Source of the DNA: Actibacterium sp. XHP0104
Lineage (GTDB): Bacteria > Pseudomonadota > Alphaproteobacteria > Rhodobacterales > Rhodobacteraceae
Direction of reading: 5' to 3'
NCBI RefSeq assembly: GCF_025751515.1
Contig: NZ_JAOWLE010000001.1
Span: 186,001 to 250,000 of the forward strand
Length of the DNA: 64,000 nucleotides
Part shown: one piece after another, positions 1-64,000 of the stretch
How positions within the stretch are numbered: position 1 is the first letter of the stretch
Layout of the letters: the number at the start of each line of letters is the position of its first letter
Notes under the pieces: model-generated
Database searches by the model: none
What the model was told of the DNA's origin: nothing
Seen by the model: the letters and a program-made list of their open reading frames with translations, nothing else
Made by a program: the position numbers and the translations under genes

Positions 1-1
1 G

Positions 2-523
2 CCCGAAGAATTCGCCGAATTGCTGGCCGAGGACGAGGCCGACCTGGCGCTGATCGCCCAGCCGCAATACCGCGACGGTATCGAGACCCTGCAATCAGAG
101 GAGCTGCCGGTTCAGGTGCTGATGGCCGATCAGGGCGTTTCGGGCCCGGTTGGCCTGGCCGAGCTGATCGACCTGGATATGGTGCTGCCGCCGGGGGCGT
201 CGGGCCTGCGGGCGCATCTGGACATGAACTTCAAACTGCAGCGCCTGCCGCTGCGCCCGGCGGTGGAAAGCGCCTATCTGTTGCCGCCTTGGGGGGCGGG
301 GGCGGGGGGGCTGGCGCCTAGCGCGCAGTTCTGCCTGGGCCCGTCCATCGATCCGCGCTGGCTGGGCGCGATCGGTGGCGTGGTGCGCCCGGTCGCGCGG
401 TTCCGCCCGGCGCGCGTCGCCCTATGCAAGCGCGAGGGGCGGATCTTGCCGGTTGCGGCCGAGAAATTCGCCATGCAACTGGGTGCGGCTTTGGCCGATG
501 CAGCGACCGCGCCGCGCGCCTAG
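2..523 (+). CDS. LysR-type transcriptional regulator, C-terminal part (5'-truncated by window edge)
   Basis: The reading frame is open through the left edge of the window, so the N-terminal DNA-binding half lies outside. The visible 173 codons look like the effector-binding (periplasmic-binding-like) domain of a LysR regulator: a [17 protein letters not shown] stretch, then a hydrophobic strand-turn pattern and a C-terminal helix ([11 protein letters not shown]). The regulated genes cannot be inferred because the divergent partner is off the window. Its stop codon shares the tetranucleotide CTAG with the stop of dtd on the opposite strand, so the two genes are fully convergent with no spacer. 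Family assignment is from pattern and moderately sure. Confidence 0.6.
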
Positions 524-957
524 AGGTCGATCCACAGCGTTACAGGCCCGTCATTGACCAGTGACACGGCCATATCGGCGCCGAACTCTCCGGTCTGGGT
601 CGGAATGCCCAAGGCGGCCAGGTCGGCCGCGAATTGTTCATACAGCGCCTTGCCCTGATCGGGCGGGGCGGCGGTCGAAAAGCCGGGGCGGTTGCCGCGC
701 GAGGTGTCTCCAGCCAGGGTGAACTGGCTGACCACCAGCGCGCTGCCGCCGATATCCAGGACCGAGCGATTCATCTTGCCGGCCTCGTCCTTGAAGATCC
801 GCAGTTTCGAGATCTTGGCCGCCATGGCGCGCGCCTGGTCGGGGCTGTCGCCCTGCATGGCGCAGATCAGGATCATCAGCCCCGGCCCGCATTCTCCGAT
901 CTTTTGACCTGCGACGTGAACTTGGGCCTGGCTTACACGTTGGACGACGGCGCGCAT
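520..957 (-). CDS. dtd: D-aminoacyl-tRNA deacylase
   Basis: Dtd hydrolyses the ester bond of D-aminoacyl-tRNAs (and Gly-tRNA-Ala), recycling tRNA and keeping D-residues out of protein; it is cytosolic and homodimeric. The 145-residue length is the family norm. Both family signatures are visible: the SQFT motif at residues 77-80 with the catalytic Thr, and the C-terminal NDGPVT at 135-140, which carries the cross-subunit Gly-cisPro that enforces chirality. The N-terminus MRAVVQRV is also typical. It is a single gene, ending head-on against a LysR gene, with the zinc-ribbon operon lying upstream on the same strand. Confidence 0.95.
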
Positions 958-1123
958 TGGGGGCTCCTGCCTTGGGGTGGTTTCCCTATTTGTCTTAGAT
1001 CAATGACCGGGGAATGAAAAATGCTCAGAAGGGAAACGTTATTCGTGGTATCATGAACAATTGATCATGGAACAAGCACCCGGCGCAGGGAGGAGAACCG
1101 GCGCTTTCATTCGTGAACAGGGT

Positions 1124-1157
1124 GCTGCGCGGCCCCGGGGCAACCCGGGGTCGCAGC
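1124..1157 (-). terminator. GC-rich hairpin after the zinc-ribbon gene
   Basis: Arms 1124-1129/1152-1157 (GCTGCG/CGCAGC) and 1133-1139/1144-1150 (CCCCGGG/CCCGGGG) stack into one strong stem with a short loop. It begins 9 bases past the stop codon of the minus-strand zinc-ribbon gene, where the long operon should end. There is no U-tract, so it may be a weak terminator or a transcript-stabilising hairpin. Confidence 0.4.
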
Positions 1158-1165
1158 AGTTAGGG

Positions 1166-2284
1166 CTATTGGTTCTGGGCGATGATATAGCCGACGATCC
1201 CCGCAACAATGGCCCCCGCCACCACGGCCAGCGCGATCTTCCAGGCCGACCAGGGCCGTTCGCCCTGCACGCGACCGGTGCGGCCGTTGACGACAAAGCG
1301 ATAGGTTTTGCCGCGGTATTTATAGGCGGCCAGCCAGACCGGCAGCAGGATATGCTTGAAGGTCACGTCCGAAATCGCGGTATCGAGCGAATGAATGCGC
1401 TGCCGGTCGCCGCCGATGTCGAATTTCACATCACGCTCGATCACCCGGTCCATCTGGGCGCGGGCTTCGGTATAGCCGTCGGTCAGTGCGACCGTATAGC
1501 CCTCGGCCTGAAAGCCTGCCAGGTATTCTGGGGTATAGGGTTCCAGCGCCGACAGATCCCAGGGCTCCAGCGCGTCGGTGAACCTTTTGGGCAGGCTGCG
1601 TGAGGCCAGAACCAGCACATCGTCGAACCAGCGCGCGACGCGGCCCGAGGCCGGGCGCCAGCGGATTTTCTGAACCTGCACTCGTTGGGGTTTGCCGTCG
1701 CGCATCACGGTGTGGGTCTCATAGTAGACCGTTCCGCGCTCGCCGCGATAGGCGGTGCGGGTGTCGGCGTCAAATGTCCAGTAAGGCACATAGATTCCCT
1801 GCATCCGCCGGCCCTTGCGGGCATAGTCCTGCAATCCGTTCGGCGCGAACCACAGCCGGCCCAGCCAGTTGGTCATCGCCTGGCGCGCGGCGGGTTCGTC
1901 CAGGGCAAAGGGCAACAGGCCCTTGGGCTTGATATGCCGGTGCGTGCCCGTATCGGTGACGATGGGTGTGGCGCAGAAGGGGCATTCGCTGGCGTGCCGG
2001 TCTTCGGTGAACTCGATCTGGGCGCCGCAGTTGGGGCATTGCGAGACGCGGGTTTCCTCGATCTCGGCCTCGGGCAGGCGGGCCTCGATCGCGGCACGGA
2101 AATCCAGCTCGCGGATGGCGCGGGGCGCGCGGGGGGCGGTGACCGGGTGTTCGTTGCCGCAATGGTCGCAAACCAGCGTGCCGCCGCCGGGCGAAAACCG
2201 CATATCCGCGCCGCATTGGTCGCAGGGAAAGCGGTGTTCCTCGATCACCCCGTTGGCAGGGGCAGGGGGCGGCATCTGGGGCAT
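1166..2284 (-). CDS. Tail-anchored protein with two TFIIB-type zinc ribbons
   Basis: A 372-residue protein of unknown function. The N-terminal third carries two rubredoxin-like zinc ribbons, with Cys at 21/24/39/42 and 83/86/101/104. A mixed alpha/beta region rich in Trp and Tyr follows, and one hydrophobic helix near residues 346-368 should anchor it to the membrane with the ribbons in the cytoplasm. Homologues are often misnamed primosomal protein N' or replication factor Y helicase; no helicase motif is present here. It is the last gene of a tight minus-strand run and starts 9 nt after the SPFH gene, so it probably works with it. The DNA-, RNA- or protein-binding role of the ribbons is unknown. 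Confidence 0.75.
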   Translation of the reverse strand: MPQMPPPAPANGVIEEHRFPCDQCGADMRFSPGGGTLVCDHCGNEHPVTAPRAPRAIRELDFRAAIEARLPEAEIEETRVSQCPNCGAQIEFTEDRHASECPFCATPIVTDTGTHRHIKPKGLLPFALDEPAARQAMTNWLGRLWFAPNGLQDYARKGRRMQGIYVPYWTFDADTRTAYRGERGTVYYETHTVMRDGKPQRVQVQKIRWRPASGRVARWFDDVLVLASRSLPKRFTDALEPWDLSALEPYTPEYLAGFQAEGYTVALTDGYTEARAQMDRVIERDVKFDIGGDRQRIHSLDTAISDVTFKHILLPVWLAAYKYRGKTYRFVVNGRTGRVQGERPWSAWKIALAVVAGAIVAGIVGYIIAQNQ

Positions 2285-2293
2285 GGGCGGAGG

Positions 2294-3403
2294 TTACGCG
2301 CCGGGCGGCGGGGGCGGCAGGATGGTGAAGAGCTGGGCCAGCTCGGCCACCTCGCTTGCGCGTTTCCAGCCGTCCTGGCCCGGCGTCCAGACATGGCTGT
2401 CGCGGGTCAGGCTGCCATCTGCGGCCATGCGGCCCATGGCGGCCTTGGAATAGGGCCCGCGCGTTTCGCCGTTTTCGGCGATATGCCAGACATGTTCGAC
2501 GGGCGGCGGCGGGGGCGGTGCGGGGTGTGCGGCTGCGGCCGGGACTGCGCCCCAGGGGCCCATCTGATGCGCCATGGCCATGCCCATACCGGCGCCGATG
2601 CCTGCGCCCATCGCGCCTGCGCCGCCGGGGTTACGGGCGGCGGCGGTCATGGCCTCGGCAGCGGAATACTGGGTGAACCGGCCCAGGTCACCCGCCATGC
2701 CCATCGAGGTGCGCTTGTCCAGTGCCTGTTCAACAGCGGGCGGCAGGCTGATGTTTTCAATATAGAATTCCGGCATGCTGAGGCCGTATTCGGCCAGCAC
2801 GGGCGCCACCTGCGCGACGATCAGCTTGCCCAGATCGGCGGTGTTCGCGGCCATGTCCAGCACCGGGATGCCGGCGCTGGCGATGACGCGGCTGAACTCT
2901 TGCACGATGATGTTGCGGATCTGATAGCTGATCTCGTCCATGGTGAATTCGCCGTCGGTGCCGACGATCTCGGTCAGGAAGCGGGCGGGGTCGGTCACGC
3001 GCGTGCTGTAGGTGCCAAAGGCGCGGATGCGCACCGGGCCGAATTCGGGGTCGCGGCAGATGATCGGGTTCTTGGTGCCCCATTTCAGATCGTTGAACCG
3101 GGTGGTGTTGACGAAATAGATCTCTGACTTGAACGGGCTTTTGAACCCGTGATCCCAATGCTGGATCGTTGTCAGGATCGGCATGTTGTTGGTTTCCAGC
3201 ATGTAGAGGCCGGGGGTGAAGACATCGGCCAGCTGGCCCTCATGCACGAACACGGCCGCCTGGCCCTCGCGCACGGTCAGCTTGGCGCCGTATTTGATCT
3301 CATGGTCTTCGCGCTCGAACCGCCAGACCATCGTGTCGCGGCTGTCGTCCGTCCAATGGATGACGTCGATGAATTCGCCGGACAGAAAATCGAAAATACC
3401 CAT
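2294..3403 (-). CDS. SPFH (stomatin/flotillin-like) protein with C-terminal GYF_2 domain
   Basis: A 369-residue protein. Residues about 30-240 read as an SPFH domain of the type often labelled 'virion core protein' (short N-terminus MGIFDFL, then repeated beta strands including VREGQAAVFVHEG and the helical SYQIRNIIVQEF stretch). A Gly/Ala/Met-rich linker (about 250-285) leads to a C-terminal GYF_2-like domain with WHIAENGETRGPYS and HVWTPGQDGW. SPFH proteins oligomerise on membranes; GYF_2 domains bind Pro-rich peptides. There is no obvious N-terminal transmembrane helix, so recruitment may rely on the neighbouring tail-anchored zinc-ribbon protein. It lies 30 nt downstream of the DUF2927 lipoprotein gene. 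Domain calls are confident; function is inferred only from context. Confidence 0.82.
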   Translation of the reverse strand: MGIFDFLSGEFIDVIHWTDDSRDTMVWRFEREDHEIKYGAKLTVREGQAAVFVHEGQLADVFTPGLYMLETNNMPILTTIQHWDHGFKSPFKSEIYFVNTTRFNDLKWGTKNPIICRDPEFGPVRIRAFGTYSTRVTDPARFLTEIVGTDGEFTMDEISYQIRNIIVQEFSRVIASAGIPVLDMAANTADLGKLIVAQVAPVLAEYGLSMPEFYIENISLPPAVEQALDKRTSMGMAGDLGRFTQYSAAEAMTAAARNPGGAGAMGAGIGAGMGMAMAHQMGPWGAVPAAAAHPAPPPPPPVEHVWHIAENGETRGPYSKAAMGRMAADGSLTRDSHVWTPGQDGWKRASEVAELAQLFTILPPPPPGA

Positions 3404-3433
3404 GGTCAGGTCCTCATACTTGGCGTGGCACGG

Positions 3434-4369
3434 TCAGCTTTCGCCGCCCATCAGGTCGGCGGCAATCTCTGGCAGGATCGGGCGCGCCTGGGCCGGGGTC
3501 ATGCCGGGGGTCAGGCGCGGGTCGTATAGCATTTGCAGCAGCAATTCATCCTGGCGCGTCAACAGGGCGAATTCCTCGTCGTCATTGAAAATCGACGGGC
3601 GCGCGCTGGGGCTGTCATTGGCCAGGCCCATGCCTTGGGCCAGTTCCTCGTGGATGCAGGTCTGGCGCAGCAGGTCGGGCTGTTCGGCGCGGATGATGGC
3701 GATGGCGCGGTAATAGGTCGAGGCATTGTCGATCGAGAAGGCATAGACCGTGCAGAAGGTCGAGCGCGACATGTCGGTGATCGACCGCACCAGCCCGTCG
3801 GTCAGCCCCGGCACCAGTTCCTTGAGCGTGGGGCCAAGCGCGCGGCGCTCGTCCTCGTGCACGAAGAACACATGGAAATTGGCGGCGGTGGGTGTGGACA
3901 GCGTGACCGGGGTGCCGGTCAGGTGAGACAGTCGGCGGGCAAAGGATGTCACCTCGGCCTGATCCTTGCGGCGCTTCTCGGCCGGGACGGTTTCGCCGTA
4001 GCTGACATTCAGGCGCACCGGGCTTTCCCAGCGGCGCAGGCGGCTTTCCGAGCGGCGCGCGACCAGAAAGCCCGAGCTGACGTCATATTCGTTATACAGC
4101 GCGATCTGGACGAAATTCTCGATCAGGTGGCGACGCGAGAACGGCGTGTCGGGGCCGCCGCCATCGGTGCGGGCCAGGCCGCGATCGACCAGATCGGCCT
4201 CGACGCGGGCGTAATAGGCCTCGAGCGCCTTGCTCTCGGCCGATTGCATCGGCGGGGCCTCGGGCCGGGCCGGGGGAATGGGGGTGGGCGTGACCATCTG
4301 GCAGGCCGACAGCCCCAGCGCAAGCGCCAGGGCGGTCAGACCGCGAAAGGGGGGTACGCCCGGCTTCAT
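3434..4369 (-). CDS. DUF2927 domain lipoprotein
   Basis: A 311-residue exported lipoprotein. The N-terminus has a basic start, a Leu/Ala-rich core and the lipobox LSAC with Cys23, then a Pro-rich linker. The rest matches DUF2927, a family common in Rhodobacterales: note CIHEELAQGMGLANDSP and the following FNDDEEFALLT segment. The HEELAQ helix recalls a zincin helix but lacks the second metal His of HExxH, so protease activity should not be assumed. It lies 3 nt downstream of telA and upstream of the SPFH gene, placing a periplasm-facing lipid-anchored partner in an otherwise cytoplasmic or inner-membrane operon. Confidence 0.8.
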   Translation of the reverse strand: MKPGVPPFRGLTALALALGLSACQMVTPTPIPPARPEAPPMQSAESKALEAYYARVEADLVDRGLARTDGGGPDTPFSRRHLIENFVQIALYNEYDVSSGFLVARRSESRLRRWESPVRLNVSYGETVPAEKRRKDQAEVTSFARRLSHLTGTPVTLSTPTAANFHVFFVHEDERRALGPTLKELVPGLTDGLVRSITDMSRSTFCTVYAFSIDNASTYYRAIAIIRAEQPDLLRQTCIHEELAQGMGLANDSPSARPSIFNDDEEFALLTRQDELLLQMLYDPRLTPGMTPAQARPILPEIAADLMGGES

Positions 4370-4372
4370 GGC

Positions 4373-5566
4373 CTAGGCCTTGGGTACGGCGGTGCCGGCA
4401 TTGTCGCCGATCCCGTCGCGGCGCGACTTGGCGGCGGCCAGGGTGTCGCGCAGCTCGGCCTCCATCTTTTTCAGCTCGATCTCGGCGGCGGCGCGGCGGG
4501 CCTTGCCTTCGTCGGCGATGGCCAGGCTTTCGTTGATCGTGTCGATCAGCGTGGCATTGGCCTGCTTGACCGCCTCGATGTCGAACACGCCACGTTCCAT
4601 TTCCTCGCGCACGATGCGGTTGGCCTGTTGCAGGTTCTCGGCGTTCGAGGTCAGCAGCTCGTTCGTCAGGTCGTTGGCGGCGCGCACAGCCTCGGCCGCC
4701 TCGCGCGAACGTTGGATCGTAACCGACTGGGCCAGCTGGGTTTCCCACAGCGGCACGGTGTTCACCAGGGTCGAGTTGATCTTGTTGACCAGCGACTTGT
4801 CGTTTTCCTGCACCAGCCGGATCGAGGGCAGCGACTGCATCGTCACCTGGCGGGTCAGTTTCAGGTCATGCACCCGGCGTTCCAGGTCATCGCGCGCGGC
4901 GCGCAGGTCGCGCAGCTCCTGCGCTTTGATCACCTGCTGGTCCTCGGGTGCCTTGGCCAGCACAGCCTCAAGCGCGGGGATGTCGGTGCTGTCGAGCTCT
5001 TTCAGCTTTTCCTCGCCGGCGGCGATGTAAAGCGCCAGCTCGTCATAGAAAGTGAGAGTCTTTTCATAGAGTTTGTCGAGGGACTTGATGTCTTTCAGCA
5101 GCTTGTGCTCATGCGTCAGCAGGTTGTCAGTGATCTTGTCGATCTGGTCCTGCACCTCTTCATAGCGGGCGACGAATTTGGCGAAAGGCGCGGCGCGGCC
5201 CAGCAGTTTTTCCCACCAGCTGCGTTCGCGGCGCACGTCCAGCTCAGAGATCGAGAAGCCGCGGATCGTGGTGACGATATTGCGCAGGCTGTCACCGGCG
5301 GGGCCGACATCCTTGTTGCGCACGTCCGCCAGCATCGACTGGCTGATCTCTTGCAGCTCGGCCTGGGCGCTGGACCCGAATTCGATGATCGAGGTGGTGT
5401 TGCCCATGTCGATCTCGTTCATGCGGGCGCGGATCTCGGCGGCGACGGGGGCCTTGGCGGTGGCCAGCGGCACGATCTCGCCGGCGGGTTCGGGCAGGAT
5501 CACGGCGGTGACTTCTTGAACCTCGGCCAGGGCCTGGGTGGCTTTTTGACGAATGGTGTCGGACAT
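4373..5566 (-). CDS. telA: TelA-family toxic anion resistance protein
   Basis: A 397-residue soluble, strongly helical protein of the TelA family (PF05816). Long amphipathic heptad-like stretches run through most of its length, for example DQIDKITDNLLTHEHKLLKDI and the Arg/Glu-rich tail AAEIELKKMEAELRDTL. TelA relatives are linked to tellurite and other toxic anion tolerance and to cell-envelope antibiotic tolerance, but the mechanism is unsettled. It sits 3 nt downstream of xpaC, the usual partner in many bacteria, and 3 nt upstream of the DUF2927 lipoprotein gene, which implies co-translation. Family call is sure; substrate is unknown. Confidence 0.88.
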   Translation of the reverse strand: MSDTIRQKATQALAEVQEVTAVILPEPAGEIVPLATAKAPVAAEIRARMNEIDMGNTTSIIEFGSSAQAELQEISQSMLADVRNKDVGPAGDSLRNIVTTIRGFSISELDVRRERSWWEKLLGRAAPFAKFVARYEEVQDQIDKITDNLLTHEHKLLKDIKSLDKLYEKTLTFYDELALYIAAGEEKLKELDSTDIPALEAVLAKAPEDQQVIKAQELRDLRAARDDLERRVHDLKLTRQVTMQSLPSIRLVQENDKSLVNKINSTLVNTVPLWETQLAQSVTIQRSREAAEAVRAANDLTNELLTSNAENLQQANRIVREEMERGVFDIEAVKQANATLIDTINESLAIADEGKARRAAAEIELKKMEAELRDTLAAAKSRRDGIGDNAGTAVPKA

Positions 5567-5569
5567 GGG

Positions 5570-6442
5570 TTACTCTCCACTCTGCGGGCGCAGGCCCTCA
5601 CGCTGCAATCTTTCGCGCAGCAGTTCAATCTCGACATCGAGATCAGATTTGTCTTCCAATAGCATTTGCCGGGTGCGGGCGGCGAAATTCTGCTCAAGAT
5701 CGGTCAGCAGGGCCTCGTAATCGGCACGCGCCTGCGGGTCGCGGGTGCGGCCATAGACATCGGCGAACTTGATCGTCGCGTCGCGCGCGCCCAGCAGATA
5801 GACCACCAGGAACTTGCGCGCCGAGGTCAGGTCGCGCGGGTCTTCCTCGACGCTGCGGAACATGTCGCGGGCGGTTGTTTGAAAGCCTTCGACCCGCGCG
5901 GCCAGCTGTCGGTCGCCCGCGCGGGTGATGGCGTCGCGCATGGCGGTCAGGTGTTTCTCGGCCTCGTCGATCACGCGGGCGACGCGATCTTGCTGAAAGG
6001 TATCGACGCCCTCCATCCCCTTGTCGCGCATCGGGTCCAGGCCAAAGGCAAAGCCGTGCAGCACCGTGCCCAGCACCGCCAGGATCACCGGCGCGATTGA
6101 CCCGCCACCGGCGGCATAGCTGGCGACGAACAGCCCGGTACCCGTCAGCACCGCGCCAAACAGCTTGCGCGGGATGGCGGGGCGGCGGGCGATCTTGCGG
6201 GCGTGATAGGCGTCTTCGGCCTTTAGCCCCTCACGGGTCAGCCATGCGGCCAGAACAAGCAGGCCAAAGGCCCCCAGATTGGCGGCCAGCCCCACGGCAT
6301 CGGATGTAAAGGCCCGCACCAACAGGGGGAAGGGCGCGAAGAACAGGAAATTCACCCGCCCGCCCGCGCGGCTGCGGCGCTTGCCGTGATAGGGGTGGGC
6401 CCGGTCGGGGCTGAACTGTCCGCCGAAACGCTGGGCCATCAC
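5570..6442 (-). CDS. XpaC-like membrane protein (5-bromo-4-chloroindolyl phosphate hydrolysis family)
   Basis: A 290-residue protein. The N-terminal part holds hydrophobic helices near residues 30-65 and 90-130, separated by a basic cytoplasmic loop (REGLKAEDAYHARKIARR). The C-terminal half is a charged helical domain with AARTRQMLLEDKSDLDVEIELL. This layout fits the XpaC family, named for an X-phosphate phenotype in Bacillus that does not establish an enzymatic activity. Pairing with TelA is the main family hallmark and is present here (3-nt gap). Its start codon overlaps the stop of a 27-residue membrane peptide (TGATG), so translation is probably coupled to it. Confidence 0.8.
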   Translation of the reverse strand: MMAQRFGGQFSPDRAHPYHGKRRSRAGGRVNFLFFAPFPLLVRAFTSDAVGLAANLGAFGLLVLAAWLTREGLKAEDAYHARKIARRPAIPRKLFGAVLTGTGLFVASYAAGGGSIAPVILAVLGTVLHGFAFGLDPMRDKGMEGVDTFQQDRVARVIDEAEKHLTAMRDAITRAGDRQLAARVEGFQTTARDMFRSVEEDPRDLTSARKFLVVYLLGARDATIKFADVYGRTRDPQARADYEALLTDLEQNFAARTRQMLLEDKSDLDVEIELLRERLQREGLRPQSGE

Positions 6443-6522
6443 ATGCCCCCCGTCGCGGCGACGTAAAAGATCAGCGCCAGCAACAGGAAGAACGCCAGCT
6501 TTTGCAGGCCTGTCTCACTCAT
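6439..6522 (-). CDS. 27-residue single-pass membrane peptide overlapping xpaC
   Basis: A short open frame of 27 codons reads MSETGLQKL, then a run of aliphatic and aromatic residues (AFFLLLALIFYVAA), ending TGGM. It is preceded by a G-rich stretch (GGATCGGGGG) that could serve as ribosome binding site. Its stop overlaps the xpaC start by 4 nt, a classic coupling arrangement. The composition is that of one transmembrane helix with no extra domain. No homologue is recalled, so function is unknown; it may be a subunit or a translation leader for XpaC. Coding status rests on the overlap, hydrophobicity and operon position. Confidence 0.5.
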   Translation of the reverse strand: MSETGLQKLAFFLLLALIFYVAATGGM

Positions 6523-6577
6523 GCATACCCCCGATCCTTTCGGTCATTAGGCCCCCGCCGCAGCTGTGTGGCAAGGG

Positions 6578-7399
6578 TCAGCGGTGCGTCTGTTCGGCGC
6601 GGCGTTCGGCATTCAGCTTGCGCTGATATCCCGATTGCAGGAATTCCACCGCGAACAGCACCACCACAGCAAAGTAGAAGGTGGTTTTCGACATGGGAAT
6701 CAAGTCGTAGCCAAAGATTTTAAGCTGCAACGTGTCGTCATGCATGGCATGTGCCGCCGCCGGGCCAGCCTCGCCCAACAGCACGACGCCGACGATCAGC
6801 AGGATGAACAGGCCCAGAACCTCGTACATGCGGTTCTTTTGAATGAAGGCCGTCACCCCGTCGGCCATCGCGATCATCGCCGCGCCGGACAACAGGATTG
6901 CCGTCGCAAGCACCGGAAAGACATCGGTGATCGCCAGCGCCGACAGGATCGAGTCGAAGCTGAAGATCAGGTTCATCGTCACGATCAGCGCAATCACCTG
7001 CAAGCCGCTCTTGCCGCTCTTGCCCTCGATGTCGTGGTCCAGATGCTCGACCGACAGCATGTGCGAAATCTCTTTCACCGCCGTGTAGATGATGAAGATG
7101 CCCCCGATGATGAACACGATCGTGGAAAAGTTCACCCCGCCCTCAAGAATACCGGGCCAGTTCAGCACGAAGAAGGGCTCTGACAGCGCCGAGATCAGCC
7201 GGATCATCACGAACAGCAGAACGACACGCAGCGCGACCGCGATGATGATGCCCCAGAACCGCACCGCCTTTTGCTGGGCCAGCGGCGCGCGCTGGCTTTC
7301 GATGCTGATGTAAAGCAGGTTGTCAAACCCAAGAACCGCCTGCAGGAAACACAGCATCACCAGGTTTCCGAGGTTCTCTAAGGTCAGTAGATCGGCCAT
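6578..7399 (-). CDS. TerC-family integral membrane protein
   Basis: A 273-residue polytopic protein of the TerC/Alx family (about seven helices). The conserved acidic motifs inside helices are visible: FDN at residues 25-27 (AVLGFDNLLYIS) and FDS at 148-150 (MNLIFSFDSILSALAI). TerC relatives act in metal (Mn2+, tellurite) and secreted-protein metalation responses. I chose the ATG at 7399 because GAGGG lies 7 nt upstream; an in-frame ATG 39 nt earlier lacks a ribosome binding site. It lies 55 nt upstream of the small peptide/xpaC/telA run on the same strand, so it may be the first gene of that operon. Specific substrate is unknown. Confidence 0.88.
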   Translation of the reverse strand: MADLLTLENLGNLVMLCFLQAVLGFDNLLYISIESQRAPLAQQKAVRFWGIIIAVALRVVLLFVMIRLISALSEPFFVLNWPGILEGGVNFSTIVFIIGGIFIIYTAVKEISHMLSVEHLDHDIEGKSGKSGLQVIALIVTMNLIFSFDSILSALAITDVFPVLATAILLSGAAMIAMADGVTAFIQKNRMYEVLGLFILLIVGVVLLGEAGPAAAHAMHDDTLQLKIFGYDLIPMSKTTFYFAVVVLFAVEFLQSGYQRKLNAERRAEQTHR

Positions 7400-7462
7400 C
7401 GTCACGCCCTCATGAATTCGTTTTCCTAACAAAGACATGATGGGCGGTGGGCGGCAAGGTGC

Positions 7463-8263
7463 CTATCGGCGGGGTTTTCCCCGTTGCGGCCGGGTGACGC
7501 GGGGTTTCGGGTTGGGGGCAGGTTTGAATTCGGTGTCCAGGCCCAGCTGGTCGCGCATCACCCGCGATCTGACTTCCTCAACCTCGCCCGCTTTCAGCTC
7601 GCCCAGGCGGAACGGCCCGTAAGAGACCCGCAACAGCCGGTTCACCACCAGGCCCACGGCCTCCATCGCGCGGCGGATCTCGCGGTTGCGGCCCTCGCGG
7701 ATGCCGATGGTCAGCCAGGCATTGGCGCCCTGCTGACGGTCCAGCACGACCTCCATCGGCTGGAACCGCTCGCCCTCGATGGTGATGCCCTTGCGCAGCG
7801 GGTCCAGCGTGGCATCCTCGGGCGTGCCCTTGACGCGCACCCGGTACTTGCGCAGCCAGCCGGTCGAGGGCAGCTCGAGCCGCCGCTTGATTTCGCCGTC
7901 GTTGGTCAGCAGCAACAACCCCTCGGAATTGAGGTCAAGCCGCCCCACCGACATCACCCGCGGCATGCCTTCGGGCAGGTTCTCGAACACGGTCGGGCGG
8001 CCCTTTTCGTCGCGCTCGGTGGTCACCAGGCCGGTAGGCTTGTGATAGAGCCACAGCCGGGGCGGTTCGGCCTCGGCGATGGGCTTGCCATCCACGGCGA
8101 TGCGGTCGCGCGCCGTGACGTTCAGCGCGGGGCTGTCGATAACCTTGCCGTTCACGCTGACACGGCCGATCTGAATCATACGCTCGGCCTCGCGGCGGCT
8201 GGCGACGCCGGCCCGGGCCAGAACCTTGGCGATGCGATCGCCCGGAGGGGTATTTGTGCTCAT
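7463..8263 (-). CDS. rluB: 23S rRNA pseudouridine synthase (RluB/RsuA family)
   Basis: A 266-residue RsuA/RluB-family pseudouridine synthase. An N-terminal S4 RNA-binding domain spans about residues 8-55 (RIAKVLARAGVASRREAERM). The catalytic core has the family motif GRLDLNSEGLLLLTNDG at 107-123 with Asp110 as the nucleophile. The C-terminus is Arg/Lys-rich and disordered (RVTRPQRGKPRR), as in many RluB proteins. The likely target is U2605 of 23S rRNA, but RsuA- and RluE-type specificity cannot be excluded by eye. It is divergent from tadA across a 75-nt gap. Confidence 0.88.
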   Translation of the reverse strand: MSTNTPPGDRIAKVLARAGVASRREAERMIQIGRVSVNGKVIDSPALNVTARDRIAVDGKPIAEAEPPRLWLYHKPTGLVTTERDEKGRPTVFENLPEGMPRVMSVGRLDLNSEGLLLLTNDGEIKRRLELPSTGWLRKYRVRVKGTPEDATLDPLRKGITIEGERFQPMEVVLDRQQGANAWLTIGIREGRNREIRRAMEAVGLVVNRLLRVSYGPFRLGELKAGEVEEVRSRVMRDQLGLDTEFKPAPNPKPRVTRPQRGKPRR

Positions 8264-8338
8264 AGGCCCCCTTTACGCCTTTGCGCGGCCAAGCGAAAGC
8301 GCCTTGCGCAAGGCGCGGGCAGGGGGCAAGAACGACAC

Positions 8339-8791
8339 ATGACGCGCTTTACCAGCCATATGGATATCGCCTTGGCCGAGGCCCGCGCCGCTGCCGCACG
8401 CGGCGAGGTGCCCGTGGGCGCGGTGATCGTGGCGCCCGATGGCAGCGTGCTGGCCCAAGCCGGCAACCGCACGCGCGAACTGAACGACCCCACCGCCCAT
8501 GCCGAAATCCTTGCCATTCGCGCCGCCTGCACGGCGCTGGGGTCGGAACGGCTGCCGGGCTGCGATCTCTATGTCACGCTCGAACCCTGCCCGATGTGCG
8601 CCAGCGCCATCAGCCAGGCCCGCATTCGCCGTCTTTATTACGGCGCGGCCGATCCCAAATCGGGCGGCGTGGCGCATGGCCCCCGCGTGCTGTCCCACCC
8701 GCAAAGTCACCACCGCCCCGAAATCTACGACGGCATCGACAGCGCCCAGGCCGAGGCCCTGCTGAAAACCTTCTTCGCCACCCGCCGCTAA
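8339..8791 (+). CDS. tadA: tRNA-specific adenosine deaminase
   Basis: A 150-residue zinc-dependent deaminase that converts A34 to inosine in the wobble position of tRNA-Arg(ACG). The zinc site is complete: His54-Ala-Glu56 (TAHAE) and the PCPMC motif with Cys84 and Cys87. The N-terminal stretch and GEVPVGAVIV are typical. The frame is open far upstream, but ATG 8339 fits the family N-terminus and lies just past the divergent rluB start. The C-terminal SGGVAHGPRV matches alphaproteobacterial TadA proteins. A neighbouring-family guanine or cytosine deaminase is a less likely alternative. Confidence 0.92.
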   Translation: MTRFTSHMDIALAEARAAAARGEVPVGAVIVAPDGSVLAQAGNRTRELNDPTAHAEILAIRAACTALGSERLPGCDLYVTLEPCPMCASAISQARIRRLYYGAADPKSGGVAHGPRVLSHPQSHHRPEIYDGIDSAQAEALLKTFFATRR

Positions 8792-8800
8792 CCCGCCTGG

Positions 8801-8826
8801 CTTCTTCTTCGCGAAAATATCCCGGG
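8801..8826 (-). repeat. Dispersed intergenic repeat, copy 1
   Basis: Read on the minus strand the core is GGGATATTTTCGCGAAGAAG plus a further AAG. A second, near-identical copy lies at 14068-14092 on the plus strand. Both copies sit just after gene ends and beside GC-rich inverted repeats; here TTGGCC-GCA-GGCCAA and AGGGGC-GGC-GCCCCT follow within 40 bp. I recall similar GGGATATTT...GAAGAAG elements in Rhodobacteraceae intergenic DNA. Function unknown. Confidence 0.55.
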
Positions 8827-8860
8827 GTGAATTGGCCGCAGGCCAAGAGGGGCGGCGCCC

Positions 8861-9553
8861 CTAAAGCTCGATTGCCTCCAGCACCTGCGGTTCGATCACA
8901 TCCACCCCCGGCAGGCTGTCCTTCAGCACCTCGGCCGATTGTGCCAAAATCGGGAAGGTGCGGTAGTGGCAGGGGATGACGGTCTTGAAATCAAAGAACT
9001 CGCGCGCGGCATAGGCGGCGCGGCGCATGTCCATGGTGAAATGCCCGCCCGCGCACAGGATGCCGATATCGGGGGCGTGCAGGTCGTTGAGGATCTTCAT
9101 GTCGGCCATCACGTCGGTGTCGCCCGAGAAGTAGATCGTGCGATCCTCGCCCGCGATCATGAACCCGGCCTCGGCACCGGCATAGACCGGACCCTGCGGC
9201 GAACTGATCGAGGACGAATGCACCGCGTTCACCATGGTGATGCGCAGGTCGCCCAGTTGAATCGTGCCGCCCTTGTTGAAGCCCACGGTCGCGATGCCCT
9301 CGGCCTCTTCCCAATGCGACATCAGGTCGTAGATACCGACCACCGGCACATCCAGCTCGCGCGCCAGCGCCAGCGTGTCGGCGGAATGGTCGCCATGCCC
9401 GTGGCTGAGCAGAATGGCGGTGGTGCCGGCGATTGCCTCGGCGCGGCGGTCCATGGGGAACATCGGGTTGCCGGTCAGCCAGGGGTCAACCAATAGCACC
9501 TGGTTCCCGATCTCGATGCGAAAGCCGGAATGGCCCAACCATGTGATTTTCAT
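8861..9553 (-). CDS. UPF0173-type metallo-beta-lactamase-fold hydrolase
   Basis: A 230-residue metal-dependent hydrolase of the UPF0173 (YtkL-like) group. The N-terminus MKITWLGHSGFRIE and the metal motif HGHGDHS at residues 51-57 are diagnostic of the metallo-beta-lactamase fold; LVDPWLTGNP and the later FSGDTDV are the other family signatures. The physiological substrate is not established. ATG 9553 is chosen over an upstream in-frame start because GGAGG lies 7 nt before it. The gene is transcribed alone, divergent from gatC and convergent with tadA. Confidence 0.85.
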   Translation of the reverse strand: MKITWLGHSGFRIEIGNQVLLVDPWLTGNPMFPMDRRAEAIAGTTAILLSHGHGDHSADTLALARELDVPVVGIYDLMSHWEEAEGIATVGFNKGGTIQLGDLRITMVNAVHSSSISSPQGPVYAGAEAGFMIAGEDRTIYFSGDTDVMADMKILNDLHAPDIGILCAGGHFTMDMRRAAYAAREFFDFKTVIPCHYRTFPILAQSAEVLKDSLPGVDVIEPQVLEAIEL

Positions 9554-9694
9554 CTTTGCCTCCTGTTTTTCGCGCATATCGTATCATTCGCGCGGCGTCT
9601 GTCACCCGTGATTGCGGGGCGGGGCGGCCTTGCCCTTGCGGCCTGCGGATTGCGGCGCTAAACCCGTCGCGATCTCTTGGACGGAGCCTGAAAC

Positions 9695-9982
9695 ATGTCG
9701 ATCGACATTGATACCGCCCGGCGCGTGGCCCATCTGGCCCGCATTGCCGTGGATGAAAAAGACCTGCCGGCGCTGGCGGGCGAGCTGTCGAACATTCTGG
9801 ACTTCATGGAGCAGCTGAACGAGGTCGATGTCGAGGGCATCGAGCCGATGACCAGCGTCACCCCGATGCGGCTGAAACGGCGCGCGGATGTGGTGACCGA
9901 CGGCGGCATGCAAGACAAGATCCTGTCGAACGCGCCCGACGCGCGCGAGGGCTTTTTCGCGGTTCCGAAGGTGGTTGAATAA
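9695..9982 (+). CDS. gatC: Asp-tRNA(Asn)/Glu-tRNA(Gln) amidotransferase subunit C
   Basis: The 95-residue GatC subunit of the GatCAB amidotransferase, which stabilises GatA and helps anchor the GatB tail. The sequence begins with the usual [14 protein letters not shown] helix and continues with the [13 protein letters not shown] and EPMTSVTPM motifs. An ACGGAG stretch precedes the ATG. Its stop overlaps the gatA start (TAATG), so the two subunits are coupled. gatB is not in the window; in Rhodobacterales it is commonly encoded elsewhere. Length and motifs fit fully. Confidence 0.95.
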
Positions 9983-11463
9983 TGTCCGAGCTGTCCAAAC
10001 TGACGATTGCCGAGGCCCGCGATGCGATGCGCAAGGGCGATGTGACCTCGGTCGAGATCACCGAGGCCTGCCTGGCCGAGGTCAACGCCGCCGACGCGCT
10101 GGGCGCGTTTGTGCACAAGACGCCCGAGATCGCTCTGGATCAGGCCCGCGCCGCCGATGCGCGGATCAAGGCGGGCGATGCGCCGGGCATGTGCGGCATT
10201 CCGCTGGGCATCAAGGATCTCTTTTGCACCAAGGGCGTCGACAGCCAGGCCGCGTCGAACATCCTCAAAGGCTTCAAGCCCGAATATGAATCGACCGTGA
10301 CCAGCCAGCTGTTTGGCGCCGGCGCGGTGATGCTGGGCAAGCTGAACATGGACGAATTCGCCATGGGCAGCTCGAACGAGACCAGCGCCTATGGCAATGC
10401 CGTCAACCCGTGGAAGATCGACGATCGCCAGCTGACCCCGGGCGGCAGCTCGGGCGGGTCGGCTTCGGCCGTGGCCGCCGATCTGTGCCTGGCCGCGACC
10501 GGCACCGATACCGGCGGCTCGATCCGTCAGCCCGCCGCCTTTACCGGCATCGTCGGGCTGAAACCGACCTATGGCCGCGTGTCGCGCTGGGGCACGATCG
10601 CCTTCGCCAGCTCGCTGGACCAGGCCGGGCCGATGACCAAGACCGTGCGCGATGCGGCGATCATGCTGCAGGCCATGTCGGGCCATGACCCCAAGGACAG
10701 CACCAGCGCCGATCTGCCGCTGCCCGATTTCGAGGCCGCGCTGACCGGCGACATCAAGGGCAAGAAGATCGGCATTCCGCGCGAATACCGCATGGATGGC
10801 ATGCCCGAAGAGATCGAAACCCTGTGGCACGAGGGTGCCGAGATGCTGCGCGCCGCGGGGGCCGAGATCGTCGATATCTCGCTGCCGCATACGAAATACG
10901 CGCTGCCCGCCTATTATGTGATCGCGCCCGCCGAGGCGTCGTCGAACCTGGCGCGCTATGACGGGGTGCGCTATGGCCACCGCGCCAAGCTGGCCGCCGG
11001 TGACGGCATCGTGCAGATGTACGAAAAAACCCGCGCCGAGGGTTTCGGCCACGAGGTGCAGCGCCGCGTGATGATCGGCACCTATGTGCTGTCGGCCGGT
11101 TTCTACGACGCCTATTACAACCGCGCCCGCAAGGTGCGCGCGCTGATCAAGCGCGACTTTGACCAGGCCTTTGCGGCCGGTGTCGACGCGATCCTCACGC
11201 CCGCCACGCCGTCGTCGGCATTCGGTCTGGGCGAGATGGCCGAGGCCGATCCGGTGCAGATGTATCTGAACGACGTGTTCACGGTGACGGTCAACCTGGC
11301 CGGCCTGCCGGGGATCTCGGTTCCGGCCGGGCTGGACAGCCAGGGCCTGCCGCTGGGCCTTCAGCTGATCGGGCGCCCCTGGGCCGAGGATGATCTGCTG
11401 AACACCGCCTATGCGCTTGAGAGTGCCGCCGGGTTTGTTTCCAAGCCCGCGAAATGGTGGTAA
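9982..11463 (+). CDS. gatA: Asp-tRNA(Asn)/Glu-tRNA(Gln) amidotransferase subunit A
   Basis: The 493-residue glutaminase subunit of GatCAB. It releases ammonia from glutamine and passes it to GatB for transamidation of misacylated Glu-tRNA(Gln) or Asp-tRNA(Asn). The amidase-signature Ser-cisSer-Lys triad is visible: Lys78 ([10 protein letters not shown]), the GGSSGGS loop at 154-160 and nucleophile Ser180 in [11 protein letters not shown]. The N-terminal [10 protein letters not shown] and the C-terminal [12 protein letters not shown] are typical. Start overlaps the gatC stop by one base. The call is secure; other amidase-signature enzymes are unlikely next to gatC. Confidence 0.96.
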
Positions 11464-11494
11464 ACCGGGCAAAACGACAAAGAGCAGGTCACTG

Positions 11495-12130
11495 ATGCGT
11501 TATCCCGTTGCGATCCTTGCCGTTCTGGCCGCCGCCGCTTGTGAGCCCGAGATCCCGGATTCGGGCCGGGGCGTGGGTTTTGGCGATTATGACAGCTATG
11601 AGGCCCAGCGCGAGGCCCGCCTGCAAGGCGACACCACGCTGGACGAGGTGAACGTTCTGCCGCCCGAGACCATGGGCACCGCCGACGCGACCCCGGTGCA
11701 AGAGCCGCTGCCGGCCCGCACCGCTGTGGTCGATGTCAACAATCCCGGTATCTCGGACGAGCAGGATTTCAGCGCCGTGTCGGCCCGCGAAAGCATCGAA
11801 AGCGATGCCGCGCGGCTTGAGGCGCAGCGCGAGCAATATGTGGTGATCGAACCCACCGCGCTGCCGTCGCGTGTGTCGACCGGGCCGAACGTGGTGGAAT
11901 ATGCGCTGAGCACCTCGAACCAGGTGGGGCAGAAGGTCTATCGCCGTCTGAACCTGCTGGGCGGCTCGCAACTGGCGCGGAACTGTTCGAAATACGCCTC
12001 GGCCGATCTGGCGCAGCAGGCGTTTCTCAAGGCCGGCGGCCCCGAGCGTGACCGGCTGAACCTTGATCCCGATGGCGACGGCTTTGCCTGCACCTGGGAT
12101 CCGACCCCGTTCCGCAGGGTGGCGAACTAG
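11495..12130 (+). CDS. Lipoprotein with C-terminal Excalibur-like calcium-binding domain
   Basis: A 211-residue exported protein. The signal peptide ends in a lipobox (AAAAC) with Cys16, so it should be lipid-anchored. The middle is acidic, Thr/Ala-rich and probably disordered. The last 50 residues resemble an Excalibur domain: NCSKYASADLAQQAF, then LDPDGDGFACTWDP, where the DxDxDG loop and two Cys match the calcium-binding, disulfide-linked pattern. It lies 31 nt after gatA and 5 nt before a peptidoglycan amidase gene, so a cell-wall role is plausible but inferred. I start at ATG 11495 because upstream residues do not look exported. Confidence 0.7.
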   Translation: MRYPVAILAVLAAAACEPEIPDSGRGVGFGDYDSYEAQREARLQGDTTLDEVNVLPPETMGTADATPVQEPLPARTAVVDVNNPGISDEQDFSAVSARESIESDAARLEAQREQYVVIEPTALPSRVSTGPNVVEYALSTSNQVGQKVYRRLNLLGGSQLARNCSKYASADLAQQAFLKAGGPERDRLNLDPDGDGFACTWDPTPFRRVAN

Positions 12131-12135
12131 GGCCC

Positions 12136-12807
12136 ATGCCGGGCCTGACGCATCCGTCGCCCAATTTCGGCCCCCGGCGCGACGGCGCCCGGCCCGATCT
12201 GATCGTTCTGCATTACACGGCCATGACCAGCGCGAGGGCGGCGCTGGAACGGCTGTGCGACCCGCTGAGCGAGGTTTCGGCCCATTACCTGATAGACGAG
12301 CGCGGGGCGCTAGCGTCGCTGGTGGATGAGGCCGAGCGCGCCTGGCATGCCGGGGCCGGGGCCTGGGGGCCGGTCAGCGACGTGAATTCACGCTCGATCG
12401 GGATCGAGCTGGCCAATACCGGCGCGCATCCTTTCCCTCAGCCGCAGATGGCGGCGCTAGAGCGCCTGTTGGCCGATGTCATGGGGCGTTGGGCGATTCC
12501 GCCCGAGCGGGTAATCGGCCATTCCGACATGGCGCCCGGGCGCAAGGGTGACCCCGGCGCGCGGTTCGACTGGAGACGCCTGGCACGGACCGGTCTGTCG
12601 GTCTGGCCCATTGCGGGAATGCCCGGTGATTTCGCGCAGGATGCGCGGGTGTTTGGTTACGCGGCGGACGTGCCGCTTGATCTGCTGTTGCAGGTGTTCC
12701 GGCTGCGGTTCCGGCCCTGGGCCGAGGGCCCGCTGGACGACACCGACCGGGCGCTGATGGCCGATCTGGCGGCGCGCTATCCGGTGGCGGGTTATCTGAC
12801 GGTGTAG
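12136..12807 (+). CDS. N-acetylmuramoyl-L-alanine amidase (AmpD/Amidase_2 family)
   Basis: A 223-residue zinc amidase that cleaves the MurNAc-L-Ala bond of peptidoglycan fragments. The expected zinc ligands and catalytic residues can be placed: His26 (LIVLHYTAM), Glu91 (SIGIELAN), His129 (VIGHSDMAPGRKGDPG), Lys137 and Asp139. No signal peptide is evident, which suggests a cytoplasmic AmpD-like role in muropeptide recycling, although AmiD-like export by another route cannot be ruled out. The C-terminal 70 residues look like a helical extension similar to a peptidoglycan-binding module. It follows the Excalibur lipoprotein by 5 nt; its 3' end overlaps the next, oppositely oriented gene by 16 bp. 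Confidence 0.88.
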   Translation: MPGLTHPSPNFGPRRDGARPDLIVLHYTAMTSARAALERLCDPLSEVSAHYLIDERGALASLVDEAERAWHAGAGAWGPVSDVNSRSIGIELANTGAHPFPQPQMAALERLLADVMGRWAIPPERVIGHSDMAPGRKGDPGARFDWRRLARTGLSVWPIAGMPGDFAQDARVFGYAADVPLDLLLQVFRLRFRPWAEGPLDDTDRALMADLAARYPVAGYLTV

Positions 12808-13157
12808 GTAAAGCTGCCGCCGCGGCCCTGGTCACGGGTGACGTAGAACTGGGTGTGGCGGCCATTGACCATCCACAGCTGACAGTCGGTATTGGTGGCC
12901 GGGATGATCAGCGAGCGGCACAGGTAGCCCTCGCGCCATTCCCAGGCGCCTTTCAGCTTGATGCCATCCCACTGGCCGGCGATGCGGCCGTTTTCCCGCA
13001 GGAAGATGTGGTTGTTTCCGCTCCACAGGTATTTGCCCACGGCGGCCTGGCGAAACCCGGCCTCGGACGCGATGCGGGTGAACTTGTCGGCGGCCATGGC
13101 GGCGACGGGCAGTAGGGCGGCCAGGGCGAGGGCGATCAGGAAACGGGGCTTGGGCAT
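12792..13157 (-). CDS. Small secreted protein of unknown function
   Basis: A 121-residue protein with a clear Sec signal peptide (MPKPRFLIALALAALLPVAA, cleavage near AMA-ADKF, residue 23). The mature domain is beta-rich with Trp and two Cys (LCRSLIIPATNTDCQ), suggesting one disulfide. It resembles short Rhodobacterales periplasmic proteins that are sometimes mislabelled 'dihydrodipicolinate reductase'; no such enzyme motif is present. I begin at ATG 13157, which gives a proper signal peptide, although the frame is open upstream through the rnpB region. Its 3' end overlaps the amidase gene tail-to-tail by 16 bp. Confidence 0.65.
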   Translation of the reverse strand: MPKPRFLIALALAALLPVAAMAADKFTRIASEAGFRQAAVGKYLWSGNNHIFLRENGRIAGQWDGIKLKGAWEWREGYLCRSLIIPATNTDCQLWMVNGRHTQFYVTRDQGRGGSFTYTVR

Positions 13158-13223
13158 CGGTCGGGTCTCTTGCTGGTGGTGGGGGCCCAGTATCGTGATC
13201 TTGATGGCAATCTTATGGCGCGG

Positions 13224-13252
13224 TTGCCTTTGCGCCCGCGCGGGCCTAGATA
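13224..13252 (+). promoter_or_regulatory. Predicted sigma-70 promoter of rnpB
   Basis: TTGCCT (13224-13229) and TAGATA (13247-13252) are separated by 17 bp. A start 7 nt after the -10 box falls at about 13259, exactly where the base-paired 5' end of RNase P RNA begins. The agreement of spacing and RNA end makes this one of the better supported promoters here. Confidence 0.6.
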
Positions 13253-13258
13253 GGCCGG

Positions 13259-13645
13259 GCGCGGATGGCCGGATGACCGCGGGGCAACTCGAGGAAAGTC
13301 CGGACTCCACGAAGCAAGGGTGCCGGGTAACGCCCGGCCGGGGAAACCCGAGGGAAAGCGCCACAGAGAAGAAACCGCCCGCGGAAAGGTCGGCCTGGCC
13401 GATACCGCCGCAGGTAAGGGTGAAACGGTGGGGTAAGAGCCCACCGCGGCCCTGGTAACAGGGACGGCACGGCAAGCCCCACCCGGAGCAATGCCGAATA
13501 GGGGTCTCACGCGGTTCGCCGCAGGGTCGCTTCGGCCCCGAGACCCGGGTTGGCAGCTAGAGCGCGTCGGCAACGGCGGGCCCAGAGGAATGGTCATCCA
13601 AGGGGGCAACCCCTGGACAGAATCCGGCTTACAGGCCATCCGCGC
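13259..13645 (+). ncRNA. rnpB: RNase P RNA component, class A
   Basis: The catalytic RNA that matures tRNA 5' ends with RnpA protein. Its ends pair as helix P1: GCGGATGGCC at 13261-13270 with GGCCATCCGC at 13634-13643. Universal conserved blocks are present in order: GAGGAAAGTCCGGACTCC (CR I region, about 13291), CAGAGAAGAAACCGCC, GGTAAGGGTGAAACGGTGG, GGTAAGAGCCCACCGCG, and near the 3' end AGAGGAATGGTCATCC and ACAGAATCCGGCTTACAGGCC. The length of about 387 nt fits alphaproteobacteria. The frames open across it are spurious. The gene lies between a secreted-protein gene and rpmG. Confidence 0.97.
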
Positions 13646-13778
13646 ATATGATTTGGGGTTTTTCGCTGTTGCGGCAGGAAAACCCCGCGATAGCAGTTGA
13701 CTCGGCGCGCCGGACCAGTAAAAGGCGGGCTTCAAGGATTTACCGGGCAGATTGCTGCCCGCGCGACGGAGACATGAA

Positions 13779-13946
13779 ATGGCGAAACCCACCACGATCA
13801 AGATCCGCCTGAACTCGACCGCGGGTACCGGCCACTTTTACGTGACCAAGAAAAACGCCCGCACCATGACCGAGAAGATGGTGGTGAACAAATACGATCC
13901 GGTTGTGCGCAAGCACGTCGAATACAAGGAAGGCAAGATCAAGTAA
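13779..13946 (+). CDS. rpmG: 50S ribosomal protein L33
   Basis: A 55-residue basic ribosomal protein near the E site of the large subunit. The sequence [20 protein letters not shown], followed by [14 protein letters not shown] and the YDPVVRKHV motif, is L33 of the Cys-free type, implying no zinc requirement. ATG 13779 is the natural start, preceded by a GACGGAGA ribosome binding site; an upstream in-frame codon would add a nonsense extension. It is monocistronic, with a strong terminator 27 nt downstream. Confidence 0.97.
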
Positions 13947-13972
13947 GATCGCCCCTTTCCGGATTATGACTG

Positions 13973-13997
13973 AGGCCGCGCTTTGCGCGGCCTTTTT
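13973..13997 (+). terminator. Rho-independent terminator of rpmG
   Basis: Inverted repeat AGGCCGCGC-TTT-GCGCGGCCT followed directly by a T run. It starts 27 nt past the rpmG stop codon. Confidence 0.88.
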
Positions 13998-14067
13998 CGT
14001 TTGGGCGGTGCGCGCGTGCCGCGCGCAAGAGGGGCCTCGGCACCTGCGGTGCCTCAGGGGCCTCCGG

Positions 14068-14092
14068 CGGGGATATTTGTGCGAAGAAGAAG
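14068..14092 (+). repeat. Dispersed intergenic repeat, copy 2
   Basis: The core GGGGATATTTGTGCGAAGAA plus GAAG matches, with few changes, the inverted copy at 8801-8826. It follows a GC-rich inverted repeat (GGCACC-TGC-GGTGCC near 14038-14052) in the convergent gap between rpmG and the BI-1 gene. The pairing of core and adjacent hairpin is the same as at copy 1. Function unknown. Confidence 0.55.
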
Positions 14093-14101
14093 GCCGGAAT
14101 C

Positions 14102-14129
14102 AAAAAGGGCCGGCGCTGGGCCGGCCCTT
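14102..14129 (-). terminator. Rho-independent terminator of the BI-1 gene
   Basis: Read on the minus strand: AAGGGCCGGC-CCAGC-GCCGGCCCTT followed by TTT. It lies 24 nt past the stop codon of the Bax-inhibitor-1-like gene. Confidence 0.85.
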
Positions 14130-14152
14130 GGGATTTGTCTGGTGCGGGCGGG

Positions 14153-14893
14153 TTACTCGCGATTGCCGAGGAACTGCAGCAGGAACATGAACAGGTTCAC
14201 GAAGTCCAGGTACAGGTTCAGCGCGCCCATGATTGCCGATTTGGCCAGCCATTCTTCGTCCATCGCGTGGGCGTGGCTGATGTAGTCGGTCTTGATGCGC
14301 TGGGTGTCATAGGCGGTAAGGCCGGCAAACAGCAGCACACCGATCACCGAGATCGCGAAGTGGATCGCGGGCGAGCCCAGGAAGATGTTCACGATCGAGG
14401 CGACCAGGATGCCGATCACACCCATGATCAGGAACGAACCCCAGCCCGAGATGTCTTTCTTGGTGGTATAGCCCCACAGCGACAGACCGGCGAAGGCGAT
14501 CGAGGTGATCACGAAGGTCTGGGCGATCGAGATGCCGGTAAAGGCGATGAAGATCCAGCTGAGCGACAGGCCCATGACAGCGGCATAGACATAGAAGAAC
14601 AGCTGTGCGCCGGCCGCCGACAGGCGGTTGATCACGGCGCCAAAGGCAAAGACCATGACCAGCGGCGCGAACATGGCGGCCCAGCCCAGAATGGTCATCT
14701 GGCCGGTCTGCACATTGCGGAAGATGCTGAGCAGCGCGTCGTTCGAGCCAACGGCCCAGGCCACCAGCGCGGTCATCAGCAGGCCGACGGACATGGTGCC
14801 GTAGACCTTGTTCATGTGGGCGCGCAGCCCCTGGTCAATCTGCGCGGCACGGGTGCCGGCCTGGCCTGCGCGGATCGTGTTGTAGTCAGCCAT
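14153..14893 (-). CDS. Bax inhibitor-1/YccA family membrane protein
   Basis: A 246-residue polytopic protein with about seven hydrophobic helices, fitting the BI-1/TMBIM/YccA family. The N-terminal cytoplasmic segment (QIDQGLRAHMNKVYGTMSVG) and the conserved acidic residues late in the chain (TAYDTQRIKTDY) are family hallmarks. Bacterial members leak H+ or Ca2+, or modulate the FtsH protease; which applies here is unknown. It stands alone between its own terminator and a 120-nt leader, divergent from nothing immediately adjacent. Family call is firm. Confidence 0.92.
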   Translation of the reverse strand: MADYNTIRAGQAGTRAAQIDQGLRAHMNKVYGTMSVGLLMTALVAWAVGSNDALLSIFRNVQTGQMTILGWAAMFAPLVMVFAFGAVINRLSAAGAQLFFYVYAAVMGLSLSWIFIAFTGISIAQTFVITSIAFAGLSLWGYTTKKDISGWGSFLIMGVIGILVASIVNIFLGSPAIHFAISVIGVLLFAGLTAYDTQRIKTDYISHAHAMDEEWLAKSAIMGALNLYLDFVNLFMFLLQFLGNRE

Positions 14894-15012
14894 CTAAGCC
14901 TCCGAGTTGAAGTCACCACCCCGTGCGCGGCTGGCACACAGGTCATTGCCTTGGAATATCGGCAAGGGGGGCGGGTATTTCAAGGCTTTGCGCGCCGATT
15001 TCCGACGATCTT

Positions 15013-15165
15013 TCAGCGGGTCCAGGCGTCGGGGGCGTTCCAGCTTTGATGATGGGGGCGCGTGCGGGGCTGCGGGGGCTTTGCGGGGCTGGGTCGGCGC
15101 AGCCGCCGCAGCCAGGCCAAGGGGCGACGCAGCGGGGCGTGTCGGGGGATTCGGAGGGTGCTCAT
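15013..15165 (-). CDS. Possible 50-residue Arg/Pro-rich protein divergent from the LysR gene
   Basis: An open frame of 50 codons with start ATG 15165, preceded by GGAAAG 6 nt upstream. The product begins MSTLRIPRHAPLRRPLAWL and is rich in Arg and Pro, ending SWNAPDAWTR. Its upstream region faces the LysR gene at 15292 and contains inverted repeats, the arrangement expected of a LysR-controlled divergent target. Base composition alone could create such a frame in GC-rich DNA, so coding status is unproven. The rest of 14894-15291 holds no other convincing gene. Confidence 0.35.
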   Translation of the reverse strand: MSTLRIPRHAPLRRPLAWLRRLRRPSPAKPPQPRTRPHHQSWNAPDAWTR

Positions 15166-15177
15166 GGCGTTCTTTCC

Positions 15178-15254
15178 ATTCCTGTATGGAATACAATGTG
15201 GGGATTTGATGGTAATGCTTGATATATTCTGCAATGTCGTGCTTGATGTATCAA
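15178..15254. promoter_or_regulatory. AT-rich divergent promoter region with two palindromes (LysR-type operator candidate)
   Basis: ATTCC-TGTAT-GGAAT at 15178-15192 and TTGAT-GT-ATCAA at 15243-15254 are perfect inverted repeats in an unusually AT-rich stretch just upstream of the LysR start. LysR regulators bind T-N11-A dyads near their own promoter and the divergent one, which fits this position. Which dyad is bound is inference. Confidence 0.45.
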
Positions 15255-15291
15255 ACGAATGATTGTCATCCCGCCCATAAGGAAACGTGAT

Positions 15292-16173
15292 ATGCCCAGA
15301 AACCTTGACCTGACCGCGCTGCGGTCTTTCGTGGCGGTGTCCGAGGCGGGCGGCGTGACGCGGGCGGCGGGATTTCTGAACCTGACGCAATCGGCGGTGT
15401 CGATGCAGATCAAGCGGCTGGAAGAGGCGCTGGATCTACAGTTGCTGGATCGCTCTGCCCGGCAGATCGCGCTGACGGCCTCGGGCGAGCAATTGCTGGG
15501 CTATGCCAAGCGGATGCTGGCGCTGAACGACGAGATTTATGCCCGGCTGACCGCGCAGGAGTACGAGGGTGAGATCATGCTGGGGGTGCCGCATGACATT
15601 GTCTACCCGTCGATTCCGCAGGTGATGCAGAGGTTTCATGCCGATTATCCGCGCATGAAGGTGCATCTGCTGTCGTCTTTTACCAAAGAGCTGAAAGCGC
15701 AGTTCGCGCGGGGCGAGGTCGATGCGATCCTGACCACCGAGGGCCTGCCGGACGAGGGCGGAGAGACCTTGATCGAACTGCCGCTGGTCTGGGTCGGTGC
15801 GCAGAACGGGCAGGCCTGGCGGGGGCGGCCGCTGCGGCTGGCCTATGAATACAACTGCCGGTTCCGCGCCCCGGTGCAGCAGGCGCTGGATGCGGCGGGC
15901 ATTCCCTGGGAGATGGCGGTGGAGAGCAATTCCAGCCGCACGGTCGAGGCCACCGTGACGGCCGATCTGGCGGTGCATACGGTGATGGAGGGGGCCGAAC
16001 CGCCCCATCTGGAGCGGATCAATCATAACGGCGCCTTGCCCGACCTGCCGACCTTCAAGGTCAATCTGTATGTGGCGGGCATTGGCACCAAGGGGCCGTT
16101 GCAGGATCTGGCGGAACTGATCCGCCAGACCTATCGCAACGGGTGGTCGGCGCGCGGGCTTAGCCGGTCGTGA
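15292..16173 (+). CDS. LysR-family transcriptional regulator
   Basis: A 293-residue regulator. The N-terminal winged helix-turn-helix spans residues 5-64 (LDLTALRSFVAVSEAGGVTR, AAGFLNLTQSAVSMQIKRLE). The C-terminal two-lobed effector domain follows (GEIMLGVPHDIVYPSIPQVM). ATG 15292 is preferred because AAGGA precedes it by 8 nt; the frame is open 33 nt further up without a ribosome site. The ligand is unknown. Upstream lie two palindromes and a possible small divergent gene. Downstream it overlaps the quinone oxidoreductase gene tail-to-tail by 14 bp. Confidence 0.9.
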   Translation: MPRNLDLTALRSFVAVSEAGGVTRAAGFLNLTQSAVSMQIKRLEEALDLQLLDRSARQIALTASGEQLLGYAKRMLALNDEIYARLTAQEYEGEIMLGVPHDIVYPSIPQVMQRFHADYPRMKVHLLSSFTKELKAQFARGEVDAILTTEGLPDEGGETLIELPLVWVGAQNGQAWRGRPLRLAYEYNCRFRAPVQQALDAAGIPWEMAVESNSSRTVEATVTADLAVHTVMEGAEPPHLERINHNGALPDLPTFKVNLYVAGIGTKGPLQDLAELIRQTYRNGWSARGLSRS

Positions 16174-17122
16174 CCACGACCTTGCCGGTCGACCGGCGGC
16201 TGCGCAGGAACTCGATCGCCTCGCCGGCCTGATCCAGCGGGAAGGTCTGGCTGATGTGGGGTTTCAGCGCGCCCTGGTCATACCAGGCGAACAGCTGTTT
16301 CATGCTGTCGGTCAGAACCGAAGGCCGGAAATTCAGGTAGCCGCCCCAATACAGGCCCAGCACCGCGATATTCTTGACCAGCAGGTGGTTGGCCGGAATT
16401 TGCGGCACGTCGCCGCTGGCAAAGCCGATGGCAAGGATGCGGGCCTCGGGGTTGCAGGCGCGGAAGGCGGCGCGGAACAGATCGCCGCCCACGGCGTCAT
16501 AGACCACATCGGCGCCGCCCAGGGCCTTGAGCTGCTCGCGGATATCGGGGGCGTCGGCGTCGATCAGGTGCGTGGCACCGGCGGCGCGCGCGACCTCCAG
16601 CTTGTCGGCGCCTCGGGCGATGGCGATGACGGTGGCGCCCATGCGCGCGCCGATCTCGACGGCGGTCAGGCCAACACCGCCGGCCGCGCCCAGTACCACC
16701 AGGTTTTCGCCTGCCTGCAGATGGGCGCGATGGTCCAGCGCGACGTGGCTGGTGCCATAGGCGATCTGAAAGGCGGCGGCGTCCTCAAAGCTCATGCTGT
16801 CGGGCAGGACGGTGCAGCGATCGGCGGGAAAGGCGCCGTAATCGGCCAGGCCGCCCGATCCGGCAAAAACCGCCACCCGCTTGCCCAGCAGATCGGCCGG
16901 TGCGTCGGGGCCGACGGCGGTGACGGTGCCGGCAATCTCCATCCCCAGGGTAAAGGGGTAGGGCGGGGTGTCCTGGTACTTGCCTTGAATCATCAGCATG
17001 TCGGCAAAATTCAGCCCACAAGCGGCGATTTGCACCTGAACCATATCGCCCACGGGTTGAGGTGTGGCACACTCTGTCAGTGTTGGGGTTCCACCGGCTT
17101 CGGCAATCTGAAACGCGCGCAT
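16160..17122 (-). CDS. NADPH:quinone oxidoreductase family protein (zinc-independent MDR)
   Basis: A 320-residue medium-chain dehydrogenase/reductase of the quinone oxidoreductase (QOR) type. A GroES-like N-terminal domain (residues 1-125; CGLNFADMLMIQGKYQ) precedes a Rossmann NADPH site with GAAGGVG at 145-151. The zinc-ligand Cys of true alcohol dehydrogenases is absent, as expected for QOR. These enzymes reduce quinones or enones in oxidative stress. ATG 17122 has an adjacent GGAGACAAGG. The upstream intergenic region carries a tandem TTGCAAAATGCA repeat that may control it. Exact substrate is unknown. Confidence 0.88.
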   Translation of the reverse strand: MRAFQIAEAGGTPTLTECATPQPVGDMVQVQIAACGLNFADMLMIQGKYQDTPPYPFTLGMEIAGTVTAVGPDAPADLLGKRVAVFAGSGGLADYGAFPADRCTVLPDSMSFEDAAAFQIAYGTSHVALDHRAHLQAGENLVVLGAAGGVGLTAVEIGARMGATVIAIARGADKLEVARAAGATHLIDADAPDIREQLKALGGADVVYDAVGGDLFRAAFRACNPEARILAIGFASGDVPQIPANHLLVKNIAVLGLYWGGYLNFRPSVLTDSMKQLFAWYDQGALKPHISQTFPLDQAGEAIEFLRSRRSTGKVVVTTG

Positions 17123-17220
17123 CCTTGTCTCCGTCTGTCGTGTCGGGCTGAACCTAGTCGGCCCGGGCGCGGTTGACCAGACAGGCAATTGGTATTCGTA
17201 AAGGTTGGGCGCTCGGGTTG

Positions 17221-17247
17221 TTGCAAAATGCATTGCAAAATGCAAAA
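17221..17247. promoter_or_regulatory. Tandem TTGCAAAATGCA repeat (candidate ScfR/PccR-type operator)
   Basis: Two perfect 12-bp copies of TTGCAAAATGCA stand back to back at 17221-17232 and 17233-17244, followed by AAA. The 12-mer GCAAAATGCAAA found here also occurs in the pccR leader (29701-29712, opposite strand). The site lies about 100 bp upstream of the quinone oxidoreductase start. The whole gap 17123-17441 (319 bp, AT-rich) has no gene. Confidence 0.45.
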
Positions 17248-17292
17248 CACGCCTAGGGTGAAATTGCAATGTGCGTCACGCGTTAGCTGGTT

Positions 17293-17304
17293 AAGGTTAA
17301 CCTT
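17293..17304. promoter_or_regulatory. 12-bp perfect palindrome in the QOR/XRE divergent region
   Basis: AAGGTTAACCTT is a perfect inverted repeat lying between the divergent oxidoreductase and XRE regulator genes. Small XRE proteins often bind such short dyads near their own promoter, so it may be the autoregulatory operator. A GTTAA half-site extension gives some resemblance to CtrA half-sites, but the required 7-bp spacing is absent. Confidence 0.3.
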
Positions 17305-17441
17305 GTAGGCGAAATTGTGACGGCCAAAAAATAAACTTAACAAAAACATGAACGTAGTGTATTTTCGATTGATAGCACCTGTGATTTGGCACGGTTGGCA
17401 TGAAACTTGCTTTAATACAGGGTAAAGACAGGAGACCGTCC

Positions 17442-17813
17442 ATGAAGCACCCAGTAGACGTCCATGTAGGCAAGCGAGTCCGCCACCGCCGTTGGATGGT
17501 TGGCATGACCCAGCAGCAGCTGGCCGAGCGTGTCGGCATCAAGTTCCAGCAGATTCAGAAATACGAAACCGGCATGAATCGCGTCAGTGCGTCCCGTCTG
17601 TGGGATATCGCCGATGCGCTTGAAGTGCCGGTCAGCTTTTTCTTTGAAGGGCTGGATGCCAAGCAGGCCGAGCGCGAAGTGCCCGAGGGCGTTCCCGCCG
17701 ATATCCTGTCGGACAAAGAGGCGCTGGAGCTGGTGCGGTCTTACTACGCCATTCCGGAAAACCAACGCCGCCGCCTGTTCGAGCTGGCCCGCGTTCTCAG
17801 CGACGCGGCCTAA
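17442..17813 (+). CDS. XRE-family (Cro/CI-type) transcriptional regulator
   Basis: A 123-residue regulator. The helix-turn-helix occupies residues 8-66 (VGKRVRHRRWMVGMTQQQLA, then IKFQQIQKYETGMNRVSASR). The C-terminal 50 residues are helical (ELVRSYYAIPENQRRRLFEL) and probably mediate dimerisation. ATG 17442 has AGGAG 7 nt upstream, so the longer in-frame start is rejected. There is no ligand or protease domain. It is divergent from the quinone oxidoreductase gene and precedes hisN by 85 nt. Targets are unknown; this type is widely conserved in Rhodobacteraceae as a single-domain regulator. Confidence 0.9.
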   Translation: MKHPVDVHVGKRVRHRRWMVGMTQQQLAERVGIKFQQIQKYETGMNRVSASRLWDIADALEVPVSFFFEGLDAKQAEREVPEGVPADILSDKEALELVRSYYAIPENQRRRLFELARVLSDAA

Positions 17814-17898
17814 GCCTATGCCTTGACGTGCCGCCCGGCGGGGGCTACCGCCAAAGGGCGGCACGGGGCTCTCCCGGCCGGATGCCGGGGTGTTTTCC

Positions 17899-18699
17899 AT
17901 GATTGATCAAGACCGTGACCAGCTGATCGCCACCGCTCGCGCGCTGGCCGATGTCGCGCGCACCGAGACCCTGGCGCATTTCCGGGGCGGGGCGCTGGGC
18001 ATCGAAAGCAAGCTGTCGGGCGGGTTCGATCCGGTCACAGTGGCCGATCGCGGGGCCGAGGCCGCCATGCGCGCCATCCTGGCCGAGGCGCGGCCGCAAG
18101 ATGCCATCCTGGGCGAAGAATTCGGTACGCAGGCGGGCACGTCGGGCCTGACCTGGGTGATTGATCCCATCGACGGCACGCGCGGCTACATGTCGGGCAC
18201 GCCCACATGGGGCGTTCTGATCGCCGTATCCGACGATACCGGCCCGCGACTGGGCATCATCGACCAACCCTATATCGGCGAGCGGTTGATCGGCGGCCTT
18301 GGCCTTGCCGAATTCACCGGCCCGCATGGTGCGCGCGCGCTGAAAACCATGGCGCCGCGTGCGCTGGACCAGGCGGTAATCTTTACCACCTTCCCCGAGG
18401 TCGGCACCGAGGCCGAAGGTGCGGCCTTTCACGAGCTGGCCCGCCACTGCCGCCTGACGCGCTATGGGATGGATTGCTATGCCTATGCGCTGTTGGCGCT
18501 GGGGCAGATCGACCTTGTGGTCGAGGCTGGCCTCAACCCCTATGACATTCACGCCCCCATCGCGGTGATCGAGGCCGCGGGCGGCATTGTCACCGACTGG
18601 CGCGGGCGGCCTGCTCATGCGGGCGGGCGGGTGCTGGCGGCGGCGAACCCGGACATCCACGCAGCGGCGCTGGAGTTTCTTTCACAAGCCGGCGAATAA
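17899..18699 (+). CDS. hisN: Inositol monophosphatase-family histidinol-phosphatase
   Basis: A 266-residue Mg2+-dependent phosphatase of the IMPase superfamily. Metal motifs are GEEFG at residues 72-76 and WVIDPIDGT ending at 94, plus the C-terminal DIHAPIAVIEAAGG with its metal Asp. The N-terminal pattern FDPVTVADRGAEAAMRAI and the Gly-Tyr after DGTR favour the HisN branch, which dephosphorylates L-histidinol phosphate in histidine synthesis; a general inositol or sugar phosphatase remains possible. The ATG is preceded by GCCGGGG. It lies 3 nt upstream of 8-oxoguanine deaminase, implying a shared transcript. Confidence 0.82.
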   Translation: MIDQDRDQLIATARALADVARTETLAHFRGGALGIESKLSGGFDPVTVADRGAEAAMRAILAEARPQDAILGEEFGTQAGTSGLTWVIDPIDGTRGYMSGTPTWGVLIAVSDDTGPRLGIIDQPYIGERLIGGLGLAEFTGPHGARALKTMAPRALDQAVIFTTFPEVGTEAEGAAFHELARHCRLTRYGMDCYAYALLALGQIDLVVEAGLNPYDIHAPIAVIEAAGGIVTDWRGRPAHAGGRVLAAANPDIHAAALEFLSQAGE

Positions 18700-18702
18700 G
18701 CC

Positions 18703-20040
18703 ATGACACACATCCTGATCCGCGGCGCCGACACGATCCTGACCATGGACGACGCGCGGCGTGAGCTGTCGGGTGCCGACATCCGGCTGCAAGGCGGGGT
18801 GATCACCGAGATCGGGCAGGGCTTGCATCCCGGCGATGCCGAGCTGGTGCATGCGCAGGGCTGTGTCGTCACGCCGGGATTGGTGAACACCCATCACCAC
18901 CTCTATCAGACGCTGACCCGCGCGGTGCCGGGCGGGCAGGATGCGCTGTTGTTTGGCTGGCTGAAAACGCTCTATCCGATCTGGGCGCGGTTCGGGCCCG
19001 ATGAGATGTTCACCTCGGCGCAGGTCGGGCTGGCAGAGCTGGCCTTGTCTGGCTGCTCGATGACGTCCGATCACCTCTATCTTTACCCCAATGGCGCGCG
19101 GCTTGATGACACGATCCATGCCGCGGCCGAGGTGGGGCTGCGGTTTCACCCGACGCGCGGGGCCATGAGCATCGGCGAAAGCGCGGGCGGGTTGCCGCCC
19201 GACAGTCTGGTCGAGCGCGAGGCGGATATCCTGAGTGATTGCATCCGCGTGATCGACGCCTTTCACGATGCGCGCGAGGGCGCGATGGTGCGGGTGGGCG
19301 TGGCGCCCTGTTCGCCGTTCTCCGTCAGCCGAGAGCTGATGCGCGATGCCGCGTTGCTGGCGCGCGACAAGGGGGTGATGCTGCACACCCACCTGGCCGA
19401 GAATGACGAGGATATCGCCTATAGCCAGGCGCAGTTCGGCTGTCGGCCCGGCCAATATGCCGAAGATCTGGGTTGGACCGGCGCCGATGTCTGGCATGCC
19501 CATTGCGTCAAGTTGGACGGGCAAGAGCTTGACCTGTTTTCGAAATCTGGCACCGGAGTCGCTCATTGCCCCTGTTCGAACTGCCGCCTTGGCAGCGGTA
19601 TTGCGCCGGTGCGTGCAATGCGGGATGCGGGTGTCAAGGTGGGGCTGGGCGTTGATGGCTCGGCCAGCAATGACGCGGGTAACCTGGTGCTGGAGGCGCG
19701 GCAGGCCATGCTGTTGCAGCGGGTCGCCAATGGCGCCGTTGCCATGAGCGCGCGCGAGGCGTTAGAGATCGCCACGCGCGGCGGGGCGCAGGTTCTGGGC
19801 CGCGATGATTGCGGGCAGATCGCGGTTGGCAAGCGCGCCGATATCGCGCTTTGGGATGTCAGCGGCATCGACAGCGCCGGCAGCTGGGACAAGGCGGCGC
19901 TGTTGCTGGCAGGCCCGACCCGTGTGCGCGATCTGTTTGTCGAAGGCCGCCAAGTGGTGCGCGGCGGGCAGATGGCAACGATCGACCTGCCGCGCGTGAT
20001 CGAGCGGCAGAATGCGCTTGCCGAAGCTTTGGCTTGTTAG
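18703..20040 (+). CDS. 8-oxoguanine deaminase (COG0402 amidohydrolase)
   Basis: A 445-residue metal-dependent amidohydrolase. Metal ligands are visible: His64 and His66 in NTHHHLYQTL, His230 in MLHTHLAEN, His267 in WHAHCVK and Asp318 in GLGVDGSASND. The LYQTLTRAVPG and HLYLYPNG segments match the 8-oxoguanine/isocytosine deaminase group rather than atrazine chlorohydrolases, from which many mis-annotations stem. Product would be urate from 8-oxoguanine. It follows hisN by 3 nt and runs head-on into the guanine deaminase gene, 10 bp away, forming a purine-salvage or catabolic cluster. Confidence 0.85.
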   Translation: MTHILIRGADTILTMDDARRELSGADIRLQGGVITEIGQGLHPGDAELVHAQGCVVTPGLVNTHHHLYQTLTRAVPGGQDALLFGWLKTLYPIWARFGPDEMFTSAQVGLAELALSGCSMTSDHLYLYPNGARLDDTIHAAAEVGLRFHPTRGAMSIGESAGGLPPDSLVEREADILSDCIRVIDAFHDAREGAMVRVGVAPCSPFSVSRELMRDAALLARDKGVMLHTHLAENDEDIAYSQAQFGCRPGQYAEDLGWTGADVWHAHCVKLDGQELDLFSKSGTGVAHCPCSNCRLGSGIAPVRAMRDAGVKVGLGVDGSASNDAGNLVLEARQAMLLQRVANGAVAMSAREALEIATRGGAQVLGRDDCGQIAVGKRADIALWDVSGIDSAGSWDKAALLLAGPTRVRDLFVEGRQVVRGGQMATIDLPRVIERQNALAEALAC

Positions 20041-20050
20041 TCCCTGATAC

Positions 20051-21343
20051 CTAACGGGAAACCCGTTTTCCATTCACCCAGACATCGGCAATCGCGCGGT
20101 CGTCGCCCATCATGATCGTTGGGAACAGCGCCTCCCACAGGTCATTGGCCTGGGCCGCGCGCTGGGCGATGGCGGGGGTCGAGGACAGGTTCAGCACGAT
20201 CAGGTCGGCCTCTAGCCCCTCGGCTAGGTTGCCGATCAGGTGATCCAGGTGCAGCGACCGTGCGGCGCCCTGTGTGGCTAGCCAATACAGCTGGGACGGA
20301 TGCAGAGGGTTGTGGCGCAGCTGGGCGATCTCATAGGCGGCGGCCATGGTGCGCAGCATCGAAAAGGACGACCCGCCCCCGGTATCGGTGGCCAGCCCGA
20401 TGCGGTGGCCCTCGGCCATCAGCCCGCCCATGTCGAACAGGCCCGACCCGATGAACGTGTTCGAGGTGGGGCAGTGGATCAGGCTGGCATCGGCCTCTTT
20501 CAGGCGGTCGCGCTCGCGGTCTTCGAGATAGATCGCGTGGCCAAACAACGCGCCGCGCCCCAGCAGCCCGTGCTGTTCGTAGGTGTCCAGATAGTCGCGC
20601 GCGTCGGGGAAGAGGCCGCGCACCCAGGCGACCTCATCGACCTGCTCGCTAAGGTGGGTCTGCATCAGGCAGTCGGGGTATTCGGCCCATAGCGCGCCCA
20701 GCGCGGCCAGTTGTTCCGGGGTTGAGGTCGGCGAAAAACGAGGGGTAATAACGTAATGATTACGGTTATATCCGTGCCATTGTTCAAGTAATGCCTTAGA
20801 TTGATCATAGGCGATTTGCGGCGTGTCGCGCAGGCCTTCGGGCGCGTTGCGGTCCATGCAGGTCTTGCCGCCCAGCACCCGCATCCCGCGCGCGCTGGCG
20901 GCGGTGAAATAGGCATCGACGCTGGCCGGGTGGATCGTGCAATAGCTGCATACGGTGGTGGTGCCATTGGCCAGCAAAAGGTCGAGATAGCGGTTGGCGA
21001 TCTCGGTCGCATAGGCGGGATCGGCGAATTTCATCTCTTGCGGAAAGGTGTAATCGTTCAGCCAGTCGATCAGCCGCTTGCCCCAACTGGCGATCATCGC
21101 GGTCTGGGGGTAATGCGCGTGTGCATCGACAAAGCCCGCCGTGATCAGCGCGTCGCCGTAATCGTGCAGGGTGGCGTCGGGGTGCGCGGTGCGCAGGGTG
21201 GCGCCATCGGCCACGGCCTGAACCCGTCCGTTTTCGATCAGCACGCCGCCATGGGCCATGTGCCGGGCCGCGTCGGGGCCCTCGGCAAACGGGTCGGCCT
21301 GATAGGCCAGCGTCTGGCCAAGTAGCAGGGTTTTTCCGGTCAT
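20051..21343 (-). CDS. guaD: Guanine deaminase
   Basis: A 430-residue zinc amidohydrolase converting guanine to xanthine. The first metal motif is FVDAHAHYPQ with His75 and His77; guanine deaminase signatures follow: RLIDWLNDYTFP, YCTIHPASVDAYF, QTHLSEQVDEV and HCPTSNTFIGSGL. Residues 181-203 (20735-20803) are encoded by strikingly AT-rich codons (TTA, GGA, ATT, GTT, CGT; only 6 of 23 third positions G or C), unlike the rest of the gene, though the protein motif is intact. It is convergent with 8-oxoguanine deaminase and divergent from mgtE. Confidence 0.93.
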   Translation of the reverse strand: MTGKTLLLGQTLAYQADPFAEGPDAARHMAHGGVLIENGRVQAVADGATLRTAHPDATLHDYGDALITAGFVDAHAHYPQTAMIASWGKRLIDWLNDYTFPQEMKFADPAYATEIANRYLDLLLANGTTTVCSYCTIHPASVDAYFTAASARGMRVLGGKTCMDRNAPEGLRDTPQIAYDQSKALLEQWHGYNRNHYVITPRFSPTSTPEQLAALGALWAEYPDCLMQTHLSEQVDEVAWVRGLFPDARDYLDTYEQHGLLGRGALFGHAIYLEDRERDRLKEADASLIHCPTSNTFIGSGLFDMGGLMAEGHRIGLATDTGGGSSFSMLRTMAAAYEIAQLRHNPLHPSQLYWLATQGAARSLHLDHLIGNLAEGLEADLIVLNLSSTPAIAQRAAQANDLWEALFPTIMMGDDRAIADVWVNGKRVSR

Positions 21344-21461
21344 CTCGCACCTCTTGTCGGAAACAGCCTAGGGGGCTGCCGCCGCAAGGTAAATCTGCTT
21401 TCGGGCCTGTTGTTGCGTCAAAGCTTTCGCTAATGTTCGGGCAAATCAGCGGGGGCCGGTC

Positions 21462-22847
21462 ATGGCGGATGGCATCGAGGACATCGAGGAACGCGAAGAC
21501 GACAGCTATGCGCTGAACAGTCGTGTTGTGTCTGCGATCCGCCTGGCCATTGCGGCCGGTGATCGTGACCGGCTGGGCGAGCTGCTGGACGAGCTGCATG
21601 CCGCCGACATCGCCGACCTTCTGGAACAGATCGACAGCGCGCAGCGGCGCGAGATCCTGCTGCTGGGCGCGGGCCATATCGACGGCGAGGTTCTGACCGA
21701 ACTGGATGACGCGATCCGCGAAGAGGTGATCGAGTTTCTGCCCAAGGAGCTGCTGTCCGAGGCGGTGCGGGATCTGGATTCGGATGACGTTGTCGATCTG
21801 GTCGAGGATCTGGAAGAGCCGCAGCAGGCCGCGATTCTGGAGGTTCTGGAAGATGCCGACCGTGTGGCGGTCGAGCGGGCGCTGAGCTACCCGGAATACT
21901 CGGCCGGCCGTCTGATGCAGCGCGAGGTCGTTGCCGCGCCCGAGCATTGGAACGTGGGCGAGGCGATTGATTACCTGCGCAAGAACAAGGCCGATCTGCC
22001 CGATCAGTTCTACCACCTGATCGTGGTCGATCCGCGGATGCGGCCGGTGGGATATGTCACGCTGGGCAAGCTGTTGTCTTCGTCCCGCAAGGTGACGCTG
22101 CTTGAGATCCTGGAAGACAGTTTCCGCACCATCCCGGTGATGCAGCCCGAATCCGAGGTCGCCTATGCGTTCAACCAGTATCACCTGATCTCGGCCCCGG
22201 TGGTCGACGACGACGGGCGGCTGGTGGGTGTCATCACCATCGACGACGCGATGATCGTTCTGGATGAAGAGCACGAAGAAGACATCATGCGCCTGGCCGG
22301 TGTCGGTGAAAGCAGCCTGTCGGACCGCGTGATCGAAACCACCAAGCGGCGCCTACCCTGGCTGGGGGTCAACCTGGTGACGGCGATCCTGGCGTCGCTG
22401 GTGATTGACCAGTTCGAAGACACCATCGCCCAGCTGGTGGCGCTGGCGGTCTTGATGCCGATCGTGGCCTCGATGGGCGGCAATGCCGGCACGCAAAGCC
22501 TGACCGTGGCGGTGCGCGCGATTGCGACCAAGGACTTGACCGGCTCGAACCTGTGGCGCGTCGTTCGACGCGAGGTTCTGGTGGGCGCGGTGAACGGGGT
22601 GATCTTTGCGGTGGTCATGGGGCTGGTCGGGCTGTTGTGGTTCAGCTCGCCCATGCTGGGCGCGGTGATCGGGATCGCGATGGTGGTGAACCTGGTGATC
22701 GCCGGGCTGGCCGGGATCGTGATCCCGGTGACGCTGGAAAAAGCGGGGGTCGACCCGGCGCTGGCCTCGGGGGCGTTTGTGACGACAGTGACCGATGTGG
22801 TGGGCTTTTTCGCCTTCCTTGGTCTTGCGTCTGTGATGCTGCTGTGA
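21462..22847 (+). CDS. mgtE: Magnesium transporter MgtE
   Basis: A 461-residue homodimeric Mg2+ channel. Its three parts are clear: a superhelical acidic N domain (about 20-135, LLDELHAADIADLLEQIDSA), tandem CBS domains (about 140-260, LMQREVVAAPEH and VVDDDGRLVGVITIDD) that sense cytosolic Mg2+, and a five-helix membrane domain (about 285-460) with PIVASMGGNAGTQSL. No Mg2+ riboswitch is apparent in the 118-nt leader. The last four bases overlap the start of the 5-formyl-THF cyclo-ligase gene. Confidence 0.95.
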   Translation: MADGIEDIEEREDDSYALNSRVVSAIRLAIAAGDRDRLGELLDELHAADIADLLEQIDSAQRREILLLGAGHIDGEVLTELDDAIREEVIEFLPKELLSEAVRDLDSDDVVDLVEDLEEPQQAAILEVLEDADRVAVERALSYPEYSAGRLMQREVVAAPEHWNVGEAIDYLRKNKADLPDQFYHLIVVDPRMRPVGYVTLGKLLSSSRKVTLLEILEDSFRTIPVMQPESEVAYAFNQYHLISAPVVDDDGRLVGVITIDDAMIVLDEEHEEDIMRLAGVGESSLSDRVIETTKRRLPWLGVNLVTAILASLVIDQFEDTIAQLVALAVLMPIVASMGGNAGTQSLTVAVRAIATKDLTGSNLWRVVRREVLVGAVNGVIFAVVMGLVGLLWFSSPMLGAVIGIAMVVNLVIAGLAGIVIPVTLEKAGVDPALASGAFVTTVTDVVGFFAFLGLASVMLL

Positions 22848-23398
22848 CCGACGCGGCCGCGCAGAAGGCGCAGCTGCGCAAGACCTGTCTGGCCGCGCGC
22901 GGGGCGCTGAACACGCCCGAACGCGCGGCGGCTGCGGCAGAGCATCTCTATCAGGCTTTGTTGCCCCATCAGGGCAAGGTGATCTCGGGCTATGCCGCCA
23001 TGCGGTCCGAGGTTGACCCGATGCCGGCGCTGGCGCGGCTCGATGCGCAGATCTGTCTGCCGGTGGTGGTGGGCAAGGCGCAGCCGCTGGCCTTTCGCGA
23101 ATGGCGCCCCGGCACCGAGATGGTCGAGGGTGCCTTTGGCGCGATGATCCCGGCCCATGGCGCCGAGCTGGAGCCGCAGGTGCTGGTCGTGCCGCTGGCC
23201 GCCTTTGACGGGCGCGGTCTGCGGCTGGGCTATGGCGGCGGGTTCTACGACCGCACGCTGGAAAAGCTGCGCGCCGCCGGGCCGGTGCTGGCGGTGGGGT
23301 TTGCCTTTGCCGGGCAGAGGGTTGCGGCCCTGCCGCCCGACCCGCATGATCAACCGCTTGACCTGATCGTCACCGAGGACGGTCTGCACCGGTTCTAG
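22844..23398 (+). CDS. 5-formyltetrahydrofolate cyclo-ligase
   Basis: A 184-residue enzyme that converts 5-formyl-THF to 5,10-methenyl-THF using ATP. The family signature LRLGYGGGFYDRTL lies in the C-terminal third; AMRSEVDPMPAL and LVVPLAAFDGRGL are the other conserved strands. The start is GTG 22844, overlapping the mgtE stop (GTGA), which fits the usual N-terminus (AQKAQLRKTCLAAR). The frame is open further upstream inside mgtE, but that part has no family match. Translational coupling to mgtE is likely; the functional link is not obvious. Confidence 0.9.
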   Translation: MTDAAAQKAQLRKTCLAARGALNTPERAAAAAEHLYQALLPHQGKVISGYAAMRSEVDPMPALARLDAQICLPVVVGKAQPLAFREWRPGTEMVEGAFGAMIPAHGAELEPQVLVVPLAAFDGRGLRLGYGGGFYDRTLEKLRAAGPVLAVGFAFAGQRVAALPPDPHDQPLDLIVTEDGLHRF

Positions 23399-23435
23399 TC
23401 TTGCCCTTGGGCCGTTCAGGCCCTAGGCATGGGGC

Positions 23436-24248
23436 ATGAAGATCCTGTTTCTGGGCGATGTGATGGGCCGGGCCGGGCGCAAGGCCATCACCGAACGCCT
23501 TCCCAAGCTGCGGGCCGATTGGGGCCTCGATTTCGTTGTCGTCAACGCCGAGAACGCGACCTCGGGCGCGGGCGTCAGTGCGGAGCATGCCAAGGCTCTG
23601 CTGGATGCGGGGGCCGATTGCCTGACGCTGGGCGATCATGCCTTTGACCAAAAGGACATGCTGAGCTTCATCAACCAGGAGCCGCGCATCATCCGCCCGC
23701 TGAACTACGCCACCGAGGCCCCTGGTAAGGGCGCCCGGCTGTTCACCGCGGCTGGCGGGCGCAAGGTTCTGGTGGCGCAGGTGCTGGGCCAGGTCTTTAT
23801 GAAACGCCCCTTTGCCGATCCGTTTTCGGCCATCGATGCCGAACTGCGCCGCCATCCGCTGGGCGGGCTGGCGCAGGCCACGCTGGTCGACATGCATTGC
23901 GAGGCCACGTCGGAAAAGATGGCCATGGGTCATTGGTGCGACGGGCGGGCCAGTGTGGTGGTGGGAACCCATACCCATGTGCCCACGGGCGACGCGATGA
24001 TCCTGCCGGGCGGCACGGCCTATCAGACCGATGCCGGCATGTGCGGCGATTACAACTCGATCATCGGGATGGACAAGGCCGAGCCGATGCGCCGGTTCAT
24101 CACCGGCATGGCCAAGTCGCGCTTTACCCCCGCCAATGGCGAGGCCACGCTGTCGGGTCTTTATGTCGAGACCGACGATCGCACCGGTAAGGCAAAACGC
24201 CTGGAAATGGTGCGCCAGGGCGGGCTGTTGCAGGCGTCAAACCCCTGA
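23436..24248 (+). CDS. YmdB-like metallophosphoesterase (TIGR00282 family)
   Basis: A 270-residue calcineurin-like phosphoesterase. Dimetal motifs are FLGDVMG (near residue 8), VVNAENATSG, LTLGDHAFDQKD and GTHTHVPTGD. This matches the TIGR00282/YmdB family, reported in Bacillus as a 2',3'-cyclic nucleotide phosphodiesterase with effects on RNA turnover and development. The role in alphaproteobacteria is not known. The gene lies 37 nt downstream of the cyclo-ligase gene on the same strand. Confidence 0.88.
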   Translation: MKILFLGDVMGRAGRKAITERLPKLRADWGLDFVVVNAENATSGAGVSAEHAKALLDAGADCLTLGDHAFDQKDMLSFINQEPRIIRPLNYATEAPGKGARLFTAAGGRKVLVAQVLGQVFMKRPFADPFSAIDAELRRHPLGGLAQATLVDMHCEATSEKMAMGHWCDGRASVVVGTHTHVPTGDAMILPGGTAYQTDAGMCGDYNSIIGMDKAEPMRRFITGMAKSRFTPANGEATLSGLYVETDDRTGKAKRLEMVRQGGLLQASNP

Positions 24249-24330
24249 GGGCGCGGGCCATGCAGTCTGTACTTGTGTGGGGACGGGGCCACGCTAAAGT
24301 GGGCGTGATGCGGAGCAGGGCCCTCACAGA

Positions 24331-26109
24331 ATGATCAATCTTTCCATTTCGGCGACCTCCAGTGCGATTCTGGCGCTGACCGTCGTGGCGGTGATGTTCG
24401 TTCTGTTCGTGCGCGAACGCTACCCCGCCGAGGTGATCGCGGTGTCGGGCGCGGCGGTGATGCTGTTCCTGGGAATTCTGCCTTATGACAACGCGCTAGA
24501 GGTGCTGTCGAACCCCGCGCCGTGGACTATTGCCGCCATGTTCGTGGTGATGGGGGCGCTGACGCGGACCGGGGCGTTGGAGGGCGTGATCGGCTACGCC
24601 GAACAGGCCACCGACAAGGCGCCGATGCTGGGTATCGCGGGGCTGCTGGGCTTTGTGGTCATGGCCTCGGCCTTCATGAACAACACGCCGGTCGTGGTCA
24701 TGATGATCCCGATTTTCGTCAAGCTGGCACGGCGGATCAACCGCCCGGTCAGCAAGCTTCTGATCCCGCTCAGCTATGCCTCGATCCTGGGCGGCATGAC
24801 CACGCTGATCGGCACCTCGACCAACCTGCTGGTGGATGGCGTGGCGCGCAACGCGGGGCTAGAGCCGTTCACCATTTTCGAGGTCACGCCGCTGGCGCTG
24901 ATCCTGGTGCTGTGGGGGATGCTTTATATCGCGCTGATCGGGCGCAAGCTGTTGCCGCGGCGCGATTCCATGGCCGATCTGCTGTCGGATCGCAGCCGGA
25001 TGAAGTTTTTCACCGAGGTCGCCGTGCCCGAGGATTCCGAGCTGATCGGTGAACCCGTGCGCGGGATTGATCTGTTCAAGCGCGACGGGGTGCGGCTGGT
25101 CGACGTGCTGCGCGGTGACGCTTCGCTGCGCCGTGACCTGAGCAATGTGAGGCTGGAGGCCGGCGACCGCGTCGTTCTGCGCACCGAGATGTCGGAGCTG
25201 CTGGGCCTGCAGAAATCGAAAAGCCTGCGCCTGGTCGACAAGCTGTCCTCGGTGCAGACGACGACGGTCGAGGCGCTGATCTCGCCCGGATGCCGGATGA
25301 TCGGCCGATCGCTGGGCGAGCTGCGCCTGCGCCGCCGCTATGGCGTCTATCCGCTGGCCGTGCACCGCCGGAACCAGAATATCGGGCGCAAGCTGGATGA
25401 CCTTGTGGTGCGCGTGGGCGATACGCTGCTGCTGGAAGGCGCGCCCGAGGATATCCGCCGCCTGTCCTCGGACATGGAACTGGTCGACATCACCGAACCC
25501 ACCGCGCGCGCCTATCGCCGCAGCCATGCGCCGGTGGCGCTGGTCTGCCTGGCGGCGATCGTGCTGCTGGCGGCGCTGGGTGTGGCGCCGATCCTGTTCC
25601 TGGCGGTGATGGCGGTGGCGGTTCTGTTGCTGACCCGCTGTATCGACAGCGAAGAGGCGTTCTCGGTCGTCGATGCGCGTCTGTTGGTGCTGATCTTCTC
25701 GATGCTGGCCGTCGGCGCGGGGCTAGAGGCCTCGGGCGCGGTGGCGATGCTGGTGGGTGCTGTCAGCCCGTTCCTGGCCACGCTGCCGCCCTTCCTGTTG
25801 ATCTGGGCGATCTACCTGATGACCTCGATCCTGACCGAAACGGTGACCAACAACGCCGTTGCGGTTGTGGTCACCCCGATCGCGATCAGCCTGGCCCAGG
25901 CGCTGGGCGTCGATCCGCGGCCGCTGGTGGTGGCGGTGATGCTGTCGGCCTCGACCTCGTTCGCCACGCCGATCGGCTATCAGACCAACACGCTGGTCTA
26001 CGGCCCCGGCGGCTATCGGTTCACCGACTTTATGAAAGTCGGTATCCCGCTGAACCTGTCGATCGGGCTGTTGGCCTCGGTGCTGATCCCGTTTTTCTGG
26101 CCGCTATAG
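24331..26109 (+). CDS. SLC13/DASS-family permease with two RCK C-terminal (TrkA_C) domains
   Basis: A 592-residue transporter. The first half (about 1-200) has hydrophobic helices with the signature MASAFMNNTPVVVMMIPIFV; a cytoplasmic middle region (about 205-395) holds two TrkA_C-like segments (LIGEPVRGIDLFKRDGVRLV and MIGRSLGELRLRRRYGVYPL); the second membrane half contains TETVTNNAVAVVVTPIAISL and SASTSFATPIGYQTN. SLC13 relatives move dicarboxylates, sulfate or similar anions with Na+; TrkA_C insertion is typical of the YbeZ/SAC1-like branch linked to sulfate or inorganic anions. The substrate cannot be settled by eye. Confidence 0.87.
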   Translation: MINLSISATSSAILALTVVAVMFVLFVRERYPAEVIAVSGAAVMLFLGILPYDNALEVLSNPAPWTIAAMFVVMGALTRTGALEGVIGYAEQATDKAPMLGIAGLLGFVVMASAFMNNTPVVVMMIPIFVKLARRINRPVSKLLIPLSYASILGGMTTLIGTSTNLLVDGVARNAGLEPFTIFEVTPLALILVLWGMLYIALIGRKLLPRRDSMADLLSDRSRMKFFTEVAVPEDSELIGEPVRGIDLFKRDGVRLVDVLRGDASLRRDLSNVRLEAGDRVVLRTEMSELLGLQKSKSLRLVDKLSSVQTTTVEALISPGCRMIGRSLGELRLRRRYGVYPLAVHRRNQNIGRKLDDLVVRVGDTLLLEGAPEDIRRLSSDMELVDITEPTARAYRRSHAPVALVCLAAIVLLAALGVAPILFLAVMAVAVLLLTRCIDSEEAFSVVDARLLVLIFSMLAVGAGLEASGAVAMLVGAVSPFLATLPPFLLIWAIYLMTSILTETVTNNAVAVVVTPIAISLAQALGVDPRPLVVAVMLSASTSFATPIGYQTNTLVYGPGGYRFTDFMKVGIPLNLSIGLLASVLIPFFWPL

Positions 26110-26186
26110 GCGGGCTGGTTACTTGCAGGCATGGGGCGCGCTGATCTATAGAGGCGCGAACAGATTTTCCGAGCGTGGAGCGTGTC

Positions 26187-26927
26187 ATGGCAGGCCATTC
26201 AAAATGGGCGAACATTCAACACCGCAAGGGCCGGCAGGATGCCGCCCGGTCGAAGTTGTTTTCAAAGCTGTCAAAGGAAATCACCGTCGCCGCCAAGATG
26301 GGCGACCCCGACCCCGACAAGAACCCGCGCCTGCGTCTGGCGGTGAAAGAGGCCAAGTCGGTTTCGGTGCCCAAGGACGTGATCGACCGCGCGATCAAGA
26401 AAAGCCAGGGCGGCGATGCCGAGAACTATGACGAGATCCGCTATGAGGGCTACGGCCCCAACGGCGTGGCCGTCATTGTCGAGGCCATGACCGACAACCG
26501 CAACCGCACCGCGTCGAACGTGCGCTCGACCTTTGGCAAGCATGGCGGCAACCTGGGCGAGACCGGGTCTGTCGCGTTCATGTTCGACCGCATGGGTCAG
26601 GTCACCTATCCGGCCAGCGTGGGCGATGCCGACACGGTGATGATGGCCGCGATCGAGGCCGGCGCCGAGGATGTCGAAAGCAGCGAAGACGGCCACATCA
26701 TCTGGTGCGCCGATACCGACCTCAGCGAGGTCAGCATCGCGCTGGAGGCCGAACTGGGTGAATCGGATTCGACCAAGCTGGTCTGGCGCCCGCAAACCAC
26801 CACCGAGCTGGATCTGGACGGCGCGCAAAAGCTGATGAAACTGATCGAGGCGCTGGAAGATGACGATGACGTGCAGAACGTCACCGCCAACTTTGAAATC
26901 TCGGACGAGGTGATGGCCCAGCTCTAA
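26187..26927 (+). CDS. YebC/PmpR-family protein (TACO1-like)
   Basis: A 246-residue protein of the YebC/TACO1 family. [20 protein letters not shown] is the diagnostic N-terminus; three domains follow, with [13 protein letters not shown] and [10 protein letters not shown]. Members were first described as transcription regulators and more recently as ribosome-associated factors that relieve stalling at proline tracts. ATG 26187 is preferred over an upstream in-frame codon because GGAG lies 6 nt before it. A rho-independent terminator ends the unit. Confidence 0.94.
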
Positions 26928-26949
26928 GCCGCGCCACCCGCGTTTGATC

Positions 26950-26972
26950 ACAGGCCCTGCGGGGCCTGTTTT
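26950..26972 (+). terminator. Rho-independent terminator of the yebC-type gene
   Basis: ACAGGCCC-TGCG-GGGCCTGT followed by TTT, starting 23 nt after the stop codon. Confidence 0.85.
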
Positions 26973-27017
26973 CGTTTCCGGCTTGCGCTGGCGGGCGGCA
27001 TCGGGTCAGGTCGCGCC

Positions 27018-27929
27018 ATGACCGATACGCAGACCACGACCCATCGACCGCTGACCGGCATCCTGTGGATGCTGGTGACGGGGGCGTGTTTCGTCTGTGT
27101 GACGGCGATCGTCAAACATGTGGGCAGCGACGTGCCCGCGGCGCAATCGGCCTTTCTGCGCTATGTGTTCGGGCTGGTGGCGTTTCTGCCGGTGCTGCCG
27201 CAGATCTTGCGCCACAGGCTGACGGGGCGGCAGGCGCTGATGTTCTCGGCGCGGGGCGGGGTGCATACGCTGGGGGTGTTGTGCTGGTTCTATGCCATGA
27301 CCCAAATCCCGATCGCCGAGGTCACGGCGATGAATTACCTCAGCCCGATCTATGTCACCATCGGCGCGGCGCTGTTTCTGGGCGAACGCCTGGCCGCGCG
27401 CCGGATCGCTGCCATCGCGGTGGCCTTCCTGGGGGCGATGGTCATTCTGCGCCCCGGTTTTCGCGAGGTCACACCGGGTCATCTGGCGATGCTGGTCACG
27501 GCGCTGATGTTCGGGGTGTCCTACCTGATCGCCGGCCGGATGAGCGCGCAGGTCAGCGCCGCGACGGTGGTGGCGATGCTGTCGCTGACGGTGACGGTGG
27601 GGCTGGCGCCCTTCGCCTGGGCTGTGTGGGTGCCGCCGACCCTGGCGCAGCTGGGCTGGCTGGCGCTGGTGGCGGGCTTTGCCACGGCGGGGCATTTCAG
27701 CATGACGCTGGCCTTTCGCGCAGCCCCGATGACGGTGACACAGCCGGTGACCTTCCTGCAACTGGTCTGGGCCACGGCTTTGGGCTGGGCGGCGTTCGAT
27801 GAGGCGGTCGATATCTGGGTCATCGCGGGCGGCGGGCTGATCCTGGCCTCGGTCAGTTTCATCACCTGGCGCGAGGCGCGGTTGCGCCGCCGGGCGATCA
27901 CGCCGGCGCCCGAGGCCACGAAAAGCTAG
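27018..27929 (+). CDS. DMT-superfamily (EamA) transporter
   Basis: A 303-residue protein with about ten hydrophobic helices arranged as two EamA repeats. The first repeat starts LTGILWMLVTGACFVCVTAI; the repeat junction has the conserved YLSPIYVTIGAALFLGERL. Such exporters move amino acids, nucleobases or small metabolites; the substrate is unknown. The C-terminal tail is basic and cytoplasmic. It is monocistronic, with the yebC terminator before and an FnrL-like promoter for the next gene starting 5 bp after its stop. Confidence 0.88.
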   Translation: MTDTQTTTHRPLTGILWMLVTGACFVCVTAIVKHVGSDVPAAQSAFLRYVFGLVAFLPVLPQILRHRLTGRQALMFSARGGVHTLGVLCWFYAMTQIPIAEVTAMNYLSPIYVTIGAALFLGERLAARRIAAIAVAFLGAMVILRPGFREVTPGHLAMLVTALMFGVSYLIAGRMSAQVSAATVVAMLSLTVTVGLAPFAWAVWVPPTLAQLGWLALVAGFATAGHFSMTLAFRAAPMTVTQPVTFLQLVWATALGWAAFDEAVDIWVIAGGGLILASVSFITWREARLRRRAITPAPEATKS

Positions 27930-27934
27930 GCAGT

Positions 27935-27976
27935 TTGATCCGGGTCAAGGTTGGCGCCGGGGCGCTGCTCTAGCGT
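27935..27976 (+). promoter_or_regulatory. FnrL-type box and class II promoter of the DUF465 gene
   Basis: TTGAT-CCGG-GTCAA at 27935-27948 matches the FNR/FnrL dyad. A TAGCGT -10-like element lies at 27971-27976, placing the box centre near -41.5 of a start at about 27983. The gene start follows 24 nt later. The same geometry recurs at 50740-50781. Confidence 0.6.
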
Positions 27977-28006
27977 GAGACAAACGTCACAGGAAGGAGA
28001 CTGAAA

Positions 28007-28255
28007 ATGTCGCATACCCCCCATGAACTGGCTGAAGAATTCCCCGATCAGGCCGAGGCCATCCATGCGCTGAAAACCAGCGACAGCCACTTTGCCCGGC
28101 TGGTGGAGGAATATCACGAGATCAACCGCGCCATTCACCGCGCCGAGACCAATGTCGAGCCCACCGAAGAGCTGCACGAGGTCGAAATGCGCAAGAAACG
28201 CATGGCGCTGAAGGATGAGATCGCCCGCGCCCTGTCAGCGGCCGCAGGCGCCTGA
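28007..28255 (+). CDS. YdcH/DUF465-family small helical protein
   Basis: An 82-residue, two-helix coiled-coil protein of the DUF465 (YdcH) family. The first helix ends with HALKTSDSHFARLVEEYHEI and the second with EMRKKRMALKDEIARAL; this hairpin defines the family. Function is unknown, though members are abundant and sometimes stress-regulated. AGGAAGGAG precedes the ATG. The FnrL-type box upstream suggests induction when oxygen is low, as for some Rhodobacter DUF465 genes. Confidence 0.88.
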   Translation: MSHTPHELAEEFPDQAEAIHALKTSDSHFARLVEEYHEINRAIHRAETNVEPTEELHEVEMRKKRMALKDEIARALSAAAGA

Positions 28256-28263
28256 TACATGTG

Positions 28264-28288
28264 GCCCCGTCCGCCGGGCGGGCGGGGC
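28264..28288. terminator. Hairpin between the convergent DUF465 and pccR genes
   Basis: GCCCCG-TCCGCC pairs with GGGCGGG-CGGGGC in the 32-bp convergent gap. There is no T run beyond TATT, so it may serve as a weak terminator for either strand. Confidence 0.4.
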
Positions 28289-29691
28289 TATTCGGCAACC
28301 TCGTAGGGCAGGATGCCGCGTTTGTTCGGGTCGATGGTCAGGCGTCGCTCTAGCGGCGGAACCGACCGCTGGGCGCAGTTGCGGCGCTCGCAGATCCGGC
28401 AGGAAATCCCGATCGGCTCGAACGCTGAGGCGCGGGTGATGTCCATATCATCGGCATAGACGATCTGGCTGGCGTGCTGCACCTCGCAGCCCAGCCCGAT
28501 GGCAAAGCGCCGGATCGGTGCGCCCCAGGCGCCGCCGCGCTTGGTCACGTCATGGGCCAGACAGAAATAGCGCGCGCCGTCCGAGGTTTCGGCCAGCTGC
28601 CGCAGGAACCGGCCCGGCGCTTCGAACGCATGGTGGGCGTTCCACAGCGGGCAGGCGCCGCCAAAGCGCGCGAATTGCAACCGCGTGGCCGAGTGGCGCT
28701 TGGTGATCGTGCCGGCCTGATCGACGCGGGCAAAGAAGAACGGCACGCCCTTGGCGCCGGGGCGCTGCATGGTCGACAGGCGATGCGCCACCTGTTCCAG
28801 CGAGGCGCCGAACAGGTCGATCAGGCGTTCCAGATCGTGGCGGGTGCTTTGCGCGGCATCCAGGAACCGTTGATAGGGCAGCAGCGCGGCGCCGGCGAAA
28901 TAGTTGGCCAGGCCGACGCGGGCGATGGCGCGGGCCTCTTCGCTTTGGAACCGGGCCATGTCCAGCGTCGCATCCAGCAGGTCGGGATATTTCATGATCG
29001 CGACCTGGTGCAGCAGCTGGAACCGCTGCGTCGCGGGGGTAGAGCGCGAGTTCAGCGTCAGGACGTTGTGTTCGAAATCAAAGCGCCGCAGCCCGGCATT
29101 GTGATCGTTGCGGACGGTAATCCCGATATCTTCCAGGGCTTTACGTGCCAGCGCCATCGGGTCGCCCCGGTTGCCGCCCGGACAGGCAAAGCGTTCGGCG
29201 GCGCGGTCGACCGCGTCGATGTAGTTGTCGCAATAGTGGAAGAAATCGCGCACCTCTTCCCAGGGGCTGGGGCGCACGCGGGCGTCGTCGCGGCCCAGCG
29301 CCTCGTCCAGCTGGGCCAGGCGTTCATGGGTCTGGCGATAGGCGCGATGCAGGTCGAGAAAGGCCCGCGCCAGTGCCGGCGCGTTCGAGGCCGTCAGCCG
29401 CAGATCGGCCAGCGGCGGCGCGGCATCGGCAAAGACCGGATCGGCCAGAGCCTCGCGCATGTCGGTGATGATGCGCTCGGCATCGCCGGCCGACAGTTCG
29501 GTTACGTCAAAGCCGAACTCCTGTGCCAGCGCCAGCACCACCCCGGTGGAAACGGGGCGGTTGTTGTTCTCCATCTGGTTCAGGTAGGGCAGGCTGATGC
29601 CCAGCTTGGCGGCAAAGTCCTTTTGCGTGATCCCCAGGCGTGTCCGCGTCTCGCGCAGCTTGACCCCGGCATAGAGTTTCTGATTGGCCAT
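28288..29691 (-). CDS. pccR: Short-chain fatty acyl-CoA regulator, PccR-type
   Basis: A 467-residue ScfR-family regulator. An XRE helix-turn-helix lies at residues 8-62 (VKLRETRTRLGITQKDFAAK, PYLNQMENN); the middle is an IrrE-like domain (LNSRSTPATQRFQLLHQVAI); the C-terminal domain ends with a Cys cluster (Cys431, 434, 439: ISCRICERRNC). In Rhodobacter sphaeroides the homologue PccR controls pccB in response to propionyl-CoA. Context supports the same role: pccB lies 1.5 kb away beyond an MFS gene, and TTTGCAAA-type sites flank both. ATG 29691 is preceded by AGGTG. The RamB-type glyoxylate regulator is a paralogue, less likely here. Confidence 0.87.
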   Translation of the reverse strand: MANQKLYAGVKLRETRTRLGITQKDFAAKLGISLPYLNQMENNNRPVSTGVVLALAQEFGFDVTELSAGDAERIITDMREALADPVFADAAPPLADLRLTASNAPALARAFLDLHRAYRQTHERLAQLDEALGRDDARVRPSPWEEVRDFFHYCDNYIDAVDRAAERFACPGGNRGDPMALARKALEDIGITVRNDHNAGLRRFDFEHNVLTLNSRSTPATQRFQLLHQVAIMKYPDLLDATLDMARFQSEEARAIARVGLANYFAGAALLPYQRFLDAAQSTRHDLERLIDLFGASLEQVAHRLSTMQRPGAKGVPFFFARVDQAGTITKRHSATRLQFARFGGACPLWNAHHAFEAPGRFLRQLAETSDGARYFCLAHDVTKRGGAWGAPIRRFAIGLGCEVQHASQIVYADDMDITRASAFEPIGISCRICERRNCAQRSVPPLERRLTIDPNKRGILPYEVAE

Positions 29692-29699
29692 CGACACAC

Positions 29700-29736
29700 C
29701 TTTGCATTTTGCTGAAGGCATCGTGCCGTTTGCAAA
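29700..29736. promoter_or_regulatory. Candidate PccR operators upstream of pccR
   Basis: CTTTGCATTTTGCTG at 29700-29714 touches the pccR ribosome binding region, and the perfect palindrome TTTGCAAA lies at 29729-29736. Both fall in the 63-nt gap between the MFS stop and the pccR start, a position suited to autoregulation. Confidence 0.6.
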
Positions 29737-29754
29737 TCGACCGCGCAAGGGGGC

Positions 29755-30981
29755 TTATTGGCCGGGCAGGGGGCCTTGGGCGCGATTGATGTGCTGGACA
29801 TAGAGGGTAAAACCGATTCCCGCGGCCGCGGTCAGCAGCATGATTGCCAGCAACGGGTAGACCCCCCAGCCGGGTTTCAGGAGCGCGCCCGCCGCCGCCG
29901 ACAGGGCCGCCCCGCCGCCGATCATGATCGCGCCGCTCAGCCCGCTGGCGGTGCCCGCCAGCCGGGGCCGCACCGACAGCGCGCCCGCCGTCGCGTTCGG
30001 CAGCACCATGCCATTGCCCAGGCCCACCATGCTGGTCAGGCCGAAAAATGCCAGCGGATGCGTGGCGCCGCCGAGGAACAGCGCCAGAGACACCGCCAGC
30101 CCGGCAAAGACGATGATCGCGCCCGTCAGCATCATCCAGGTGATGCCCATGCGGGTCGAGAACCGGGCAGAGATGAAATTGCCCGCAATATATCCGAATG
30201 CCGGCGCGCCGAGATAAAGGCCCAGCAGGGTCGGGCCCAGCGCGAACACCGCCGAGCCCACCAGGGGCGCGCCGCCCAGAAAGGCAAAGAAGGTGCCCGA
30301 GGACATGGCCGCGGCCAGCGTATAGCCCCAGAACCGGCGCGAGGTCAGCAGCTCGGGGTATTCGCCGAACTGGGCAAGCAGCGTGATATCGCTGGGTTTC
30401 CCGGTTTCTCCGAGGTCGAACCAGGTCAGCGCCATCACCGCCAGCCCGGCCACCAGCAGGGCGACAAAGCTGGCCTGCCAGCCGAACTGGTCATCAAGAA
30501 CGCCGCCCAGCATAGGGCCCAGCATCGGGACAAGCGCCATGCCCATGGTGACATAGCTGATCATCGAGGCGGCCTCTTCATCGGGGACGATGTCGCGCAC
30601 CACCGCGCGTGACAGCACCATGGCTGCCGCGATGATGGCCTGGGCCATGCGGCAGGCCAGGAAGATTTCGATGTTGGGGGCGAAAAGACAGCCCAAAGTG
30701 GCCAGCAAAAACGCCCCGCAAGCCCAGAGAATCACCGGCCTGCGACCGTATTTGTCGGCCACCGGACCGATGAAAATCTGCAAAACACCGTTCATGCCGA
30801 GGTAGAGCGCGACCGACAGTTGCATGAGCCTGTAATCGGTATGAAAAAATTCTGTCATCCGCGGCAGGGATGGCAGAAAAATGTTCATTGATAGCGCCGA
30901 AATACCGGCTAATAGCACCAAGGTGACGATATGCGGCGGGGTGGCGCGATCGAGAAAGAGGATCGCGGGTTTCTGTGACAT
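29755..30981 (-). CDS. Bcr/CflA-type MFS multidrug efflux transporter
   Basis: A 408-residue, 12-helix major facilitator protein of the Bcr/CflA drug:H+ antiporter group. MNIFLPSLPRMTEFFHTDY and the loop motif GPVADKYGRRPVILWACG (the D/R-rich motif A) are characteristic. Such proteins export bicyclomycin, chloramphenicol or small metabolites. It is divergent from pccB and co-directional with pccR (63-nt gap), so it could be transcribed from the PccR-controlled intergenic region; a link with propionate metabolism is only inferred. Confidence 0.88.
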   Translation of the reverse strand: MSQKPAILFLDRATPPHIVTLVLLAGISALSMNIFLPSLPRMTEFFHTDYRLMQLSVALYLGMNGVLQIFIGPVADKYGRRPVILWACGAFLLATLGCLFAPNIEIFLACRMAQAIIAAAMVLSRAVVRDIVPDEEAASMISYVTMGMALVPMLGPMLGGVLDDQFGWQASFVALLVAGLAVMALTWFDLGETGKPSDITLLAQFGEYPELLTSRRFWGYTLAAAMSSGTFFAFLGGAPLVGSAVFALGPTLLGLYLGAPAFGYIAGNFISARFSTRMGITWMMLTGAIIVFAGLAVSLALFLGGATHPLAFFGLTSMVGLGNGMVLPNATAGALSVRPRLAGTASGLSGAIMIGGGAALSAAAGALLKPGWGVYPLLAIMLLTAAAGIGFTLYVQHINRAQGPLPGQ

Positions 30982-31037
30982 TTCTATGACTTAGGCTGTT
31001 GTGGTGAGCTTGTCCATATGTTCATATGGGGAGGCGA

Positions 31038-31086
31038 TTTGCAGATTTTGCAATTCGCAACTCGACGCCTGACAAAACTTTGCAAA
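31038..31086. promoter_or_regulatory. Candidate PccR operators in the MFS/pccB divergent promoter
   Basis: Direct repeats TTTGCAGAT (31038-31046) and TTTGCAATT (31047-31055) abut, and a perfect palindrome TTTGCAAA lies at 31079-31086, 74 bp before the pccB start. The region 30982-31159 (178 bp) holds no gene and must serve both genes. The pattern agrees with the PccR-type site remembered from Rhodobacter. Confidence 0.6.
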
Positions 31087-31159
31087 TACGCTCAAATTTC
31101 CTTTGTAGAGTGCGTCAGAGGCTGTAGGGTGTTGTGAATTCGGCATGGGAAGGGTCAAA

Positions 31160-32692
31160 ATGAAAGATATCCTGCAAGAACTAGAAGACCGCCGTTCCGC
31201 TGCCCGCTTGGGAGGTGGACAGAAGCGGATCGACAGCCAGCACGCCAAGGGCAAGCTGACGGCGCGTGAACGTGTCGAGCTGCTGCTCGACGAGGGCTCG
31301 TTTGAAGAGTTCGATATGTTCAAGGCGCATCGTTGCACCGACTTCGGCATGGAAGAAGACAAACCCGCCGGCGACGGCGTGATCACTGGCTGGGGTACGA
31401 TCAACGGTCGTATGGTCTATGTGTTCTCTCAGGACTTCACGGTTCTGGGCGGGTCGGTTTCGGCGACCCACGCACAGAAGATCTGCAAGATCATGGACAT
31501 GGCCGTGCAGAACGGCGCGCCGGTCATCGGTCTGAATGACTCGGGCGGTGCCCGTATCCAGGAGGGCGTCGATGCTCTGGCCGGTTATGCCGAGATCTTC
31601 CAGCGCAACATCATGGCCTCGGGCGTGGTGCCGCAGATCAGCGTGATCATGGGCCCCTGCGCCGGTGGTGCGGTGTATTCGCCGGCGATGACCGACTTCA
31701 TCTTCATGGTCAAGGACACGTCCTACATGTTCGTGACCGGCCCCGACGTTGTGAAGACCGTCACCAACGAGGTCGTCACCGCCGAGGAACTGGGCGGTGC
31801 CAGCACCCACACCAAGAAATCCTCGGTTGCCGATGGCGCCTTCGACAACGATGTCGAAGCCCTGGCCGAAGTGCGCCGTCTGGTGGACTTCCTGCCGCTG
31901 AACAACCGTGAAAAGCCGCCGGTGCGTCCGTTCTTTGACAAGCCGTCGCGCCTGGAAGACAGCCTCGACACGCTGATCCCCGACAACCCGAACCAGCCCT
32001 ACGACATGAAAGAGCTGATCCTGAAGGTTGCCGACGAGGGCGATTTCTACGAGATCCAGGAAGATTACGCCAAGAACATCATCACCGGTTTCATGCGCCT
32101 CGAAGGCCAGACCGTGGGTGTTGTCGCCAACCAGCCGATGGTGCTGGCCGGCTGTCTCGACATCGACAGCTCGCGCAAGGCGGCCCGTTTCGTGCGCTTC
32201 TGTGACGCGTTCGAAATTCCGATCCTGACCCTGGTCGACGTGCCCGGCTTCCTGCCCGGTACCAGCCAGGAATATGGCGGCGTCATCAAGCACGGTGCCA
32301 AGCTGCTGTTCGCCTATGGCGAAGCCACCGTGCCGAAGGTGACCGTGATCACCCGCAAGGCCTATGGCGGTGCCTATGACGTTATGGCGTCCAAGCATCT
32401 GCGCGGCGACTTCAACTATGCCTGGCCGACCGCTCAGATCGCGGTGATGGGTGCCAAGGGCGCGACCGAGATCCTGTATCGCTCGGAACTGGGTGATGCG
32501 GACAAGATCGCCAAGCGCACCGAGGATTACGAAGGCCGCTTTGCCAACCCGTTTGTCGCGGCCGAGCGTGGCTTTATCGACGAGGTCATCATGCCCCATT
32601 CCACCCGGAAACGGGTTGCGCGCGCCTTTGCGTCGCTGCGGGGCAAACAGCTGACCAACCCGTGGAAAAAGCACGATAACATCCCGCTTTAA
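31160..32692 (+). CDS. pccB: Propionyl-CoA carboxylase, carboxyltransferase (beta) subunit
   Basis: A 510-residue carboxyltransferase that moves CO2 from carboxybiotin to propionyl-CoA, giving (S)-methylmalonyl-CoA. Crotonase-like oxyanion-hole motifs are [16 protein letters not shown] and [20 protein letters not shown] in the N half, and [22 protein letters not shown] and [19 protein letters not shown] in the C half. ATG 31160 has GGAAGGG upstream; an in-frame codon 15 nt earlier is less likely. It forms the head of the pcc cluster, whose alpha subunit is 1.6 kb downstream. Confidence 0.95.
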
Positions 32693-32716
32693 TCAAGCGT
32701 GACAGGGAGGAGCCCC

Positions 32717-33325
32717 ATGCGTGACGCGTGGCAGAACATCCGGAAGGACGGCGTGAGCACGTGTGCCCGCCATCTGGCCTGGCAAAGTGCCGGGGCAGCC
32801 GGGATGGCGCTGCCGGGTGCCGGGGTGTGGGGCTTTTCCAACAACGAGATCCGTCTGGGATCTGTGGCGCACTCTCCGGCGCCTGAGCAGGTTCTGGGCG
32901 GTGATGCGGATCAAGGAGGAGGGTTCGCATCACAAGGTCCGGGCGGGGGGTCGTGTTCACGCCCGGACCTTACCCTTATTTCCCAGCGCCATGCGGTTGA
33001 GTCTTTCCCGCAACAGCGCAACCGGTCGCGAAAAGCGGCATGTGACAACGCTTCTGTTTGGGCTATCATTAGGGGTGTGCCCCTTATTCGGGCCCTTAAC
33101 AGTAACAGGAGTGAACTATGTCGAATCCGGTCAAAACCCTCGTCGCCCTTTGCCTGGTCGCCTTTGCGGCAGCCTGCGCAGCCGAGGAAGAAACCGTGTA
33201 TGTCGAGCCCGAGCCCGTCATGTCGGAACCGGCCTACACCAAATACTGAGTTTTCTGCGGGGCAGGGCCTGCGTCCTGCCCCGACCAGACGCCCCCTTCG
33301 GGTCGCGGAGGGCGCGTCATGCTAA
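32717..33325 (+). CDS. Hypothetical gene after pccB; coding signal credible only in the first ~65 codons
   Basis: The frame opens 24 nt after pccB with a strong GGGAGGAG site before ATG 32717. The first 62 codons have the high third-position G+C of real genes and end near PAPEQVLGGDADQ. Beyond that the codon pattern degrades, and from 33118 the frame overlaps a small lipoprotein gene in another frame. A perfect 10-bp inverted repeat at 32936-32969 sits where the signal ends. A shorter true protein with a frameshift, or a decayed gene, seems likely. No homologue is recognised. Confidence 0.35.
   Translation: MRDAWQNIRKDGVSTCARHLAWQSAGAAGMALPGAGVWGFSNNEIRLGSVAHSPAPEQVLGGDADQGGGFASQGPGGGSCSRPDLTLISQRHAVESFPQQRNRSRKAACDNASVWAIIRGVPLIRALNSNRSELCRIRSKPSSPFAWSPLRQPAQPRKKPCMSSPSPSCRNRPTPNTEFSAGQGLRPAPTRRPLRVAEGASC
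32936..32969 (+). terminator. Hairpin inside the pccB-pccA gap
   Basis: Perfect arms GGTCCGGGCG (32936-32945) and CGCCCGGACC (32960-32969) with a 14-nt loop, followed by TTACCCTTATTT. It may attenuate transcription downstream of pccB. Confidence 0.5.
33118..33249 (+). CDS. Small lipoprotein in the pcc cluster
   Basis: A 43-residue peptide. The signal sequence VKTLVALCLVAFAAAC ends in a lipobox Cys at residue 20, so the mature lipoprotein is about 24 residues, very acidic (AEEETVYVEPEPVMSEPAY). An AGGAG site lies 8 nt before the ATG. I recall similar tiny lipoproteins next to propionyl-CoA carboxylase genes in other Rhodobacteraceae. Function unknown; the gene is too short for many annotation pipelines. 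Confidence 0.7.
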   Translation: MSNPVKTLVALCLVAFAAACAAEEETVYVEPEPVMSEPAYTKY

Positions 33326-33678
33326 AGCACAAAGGCTTTCCCGGCCGTTTGCCGGGCACTGATTTCCAGTTCACGATCCGTCGTGGCAACAAGGATGGCG
33401 CCACGCCCCTGATTGCCCGCGAACGCTTTGCCGACCGCCGTCCGGCCGACCGCCGGGCCGATGCGGGGTTCATGCAGGCGCTGTGGGAACAGTTCGGCGA
33501 CGCCCCGTTCGAGCGCGGCAACCTGGACGCCGGCCGGCTGAGCTGGCTGTTCGGCCGCGAGGTCGTGGCCGCCGAAGACCCGTTTGATCCGACAAGCTAT
33601 GAGGCGCTGCTGCAAATCGACGTGGCCCGCGCCCAAGCCAGCTTTCCCGAGGTGTTCAACGGGGAGTTTTCGGCATGA
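33319..33678 (+). CDS. Conserved-looking hypothetical protein of the pcc cluster (119 aa)
   Basis: A 119-residue soluble protein with no signal peptide, membrane helix or familiar domain. It is rich in Arg and Asp (RERFADRRPADRRADAGFMQ) and ends with a helical segment (SYEALLQIDVARAQASFPEV). GGAGGGCG precedes the ATG. Codon use matches its neighbours, so it is probably a real gene. Its place between pccB and pccA suggests a role in propionyl-CoA carboxylase assembly or regulation, but this is context only. Confidence 0.6.
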   Translation: MLKHKGFPGRLPGTDFQFTIRRGNKDGATPLIARERFADRRPADRRADAGFMQALWEQFGDAPFERGNLDAGRLSWLFGREVVAAEDPFDPTSYEALLQIDVARAQASFPEVFNGEFSA

Positions 33679-33845
33679 TCTTGCTTGCGGGTGGCGATTT
33701 TGGGCAAGAAATGGCCCAGCTTCAGGGGCGTGCGGATCCGTGCTTTGACGCGGGCCGAGTCTGGGTCAGTGTGGATGTCAGAGAGGGGTTCCGCCCTGTT
33801 TGCGGCGCAGCTCTCTGTGCAAACCGTTACCCTTCCCCTTCCAGC

Positions 33846-33881
33846 TGGTCTGACCCTTTCGGGGTCAGGCCAGACCTTTTT
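33846..33881 (+). terminator. Rho-independent terminator upstream of the glycine-zipper lipoprotein gene
   Basis: CTGACCC (33850-33856) pairs with GGGTCAG (33862-33868); flanking GGTCT/AGACC extends the stem, and five T follow at 33877-33881. It would end the transcript carrying the 119-aa gene. The 325-bp gap 33679-34003 otherwise holds no convincing gene. Confidence 0.75.
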
Positions 33882-33935
33882 GCCGCCGCCGATCGGCGCC
33901 GCATTGCCGATGCCCCGGACGCGCCGCGTTCGTGC

Positions 33936-33965
33936 TTGGCAAATGAACGCGCGCGGTCGCATAGT
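33936..33965 (+). promoter_or_regulatory. Predicted sigma-70 promoter of the glycine-zipper lipoprotein gene
   Basis: TTGGCA (33936-33941) and CATAGT (33960-33965) are spaced by 18 bp, downstream of a terminator and 38 nt before the gene. It may give pccA an extra promoter. Confidence 0.4.
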
Positions 33966-34003
33966 GAGGGTATCAAAACCCTTCAACGAAAAGGCGGAGC
34001 AGA

Positions 34004-34204
34004 ATGCGTAAACTCAAACTTCTCGCTGCACCGGCGCTGGTTCTGGCGCTGGCAGGCTGTCTGGAATCCGACGGCGAGCGTGCCGTCGCAGGCGCGCTGG
34101 GCGGGGCGCTCATCGCTGATGCAACCGGCGGCAGCGCGATCACTGGTGCGGCCATCGGTGCGGCCGGCGGCGCCCTGTGCGACGACGCAGGCGTGTGCAA
34201 CTGA
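34004..34204 (+). CDS. Small glycine-zipper lipoprotein
   Basis: A 66-residue protein. The signal peptide ends in a lipobox LAGC with Cys19. The mature part is a Gly/Ala-rich zipper (AVAGALGGALIADATGGSAI, TGAAIGAAGGALC) like YMGG/OmpA-type glycine zippers that insert into or associate with membranes. GGCGGAGC precedes the ATG. It stands between a terminator and pccA. Function unknown; similar proteins respond to envelope stress. Confidence 0.75.
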   Translation: MRKLKLLAAPALVLALAGCLESDGERAVAGALGGALIADATGGSAITGAAIGAAGGALCDDAGVCN

Positions 34205-34249
34205 TCTGAAAAACCGAGCCGTCCGTCGGGCGGGTCGTAACTCAATGCG

Positions 34250-34282
34250 CGCCATCGGGGCTAAAGCCCCCGGTGGCGTTTG
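34250..34282 (+). terminator. Hairpin between the glycine-zipper gene and pccA
   Basis: Arms CGCCA (34250-34254)/TGGCG (34274-34278) and GGGGC (34257-34261)/GCCCC (34266-34270), loop TAAA, followed by TTTG. A plausible partial terminator or processing hairpin 55 nt before the pccA start. Confidence 0.55.
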
Positions 34283-34336
34283 TCGTGTTTCGGCAGGGGC
34301 CATTCGGTCTCTGCCCACTGCAGGAAGGGACTGACG

Positions 34337-36382
34337 ATGTTTAACAAGATCCTGATCGCAAACCGTGGCGAAATCGCCTGCCGGGTCATCAAGACCGCGC
34401 GCAAGATGGGCATTTCGACGGTGGCGATCTATTCGGACGCTGACAAGAACGCACTTCACGTGCAAATGGCGGATGAGGCCGTTCATATCGGCCCGCCGCC
34501 GGCGAACCAGTCGTATATCGTCATCGACAAGGTGATGGACGCCATTCGAAAGACCGGCGCGCAGGCCGTGCACCCGGGCTATGGCTTCCTGTCGGAAAAC
34601 AGCAAATTCGCCGAGGCGCTGGCCGCCGAGGGCGTTGCCTTTGTTGGCCCCCCCAAGGGTGCCATCGACGCGATGGGTGACAAGATCACCTCGAAGAAGA
34701 TCGCCCAAGAGGCCAATGTCAGCACCGTGCCCGGTTACATGGGTCTGATTGCCGACGCCGATGAGGCCGTGAAGATCTCGAACGAGATCGGCTATCCGGT
34801 GATGATCAAGGCATCGGCCGGCGGTGGCGGCAAGGGCATGCGGATTGCCTGGAACGACGAAGAAGCGCGCGAGGGCTTCCAGTCGTCCAAGAACGAGGCT
34901 GCCAGCTCTTTCGGTGACGACCGGATCTTTATCGAAAAGTTCGTAACCCAGCCGCGCCACATCGAAATTCAGGTTCTGTGCGACAGCCACGGCAATGGCG
35001 TCTACCTGGGCGAGCGTGAATGCTCGATCCAGCGCCGCAACCAGAAAGTGGTCGAAGAGGCGCCGTCGCCCTTCCTGGACCAGGCCACCCGCAAGGCAAT
35101 GGGCGAACAGGCCGTCGCCCTGGCCAAGGCCGTGGGCTATAGCAGCGCCGGCACCGTCGAGTTCATCGTCGATGGCCAAAAGAACTTCTACTTCCTCGAG
35201 ATGAACACCCGTCTGCAGGTGGAACACCCCGTGACCGAACTGATCACCGGCGTCGACCTGGTCGAGCAGATGATCCGTGTCGCCAATGGCGAACCGCTGT
35301 CGATCACCCAGGACGATGTCAAGCTGACCGGTTGGTCGGTTGAATCGCGCCTCTACGCCGAAGACCCCTATCGCGGCTTCCTGCCGTCGATCGGTCGTCT
35401 GAGCGTCTATCGCCCGCCGGCAGAGGTTGCCGCCGGTCCGATGCGGATCAACGGCAAATGGGCTGACAAGGCGATCGAAGGCGAGACCGCCGTGCGTAAC
35501 GATACCGGCGTCTACGAGGGCGGCGAGATCAGCATGTATTACGACCCGATGATCGCCAAGCTCTGCACCTGGGCCCCGACCCGCGAAGAGGCGATCGAGG
35601 GCATGCGGATCGCGCTGGACAGCTTTGAGATCGAAGGCATCGGCCACAACCTACCGTTCCTGTCGGCGGTGATGGATCACCCGATCTTTATCGCGGGCGA
35701 CATGACCACTGCCTTTATCGAAGAGCAGTATCCCGACGGGTTCGAAGGCGTGACCCTGCCGGCCGCCGCTCTGCGCAAGGTGGCTGCCGCGGCTGCTGCC
35801 ATGTATCGCGTGGCCGAAATCCGCCGCACCCGCGTGTCGGGCCGGATGGACAACCACGAGCGCAAGGTTGGCAATGACTGGGTTGTGGTGCTTCAGGGCG
35901 AAAGCTTCCCGGTGACGATCGAGGCCGATCATGACGGTTCGACCGTGCGCTTTGCCGATGGCAGCAGCCATCGCGTGGCGTCGGACTGGGCTCCGGGCGA
36001 CAGCCTGGCGAACCTCGATGTCGACGGCGACCCGCTGGTTCTGAAGGTTGGCAAGGTCACCAGCGGTTTCCGCATCCGCACCCGCGGCGCGGACCTGGCG
36101 GTCAAGCTGTATACCCCGCGTCAGGCCGAGCTGGCCGCGCTGATGCCCGAGAAACTGCCGCCCGATACCTCGAAGATGCTGCTTTGCCCGATGCCCGGCC
36201 TGATCGTGAAGGTCAGTGTCGAGGTCGGCGACGAGGTTCAGGAAGGCCAGGCGCTGTGCACCGTCGAGGCGATGAAGATGGAAAACATCCTTCGCGCCGA
36301 GAGAAAGGGCACCGTTTCCAAGATCAACGCCGTGGCAGGCGACAGCCTTGCCGTGGACGAAGTGATCATGGAGTTCGAATAA
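34337..36382 (+). CDS. pccA: Propionyl-CoA carboxylase, biotin-containing alpha subunit
   Basis: A 681-residue biotin carboxylase plus biotin carboxyl carrier. The ATP-grasp carboxylase occupies about 1-450: ILIANRGEIACRVIKTARKM, the Gly-rich loop SAGGGGKGMRIA, and EMNTRLQVEHPVTE. A middle BT-type domain joins the C-terminal biotinyl domain, with the biotin Lys647 in VEAMKMEN. ATG 34337 is chosen over an in-frame upstream codon because GGAAGGGA precedes it. With PccB it forms the alpha6-beta6 enzyme that makes methylmalonyl-CoA. Confidence 0.95.
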   Translation: MFNKILIANRGEIACRVIKTARKMGISTVAIYSDADKNALHVQMADEAVHIGPPPANQSYIVIDKVMDAIRKTGAQAVHPGYGFLSENSKFAEALAAEGVAFVGPPKGAIDAMGDKITSKKIAQEANVSTVPGYMGLIADADEAVKISNEIGYPVMIKASAGGGGKGMRIAWNDEEAREGFQSSKNEAASSFGDDRIFIEKFVTQPRHIEIQVLCDSHGNGVYLGERECSIQRRNQKVVEEAPSPFLDQATRKAMGEQAVALAKAVGYSSAGTVEFIVDGQKNFYFLEMNTRLQVEHPVTELITGVDLVEQMIRVANGEPLSITQDDVKLTGWSVESRLYAEDPYRGFLPSIGRLSVYRPPAEVAAGPMRINGKWADKAIEGETAVRNDTGVYEGGEISMYYDPMIAKLCTWAPTREEAIEGMRIALDSFEIEGIGHNLPFLSAVMDHPIFIAGDMTTAFIEEQYPDGFEGVTLPAAALRKVAAAAAAMYRVAEIRRTRVSGRMDNHERKVGNDWVVVLQGESFPVTIEADHDGSTVRFADGSSHRVASDWAPGDSLANLDVDGDPLVLKVGKVTSGFRIRTRGADLAVKLYTPRQAELAALMPEKLPPDTSKMLLCPMPGLIVKVSVEVGDEVQEGQALCTVEAMKMENILRAERKGTVSKINAVAGDSLAVDEVIMEFE

Positions 36383-36385
36383 GCC

Positions 36386-36985
36386 ATGGGCTTTGCCGTC
36401 ACCCTGATTGCTACGCCGGCCGGGCAGCGCGATGCGCTGCTTGGCACGGCGCGGGCAACGGTGACGGGCACCAATGATGCAGAGCTTTCCAGCCCGGTCT
36501 CGGCCGGGCTGGTGGGCGACCACTTTGTGATCTGGCGCAACATGCGCGCGTTCAAAGGCTATGACCTGCCCGACGGGCGGGCCTTGTCGCGGGGCGGGGC
36601 GGATGTGCTGGTGTTGCATGTGGTCGATACGGCCGGGGCGCAGGAACTGGGGTTCTATCGCGACGGTCAAGAGGTCTGGACCGTGACCTATTCCGAACAG
36701 AACCCCGATTTTCTGGCCAGCACCGGCACGCCCCCGCATGATCCGCAGGCGATCGTGGCGGAATTGCAGGCTGCGGATGACCAGGCCGACGACGATGTCG
36801 ATGCCACGGTCTATTACGGCGGCGAAGTGCCCGGCCTGATCTTTCAGCGCATCGTGGGCGCCAACCACGAAACGATTGATGCCGACGGGTTTTGCGCGCT
36901 GTCGGGCGACCTGCCGCTGACCGGCGCGCAGATCACGCCCATGCCGGCGCCCTCGTCGCGCAAGCCATGGTGGAAATTCTGGTGA
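36386..36985 (+). CDS. Hypothetical protein co-transcribed with pccA
   Basis: A 199-residue soluble protein starting 3 nt after the pccA stop. No known domain is recognised. It has mixed alpha/beta character with DVDATVYYGGEVPGLIFQRI and a Trp-ended tail (SSRKPWWKFW). Codon use resembles that of pccA, so it is a genuine gene. Its tight coupling with pccA points to a role in propionyl-CoA metabolism or the stability of the carboxylase; this is inference from position. Confidence 0.7.
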   Translation: MGFAVTLIATPAGQRDALLGTARATVTGTNDAELSSPVSAGLVGDHFVIWRNMRAFKGYDLPDGRALSRGGADVLVLHVVDTAGAQELGFYRDGQEVWTVTYSEQNPDFLASTGTPPHDPQAIVAELQAADDQADDDVDATVYYGGEVPGLIFQRIVGANHETIDADGFCALSGDLPLTGAQITPMPAPSSRKPWWKFW

Positions 36986-37025
36986 GCGGGCTGGGCGGAT
37001 ATCCCTTGGGTTATGCGAGCGATGG

Positions 37026-37493
37026 CTATTCGGCCGCGCGCCTGTCGCGGACCTCTTGCTGGCGCAGCGGCATCTTGTCGATGGCGCGGGTCAGTTCGCG
37101 CACGTCCCACGGGAACGGTTTGCGCAGCGCCACGGTGCCGTCCTTGGCCAGCACCGCCAGCATGAACCCGCGCGGGCGCAGCTGTTTGCGGATCTCGGAC
37201 ATGGTGCCGGGGTCGGCGTCGGTCAGGATGACCACGTCGCGCTCGGCCAGATCGGCGGCGCGGGCCTGCAACAATTCGATCTGCTGGCGAAAGCGCGGAT
37301 CGGCCGAGGTATCGGCGAACACCACCACGGGCCGCGCGAGCCACTGGAAATCTGCCAGTGTGACCTCTTGCGCGGTGAAAACGGTTTCGGGTGCGGCCTG
37401 CCACAGTGCTACCGGATCTTGCGAGGCGGCATCGGTCGCCAACGCGGGCAGGGGCAGCAGCACGGCAACGGCGAAAATTGCGAGTGATTTCAT
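37026..37493 (-). CDS. DUF4174 domain secreted protein
   Basis: A 155-residue protein with a Sec signal peptide (MKSLAIFAVAVLLPLPALA, cleaved after residue 19). The rest matches DUF4174: RPVVVFADTSADPRFRQQIE, VVILTDADPG and LAVLAKDGTVALRKPFPWDV. The fold resembles a thioredoxin-like domain but there is no CxxC pair. It should act in the periplasm; function unknown. It is on the opposite strand, interrupting the pcc/mcm gene run, and has its own short leader. Confidence 0.85.
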   Translation of the reverse strand: MKSLAIFAVAVLLPLPALATDAASQDPVALWQAAPETVFTAQEVTLADFQWLARPVVVFADTSADPRFRQQIELLQARAADLAERDVVILTDADPGTMSEIRKQLRPRGFMLAVLAKDGTVALRKPFPWDVRELTRAIDKMPLRQQEVRDRRAAE

Positions 37494-37595
37494 GACACCT
37501 CCGATCCTGTCTCATATAGGCGGTGATCAAGGAATTTCGAAGGCCGGGAGGATGAAAACTATCCCCGCGCCCAAAGAGAGGAAAGGAACGATCCG

Positions 37596-39728
37596 ATGAC
37601 GGACAAGAAACAAGCCTGGTCTGATCTGGCCGCAAAGGAATTGCGCGGCAAGCCCTTGGACGATCTGAACTGGGAAACCCGCGAGGGGATCACGGTCAAG
37701 CCGCTCTATACCGAGGACGACACCCAGAACCTGGAACATATGGGGTCGATGCCGGGCATGGCGCCGTTCACCCGTGGCCCCAAGGCCACCATGTATGCCG
37801 GTCGTCCCTGGACGATCCGTCAATATGCCGGGTTCTCGACGGCCGAGGAATCGAACGCCTTTTACCGCCGCGCGCTGAATGCCGGTCAGCAGGGCGTGTC
37901 GGTCGCCTTCGACCTGGCCACGCACCGCGGCTATGACTCGGATCACCCGCGCGTTGTCGGTGACGTCGGCAAGGCCGGCGTGGCCATCGACAGCGTCGAG
38001 GACATGAAGATCCTGTTCGACGGCATCCCGCTGGACAAGGTGTCGGTCTCGATGACGATGAACGGCGCGGTGATCCCGATCCTGGCGAACTTTATCGTCG
38101 TGGGCGAAGAACAGGGCCATGACCGCAGCCTGCTGTCGGGCACCATTCAGAATGACATTCTGAAAGAGTTCATGGTGCGCAACACCTATATCTACCCGCC
38201 CGAGCCGTCGATGAAGATCATTTCGGACATCATCGAGTATACCTCGACCGATATGCCGAAATTCAACTCGATCTCGATCTCTGGCTATCACATGCAAGAG
38301 GCGGGCGCGAACCTGGTGCAAGAGCTGGCCTTTACCCTGGCCGATGGTCGCGAATACGTGCGTGCCGCTCTGAACGCTGGCATGGATGTCGACGCCTTTG
38401 CGGGCCGTCTGTCGTTCTTCTTTGCGATCGGCACCAACTTCTTCATGGAAATCGCCAAGCTGCGCGCCGCGCGCTTCCTGTGGCACCGCATCATGAGCGA
38501 GTTCAACCCGAAGAACCCCAAGTCGCTGATGCTGCGCACCCACTGCCAGACCTCGGGCGTGTCGCTGCAAGAGCAGGACCCCTATAACAACGTGGTCCGC
38601 ACCGCCTACGAGGCCATGTCGGCCGTGCTGGGCGGCACCCAGTCGCTGCACACCAACGCCTTTGACGAGGCCATCGCGCTGCCCACCGATTTCTCGGCCC
38701 GGATCGCGCGTAACACCCAGCTGATCCTGCAAAACGAGACCAAGGTGACCAAGGTCGTCGATCCGCTGGCAGGGTCGTATTACGTCGAGAAACTGACCGC
38801 CGACCTGGCCGAAGAGGCCTGGAAGATCATTCAGGAAGTCGACGAAATGGGCGGCATGACCAAGGCCGTGGCCACCGGCATGCCCAAGCTGCGCATCGAA
38901 GAGGCCGCTGCCCGTTACCAGGCCGCTGTCGACCGCGGCGAAGAGGTCATCGTGGGCGTGAACAAATTCCGCCTGGCCAAGGAAGATCCGATCGACATTC
39001 TGGAAATCGACAACCAGAAGGTCCGCGACTCCCAGATCGCCCGGATCGAGAAAACCCGCGCCAACCGCGATCAGGCTGCCTGTGATGCCGCCCTGGGCGC
39101 GCTGGAACAGGCCGCTGCCAGCGGCAAAGGCAACCTGCTGCGCTTGGCGGTCGAGGCTGCCCGCGCCCGTGCAACCGTTGGGGAAATCAGCATGGCAATG
39201 GAAAAATCGTTCGGCCGCCACCGCGCCGAGGTGAAAACGCTGGCCGGCGTCTATGGCGCCGCCTACGAGGGTGACGAAGGCTTTGCCGCGATCCAGAAAT
39301 CGGTCGAGGACTTTGCCGAGGTCGAAGGCCGCCGTCCGCGGATGCTGGTCGTCAAGATGGGCCAGGACGGTCACGATCGCGGCGCCAAGGTGATCGCCAC
39401 CGCATTCGCCGATATCGGCTTTGACGTGGACGTTGGCCCGCTGTTCCAGACCCCCGAAGAGGCCGCTCAGGATGCCGTCGACAACGACGTGCACGTGGTC
39501 GGCATCTCGTCGCAGGCCGCCGGTCACAAAACGCTGGCGCCGAAACTGGTCGAGGCTCTGAAAGCGGCCGGTGCGGACGATGTTATCGTGGTCTGTGGCG
39601 GCGTGATCCCGCAGCAGGATTACGATTATCTCTATGAGCGCGGTGTGGCGGCCATCTTTGGCCCGGGCACCAACATCCCGCAGGCTGCCGAGAACATCCT
39701 GAATCTGATCCGCGACTCTCGCAAATAA
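37596..39728 (+). CDS. Methylmalonyl-CoA mutase (single-chain, B12-dependent)
   Basis: A 710-residue enzyme that isomerises (R)-methylmalonyl-CoA to succinyl-CoA with adenosylcobalamin. The N-terminal TIM-barrel domain includes [20 protein letters not shown] and [17 protein letters not shown]; the C-terminal B12-binding Rossmann domain has the lower-ligand His593 in [15 protein letters not shown], followed by [14 protein letters not shown] and VVCGGVIP. The homodimeric form is typical of alphaproteobacteria. An epimerase is not in the window. AGGAACG precedes the ATG and a strong terminator follows. It completes the propionate route started by PccAB. Confidence 0.95.
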
Positions 39729-39747
39729 CGGGTGACCACTCACGGTG

Positions 39748-39779
39748 AAAGGCCCGCGCCGATTGGCGCGGGCCTTTTT
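39748..39779 (+). terminator. Rho-independent terminator of the methylmalonyl-CoA mutase gene
   Basis: AAAGGCCCGCGCC-GATT-GGCGCGGGCCTTT followed by TT. Starts 20 nt past the stop codon. It is near-symmetric and could also serve the convergent RNA ligase gene. Confidence 0.92.
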
Positions 39780-39794
39780 CGTTTGGGCTGCTGG

Positions 39795-40418
39795 CTATGG
39801 GGTCGCCAAACCGTTCGGGACAAGTTCCGCTTTGGTCCAATGTGTCTCGGTTTGCACGTGCCCTTCCCGGACATATTTGCCGATGCATTCGGACATCTTT
39901 GTTTCGGGAAATGCCCCAGCGATCCGCGCCACGAACCCTTCTTGTTTGTTCAGATCAAGCTCTGAGGCAATTCTTGGAAAGAGGTCGTCCGAATAGGGAC
40001 CACGATAGAGCGTTGGAACGGGCAGAACACCCAGTTCCTTAAAGCGGATCAAAGTCTGGTCCCAAGGCTGAAACGTGTCGCCGACGATATATCCGAAACC
40101 CAGAAAGTAAGAGGGCAGCGCGTCATACCCGAGGGCATGCCTGGCATAGAGGTTTTCGCCCACGATGCGCTCGTCCGGCGACAGGTGGATCGAGACCCCG
40201 GCCGCGAAGGCCTTTAGCCAATCGCGCGAAGGGTGATAGCGGCTGTCGGGGCTGCGCGCATGGGTGCCGCCGGCATGAATGGTTGTGTTTTCACCATCCA
40301 TCTTTTCGGTCACGACAAGGTCTTGGACCATCAACCCGTCCAGGGAGCTCATGATTTTGTCATCGCTTGTCGCGCCCGGTGATATGGGCAGATGAAAGGT
40401 GCGGCCGTATTTCTTCAT
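39795..40418 (-). CDS. Compact RNA ligase family protein
   Basis: A 207-residue protein with the covalent nucleotidyltransferase fold. Motif I is EKMDGEN with nucleophile Lys39; motif III-like GENLYARHALGY carries Glu88; motif IV is EGFVAR with Glu160; motif V is the KYVRE region near Lys181. This fits the Rnl2-like RNA_ligase family (PF09414) but with almost no C-terminal domain. It would seal nicked or broken RNA after Lys adenylylation. Codon and base use are less GC-rich than the flanking genes, suggesting acquisition. No kinase or repair partner adjoins it. Confidence 0.82.
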   Translation of the reverse strand: MKKYGRTFHLPISPGATSDDKIMSSLDGLMVQDLVVTEKMDGENTTIHAGGTHARSPDSRYHPSRDWLKAFAAGVSIHLSPDERIVGENLYARHALGYDALPSYFLGFGYIVGDTFQPWDQTLIRFKELGVLPVPTLYRGPYSDDLFPRIASELDLNKQEGFVARIAGAFPETKMSECIGKYVREGHVQTETHWTKAELVPNGLATP

Positions 40419-40672
40419 GTCGATCTATCGTTCTTAGACTTGCAAAGTGAAGGCCGCGCGGAGGTGTCCACACGGCTGAATGCATCTTATGCGGGTATCC
40501 TAGTTTTATTCGCTTATCATGTCACGCCATCGCCAAGGGCGTCTGTTCGTCGTCAGACGCGCAGCCATGGTCAGGTCAAGAGTGGGTCAGCTGCTTTTCC
40601 CCTTTTGCTGCGCCTGCGTGGTGGGCGCAGAAAATACTGTGCAATTGCGGCAACACATCCTAGGGTGCGGGC

Positions 40673-41356
40673 ATGTCGTTGTGGTCGCGCATATCTGATG
40701 CCATTGCGGCCCTCGCCAAGGGCGAGGGGTTGTCAGCCGTGTTCGATCGTCTGCGCACCCCGCCCGAGCGCAGCGTGGCCTTTACCATCGCCGTGATCGC
40801 GCTGGGGGCCAAGATGGCCAAGGCCGACGGGCGCGTCACGCGCGACGAGGTCACCGCCTTTCGCGAGGTGTTCACCATTCCGCCCTCCGAGACCGAGAAC
40901 GCGGCGCGGGTGTTCAACCTGGCGCGTCAGGACGTGGCCGGTTTCGAAGAATACGCCCAGCGCATCGCCCGGATGTTCAACGAGGATGACGCGCCGCTGA
41001 CCGACCTGCTCGAAGGGCTGTTTCACATCGCCATCGCCGATGGCGAATACCACCCCGCCGAAGACCTGTTCCTGGCCCGCGTGGCCGAGATTTTCGGCCT
41101 GTCCAGCCGCTGCTTCACGGCGATGCGGGCGCGGTTCGTGGCCGATGCGCATCCCGATCCCTATGACGTTCTGGGCGTGTCGCACGAGGCCGAGACCGCC
41201 GATATCCGCAAGGCATGGCGCGCGGCGGTGCGCGAGACGCATCCCGACCGGATGATCGCCCGCGGCCTGCCCGAAGAGGCGGTGAAACTGGCCGAGAAGC
41301 GCCTGATCGCGCTGAACCGCGCCTGGGAGGAAATCTCGATGGAGCGCGCCGGCTGA
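40673..41356 (+). CDS. DjlA-like protein: TerB domain plus C-terminal J domain
   Basis: A 227-residue protein. A TerB-like helical bundle spans about residues 30-150 (MAKADGRVTRDEVTAFREVF and IAIADGEYHPAEDLFLARVA). The C-terminal J domain (163-225) starts YDVLGV and carries the HPD tripeptide at 190-192, needed to stimulate DnaK. Unlike Escherichia DjlA, no N-terminal membrane anchor is seen. It would recruit Hsp70 to a specific client. Its stop overlaps the next start (TGATG). The 254-bp gap upstream (40419-40672) is relatively AT-rich and holds no recognisable gene. Confidence 0.88.
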   Translation: MSLWSRISDAIAALAKGEGLSAVFDRLRTPPERSVAFTIAVIALGAKMAKADGRVTRDEVTAFREVFTIPPSETENAARVFNLARQDVAGFEEYAQRIARMFNEDDAPLTDLLEGLFHIAIADGEYHPAEDLFLARVAEIFGLSSRCFTAMRARFVADAHPDPYDVLGVSHEAETADIRKAWRAAVRETHPDRMIARGLPEEAVKLAEKRLIALNRAWEEISMERAG

Positions 41357-42399
41357 TGCGGATCGCCACCTACAACGTCGAGTGGTTCAACAACCTGTTC
41401 GATGATCAGGGCCATCTGATGGACGACAATCGCTGGTCGGGCCGGCAGGATGTCAAACGGGGTGAACAGCTGGCGGCGTTGGGCATCGTGTTCACGGCGC
41501 TGGATGCCGATGCGGTGATGATCATCGAGGCGCCCGACCAGAATTCGCGCCGCTCGACGGTGCGGGCGCTGGAAAATTTCGCTGGCGTGATGGGGCTGCG
41601 GGCGCGCCGCGCGATCATCGGGTTCGAGAACGAGACCCAGCAGGAAATCGCGCTGCTTTATGACCCCGATGCTTTGACGCCCCGGCATGATCCGCGCGGG
41701 GACGAGACCGGCAAGAAGGGATCAAATGATGCGCCCCGGTTCGACGGGGTGTTCCGCTGGGATCTGGATATCGATACCGCGCCGGAACTGATCCGCTATT
41801 CCAAGCCGCCGCTCGAGCTCGAGGCCGTCAGCGCCGCCGGCAACCGCTTTCGCATGATCGGCGTGCATGTCAAATCCAAGGCCCCGCATGGCGCCAAGGG
41901 CCGCGAAGAGATCATGCGCGTGTCGATTCAGAACCGGCGCAAGCAGTTGGCCCAGTGCATCTGGCTGCGCCAGCGGGTCGAGGCCCATCTGCGCCAGGGC
42001 GATCCGATGATCGTGATGGGCGATTTCAACGACGGCCCCGGTCTGGATGGCTATGAAAAGCTGTTCGGCCATTCGGGGGTCGAGATCGTGCTGGGGCTGG
42101 ATGGCGATCATGCCACCGACGAGGCGTTGCGCATGTATGACCCGCATGCGCGCGCCGCCTTGCAGGGGCCGCTTTGCGCGAAACCCGCGACCGCGCGGTT
42201 CATGCTGCCGGGGGCGCAGCAATACATGTCGGCGCTGCTTGACTACATCATGGTGTCGCCCGACCTGGTGGCGCGTGCCCCGCAATGGCGGATATGGCAT
42301 CCGTTCGATGATCCGGCCTGCTATGCCATCCCCGAGTTGCGCGAGGCGTTGCTGATGGCGTCGGACCATTTCCCTGTGACGATTGATCTCGATCTGTGA
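41356..42399 (+). CDS. Endonuclease/exonuclease/phosphatase (EEP) family protein
   Basis: A 347-residue metal-dependent EEP-fold enzyme. Motifs: MRIATYNVEWFNNLF at the N-terminus (metal Asn), MIIEAPD (Glu), DPMIVMGDFNDGPG with Asp/Asn, and ASDHFPVTIDLDL with the catalytic Asp-His at the C-terminus. Substrates of this superfamily range from DNA to phospholipids and phosphoinositides, and cannot be deduced. ATG 41356 overlaps the stop of the DjlA-like gene by one base, so they are probably co-translated. Confidence 0.88.
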   Translation: MRIATYNVEWFNNLFDDQGHLMDDNRWSGRQDVKRGEQLAALGIVFTALDADAVMIIEAPDQNSRRSTVRALENFAGVMGLRARRAIIGFENETQQEIALLYDPDALTPRHDPRGDETGKKGSNDAPRFDGVFRWDLDIDTAPELIRYSKPPLELEAVSAAGNRFRMIGVHVKSKAPHGAKGREEIMRVSIQNRRKQLAQCIWLRQRVEAHLRQGDPMIVMGDFNDGPGLDGYEKLFGHSGVEIVLGLDGDHATDEALRMYDPHARAALQGPLCAKPATARFMLPGAQQYMSALLDYIMVSPDLVARAPQWRIWHPFDDPACYAIPELREALLMASDHFPVTIDLDL

Positions 42400-42436
42400 T
42401 CTTCAACCGGGGCGGGGGGCGCCCTATATTGGGGGC

Positions 42437-42772
42437 ATGAAACAGATTGCGATCCTCTGTGTTGCGGCGATTCTCGCGCTGTCTCCGGCCCAGGCCGAAA
42501 CGGTCGACGGCAAGGGCGACATGGACGAGGGCCTGAGCCTCTTGGAAGAGGGGGCGCGGCTGCTGCTTAAGGGGCTGGCCGAAGAGATGGAGCCGGCGCT
42601 TGAGGATCTGACGCAAAAGCTGCAACCGGCCGTGGTCGAGCTGTTGCGCCTGATCGACGATTTCGACGCCTATCACATGCCCGAACGTCTGCCGAATGGT
42701 GACATCATCATCCGCCGGAAAGATCCGCTGCCATTGCCCGAGCCCGGTGAGGGCGGCGAGATCGAGATCTGA
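42437..42772 (+). CDS. Small exported acidic protein, function unknown
   Basis: A 111-residue protein with a signal peptide (MKQIAILCVAAILALSPAQA). The mature part is an amphipathic, acidic helix (MDEGLSLLEEGARLLLKGLA) followed by a Pro/Glu tail (DPLPLPEPGEGG). ATG 42437 is chosen because the residues upstream do not look exported; GGGGGC lies before it. Similar short periplasmic proteins recur in Rhodobacterales next to ppx. It follows the EEP gene by 37 nt and converges on ppx, 6 bp apart. Confidence 0.65.
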   Translation: MKQIAILCVAAILALSPAQAETVDGKGDMDEGLSLLEEGARLLLKGLAEEMEPALEDLTQKLQPAVVELLRLIDDFDAYHMPERLPNGDIIIRRKDPLPLPEPGEGGEIEI

Positions 42773-42778
42773 CCTCCC

Positions 42779-44332
42779 TCAGGCGTCGCCCTTTTCGAAC
42801 ACCACCCGCGTTTCCACGCCCAGCGCCTTGGCCAGCGAGGCCAGCCTTGCCTCGGCCACTTCGCCATAGAGGCCCTGCGCGCGCGGGGCCAGGTGCAGCT
42901 CGAGCCGTTTCTTGATTGGGAAATAGCGCAGCGTCACCAGCTCTTCGGGGCCCTCGGTCGAGAACATCGCGCCAAAGCGCATGGCCTTGCCCAGAACCTC
43001 GGCATCGCGGGTCTGCTTGTCGTCAAGCAGGCTGAACAGCGGTTCGAACCGGCTGCCGGACCGGCTGTTCTTGTAGCGGTGCAGCAGCGCCAGCCCAAGG
43101 AAGACCCGGCCCGGATGATCCAGCCCGCCCAGGTTGGCGCGGGTGGCGTTGTCGAAACAGACCTCGTGGCGGTAATCGGGATGGGCGCGCCAGGCGGTGT
43201 CATGCAGCAGGCAGGCGGCCTTGACCAGGCGCTTGCGCTCGTAGGGGGCGTTCTTGAACAGCGGCTGCACGAAATCGTAAAGCTGTGCGCCAAAGCCCGG
43301 AATGCGGGCCTGGCTGACCTCGGCAAAGCGGCAGGCCTCGATCAGCGGGTCGCGGTCGCGCAGGTGCCCGGGCATTTCCTCATACAGCAGGCCCTCGCGG
43401 ATGCCATAGCTGGACACATAGATCTCGGCCGGATGAAAGGTGTTCAAAAGCTGCCGCAGCACCTTGGTCGCGGTCGGTACCAGGGCGATGCGTTCGGCGG
43501 ATGTGCCGGTCAGGGCGCGCAGCTCGTCCAGGCTGTGCTCGTCGATCCATTTCAGCGTCGCGCTGACATTCTTGCGGGTCAGCTTGTATTCGTGCTGCAC
43601 CAGCAGCGGATAGTTGCGCCGCACCATGTCCATCCGGGCAATGGCGCGCCACGAGCCGCCGACCAGGAACAGGCGCTTGTGATCGGTGCCCATCTGCGCG
43701 GCCAGATCGTCGATCACGGTTTTTATGTGCTTTTTCAGGCCCTTCTTGCCGCCCGGCACGTCGCGCAGTTTCAGCGGACCCAGGGGCGAGGTGACGCGGT
43801 TGCCGACCTGTCCATCCTTCAACTCGGCCAGTTCCATCGAAGAGCCGCCGATGTCGCAGACCAGCCCCTCGGCGCCGGGCCAGCCCAGCAGCACGCCCTG
43901 GGCTGACAGGCGCGCCTCTTCGCGGCCGTCGATGACGTGGATTTTCAGGCCGGTTTCGCGCTCGACCTCGGTGCGAAACTCGGGGCCGTCCTCGGCATCG
44001 CGCACGGCGGCGGTGGCGACCACGGTCAGCGGGGCGGCGCCCATGCCCTCGGCCAGCAGGGCAAAGCGGCGCAGGGCGGAAAGCGCGCGTTTGCGGCCCT
44101 CGGGGTTCAGCCGGCCGGTCTGGCCCAGCCCGGCGCCCAGGCCGCACATCAGCTTTTCGTTGTAGAAATAGGCCGGGCTGCGGGCGGCGCCGTCAAACAC
44201 CACCATCCGCACCGAGTTCGACCCCACGTCGACAACGCCCACGCGCGACAAGGCCAGGGCAGAGGGGTCATTGAAAATAGGGCGGCCGAACGGGCCCCAG
44301 TCGTCATGTGCTGGTTCGGTCGTGCCGTCCAT
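42779..44332 (-). CDS. Ppx/GppA-family exopolyphosphatase
   Basis: A 517-residue phosphatase of the actin-like Ppx/GppA family. The phosphate-1 motif is VGVVDVGSNSVRMVVFD (residues 31-47); LVCDIGGSSMELAEL is phosphate-2. The second half is an HD-like helical region (LLHDTAWRAHPDYRHE). Substrate may be polyphosphate or pppGpp. I use ATG 44332, with GGGGGAGG upstream; earlier in-frame ATG codons lack a better site and extend into hdaA. It follows hdaA on the same strand. Confidence 0.9.
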   Translation of the reverse strand: MDGTTEPAHDDWGPFGRPIFNDPSALALSRVGVVDVGSNSVRMVVFDGAARSPAYFYNEKLMCGLGAGLGQTGRLNPEGRKRALSALRRFALLAEGMGAAPLTVVATAAVRDAEDGPEFRTEVERETGLKIHVIDGREEARLSAQGVLLGWPGAEGLVCDIGGSSMELAELKDGQVGNRVTSPLGPLKLRDVPGGKKGLKKHIKTVIDDLAAQMGTDHKRLFLVGGSWRAIARMDMVRRNYPLLVQHEYKLTRKNVSATLKWIDEHSLDELRALTGTSAERIALVPTATKVLRQLLNTFHPAEIYVSSYGIREGLLYEEMPGHLRDRDPLIEACRFAEVSQARIPGFGAQLYDFVQPLFKNAPYERKRLVKAACLLHDTAWRAHPDYRHEVCFDNATRANLGGLDHPGRVFLGLALLHRYKNSRSGSRFEPLFSLLDDKQTRDAEVLGKAMRFGAMFSTEGPEELVTLRYFPIKKRLELHLAPRAQGLYGEVAEARLASLAKALGVETRVVFEKGDA

Positions 44333-44384
44333 CGGCCTCCCCCTGTTTGCGCCGGTCGAGTTTGCCCGCATCGGGTCTGCCGGG

Positions 44385-45056
44385 TCAATCATCGGATGCG
44401 CCCAGAATTTCCGCGGCCAGGCGGTCGCTGATCTTGCGGCCTGTCGCCAGGGCGCGGCGGTCGAGTTCGGCCACGATATGCTGGGCGGCGGCGAAGGATC
44501 GCTCCATCCGGGGCAGCAGATAGGGCAGCAACCGCGGCGGAATGGCCAGTTGGCGGTCAGCAAAGAGCTTGACCAGCAGAGCGGTCAGCAGCGCGTCGTC
44601 GGGCGCATCCAGCGTGGCGGTGGCGGTGCCCTCCATCCGGCTTTGCAGGTCGGGCAGGGTCAGCGGCCAGAGATTGGGCGCGCTGCGCGCCGTCAGCAGC
44701 AGGCTGCCGCCTTCGGCCAGGATCAGGTTGTGCAGGTGAAACAGCGCGGGCTCGGCCTCGGGCGGAATGCGGTCGGCATCTTCGATCACCACGGCGCCGC
44801 TGGTTGCCAGGGCAGGGATGTCGGCGTCGGGCAGGTCGCGCGCGGCGATGATCTCGGCCCCGGACTGGGCGGCCCAGACATGGGCCAGGTGGGTCTTGCC
44901 CGCGCCCTTTGGCCCCACCAGCACCAGCTTGCGCTGCGGCCAGTTTTGCCAGTCGTCGATCTGCGCCACGGCCAGCGCATTGGCCGGAGTGACGAAAAAG
45001 TCGTCGCGCCCCCGTGCCGCGCGCTGGGGCAGGTCGAATACCAGCTGTTCGGCCAA
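44385..45056 (-). CDS. hdaA: DnaA-homologous regulatory protein HdaA
   Basis: A 223-residue AAA+ protein like the ATPase domain of DnaA without the DNA-binding end. The N-terminal QLVFDLP (residues 4-10) is a beta-clamp binding motif, and the Walker A is GPKGAGKT at 48-55. With DNA-loaded clamp it would stimulate DnaA-ATP hydrolysis and so restrain re-initiation. The start codon appears to be TTG (45054-45056), 1 nt after the permease stop, which fits a low-level protein. It is the middle gene of the AI-2E permease-hdaA-ppx run, an order common in alphaproteobacteria. Confidence 0.88.
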   Translation of the reverse strand: MAEQLVFDLPQRAARGRDDFFVTPANALAVAQIDDWQNWPQRKLVLVGPKGAGKTHLAHVWAAQSGAEIIAARDLPDADIPALATSGAVVIEDADRIPPEAEPALFHLHNLILAEGGSLLLTARSAPNLWPLTLPDLQSRMEGTATATLDAPDDALLTALLVKLFADRQLAIPPRLLPYLLPRMERSFAAAQHIVAELDRRALATGRKISDRLAAEILGASDD

Positions 45057-45057
45057 G

Positions 45058-46125
45058 TCAGAGATCCTCGCGCCCGGAGATACCCTTGTAAAGGCGGCTG
45101 TCCTTGTATTGCGCGGTGGCCCAGCGGGCCACGACCCCGATCGAGGCTGACACAGGCACCGCGATCAGCATGCCGACAAAGCCGAAGAGGCTGCCAAAGG
45201 CCGACAGCGCAAAGATCAGCCAGACCGGGTGCAGCCCAACCGAGCCGCCCACCAGTTTCGGCGTCAGGATGTTGCCCTCGACCACCTGGCCGATGGCAAA
45301 GACCGCGCCCACGGCGCCGATCATCCACCATTCGCCCCAGAACTGGAACAGCGCCAGGCCCAGAGCCAGCGCGCCGCCGATGATCGCCCCGACATAGGGG
45401 ATGAACGAGATCAGCCCCGCCAGCGCACCCACGATCAGGCCGAATTGCAGCCCCGTCAGCATCAGCCCGATGGCGTAATAGACCCCCAAGATCAGGCAGA
45501 CCGTGCCCTGGCCGCGGATGAACGAGGCCAGCGTGGCGTCGATCTCGCGTGCCAGGCGGCGGATCACCGGGGCCGGGTCGCGCGGCAAGAGCTTGTCAAT
45601 CTCGGCGACCATGCGGTCCCAGTCGAGCAGCAGGTAGAAGGTCACAACCGGAACCAGCACGATCAGCGCGACCACGTTGATCAGCGACAGCGCCGAGGCC
45701 AGCACGCCGTTCAGCAGCTCGCCGCCCTTGGATTTGATGGTCTCGCTGATGCCTTGCAGCGACTCGTTCAGGGTGGAACCCTCGACCATCACCGAGGGGA
45801 AACGCTCTTGCAGGAAGGTCTGAAAATTGCGGATCAGTTCGGGCATCACGTTGATCAGCGCCCCGGCCTGACGGGTCAGTTCGGGCACGACCAGCAACAC
45901 CATCAGCGTAAAGACCACCGCTGCGATCAGGGTGATCGTCACCGTGGCCCAGGCGCGGGTGAAACCGTGCTCTTCCAGCCAGTCGGCGACCGGGTCAAGG
46001 AAATAGGCAATCGCGGCCCCGACGACAAAGGGCAACAGCACCCCGCTGAGCAGCCACAGCAACAGCAGGAAGACCACCGCGGCGATCCCCCAATATTTCA
46101 ACTGATCCCGGACTGGCAGGGCCAT
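45058..46125 (-). CDS. AI-2E/PerM-family permease
   Basis: A 355-residue membrane protein with about eight helices. An N-terminal hairpin (LLPFVVGAAIAYFLDPVADW) carries the family signature, and conserved Gly/Pro helices follow (LISFIPYVGAIIGGALALGL). Members include the AI-2 exporter and Na+/H+ antiporters, so the substrate is undefined. ATG 46125 has AAGGAG 6 nt upstream; an in-frame codon 54 nt earlier is rejected. It leads hdaA and ppx. Confidence 0.9.
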   Translation of the reverse strand: MALPVRDQLKYWGIAAVVFLLLLWLLSGVLLPFVVGAAIAYFLDPVADWLEEHGFTRAWATVTITLIAAVVFTLMVLLVVPELTRQAGALINVMPELIRNFQTFLQERFPSVMVEGSTLNESLQGISETIKSKGGELLNGVLASALSLINVVALIVLVPVVTFYLLLDWDRMVAEIDKLLPRDPAPVIRRLAREIDATLASFIRGQGTVCLILGVYYAIGLMLTGLQFGLIVGALAGLISFIPYVGAIIGGALALGLALFQFWGEWWMIGAVGAVFAIGQVVEGNILTPKLVGGSVGLHPVWLIFALSAFGSLFGFVGMLIAVPVSASIGVVARWATAQYKDSRLYKGISGREDL

Positions 46126-46257
46126 GATCGCTCCTTGTTCTCTGGGCACAGTCTTGGCCGATGGTTGGGCCGGTTGCAAGGCCGCTCGGCGCTTGTCTGC
46201 ATCGCGCCAATCGCATAGACGCTAGGGCCAAAGGTTCAACTCAAGAGGCCCGCCCGC

Positions 46258-47595
46258 ATGCGCCTGTCCCGTTATTTCCTGCCCGTTCTCAAGGAAAACC
46301 CCGCCGACGCCCAGATTGTCAGCCACCGGCTGATGCTGCGGGCCGGCATGATCAAGCAGCAGGCGGCGGGTATCTATTCCTGGCTGCCGATGGGCTTCAA
46401 GGTGCTGCGCAAGCTGGAAAACATCGTGCACGAGGAACAGGTGCGCGCCGGTCACATCCCGATGCTGATGCCGACGCTGCAATCGGCCGATCTGTGGCGC
46501 GAAAGCGGGCGCTATGACGATTACGGCGAGGAAATGCTGCGGATCAGCGACCGCCACGGGCGCGACATGCTGTATGGGCCGACCAACGAGGAAATGATCA
46601 CCGACATTTTCCGCAGCCATGTCAGCAGCTACAAGGATCTGCCGCTGACGCTGTATCACATCCAGTGGAAATTCCGCGACGAGATCCGCCCCCGGTTCGG
46701 CGTGATGCGCGGGCGCGAGTTCCTGATGAAGGATGGCTACAATTTCGACCTGACGGTCGAGGATGCGCTGCATGCCTATAACCGCCATCTGGTCAGCTAT
46801 CTGCGCAGCTATGAGCGCATGGGCCTGCAGGCCATTCCGATGCGCGCCGATGGCGGCCCGATTGGCGGCGACTATACCCATGAATTCCTGGTGCTGGCTG
46901 AAACCGGCGAATCCGAGGTGTTCTATGACAGCGCTGTCACCGACCTGACCTTTGGCGACCGCGAGATTGATTATGACGATGTCGCGCAATGCCAGTCGAT
47001 CCTCGAAGAGTTCACCTCGAAATACGCGCGCACCGATGAGACCCATGACGAGGCGCTGTTCAACCAGATCCCCGAAGAGCGCCGCCGCGTTGCGCGCGGG
47101 ATCGAGGTTGGACAGATCTTCTATTTCGGCACCAAGTATTCCGAGGCCATGGGCGCCACGGTGCAGGGCCCCGATGGCAAGCCGGTGCCGGTGCAGATGG
47201 GCAGCCACGGCATTGGCGTGTCCCGTCTGGTGGGCGCGCTGATCGAGGCCAACCACGACGACAAGGGCATCATCTGGCCCGAGGGCGTGACGCCCTTCCA
47301 TGTCGGTATCGTGAACCTGAAACAGGGCGACGACGAGGCCGACGCCGCCTGCGACGCGCTGTACAAGAGCTTTACCGCGCTGGGGCTTGATCCGCTTTAT
47401 GACGACCGCAATGAGCGTGCTGGCGGCAAGTTCGCGACGATGGATCTGATCGGCCTGCCGTGGCGCATCACCGTCGGCCCGCGCGGGCTGAAGAACGGGG
47501 TGGTCGAACTGACCTGCCGCCGCAGCGGTGTCAGCGAGGAACTGCCGCCCGAACAGGCCGTGGCCAAGGTCGCAGCTATTTACGCGGCGCTGTAG
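46258..47595 (+). CDS. proS: Prolyl-tRNA synthetase
   Basis: A 445-residue class II synthetase that charges tRNA-Pro. Motif 1 surrounds [20 protein letters not shown], motif 2 has [17 protein letters not shown], and motif 3 is [16 protein letters not shown]. The anticodon-binding domain ends the protein ([15 protein letters not shown]). It is the short alphaproteobacterial form that lacks the Ala-editing insertion, so mischarged Ala-tRNA-Pro must be cleared in trans. The start follows a GGCCCGCCCGC leader with no strong Shine-Dalgarno. Confidence 0.96.
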
Positions 47596-47693
47596 GCGTC
47601 AGGCTTGTTCCGCACGGGAGGGTTGTGTTAGCCTTTCACCAAGCACCGAACCGGCGTCAGATCGGTCGGGCGAGGCGGTGAAAGAGCAGACAC

Positions 47694-48686
47694 ATGCCCT
47701 CTAGAAACGGTAATGGCAACGGACCTGGGTCCGGTAATCCTGTTGGTAATGGCGGCGGCAACGGCGGCAATAACAACGCCACGACCTATACCGATACGTT
47801 TTACCTGTTAGATCCGATGGCGCCGCCTGCGCCCGGGTCTACCCTGACGGCGATCACTCTGACGCTGTCCGATCACCGCAGCGACAACCTGTTCGGGCTG
47901 CAAGGCCAGGATAAAATCGACGGCGTGGATATCCGCTCTACCTATGTGGGCGATACGATCACGGTCGAATATCCCGATGGCTCGACCCAGACGATCACCG
48001 GCGTGACCTTTTACCTGGCCGACGGGCGCGAGCTGTTCACCCCCATTGACGGCACAGATCTGACCGACGCGGTTCTGGTTTCGACCAGCTATTCCACCAC
48101 CACCGACAAGGTCACCACCCAGCAGCTGGGCATCACCTGTTTCACCCCCGGTGTGCGCATCCGCACGCCCTCGGGCACCTGCGAGATCGAAAAGCTGCAG
48201 GTGGGCGATCTGGTCGTGACCAAGGATCGCGGCGCCCGTCCGGTGCGTTGGATCGGCAAGCGCACGATTGATGCCTCGGGCGATCACGCGCCGATCTGTT
48301 TCGCCAAGGGGGCGATCGGCAACCGGCGTGAATTGCTGGTCTCGCCGCAACACCGGATGCTGGTGCGCGACTGGCGGGCACAGGTCTATTTCGGTCAGCG
48401 CGAGATGCTGATCGCGGCCAAGCATCTGATCAATGACACCACCATCACCCGCAGCCCGCGCGACAGCATCACCTATATCCACCTGCTGTTCGACCAGCAC
48501 GAGATCATCTATGCCGAGGGCGTTGCGACCGAGAGCTTTCACCCCGGCGACTACATCCTCGACACCGATGCGGGCATCCGGGCCGAATTGCAGGCGCTGT
48601 TCCCCGAACTGTCGCAGGACAAGGGCGGCGTTTTTCCCGTGGCGCGGCCGGTGCTGCGCGGGGCGGACAGCCAGCTTTTCGCCTGA
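47694..48686 (+). CDS. Hint_2 domain protein with Gly/Asn-rich N-terminus
   Basis: A 330-residue protein. The first 28 residues are low-complexity Gly/Asn (NGNGNGPGSG). A beta-rich region (30-140) precedes a Hint (hedgehog/intein) domain that opens at Cys149 (ITCFTPGVRIRTPSG) and has GDLVVTKDRGARPVRWIGKR and the block-B-like SPQHRM with His220. The terminal Asn/His pair of splicing inteins is not clear, so self-cleavage at Cys149 rather than splicing is expected. Such proteins are often secreted in Rhodobacteraceae. It sits between proS and lolC/E. Confidence 0.85.
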   Translation: MPSRNGNGNGPGSGNPVGNGGGNGGNNNATTYTDTFYLLDPMAPPAPGSTLTAITLTLSDHRSDNLFGLQGQDKIDGVDIRSTYVGDTITVEYPDGSTQTITGVTFYLADGRELFTPIDGTDLTDAVLVSTSYSTTTDKVTTQQLGITCFTPGVRIRTPSGTCEIEKLQVGDLVVTKDRGARPVRWIGKRTIDASGDHAPICFAKGAIGNRRELLVSPQHRMLVRDWRAQVYFGQREMLIAAKHLINDTTITRSPRDSITYIHLLFDQHEIIYAEGVATESFHPGDYILDTDAGIRAELQALFPELSQDKGGVFPVARPVLRGADSQLFA

Positions 48687-48781
48687 GCGCCCGCGCGCGC
48701 GTTCACCCGCCCATGCGTCGGCCATCGGCTTGACGCCGCCCGCCGCGCGCCGCACTGTCGCGCAAAATGACAGGAGCAGTC

Positions 48782-50068
48782 TTGGCCAATCGAACAGCCC
48801 CCTTTGCCGCCTATGAATGGATGATCGCCTGGCGATACCTGCGCGCGCGCCGGTCCGAAGGTGGCGTCAGCGTGATGACATGGATCTCGCTGATCGGCAT
48901 CACCCTGGCCGTGGCCGCGCTGATCATCACGCTGGCCGTGCGCGCCGGGTTCCGGGCCGAATTCGTCGATACGATCCTGGGCGCCAACGCCCATGTCACC
49001 GTCTATTCGGGCGCCTATGTCGATGAGAACGGTCAATCCACCCGCGTTATCCCCGACTATGCCGAGATGACCCAGCGCATCGCCGCCATTCCCGGCGTCA
49101 CCCGCGCCGCGCCTCTGGTCAAGGGGCAGGTGATGGCGAACATGCGCTCGAGCAATGCCGGGGTCGAGGTGTTCGGTATTTCGGCCGCCGATCTGATGAC
49201 CATTCCCCGCGTCGCCAACCCCGAGGAATCCTTGGGCGATATCGCGCGCTTTGACGAGGGTATCGCCATCGGCAATGGCGTGGCGCGCGCGCTGGGGGTG
49301 CAGGTCGGCGACCGGATCAAGCTGATCTCGCCCAACGGGGTCAAAACCGCCTTTGGCACCTCGCCGCGCGTGAATGCCTATGAGGTGGTCTATATCTTCC
49401 AGGCCGGCCGGTACGAGGTCGACCGCACCCGCGTCTACATGCCCTTTGCCGATGCGCAGTCCTATTTCGACCGCGAGGGCGTGGCCGACGAGATCGAGAT
49501 CTTTGTCGAGAACCCCGAGCAGATCGAGGATTACACCATCCCGCTGTTGCGGGCGGCGGGCGACAGGGCGCTGGTCTGGACATGGCGTGACAGCGCCTCG
49601 GCCTTTCTGAGGGCGCTGGATGTCGAAGACACGGTGATGTTCGTGCTGATGTCGGTGTTGGTGCTGATCGCTTCGATGAACATCATCTCGGGGCTGGTGA
49701 TGCTGGTGAAAAACAAGGGCCGCGACATCGGCATCCTGCGCACCATCGGCCTCAGCGAGGGCGCGGTGCTGCGGGTGTTCTTTCTGTGCGGGGCGCTGGT
49801 GGGGTTGGTCGGCACGGCGATGGGTGTGGTTCTGGGCTGTCTTTTCGCCATCTATTTCGACCCGATCCTGGCCTTCCTGAATGGTGCCTCGAATGGCGGT
49901 GTGTGGGATCCGTCCATTCGCGGCATCTACAAGCTGCCCGCCAAGCTGATGCTGGGCGATGTGCTGGCGGCGGTGGGGCTGTCGCTGTTTTTGTCCTTTG
50001 TCATCACGATCTTTCCGGCCCGCCGCGCGGCGCGGATGAACCCTGTCGAGGCGCTGCGCTATGAGTGA
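48782..50068 (+). CDS. Lipoprotein-releasing ABC transporter permease (LolC/LolE)
   Basis: A 428-residue FtsX-type permease with one N-terminal helix, a large periplasmic domain (about 50-270) and three C-terminal helices. It opens [20 protein letters not shown] and has the periplasmic [13 protein letters not shown] hook region. With LolD it extracts outer-membrane lipoproteins from the inner membrane. I favour TTG 48782, with AGGAG 6 nt upstream; an in-frame ATG at 48767 is the alternative. A single permease gene suggests a LolF-like homodimer. It overlaps lolD by 8 nt. Confidence 0.9.
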
Positions 50069-50738
50069 ACCGGTTCTTGTGCTCGACCAGATCGAGAAAA
50101 CCTATAACCGCGGCAAGGCCAATGCCGTGCCGGTGCTGCGCGGGGCCTCGGTCACGTTGCAGCCGGGCGAGGTCGTCGCGCTGGTGGCGCCGTCGGGGGC
50201 GGGCAAGTCGACGCTGCTGCATATCGCCGGGCTGCTGGACACGGCCGATGCAGGCGAGGTGCGGATCGCCGGGCAGGGGGCAAGCGCGCTGTCTGACCGC
50301 CGGCGCACCGCGATCCGGCGCGACCGGGTGGGGTTCGTCTATCAGTTTCACCACCTTTTGCCGGAGTTCACCGCGCTCGAGAACATCGTTCTGCCGCAGC
50401 TCGCCAATGGTGCCAGCCGCGCCGATGCCGAGGCGCAGGCCCGCGATCTTTTGGCCCGTGTCGGGCTGACGGGGCGGGCCGATCACCGCCCGGCGGCCCT
50501 GTCGGGGGGCGAGCAACAGCGGGTGGCCTTTTGCCGGGCGCTGGCCAACCGGCCGGCTTTGCTGTTGGCGGATGAACCCACGGGCAACCTTGACCCCGCG
50601 ACATCCGACACGGTGTTCGCGGCAATGATGGAGCTGGTGCAGGAAACCGGCCTGGCGGCGTTGATCGCGACGCACAATCCCGACCTGGCCGCGCGCATGG
50701 ATCGCACCGTGCGGCTGGATAACGGGGTGCTGGTCTGA
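50061..50738 (+). CDS. lolD: Lipoprotein-releasing ABC transporter ATPase
   Basis: A 225-residue ABC ATPase. Walker A is APSGAGKST (residues 43-51; Ala replaces the usual first Gly, as in related LolD proteins); the Q-loop is [12 protein letters not shown], the signature LSGGEQQR and Walker [22 protein letters not shown] is diagnostic of LolD rather than other MacB-like ATPases. It powers release of lipoproteins to LolA. Start overlaps the permease stop, and an FnrL-type promoter follows directly. Confidence 0.94.
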
Positions 50739-50739
50739 T

Positions 50740-50781
50740 TTGATCGGCGTCAAAGCCGGGGGCCGGGCTGGCCCCTAGTCT
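50740..50781 (+). promoter_or_regulatory. FnrL-type box and class II promoter of the cytochrome c gene
   Basis: TTGAT-CGGC-GTCAA at 50740-50753, then a TAGTCT -10-like element at 50776-50781. Box centre to -10 distance is 29.5 bp, identical to 27935-27976. Start would be near 50788, 25 nt before the gene. Confidence 0.6.
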
Positions 50782-50812
50782 GAATACAGGGGCAACAGCC
50801 GGAGGCCATGCC

Positions 50813-51214
50813 ATGACCGCACGCAAAACATTCCTGACCCTCGCCGCCTGTCTTGCAGCGCTGCCCGCCCTTGCCGAAGAGATGGACCCGGGCCAGGCGC
50901 TGTTTTTGGACAATTGCGCCACCTGCCACGGTGCGGGGGCGCGGGGCGACGGGCCGATGGCCGAGTTCATGACCCTGCCGGTGCCCGACCTGACCGGGCT
51001 GACCGAACGCTATGGCGGGCAGTTCCCGCTGCTAGAGGTGATTCACGTGATCGACGGGCGCCAACTGCTGCGTGGCCATGGCGGGCCGATGCCGATCTTC
51101 GGACTCGAGCTGGGCGGCGACAGTGTCGCGCTGGACGGCCCCGAGGGCACGGTGACAGAAAGCCCGGCCGAGATCGTCGCCATTGTCCGGTGGCTTGAAA
51201 CGATCCAGCGCTGA
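50813..51214 (+). CDS. Class I c-type cytochrome
   Basis: A 133-residue periplasmic monohaem cytochrome. The signal peptide (KTFLTLAACLAALPALA) is cleaved near residue 21; the haem motif is CATCH at 35-39 and the distal Met is probably Met93 in GHGGPMPIFG. It could shuttle electrons in low-oxygen respiration. An FnrL-type box upstream predicts induction when oxygen falls. GCCGGAGG precedes the ATG. Partner oxidase is not in the window. Confidence 0.92.
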   Translation: MTARKTFLTLAACLAALPALAEEMDPGQALFLDNCATCHGAGARGDGPMAEFMTLPVPDLTGLTERYGGQFPLLEVIHVIDGRQLLRGHGGPMPIFGLELGGDSVALDGPEGTVTESPAEIVAIVRWLETIQR

Positions 51215-51238
51215 TCGCGTGCGGGCGGTCGGGCGGCC

Positions 51239-51682
51239 ATGATCCACGAGATCGCCATAAGCACGGTTCTGATCCTGATGACCGTTCTCTTGGCCGGGCT
51301 GGCCTTTTGGGCGGCCGAGTCCCTGGTGACGCTGGTCAGCCCCTGGCTGGTGCGGCGCCCGCATCCACCCAAGATCGCGCTGGTGCTGGTGGGGATCGTG
51401 CTGGTGGTTCTGGCGGTGCTCAGCGCCTCGGTCTGGATCTGGGCCGCCGCGTTCAAGATGCTTGAGCTGTTTCCAACATGGGAGGCGGCGGTGTATTTCT
51501 CGATTGTCGTCTTCACCACGCTGGGGTTCGGCGATGTGCTGCTGCCCGAGGGCTGGCGCATTCTGGGCGGGCTGGCGGCGGCGAACGGGCTTTTGAACAT
51601 GGGGCTTTATACGGCGATGATGGTCGAGATCCTGCGCCGCGTGCGCCAAGAACAGATCGCGGGGCGCAGTGATGACGGATGA
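51239..51682 (+). CDS. Potassium-channel-like membrane protein
   Basis: A 147-residue protein with three hydrophobic helices (about 8-35, 45-72, 105-130) and a pore loop carrying TLGFGD at 94-99, which resembles the K+ selectivity filter TxGYGD/TxGFGD. It matches the two-helix ion channel family (PF07885) with an additional N-terminal helix and no RCK domain. Conductance is inferred, not proven. It overlaps the ModE-like gene by 11 bp, which suggests co-translation although the functions seem unrelated. Confidence 0.82.
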   Translation: MIHEIAISTVLILMTVLLAGLAFWAAESLVTLVSPWLVRRPHPPKIALVLVGIVLVVLAVLSASVWIWAAAFKMLELFPTWEAAVYFSIVVFTTLGFGDVLLPEGWRILGGLAAANGLLNMGLYTAMMVEILRRVRQEQIAGRSDDG

Positions 51683-52037
51683 TCTGCCGCCGCTGCGCAT
51701 TCGGCTGACCCTGCCGGGCAATGTGCCGTTCGGGCCGGGCAAGGCCGATCTGTTGCAGGGCATTTCCGAGACCGGGTCAATCTCGGCGGCGGGGCGGCAG
51801 ATGGGCATGAGCTATCGCCGGGCCTGGTCGCTGGTCGAGGCGATGAACAACGCCTTTGCCGATCCGCTGGTGGAAACCAGCAGGGGCGGGGCCGAGGGCG
51901 GCGGCGCGCGGCTGACACGGGCCGGGCTGGCGGTGCTGGCGCTTTATCGCCGGATGCAGCGCGAGGCCGAGGCCGCCACGGTCGATCTGCGTGGCGGTGT
52001 GGCCGGGATGCTGCGCGATATATCTGACGAAACATAA
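51672..52037 (+). CDS. Stand-alone ModE-type winged-helix regulator
   Basis: A 121-residue protein equal to the N-terminal DNA-binding domain of ModE: LRLTLPGNVPFGPGKADLLQ-like opening, GSISAAGRQMGMSYRRAWSL and VETSRGGAEGGGARLT. The C-terminal Mop molybdate-binding domains are missing, so it cannot sense molybdate in the usual way. A ModE-like dyad overlaps its own stop codon and another precedes modA, fitting a repressor of modABC. The start may be GTG 51669 or ATG 51672. Family call is firm; sensing mode is unknown. Confidence 0.85.
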   Translation: MTDDLPPLRIRLTLPGNVPFGPGKADLLQGISETGSISAAGRQMGMSYRRAWSLVEAMNNAFADPLVETSRGGAEGGGARLTRAGLAVLALYRRMQREAEAATVDLRGGVAGMLRDISDET

Positions 52038-52083
52038 CGCTTGAGCACGCCGGTGGTTTCGTTATGTTCGGGTGAACATAACG
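52016..52083 (+). promoter_or_regulatory. Two Mo-boxes flanking the modA promoter
   Basis: Box 1 (52016-52039): CGATATAT-N8-ACATAACG. Box 2 (52060-52083): CGTTATGT-N8-ACATAACG, a perfect palindrome of the half-sites. Between them lies a promoter with -35 TTGAGC (52041-52046) and -10 TATGTT (52063-52068), spacing 16 bp; box 2 covers the -10. Box centres are 44 bp apart, about four helical turns. Confidence 0.8.
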
Positions 52084-52094
52084 AGGTGCCTGCC

Positions 52095-52817
52095 GTGTTT
52101 CGCCCCCTGCTGTTGATCCTTTTGCTGGCGACATCCGCCACCGCCCAGGGGCGGCCCGAGGTGCTGGTCGCCGTCGCCGCCAATTTCGCCGGCACGCTGG
52201 AGCGGCTGGAGCCCGCTTTCGAGGCCGCCCATCCCTATGACCTGCGCATCGCTGTCGGCTCGACGGGCCAAGCCTATGCCCAGATCCGGGCCGGGGCGCC
52301 CTATGACGCCTGGCTGGCCGCCGATCAGGACCGCCCCGCGCGGCTGGAGGCCGAGGGCGGCATCGTGGAAGGCAGCCGCTTCACCTATGCCACGGGGCGG
52401 CTGGTGGCCTGGTCTGCGCGCGATGATCTGCCCGCCGATCTGGCCCATGCGCTGGCCGATCCGTCGGTGCGCTTTATCGCCATCGCCAACCCCGACCTAG
52501 CCCCCTATGGCGCGGCGGCGCAGGCGGTGCTGGCAGCGCTGGGGGTCGATCCCGGCGGGCGTCTGGTGCAGGGGCAGAACGTCGGGCAGGCCCATGCGAT
52601 GGTTGCCACCGGCAGTGCCGATATCGGGTTTGTCGCCGCCGCGTCCGTGCAGGGCGGGCAGGTCTGGGCCATTGATCCGGCGCTTTACCCGCCGATCCGG
52701 CAAGATGCGGTGCGGCTGCGCGACACCCCCGGCGCGGCGGCCTTTATAGCATTCCTGCGCAGCGACGCGGCACGCGTTGTGATCGCGGCCGATGGCTATG
52801 AGGGCGCGGATGATTGA
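52095..52817 (+). CDS. modA: Molybdate-binding periplasmic protein
   Basis: A 240-residue exported binding protein of the molybdate ABC transporter. From GTG 52095 it has a signal peptide (VFRPLLLILLLATSATAQ) and then VLVAVAANFAGTLERLEPAF and VGSTGQAYAQIRAGAPYDAW, the anion-binding Ser/Thr segments. GAGG lies before the GTG; an in-frame ATG 54 nt upstream is inside the promoter. Transcription is predicted to be repressed through the two Mo-boxes. It overlaps modB by 8 bp. Confidence 0.93.
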   Translation: MFRPLLLILLLATSATAQGRPEVLVAVAANFAGTLERLEPAFEAAHPYDLRIAVGSTGQAYAQIRAGAPYDAWLAADQDRPARLEAEGGIVEGSRFTYATGRLVAWSARDDLPADLAHALADPSVRFIAIANPDLAPYGAAAQAVLAALGVDPGGRLVQGQNVGQAHAMVATGSADIGFVAAASVQGGQVWAIDPALYPPIRQDAVRLRDTPGAAAFIAFLRSDAARVVIAADGYEGADD

Positions 52818-53481
52818 TCTGGCGCCTTTGTGGCTGACACTGAAACTGGCGGGGCTGACGACGCTGATCCTGGTGGTGATCGGCACGCCGCTGGCCTGGG
52901 TGCTGGCGCGCGGGCGGGGCTGGTGGAAACCGGTGCTCGAGGCCGTGACCGCGCTGCCGCTGGTGCTGCCGCCGACGGTGATCGGGTTTTACCTGCTGGT
53001 CACGCTCAGCCCCTCGGCGCCGCTGGGCGCGGTGTGGCGCGATGTGACCGGCGAGGCGCTGACCTTTTCGTTCAGCGGGTTGGTGCTGGCCTCCTGCCTC
53101 TATTCGCTGCCTTTCATGGTGCAGCCCCTGCAAGCCGCGTTCGAGGGCCTGGGCCGCGCCCCGCTTGAGGCTGCCGCCAGCCTGCGCGCGGGCCCGTGGG
53201 ACGCGTTCTTTTCGGTGGTTCTGCCGCTGTCGGCGCGGGGCTATCTGACCGCGCTGGTGCTGAGCTTTGCCCATACGGTGGGCGAGTTCGGCGTGGTGTT
53301 GATGGTGGGCGGCAATATTCCGGGCCGCACCAAGGTGATCTCGATCGCGATCTATGAACATGTCGAGACGCTGAACTATGCGCAGGCGCATCTGTGGTCG
53401 GGCGGGATGCTGGTGTTTTCCTTTGTGATCCTACTGCTGGTCTATGGGTTGAACCGGCGCTTTCCGGTGCATGTGTCATGA
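52810..53481 (+). CDS. modB: Molybdate ABC transporter permease
   Basis: A 223-residue inner-membrane permease with five or six helices. The cytoplasmic coupling motif is EAAASLRAGPWDAFFSVVLP, and PLVLPPTVIGFYLLV is typical of ModB. ATG 52810 lies within the modA tail (GAGGG upstream), which gives translational coupling. The sequence HTVGEFGVVLMVGGNIPG is the second family hallmark. Paired with ModC, it moves molybdate (possibly tungstate) inward for the molybdenum cofactor. Confidence 0.94.
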   Translation: MIDLAPLWLTLKLAGLTTLILVVIGTPLAWVLARGRGWWKPVLEAVTALPLVLPPTVIGFYLLVTLSPSAPLGAVWRDVTGEALTFSFSGLVLASCLYSLPFMVQPLQAAFEGLGRAPLEAAASLRAGPWDAFFSVVLPLSARGYLTALVLSFAHTVGEFGVVLMVGGNIPGRTKVISIAIYEHVETLNYAQAHLWSGGMLVFSFVILLLVYGLNRRFPVHVS

Positions 53482-54554
53482 CGCTGTTGTCGCTGGATAT
53501 CACCGCGCAGGCGGGTGGGTTCGACCTGGCCGCGCGGGTTCAGGCCGAGCTGAGCGGCGTGACGGCCCTCTTCGGCCCGTCGGGTGCGGGCAAGTCGACG
53601 CTGCTGCGCGCGATTGCCGGGTTTGAACCGGTGCAGGGGCGCATCGTCTTTGACGGGCAGGTCTGGCAGGACGGCGCGCAGTCGTTGCCGCCGCATCGGC
53701 GCGGGGTGGGCATGGTGTTTCAGGATACGCGGCTGTTTCCGCATCTCAGCGTCGCGGGCAACCTGCGCTACGCGGCCCGGCGCGCGCAGGGGGCGATCCA
53801 TCAGGATGATGTGATTTCGGCGCTGGATCTGGGGCCGCTGTTGGCGCGCCGGCCCGGTGGCCTGTCGGGGGGCGAGCGGCAGCGCGTGGCGATTGGACGG
53901 GCCTTGCTGGCACAGCCGCGGCTGATGCTGATGGACGAACCCTTGGCCGCGCTGGATGCGGCGCGCAAGGCGCAGATCCTGCCGCTTATCGCGCGTCTGC
54001 CGCAGGTGTTCGGCATTCCGGTCATCCATGTGACGCACTCGATCGAAGAGGTGACCCAGATCGCCGACCGGCTGATCGCGATGCAGGACGGGCGCATCGT
54101 GGCCTCGGGGCCGCTGGCGGAAACCTTTGCCCGGCTCGACCTGGGCGCGGGTGGCAGCCGGTTCGAGGGCGGGGTGATCCTGCGCGGGCGGGTCAGCGGC
54201 GGGGATGCGCGTTATCACCTGACGCGGTTGCAGGTCGCCGGGCATGAGCTGATCATGCCCGAGGCCGGTTTGCACGCGGGCGATGAGGTGCAACTGCGTA
54301 TCCGGGCGCGGGACGTGATGCTGGCGACGGTGCGGCCCGAGGGGCTGAGCGCGCAGAATGTGCTGCCGTGCCGGATAACGGAAATCGTGTCCGAGGCCGA
54401 GACCGCCTTTGCTGAGGTGTTCCTGGACGTGGACGGGCAGGTGCTGCGCGCGCGGGTGACGCGGGCGGCGGTCGATCAGATGGGCCTGGCCGTGGGCGGG
54501 CAGGTTTTCGCGGTGCTCAAGGCGATCTCGTTCGACCGGCGGCTGGCGGCCTAG
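53478..54554 (+). CDS. modC: Molybdate ABC transporter ATPase with Mop domain
   Basis: A 358-residue protein. ATPase motifs: Walker A GPSGAGKS (33-40), Q-loop MVFQDTRLFPHLSV, signature LSGGERQR and Walker B LMLMDEPLAALD. The C-terminal TOBE/Mop region (about 285-355, LPCRITEIVSEAETAFAEVF) binds oxyanion and can inhibit transport in trans. It starts within the modB stop (ATGA). Because the local ModE-like protein has no Mop domain, this is the only Mop module in the cluster. Its stop shares CTAG with the next, opposite gene. Confidence 0.94.
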   Translation: MTLLSLDITAQAGGFDLAARVQAELSGVTALFGPSGAGKSTLLRAIAGFEPVQGRIVFDGQVWQDGAQSLPPHRRGVGMVFQDTRLFPHLSVAGNLRYAARRAQGAIHQDDVISALDLGPLLARRPGGLSGGERQRVAIGRALLAQPRLMLMDEPLAALDAARKAQILPLIARLPQVFGIPVIHVTHSIEEVTQIADRLIAMQDGRIVASGPLAETFARLDLGAGGSRFEGGVILRGRVSGGDARYHLTRLQVAGHELIMPEAGLHAGDEVQLRIRARDVMLATVRPEGLSAQNVLPCRITEIVSEAETAFAEVFLDVDGQVLRARVTRAAVDQMGLAVGGQVFAVLKAISFDRRLAA

Positions 54555-55174
54555 GGCAGCGTGACCAGCGCGCCACCGGCGGCGCGGGCATCCTCGGCGT
54601 CATGGGTGACCATCAGCACCGGCAGGCCGCGCGCGCGGGCGCGGGAAAATACCATGTCGCGCATCTGGTCGCGCAGGGCGGCGTCGAGCCGTGAAAAGGG
54701 TTCGTCCAGCAACAGCGCCTGCGGCTCTGACAGCAGCATCCGCATCAGCGCCACACGGGCCTTTTGCCCGCCCGACAGGGTGGCGGGGTCGCGGTCGGCA
54801 AAGCCCTCGAGGCCGATCTCGGCCAGCGCGGCGTCGATGGCGGCCTTGCGGTCGCGCGCGCCCGACGGCAGGCCAAAGCCCAGGTTGCCGCCCACCGACA
54901 GATGGGGGAACAGCAGGTCGTCTTGGAACAGGATGCCCACGCGGCGCCCCTGGGGCGGCAGGCCGGTCAGGTCGCGCCCGTTCAGCGCGATGCGCCCGGT
55001 GCAACGAAAGGCTGGGGCCAGCGTGCCGGTGATCGCCGCCAGCAGTGTCGACTTGCCCGACCCCGACGGCCCCATCACCGTCAGCACCTCGCCCGGTGCC
55101 ACGGTCGCCGTCAGCGATACCAGCGGCGCGTCGCCCAGGTGGATGGTCAGGTGGTCGAGGATCAGTCCGCTCAT
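54551..55174 (-). CDS. ABC transporter ATPase, YnjD-like
   Basis: A 207-residue compact ABC ATPase. Walker A is GPSGSGKS (35-42), signature LSGGQKAR and Walker B LLLDEPFSRLD. It lies 3' of a double-length permease and a binding protein with the same gene order as Escherichia ynjBCD (function unproven; thiamine-related ThiQ is the nearest well-known ATPase). The start overlaps the permease stop by 4 nt (ATGA). Convergent with modC, sharing a CTAG stop. Confidence 0.85.
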   Translation of the reverse strand: MSGLILDHLTIHLGDAPLVSLTATVAPGEVLTVMGPSGSGKSTLLAAITGTLAPAFRCTGRIALNGRDLTGLPPQGRRVGILFQDDLLFPHLSVGGNLGFGLPSGARDRKAAIDAALAEIGLEGFADRDPATLSGGQKARVALMRMLLSEPQALLLDEPFSRLDAALRDQMRDMVFSRARARGLPVLMVTHDAEDARAAGGALVTLP

Positions 55175-56850
55175 GCTGCCCCCCTTAGCCCGCGGCGGTT
55201 GGCCCAGACAAGGCGCGGCAGCCCGATCGCGGCGGCAAAGCCCAGCACCACCACCCCGGTCTGGGCCAGCGCATAGATGCCGATCACGCGGCGGTCGCCG
55301 CCGGCGGCAAGGGCCACGGCCTCGGTCGTCAGGGTCTGCACCCGCCCGCCGCCGATCAGCAGGGTCGGCAGGTATTGCCCGACCGACACGGCAAAGCCCA
55401 CGGCGGCGGCGGTCAGCGCGGGCGCCAGCAGCATCGACAGCCGCAGCCGCCAAAAGATGCGCCGGGGCGAGGCGCCAAGGGCGGCGGCGACGGTGGCCTG
55501 GCGCGCATCCCAGCCGTGATAGGGGTCGGCCAGCGACAGCATCACATAGGGCAGCACGAAAACCAGATGCACCAGGGTCACCGCCACTCGTCCCATATCG
55601 GCGCCCCAGTTCAGCGCCAGCGTTTGCAGCCCCGGCAGAAAGGCGATCTGCGGGATGATCAGCGGCAGGTACAGCAACCACAACGCCCGCCCTTCGAGGC
55701 GCAGCCTCAGGCGGATTTCGGTCTCGAGGCAGGCGATGACCAGCACCAGAGCGGCCAGCGTGGCACTTGCCGCGATCAGCACCGTATCGGCCAGCGTCGG
55801 CAGCACCATCGGCCCGTGCCGTGCCCAGTGGCTTAGCGTCAGCGCGTCGGGCAGGGCCTGAGGAAAGCGCCAGACGCTGGTGATCGACCACAGGCCCAGC
55901 CCCGCCAGCCCGGCAAAGATCGCCGCGGCCGACAGTGCGGCCAGCGCCATGGCCAGCACCCGCAGCGCCGGGTCGCCATTGCTGCGCGCGCCGCCCGTGG
56001 CCCAGCGGCGCCCGGCGCGGGCCAGGGCCATTTCGGCCAAACGCCAGGTGATCAGCGCGCCGACCACCAGCCCGGTTTGCAGCAAGGCCCCGGCGGCCGC
56101 GGTCAGGCGCAGGGTCAGGTCGGGCTGGCTCATCCAGCGCACCACCTGCACCGACAGGGGCGGCGGCGTGTTGGGGCCAAGGATGATCGCCACATCGACC
56201 ACCGACATCGAATAAGCGAGCACCGCGTAGACCGGCAGGCGGATCAGCGGGTAGAGCCGCGGCAGCACGGCCTTGAGCCACCCGGTGACCCGGCCATAGC
56301 CCATCGACTGCGCCACGGTCAGGCTGCGGCTGGGCTGGCATTGCGGCAGGGCGGCCAGCGCCATCAACAGCAGGAACGGCACCTCTTTCGCGACCAGCCC
56401 CAGCACCATGGCGATGCCCAATGGGTCTTGCAGGATCAACAGGTCGGGCGGGCGGGTCCAGCCGGTCAGCCAGGGTGAAATGGCGCGTACGATCCAGCCC
56501 GAGGGCGCGATCAGAAAGGCGATGCCAAAGGCGGCGGCGGCATGGGGGACGGAGAGCAGGGGCGAGAGGGCGCGCTCGATCCAGCGAAAGGTGCGGGTGC
56601 CCGACCAGGCCGCCAGGATCAGCACCGTCACCGCCAGGGCTATGGCCGTGGCGGCCAGGCCGGTGGTGACGCTGAGGCGGATCGCGGTGCTGATGCCGGG
56701 CCAGTCAAAGAGCGCGCGAAATGCGCCAAGGCCCCAGTCATTCGCCCCGATGGCGGGGAAATATCCCAGCGCCGGTGCCACCACCCCTGCCAGCCCGGCC
56801 AGGACAGGCCCGGCCAGAAACAAGAGGGTCAGCAGCGGCGCCAGGCGCAT
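55171..56850 (-). CDS. ABC transporter permease, fused double-length (YnjC-like)
   Basis: A 559-residue protein with about twelve helices, formed by two fused permease halves. Each half has the cytoplasmic coupling (EAA-like) loop: MGYGRVTGWLKAVLPRLYPL in the first and AALGASPRRIFWRLRLSMLL in the second. Such double permeases occur in YnjC, ThiP and FbpB-type iron systems. The start lies 1 nt after the stop of the binding-protein gene. Substrate is unknown; thiamine or ferric iron relatives are the main alternatives. Confidence 0.87.
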   Translation of the reverse strand: MRLAPLLTLLFLAGPVLAGLAGVVAPALGYFPAIGANDWGLGAFRALFDWPGISTAIRLSVTTGLAATAIALAVTVLILAAWSGTRTFRWIERALSPLLSVPHAAAAFGIAFLIAPSGWIVRAISPWLTGWTRPPDLLILQDPLGIAMVLGLVAKEVPFLLLMALAALPQCQPSRSLTVAQSMGYGRVTGWLKAVLPRLYPLIRLPVYAVLAYSMSVVDVAIILGPNTPPPLSVQVVRWMSQPDLTLRLTAAAGALLQTGLVVGALITWRLAEMALARAGRRWATGGARSNGDPALRVLAMALAALSAAAIFAGLAGLGLWSITSVWRFPQALPDALTLSHWARHGPMVLPTLADTVLIAASATLAALVLVIACLETEIRLRLRLEGRALWLLYLPLIIPQIAFLPGLQTLALNWGADMGRVAVTLVHLVFVLPYVMLSLADPYHGWDARQATVAAALGASPRRIFWRLRLSMLLAPALTAAAVGFAVSVGQYLPTLLIGGGRVQTLTTEAVALAAGGDRRVIGIYALAQTGVVVLGFAAAIGLPRLVWANRRGLRGAA

Positions 56851-56851
56851 C

Positions 56852-58063
56852 TTACTGGGCCACGCCGTAGCGGGCGGTCCAGTCTTCGGCCAGTTTCACC
56901 GCCCAGCTGGGATGCGGCTCGGGCAGGGCGGCGCCCAGCTCGGCCGGGGTCAGCGTGGCGATGCCAAGATCAAGCGCATCAAAGGCGGCGCGTTGGTCGT
57001 CGGTCAGCGTGGCCATGTCCAGGACCGTGCCATAGCCCAGCACATTGGGGTCCTGCGCGCGGGTCTGGGCCTCGGGCGAGAGCAGGAAATCGGCCAGAAC
57101 CATCGCGCCGGCCTTGGCATTGGCGTTGTAGGGAATGGCGACAAAGCTGGCATTGCCGATGGTCCCGCCGTCCAGCACAAAGCTGCGCACGCTGTCGGGC
57201 AGCTGGCCGTTGGCGATGGCGGTCGAGGCCTCGCCGGGGCTGAAGGAAATGGCCAGGTCGATCTCGCCGTCGGACATCAGCTGTAGCTGGCGCGGGCCGG
57301 TCTGCGGATAGGCGCGGCCCTCGCGCCACAGGTTGGGGGTAAGGTCATCAAGCCAGGCCCAAAGCGGCGCGGTGACGGCATCGTAATCGACCGCGTCAAC
57401 GGGCTGTTGCAGCAAGGCCGGGTCTGCGGCCAGATCGTAAAGCGCCTGTTTCAGGAAGGTCGTGCCCAGGAAATCGGGCGGCTGCGGAAAGGTGAACCGG
57501 CCCGGATTGGCGGCGGCCCAGTCGGCCAGCGCGGCGGCCGATTTCGGAGGCTCGGGCAGATGCGCGGTGTCGTGGTAGAACACCACCTGCGCCATGGCCC
57601 AGGGGCTTTCAAGGCCCTCGGTCGGCACGGTGAAATCGCTGGTCACGGCCGGTTTTCCGGCCACGTCGACATAGCGCCAGTTGGGCAGATCCTGCGCCCA
57701 GGGGCCGAACAGCAGGCCGGCCTCTTTCATCGCGGCGAAATTGGCGCCGTTGATCCAGATCAGGTCGATCGCGCCGCCCTCATCCTTGCCGGCGGTTTTC
57801 TCGGCCAGCACGCGGCTGACCGCATCGGCGGTGTCCGACAGTTTCACATGTTCGACGGTGACGCCGTAGCGATCCTGCACCTGCTGACCGGCCCAGGCGA
57901 TGAAATCATTGGTCGCGGTCGCGCCGCCCCAGGCGTTCCAGTAAACGGTCTGTCCACGGGCCTGTTCCAGAACCGCGTTCCAGTCGGACGGGTCGGGATC
58001 GGCAAGGGCGGGGGTGGTCAGGGCGAGGGCGGCGGCGCCAAGGGCGGCGGTCCAACGAAACAT
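56852..58063 (-). CDS. ABC transporter substrate-binding protein, YnjB-like
   Basis: A 403-residue exported protein. The signal peptide is [20 protein letters not shown]; the mature part begins near [28 protein letters not shown] and [20 protein letters not shown] are features of the YnjB binding proteins of the extracellular solute-binding family 1. I prefer ATG 58063, with GGAGG 10 nt upstream, over an ATG 9 nt earlier that is almost on top of it. It is first in its operon; the ligand is unknown. The leader holds a palindrome but no TPP riboswitch. Confidence 0.85.
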
Positions 58064-58155
58064 TTCTGGCATTCCTCCGGGTTTTGTCGGCTTTCTTGAA
58101 ACCGTATTACGCGGGCGGGTGCCACACAAAAAATCGTGTAATCCTGCAACTCTAT

Positions 58156-58180
58156 CGCAAGATTTTGCTGTGATCTTGCG
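58156..58180. promoter_or_regulatory. 8-N9-8 palindrome between the YnjB-like gene and clpP
   Basis: CGCAAGAT (58156-58163) and ATCTTGCG (58173-58180) form a perfect dyad with a 9-bp spacer in the 229-bp divergent gap. It is about 93 bp upstream of the binding-protein start. It resembles an operator for a dimeric regulator; which gene it controls is unknown. Confidence 0.4.
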
Positions 58181-58210
58181 GTTGCGCGGCCAAGCCGTGC
58201 GCCGCAGGGC

Positions 58211-58238
58211 CTTGCAGCCGCCCGGACGCGGCCCTAAG
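58211..58238 (+). promoter_or_regulatory. Possible RpoH (heat-shock) promoter of clpP
   Basis: CTTGCAG (58211-58217) and CCCTAAG (58232-58238) separated by 14 bp loosely match the heat-shock sigma pattern CTTG..-N-CCC.TA. Position 55 nt upstream of clpP is suitable. Two mismatches make this tentative. Confidence 0.3.
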
Positions 58239-58292
58239 ACTCTTTTCAGGTTTCCTATCCCTATCATGGGCAAATCCAACAGGCGGGCGAGA

Positions 58293-58925
58293 ATGAACGA
58301 TCCTATTGATACATACATGAACACCCTGGTTCCGATGGTGGTCGAGCAGACCTCGCGCGGGGAACGGGCATATGACATCTTTTCGCGCCTGCTGAAGGAG
58401 CGGATCATTTTCCTGTCGGGCCCGGTGCATGACGGCATGTCCAGCCTGATCGTGGCGCAGCTGCTGCACCTTGAGGCCGAGAACCCCAGCAAGGAAATCA
58501 GCATGTATATCAACAGCCCCGGCGGTGTCGTGACCTCGGGCCTGTCGATCTATGACACCATGCAATACATCAAGCCCAAGGTCAGCACGCTGGTCGTGGG
58601 GCAGGCGGCCTCGATGGGGTCGCTGCTGCTGGCGGCGGGCGAGCCGGGGATGCGGTTCTCGCTGCCCAACTCGCGCATCATGGTGCACCAGCCCTCGGGC
58701 GGCTATCAGGGCCAGGCGACGGATATCATGATCCACGCGCAAGAGACCCAAAAGCTGAAGGACCGGCTGAACAGCATTTATGTCAAGCATACCGGCCGCA
58801 AGATGAAAGAGGTCGTGGATGCGCTGGAACGCGACAATTTCATGGATGCCGAGCAGGCCAAGGAATGGGGCCTGATCGACGAGATCGTGGAAAACCGCGC
58901 CCGGGGCACCGAAGGCGACAGCTGA
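58293..58925 (+). CDS. clpP: ATP-dependent Clp protease proteolytic subunit
   Basis: A 210-residue serine protease that forms a double heptameric barrel. The catalytic triad is Ser107 (GQAASMGS), His132 ([10 protein letters not shown]) and Asp181 (ERDNFMDA). [20 protein letters not shown] is the typical processed N-terminus. With ClpX or ClpA it degrades regulators and ssrA-tagged proteins. ATG 58293 is favoured; an ATG 27 nt upstream is in frame but weaker. Its partner clpX begins 138 nt after the stop. Confidence 0.96.
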
Positions 58926-59063
58926 TCCCCGGATCATTCATCGGGCGCAGCGCGGATTTTTGGCGTTGTGCCCGGAAAATCTCTGGCCTAGGCTGACAGG
59001 GTAAACAGTTGGCCGGGCCATCCGCGGATCGCCGCGACACGTGCAAAGCCTCAGAGGAAGACC

Positions 59064-60332
<1,269 letters not shown>

Positions 60333-60356
60333 GCGCGGCCGACATGAGACAACGGA

Positions 60357-60383
60357 AAGGGTGGCTTTGGCCGCCCTTTTTCT
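60357..60383 (+). terminator. Rho-independent terminator of clpX
   Basis: AAGGGTGGC-TTTG-GCCGCCCTT (one G-U pair) followed by TTTC. It starts 24 nt after the clpX stop. Confidence 0.82.
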
Positions 60384-60485
60384 TTGGCGGATGGGGCTTG
60401 CCCGGCGGCCAAGGTTTGAGTATCCGGCGGATCATCTGCTGCGGCGGATCTGGCCGCCGCGGCCTATCATTCAGAGGAAGAATTC

Positions 60486-60875
60486 ATGTCACGCGAACTG
60501 ATTTCGTCGGGGTCCCCTTTCGAGGCCGAGATCGGCTATTCCCGCGCCGTGGTCTGTGACGGCTGGGTGTTCGTATCGGGCACCACCGGCTATGACTATG
60601 CCACCATGTCGATGCCCGAAGACGTGGCCGACCAGTGCCGCAACGCGCTGAACACCATTGCCGGGGCGCTGGCCAAGGCCGGCACCGAGATGACCGATGT
60701 GGTGCGCGTGCGCTATATCCTGCCCGACGGACAGGACTTTCAGAAATGCTGGCCCGTGCTCAAAGAGTTCTTTGGCGAGGTGCGCCCGGCCGCAACGATG
60801 ATCTCGTGCCCGCTGATGGAACCCGAGATGAAAATCGAAATCGAAGTCACCGCGCGGCAGCCGCAACAGGCGTGA
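60486..60875 (+). CDS. Rid-family (YjgF/YER057c) protein lacking the catalytic Arg
   Basis: A 129-residue trimer-forming Rid protein. The family core is visible: AVVCDGWVFVSGTTGYD and QCRNALNTIAGALAKAGTEM. Canonical RidA carries an Arg in a PAR(S/T) motif that binds imine substrates; here the motif reads PAAT at residues 101-104, so Ala103 replaces it. It therefore belongs to a Rid branch with unknown chemistry. AGAGGAAG precedes the ATG. It follows the clpX terminator and precedes the complex I subunit gene. Confidence 0.87.
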   Translation: MSRELISSGSPFEAEIGYSRAVVCDGWVFVSGTTGYDYATMSMPEDVADQCRNALNTIAGALAKAGTEMTDVVRVRYILPDGQDFQKCWPVLKEFFGEVRPAATMISCPLMEPEMKIEIEVTARQPQQA

Positions 60876-60945
60876 TCATGCCATAGGCACTGGACCTCGG
60901 CGCGCACATGGTCCATATGAATAGGAACGACTGCCGGAGGTTTTC

Positions 60946-61329
60946 ATGGGCATTATCAGAACCGCTCTTCGTCTTGTGACCTGGTGGAACGACCAGACGC
61001 TGGGAACCCAGCTGTTCACCTCGCGCAAGGGGGTGAAAGTGGGCGAGGATAACCAGGGCAACGTCTATTATGAAACCCGTGACGGCAAGCGCCGCTGGGT
61101 GATCTATAACGGCGAGGTCGAGGCCAGCCGCGTAGGCCCCGAATGGCATGGCTGGCTGCATTTCACCTTTGCCGAGCCGCCCACCAAGGCCCCTTTCGTG
61201 CACAAGACCTGGGAAAAGCCGCATCAGGAAAACCTGACCGGCACCGCGCTGGCCTATGCGCCCTCCGGGTCGATCCGTCAGGCCTCGCCTGCCGCGCGTG
61301 CCGATTACGAGGCATGGCAGCCGGAATAG
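60946..61329 (+). CDS. NADH-quinone oxidoreductase NDUFA12-like accessory subunit
   Basis: A 127-residue protein equivalent to mitochondrial complex I subunit NDUFA12 (B17.2). [40 protein letters not shown]-like and [10 protein letters not shown]-type motifs are present (here [11 protein letters not shown] and [10 protein letters not shown]). In alphaproteobacteria it stabilises complex I. CGGAGG lies 8 nt before the ATG. It sits next to mlaD rather than in the nuo operon, as in other Rhodobacterales. Confidence 0.94.
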
Positions 61330-61335
61330 GCTAAG

Positions 61336-61806
61336 ATGTCTGAAAACAAAGCAGAAATTCTGGTTGGTGGCGCTGTTCTCGCGGTTGCGGCGGGGTTTCT
61401 GTATTACCTGACCAGCACCACCGGTATCGGTGGCCAAGGGGCCGACAGCTACGAGCTGACGGCCTCGTTCCGGTCGATTCAGGGCGTGTCAGTGGGCACC
61501 GATGTGATGATGGCCGGCGTCAAGGTCGGCACGGTCACCTCGCTCGAGCTGAACCCCCAGACCTTTCGCGCCGATGCCCGGTTCTCCGTGCCGCAAGAGC
61601 TGGAACTGCCCGATGACAGCGCGATCCTGATTTCGTCCGAGGGGCTGTTGGGTGGCAATTTCGTCGAGATCGTTCCCGGCGGGTCGCCTTTCAACCTGGA
61701 ACCCGGCGCCGAGATCGAAGACACCCAGGGCGCGGTCAGCCTTGTGACCCTGCTGATGAAATTCGCAGCCGGCGGAGGCGAGGGCGAGTCGGAGACGGTG
61801 GAATGA
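61336..61806 (+). CDS. mlaD: MlaD-type lipid transport protein
   Basis: A 156-residue inner-membrane protein with one N-terminal helix (EILVGGAVLAVAAGFLYYL) and an MCE domain (about 40-118: LTASFRSIQGVSVGTDVMMA, GVKVGTVTSLELNP). It is the substrate-binding part of the MlaFEDB phospholipid transporter. Its other subunits are not nearby. The short C-terminal tail after GGGEGESET is disordered. It overlaps the DUF2155 gene by 4 nt. Confidence 0.92.
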   Translation: MSENKAEILVGGAVLAVAAGFLYYLTSTTGIGGQGADSYELTASFRSIQGVSVGTDVMMAGVKVGTVTSLELNPQTFRADARFSVPQELELPDDSAILISSEGLLGGNFVEIVPGGSPFNLEPGAEIEDTQGAVSLVTLLMKFAAGGGEGESETVE

Positions 61807-62309
61807 CCCGTCTTGCGGCCCTGTTCTGGGTGATGCTGGGCCTGCCGGCGCTGGCGCAACAGGGGGCGATTGAGGTCGCGCCGCTGGAAGAGCCCGCAGC
61901 CGAGACCGAGCCCTTTGTCCCCGATTACTCTGCTCCCGGTTTCGTGCCGGCCGATCGTGGCGATATCGGCTTTCGTGGCGAGGTCATCATTCCCAATATC
62001 GAGGAAGAGCGCGCCGAGACCGCCTCTGGGGGCATTGTGCGCGTGCTGGATCGTGTGTCGGGGCGGCTGAGCGATCTGGAACTGGCGAATGGCCAGACCA
62101 CCACGATGGGACGGATCGAGATTTCGCTTAGTGAATGCCGCTATCCGGCCGATAACCCGGCGTCGGATGCCTATGCCTATCTGACGATCCGCAATGCCGG
62201 CGAGGCGGCGCAGGTGTTCGAGGGGTGGATGATCGCCTCTAGTCCCGCGCTGAACGCGCTGGACCATTCGCGCTATGACGTCTGGGTCATGCGCTGCACC
62301 AGCTCCTGA
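61803..62309 (+). CDS. DUF2155 domain secreted protein
   Basis: A 168-residue protein with a signal peptide (RLAALFWVMLGLPALAQ). The C-terminal 90 residues are DUF2155: RVLDRVSGRLSDLELANGQT, LSECRYPADNPASDAYAYL and VFEGWMIASSPALNALDHSR. The two Cys (ECRY, MRCTS) likely form a disulfide. Predicted periplasmic or envelope role near MlaD. Its last 37 bp overlap the end of aat on the opposite strand. Confidence 0.9.
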   Translation: MTRLAALFWVMLGLPALAQQGAIEVAPLEEPAAETEPFVPDYSAPGFVPADRGDIGFRGEVIIPNIEEERAETASGGIVRVLDRVSGRLSDLELANGQTTTMGRIEISLSECRYPADNPASDAYAYLTIRNAGEAAQVFEGWMIASSPALNALDHSRYDVWVMRCTSS

Positions 62310-62914
62310 GGTGAGGGCGTCGCGGGGCGGTTGAAATGCCCCGCCACCCGTAGCGCATTGGCCAGCATGGTGCGATAGTGCGCGCGCGGGATTTCGACCC
62401 CGCCAAGGCTGGCCAGATGCGGCGTCAGGAATTGCGTGTCGAGCAGGCGATAGCCGCCCTGGCGCAGCCGGTCGACCAGATAGGCCAGCGCGATCTTTGA
62501 CGCGTCGCGGCGGCGCGAGAACATGCTTTCCCCGAAAAACGCCCCCATCAGCGCCACGCCATAGCAGCCGCCGATCAGCTCGTCGCCGTCCCAGATCTCG
62601 ATCGAATGGGCGTATCCCATCTGGTGCAGTTGCATGTAGAGGTCATAGATCGTGTCGTTGATCCAGGTTTCGTCGCGTGCGGCGCAGGCCTGCACGACCG
62701 CCGCGAAATCGCGGTCGACATAAACCTGGTGGGGGCTTTGACGGATGGTCTTGCGCAGGGATCGCGACAGGTGGAACCCGTCAAGCGGCAGGATGCCCCG
62801 CTCGCGCGGATCGACCCAGAAGATCTCCGGGTCGTCGCGCGAGTCGGACATCGGGAAAATCCCGGCCGCGTAGGCATTGAGCAACAGGTCTGGAGTCAGC
62901 TCCAGATCGCTCAT
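62273..62914 (-). CDS. aat: Leucyl/phenylalanyl-tRNA--protein transferase
   Basis: A 213-residue transferase that attaches Leu or Phe from tRNA to N-terminal Arg/Lys of proteins, marking them for ClpAP (N-degron). LLNAYAAGIFPMSDSRDDPE, FWVDPRERGILPLDGFHLSR and ELIGGCYGVALMGAFFGESM are diagnostic. It lies 6 nt downstream of accC and converges on DUF2155 with a 37-bp overlap. The nearby ClpXP genes do not include ClpA or ClpS. Confidence 0.95.
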   Translation of the reverse strand: MSDLELTPDLLLNAYAAGIFPMSDSRDDPEIFWVDPRERGILPLDGFHLSRSLRKTIRQSPHQVYVDRDFAAVVQACAARDETWINDTIYDLYMQLHQMGYAHSIEIWDGDELIGGCYGVALMGAFFGESMFSRRRDASKIALAYLVDRLRQGGYRLLDTQFLTPHLASLGGVEIPRAHYRTMLANALRVAGHFNRPATPSPQELVQRMTQTS

Positions 62915-62920
62915 CCGGGG

Positions 62921-64000
62921 TTACCCCTGCAGGTTGGTTTCCAGCCAGTGTTCCAGCCAGTGGATGTCGTAATTGCCCGAATGGATATCGGGCTCGTCCA
63001 GCAGGGCGTGGAACAGCGGCAGCGTGGTGTCGATGCCGTCGATGATCAGCTCGCTGAGCGCACGTTTAAGGCGCGACAGCGCCTCGGGGCGGTCGCGCCC
63101 GTGCACGATCAGCTTGCCGATCAGGCTGTCGTAATAGGGCGGGATCGAATAGCCGGTATAAAGCGCCGAATCCATCCGCACACCCAGACCGCCCGGCGCG
63201 TGGAACGCGGTGATCTTGCCCGGGCAGGGGGTGAATTTCGGCAGTTTCTCGGCGTTGATCCGCACCTCGATGGCGTGGCCGTTCAGTTCCAGATCGTCCT
63301 GGGAAAAGGACAGCGAGTGCCCTTCGGCCACACGGATCTGTTCACGCACCAGGTCGACGCCAAAGATACCTTCGGTGACCGGGTGTTCGACCTGAAGGCG
63401 GGTGTTCATCTCGATGAAATAGAACTCGCCATTCTCATACAGAAACTCGATCGTGCCGGCGCCGATATAGTTGATCTGGGCCACGGCGTCGGCGCAGATC
63501 TGGCCGATGCGGGCGCGGGTTTCGGCGTCGATGGCGGGGCCGGGGGCCTCTTCAAAGACTTTCTGGTGGCGGCGCTGCAGAGAGCAGTCGCGTTCGCCCA
63601 GATGCACGGCCTTGCCCTTGCCGTCGCCAAAGACCTGGATCTCGATATGACGGGGCTTGCCGAGATATTTCTCGATATAGACCTCGTCATTGCCGAAGGC
63701 GGCCTTGGATTCCGAACGCGCGGTCTGGAATGCGGTGTCGATATCCTTGGCGGTCTTGGCCAGCTTCATGCCGCGGCCGCCACCACCGGCGGTGGCCTTG
63801 ACGATGACCGGATAGCCGATTTCCTCGGCGACCTTGCGGGCCTCTTCAAGGGTGGGCACGCCGCCGTCCGAGCCGGGCACACAGGGCACGCCCAGGTTCT
63901 TCATGGTGTCCTTGGCGGTGATCTTGTCGCCCATCATGCGGATATGTTCGGCGGTGGGGCCGATAAAGGCGATATCGTGATCCTCGAGCACCTGAACGAA
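62921..64000 (-). CDS. accC: Acetyl-CoA carboxylase biotin carboxylase subunit (N-terminus beyond window)
   Basis: The visible 359 residues are the biotin carboxylase subunit of acetyl-CoA carboxylase, open at the right window edge; the first ~90 residues are missing. Seen are TAGGGGRGMKLAKTA (ATP-grasp Gly loop), HIEIQVFGDGKGKAVHLGER, GTIEFLYENGEFYFIEMNTR, and RLQVEHPVTEGIFGVDLV. It differs from pccA in lacking the biotinyl domain; the stop follows LETNLQG. With AccB and the AccAD transferase it makes malonyl-CoA for fatty acids. aat follows by 6 nt. Confidence 0.95.
   Translation of the reverse strand, partial: FVQVLEDHDIAFIGPTAEHIRMMGDKITAKDTMKNLGVPCVPGSDGGVPTLEEARKVAEEIGYPVIVKATAGGGGRGMKLAKTAKDIDTAFQTARSESKAAFGNDEVYIEKYLGKPRHIEIQVFGDGKGKAVHLGERDCSLQRRHQKVFEEAPGPAIDAETRARIGQICADAVAQINYIGAGTIEFLYENGEFYFIEMNTRLQVEHPVTEGIFGVDLVREQIRVAEGHSLSFSQDDLELNGHAIEVRINAEKLPKFTPCPGKITAFHAPGGLGVRMDSALYTGYSIPPYYDSLIGKLIVHGRDRPEALSRLKRALSELIIDGIDTTLPLFHALLDEPDIHSGNYDIHWLEHWLETNLQG

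Follow-up and report, generated by a model that had tools for sequence, protein, structure and literature searches.

A conserved gene run joining XpaC–TelA to an SPFH/GYF–zinc-ribbon pair in Rhodobacteraceae, probably an envelope-stress operon

The window (the whole 64,000-nucleotide stretch of Actibacterium sp. XHP0104 DNA that was analysed) contains a seven-gene run whose constant parts are two pairs, XpaC–TelA and SPFH/GYF–zinc-ribbon. The run is probably a Psp/Ydj-like operon that serves against inner-membrane (envelope) stress. All seven genes lie on the minus strand, and the gaps of 55, −4, 3, 3, 30 and 9 nt given in an earlier note on this DNA were reproduced exactly (Table 1). The Pfam scores are 125.7 bits for TerC, 101.4 for Halogen_Hydrol (XpaC), 361.4 for TelA and 214.3 for DUF2927, and those of the SPFH protein are 341.4 for Band_7_1 and 75.4 for GYF_2. 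According to the Pfam, lipobox and hydrophobic-segment results, the lipoprotein, the SPFH protein with a GYF domain and the tail-anchored double zinc-ribbon protein (ZnR) named in that note are indeed present. An rluB-like gene on the same strand is located 24 nt upstream of the alternative TerC start, and a dtd gene 208 nt downstream of the run. In the minus-strand scan, which performed at chance level (5 terminators against 6.1 expected), no terminator-like site was detected between the run genes; one such site lies inside xpaC (6273–6261). A promoter-like site on the same strand lies inside telA (5412–5385), and the promoter scan was also at chance level (2 against 1.4 expected). A conserved upstream element, new here, was found in some relatives and is missing from the window. 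In one relative (L119) it is located between TerC and the remaining genes.

Table 1. Features of the run, in window coordinates
Feature	Position	Strand	Remark
TerC-family membrane protein	6578..7399	-	ATG at 7438 is an alternative start; optional run member
27-aa single-span membrane microprotein ORF	6439..6522	-	overlaps the XpaC start by 4 nt
XpaC (PF10112) membrane protein	5570..6442	-	two hydrophobic segments found, C-terminal soluble part
TelA (PF05816), helical	4373..5566	-	Pfam and predicted model
DUF2927 lipoprotein, predicted metzincin (matrixin-like) fold	3434..4369	-	Pfam, model, lipobox
EExxQGxGLxND stretch of DUF2927, residues 241–252	3614..3649	-	where metzincins have their zinc motif
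SPFH (Band_7_1, PF13421) protein, C-terminal GYF and proline-rich tail	2294..3403	-	without hydrophobic segment
GYF_2 domain of the SPFH protein, residues 306–355	2339..2488	-	Pfam; related solved GYF 7z3c
Double zinc-ribbon protein (ZnR), tail-anchored, YdjG kind	1166..2284	-	Pfam, homology, hydrophobic segment
C-terminal hydrophobic anchor of ZnR, residues 345–371	1172..1252	-	hydrophobic-segment prediction

Two samples define the conservation within the family. The first comprises 40 TelA loci, hand-picked from 89 strong same-family TelA places; XpaC is present in all 40, SPFH and ZnR in 37 each, and DUF2927 in 36. For the second, SPFH served to select 70 named loci over 17 kb; ZnR is present in 69 of them, and XpaC, TelA and DUF2927 in 66 each. 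An all-against-all clustering of neighbouring ORFs was contaminated by spurious overlapping frames and was put to side use only. The order XpaC–TelA–SPFH–ZnR is identical in five genomes from four other families of Alphaproteobacteria (L026, L027, L028, L031, L033). Among 240 genomes of the class, TelA is present in 10 of the 11 with strong Band_7_1, against 0.92 expected (P 1.4e-11, phylogeny ignored), and XpaC in 9 of these 11; all 15 XpaC genomes carry TelA. Of the six protein families in the earlier note, XpaC, TelA, SPFH and ZnR are the constant ones; among the blocks seen, DUF2927 belongs to the block in the window's family only, and TerC is optional. In the same 240 genomes, no clear pattern of exclusion between SPFH and PspA was observed (3 of 11 against 1.65 expected).

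Outside Alphaproteobacteria, TelA was found in 4 of the 25 SPFH–ZnR genomes and was absent from 21, which does not support it as an obligate SPFH–ZnR partner there, and XpaC or TelA stood beside SPFH–ZnR in none of the 20 neighbourhoods read from the 25 SPFH places. Comparison genomes, taken arbitrarily by handle number, gave TelA in 2 of 25; as both belong to the window's class, the count outside the class is 0 of 22.

It might be argued that two old pairs are merely adjacent and do not act jointly. The pairs do occur apart: in three of the 40 loci XpaC–TelA has no same-strand SPFH–ZnR nearby, and in four of the 70 (L149, L177, L182, L184) SPFH has no same-strand XpaC–TelA nearby. The flanking rluB and dtd genes are often kept in the family as well (29 and 25 of the 40 loci). 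However, no match of rluB or dtd was found in the stretches read from the four other families with the four-gene order, and two genomes (G012, G148) possess both TelA and SPFH with the pairs not adjacent. Adjacency of this kind is very improbable as the whole explanation.

The SPFH–ZnR pair is related, on sequence comparison, to the ydjI/ydjG genes of Firmicutes, and the ZnR link passes through an Enterococcus homologue rather than B. subtilis YdjG. ZnR matched by tblastn an Enterococcus gene flanked by SPFH and TPM genes (26% identity, 88% coverage, E 4e-26). Its first ribbon scores 33.4 bits against the Pfam cut-off of 27.1, and the second is below the cut-offs; CxxC pairs are present at residues 21, 39, 83 and 101. 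The B. subtilis pspA-ydjGHI operon contains the SPFH protein YdjI, the double zinc-ribbon protein YdjG and the TPM protein YdjH. As in that operon, the gene of a Band_7_1 SPFH protein in the window adjoins that of a double zinc-ribbon protein with a membrane segment. One hydrophobic segment, at the C-terminus, was found in ZnR and none in the SPFH protein, and YdjI is likewise described without a membrane segment. The C-terminus of the window SPFH protein consists of GYF and a proline tail, whereas YdjI has a zinc finger. The run also differs in lacking pspA and TPM, in whose stead XpaC, TelA, DUF2927 and the microprotein are present. No PF04012 match for PspA was obtained at E 0.001 in the genome of the window (99.71% complete), and its one TPM gene lies on the same contig at a distance of about 600 kb. 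A gene that intervenes between SPFH and ZnR, b561-like by eye, was rejected as a core part, being present in some relatives only. In B. subtilis, PspA reaches the membrane only with YdjI, YdjG and YdjH (excerpt of PMC8581546).

The PF10112 and PF05816 genes are adjacent in the window according to Pfam, as are the XpaC and TelA genes in xpaC-yaaN of B. subtilis, llmg_1115/1116 of L. lactis and lmo1966-1967 of Listeria. In the window, unlike these three, the pair is joined to SPFH–ZnR and DUF2927, with the microprotein in front. To our knowledge, TelA and XpaC commonly carry 'tellurite' names and no mechanism is agreed upon for them. Envelope-stress control is published for xpaC-yaaN (sigma-W) and llmg_1115/1116 (CesSR). 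In the sigma-W gene list of Bacillus, xpaC-yaaN is a core entry, and pspA-ydjGHI and yceCDEFGH are secondary ones (excerpt of PMC3498285). Bacillus XpaC is assigned to the family by name, since PF10112 gave no match in the B. subtilis control genome. The CesSR regulon of L. lactis, xpaC-telA1 included, responds to membrane-protein overproduction, with xpaC up 10.3 fold and telA1 up 3.44 fold, and the xpaC telA1 double deletion causes a partial impairment (excerpt of PMC3139573). The TelA model, examined for a long helical hairpin like that of PspA or ESCRT-III, has two long helices (125–205 and 208–287). Its confidence is modest (pLDDT 74.7), and it matched BAR domains and helical bundles of a generic sort. 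No specific match was obtained in the PDB; PspA is not among the matches listed, which excludes nothing. The 27-aa ORF had no match in Pfam. It and its relatives, found 5' of XpaC in other genomes, have a coding signature, and this microprotein, new here, is apparently conserved, coding and previously overlooked, as judged from the sequences.

Family names such as TerC, TelA or 'toxic anion resistance' would suit a cassette for resistance to metals or oxyanions (tellurite, Mn, Zn). The window TerC shares the Pfam family and seven predicted hydrophobic segments with MeeF/YceF and MeeY/YkoY. It differs from them in being optional in the operon and in scoring below the cut-offs of the NCBIfam YkoY, YjbE and Alx subfamilies. 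YceH of Bacillus is presumably a TelA homologue. Its gene shares an operon with yceF (excerpt of PMC3498285). At the Sec translocon of B. subtilis, TerC proteins supply exported enzymes with Mn, and MeeF was co-purified with SecY, SecDF, FtsH and the flotillins FloT and FloA (excerpt of PMC10550928). The title of a K. pneumoniae paper places terC in tellurite and zinc resistance. The Listeria lmo1967 (TelA) mutant is 2-fold more sensitive to tellurite, but the shift for nisin, 4-fold, is larger (Collins 2010 as cited in an excerpt of PMC12791056). Moreover, TerC is found in only 9 of the 40 and 12 of the 70 same-family neighbourhoods, being absent from 31 and 58, and is an optional part of the unit proposed in the earlier note. 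Unlike the classical ter operon (terZABCDEF), the run has no TerD-type gene beside terC: none (TerD/E/Z) was detected by Pfam among the seven products and the two flanking genes. The yybP-ykoY metal riboswitch was rejected as a link to TerC. No Mn riboswitch is assumed because no Rfam family matched in positions 1–12000 of the window or in the modules of seven relatives, where just RNase P and tRNA were detected, in one relative and off the module. The cassette is thus quite improbable, and nothing was found in support of the tie to tellurite and metals as the main role of these families.

DUF2927 is predicted to have a metzincin (matrixin-like) fold with the zinc-site residues replaced, an assignment that is new here. 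The predicted structure (pLDDT 89.6) resembles MMP catalytic domains with a best Z of 12.2 (2.5 Å over 148 residues), and the 50 structure matches listed by VIA are all MMPs or the MMP-like karilysin. By Foldseek, the best E was 1.7e-3, with no match at or below 1e-3. In place of the metzincin HExxHxxGxxH, EExxQxxGxxN is present in the window protein and its 75 relatives (76/76), and 74 of the 76 retain the lipobox Cys23. HExxHxxG occurs in 4 of 18 further members of the DUF2927 family, which fixes the register of the motif. The claim is based on the model, the register and these HExxH members. Sequence comparison alone gave no proof of it: hhalign produced no profile–profile match to 20 M10 domains (probability 0.1–0.2). 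For the structure alignments every second relative was used (38 each) and over-long frames were left out, four for DUF2927 (A2, 35 rows) and three for TelA (A3, 36 rows).

The earlier note regarded the run as one membrane or envelope-stress unit. This has good support, as the order is conserved within and beyond the family and the Bacillus counterparts share the sigma-W listing; the separability of the pairs weakens it. In the stress operon that we prefer, the tail-anchored ZnR, of the YdjG kind, would hold the soluble, presumably oligomeric SPFH–GYF protein, of the YdjI kind, at the inner face of the membrane, and the assembly may be cross-linked through the GYF domains and proline tails of adjacent subunits. 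XpaC and the microprotein would be the membrane partner of TelA. The long helical TelA may be drawn to sites of membrane damage or of jammed export and would there correspond to PspA of Bacillus. In the periplasm, the DUF2927 lipoprotein may bind peptides or misfolded exported proteins, and report to or assist the inner part; TerC, if present, would supply metal at the translocon. We infer a physical complex of the run products, a PspA-like role of TelA and a sensor role of DUF2927. Alternatively, the run might aid Sec/FtsH quality control or assembly of membrane proteins, like HflK/C–FtsH, with SPFH capping the protease or translocon, DUF2927 working in the periplasm and TerC metalating exported enzymes. 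The proteins co-purified with MeeF, the CesSR response to membrane-protein overproduction and the predicted protease shape of DUF2927 are consistent with this. However, the seven genes and the two flanking genes include no FtsH, HflK/C or Sec, and the zinc ligands of DUF2927 are replaced. This reading is rather unlikely.

A comparative-genomics study of Ter-dependent stress systems by Anantharaman, Iyer and Aravind (2012) may mention some of the links. In the CC0, CC BY and CC BY-SA literature of PubMed Central, no description of this gene set was found among the matches listed (titles and abstract starts), no mention of DUF2927 by name was found, and no experiments on the run genes in Rhodobacteraceae were among the matches listed. 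The combination of SPFH and zinc ribbon has its precedent in ydjI/ydjG. It looks as if the run parts are related to Bacillus proteins that are spread over three operons of one stress response. It is possible, though doubtful, that Alphaproteobacteria have in this run an envelope-stress machine not described before: sigma-W parts that are scattered in Bacillus would be gathered in one operon, TelA–XpaC would replace PspA on a YdjI/YdjG-type platform, and a dedicated 27–70-aa membrane microprotein and a periplasmic pseudo-metzincin lipoprotein, as peptide sensor, would be added. That TelA and XpaC keep a conserved order with a pair of the YdjI/YdjG type in bacteria distant from Bacillus leads to a concrete hypothesis, in which TelA would be the PspA-like effector of a scaffold in the membrane; the Rhodobacteraceae that carry the run are easy to manipulate. 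Two of its parts, the microprotein and the pseudo-metzincin lipoprotein, lend themselves to testing. If the hypothesis is true, one operon would tie together the Psp, CesSR/sigma-W and TerC literatures.

The run in the window consists of seven minus-strand genes. The intergenic gaps reported for it in the earlier note were recomputed and are exact, and its account of the zinc-ribbon protein (ZnR) as having two ribbons and a C-terminal membrane anchor is also correct; the second ribbon scores below the Pfam cut-offs, and both CxxC pairs are present. The SPFH protein carries a GYF domain at its C-terminus. In a terminator scan, which performed at chance level, no minus-strand terminator-like sites were detected between the run genes, and one was located within xpaC.

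Coordinates of the run, its neighbours and related features
Feature	Position	Strand	Remark
rluB-like gene	8263-7463	minus, as run	just upstream of run
Run	7399-1166	minus	TerC, 27-aa membrane ORF, XpaC, TelA, DUF2927 lipoprotein, SPFH, ZnR
Alternative TerC start	7438		may be used
dtd	957-520		208 nt downstream of run
Second DUF2927 gene of the window genome	C11:380136-380741		EExxQ-type motif (HEELAQALGPLND)
ZnR frame in locus L083	11052-12184		split in two pieces; possible pseudogene or sequencing error

TelA is present in 89 of 100 Rhodobacteraceae genomes. In a hand-picked sample of 40 of these 89 TelA places, the genes on the same strand as TelA are XpaC (40), SPFH and ZnR (37 each), DUF2927 (36), rluB (29), dtd (25) and TerC (9). 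XpaC-TelA occurs without SPFH-ZnR in three of the 40 (L053, L055 and L069). A search of named genomes with SPFH kept the best 80 of at least 591 relatives, so this set is biased to close relatives. The 70 of these loci longer than 17 kb hold SPFH in 70, ZnR in 69, XpaC, TelA and DUF2927 in 66 each, dtd in 57, rluB in 54 and TerC in 12. The gap reaches at most 84 nt for XpaC-TelA and 98 nt for TelA-DUF2927, large negative values being long ORF calls; the SPFH-ZnR gap is variable, up to 1.9 kb. A proline run ends 77 of 81 SPFH proteins. Two XpaC-like genes stand in tandem ahead of TelA in L059, L060, L071, L130 and L140. A small membrane protein gene, resembling cytochrome b561 as judged by eye, is inserted between SPFH and ZnR in L052, L054, L060, L065, L068 and L076.

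Among 240 alphaproteobacterial genomes, XpaC was found in 15, TelA in 20 (E 1e-8), strong Band_7_1 (the SPFH family; over 200 bits) in 11, DUF2927 in 35 and PspA in 36. TelA is present in all 15 XpaC genomes and in 10 of the 11 SPFH genomes, of which nine have XpaC and three have PspA; the hypergeometric values for this co-occurrence ignore shared ancestry. The order XpaC-TelA-SPFH-ZnR is observed in eight of the 11: the window, G022 and G154 of the same family, and a further five (L026, L027, L028, L031 and L033) that belong to four different families outside it. DUF2927 adjoins this four-gene block only in the window's family, and in none of the class blocks examined outside it.

In the phylum, Band_7_1 matches at E 1e-30 or better were obtained in 53 of 398 genomes, and 20 of the 25 SPFH places outside the class were read. 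ZnR adjoins SPFH in 17 of the 20 (nine strong matches and eight weak ones of 20-34 bits); in L089, also among the 20, the contig ends directly behind SPFH. XpaC or TelA was near SPFH in none of the 20 neighbourhoods. TelA occurs anywhere in the genome in four of the 25 SPFH genomes, and in two of 25 arbitrary comparison genomes, both from the window's class. The GYF domain is absent from the SPFH relatives in L092 and L102. Hence, SPFH and ZnR form an old pair whose partners change, XpaC-TelA being one of these in part of the Alphaproteobacteria. A second type of SPFH neighbour, a protein of ~485-640 aa with a weak zinc-ribbon match only, was seen in L091, L097-L102 and L105; in some of these loci, spermidine-synthase-like (c4) or oxidoreductase-like (c3) genes are close by, as judged by eye.

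Many family loci have a short hydrophobic ORF upstream of XpaC, either of 27-29 aa or of about 60-70 aa, the longer form having a second hydrophobic stretch. A profile of 19 peptides was run over loci L024-L191, in which 71,989 open segments have 15-150 codons, and gave 107 matches at E up to 1; it is partly circular, because the peptides were picked for their position upstream of XpaC. Of the matches, 99 adjoin a called XpaC start, seven more are within 700 nt, and one is elsewhere (E 0.24). XpaC was called (over 60 bits) in 116 loci, and 99 of these have a near match. At E 0.01, the five blocks from other families have no such match. Between 44 nearest pairs, 144, 53 and 284 substitutions fall at codon positions 1, 2 and 3, and 235 changed codons are synonymous and 165 nonsynonymous. 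This bias is that of a translated gene.

Ahead of the microprotein, part of the family has the element CTTCCCCCTAGCAA, followed ~18 nt on by CCTAA.TTT; it was seen ahead of xpaC in loci among L107-L186 and L024-L083. The pattern TTCCCCCTAG-N13-18-CYTA has 29 occurrences in 2.92 Mb of loci, all of them before the microprotein. It matches once each in 19 of 100 whole genomes, and 18 of these 19 matches, all except that in G287, are 1.16-1.23 kb before the TelA domain, so that by position the element is nearly private to this operon. Only the position is informative, since the reversed pattern, run as a control, matched 16 times, in 14 genomes. Scored with a weight matrix from the 29 sites, 39 of the 141 loci surpass all of the best off-site scores, and no site is found in the window. 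In L119 the element is located between TerC and the microprotein, which argues that TerC is outside the core unit there.

The DUF2927 model (pLDDT 89.6) resembles matrixin catalytic domains. The top Foldseek match is 3shi (E 1.7e-3), none reaching 1e-3 or better, and VIA gave a best Z of 12.2 (2.5 Å, 148 residues). The active-site helix reads EExxQGxGLxND, and Glu241, Glu242, Gln245, Gly248, Asn251 and Asp252 are invariant in 76 of 76 sequences, all from this operon. Twenty other members were fetched, including the second copy of the window genome, which shows that DUF2927 also occurs outside this operon. Among the 18 alignable ones, 12 have EExxQ, four (L246, L247, L248 and L250) have HExxHxxG in the same columns, and two have neither. 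According to these members and the model, the family appears metzincin-like, and the operon branch appears to be altered at the three zinc-ligand positions with the catalytic-type Glu kept. A profile-profile comparison, tried for a sequence-only link to M10 domains, failed.

ZnR relatives were also found in 12 plasmid records, five from Paracoccus, three from Vibrio and one each from Pseudorhodobacter, Comamonas, Tsukamurella and Enterococcus. The Enterococcus gene is flanked by SPFH and TPM genes, and an SPFH gene adjoins the relative in the opened Tsukamurella, Vibrio, Paracoccus and Comamonas records. The SPFH-ZnR(-TPM) neighbourhood is the ydjGHI set. YdjI is described as an SPFH protein without a membrane segment, YdjG as two zinc ribbons with a membrane segment, and YdjH as a TPM-domain protein (PMC8581546, PMC11237479, PMC9239133); in B. 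subtilis, recruitment of PspA to the membrane requires all three (PMC8581546). The B. subtilis xpaC-yaaN pair is listed as a core sigma-W operon, and pspA-ydjG-ydjH-ydjI and yceC-D-E-F-G-H as secondary ones, the latter additionally under sigma-B and sigma-M (PMC3498285). yaaN is named together with TelA (PMC12791056), and yceF encodes the TerC protein MeeF. TerC proteins are reported to work at the Sec translocon, and flotillins co-purified with MeeF (PMC10550928). In Lactococcus, xpaC-telA1 react to the overproduction of membrane proteins (PMC3139573), and enterococcal xpaC is up 7-fold in a liaR mutant (PMC10269926).

The proposal of one joint membrane stress system in the earlier note is well supported, except that TerC is an add-on to the core unit. 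The core represents a variation on the Psp/Ydj type, in which TelA may have a PspA-like role, DUF2927 may act as a sensor, and the products may form a physical complex. The single run here unites genes whose counterparts are in three Bacillus operons of one envelope-stress regulon.
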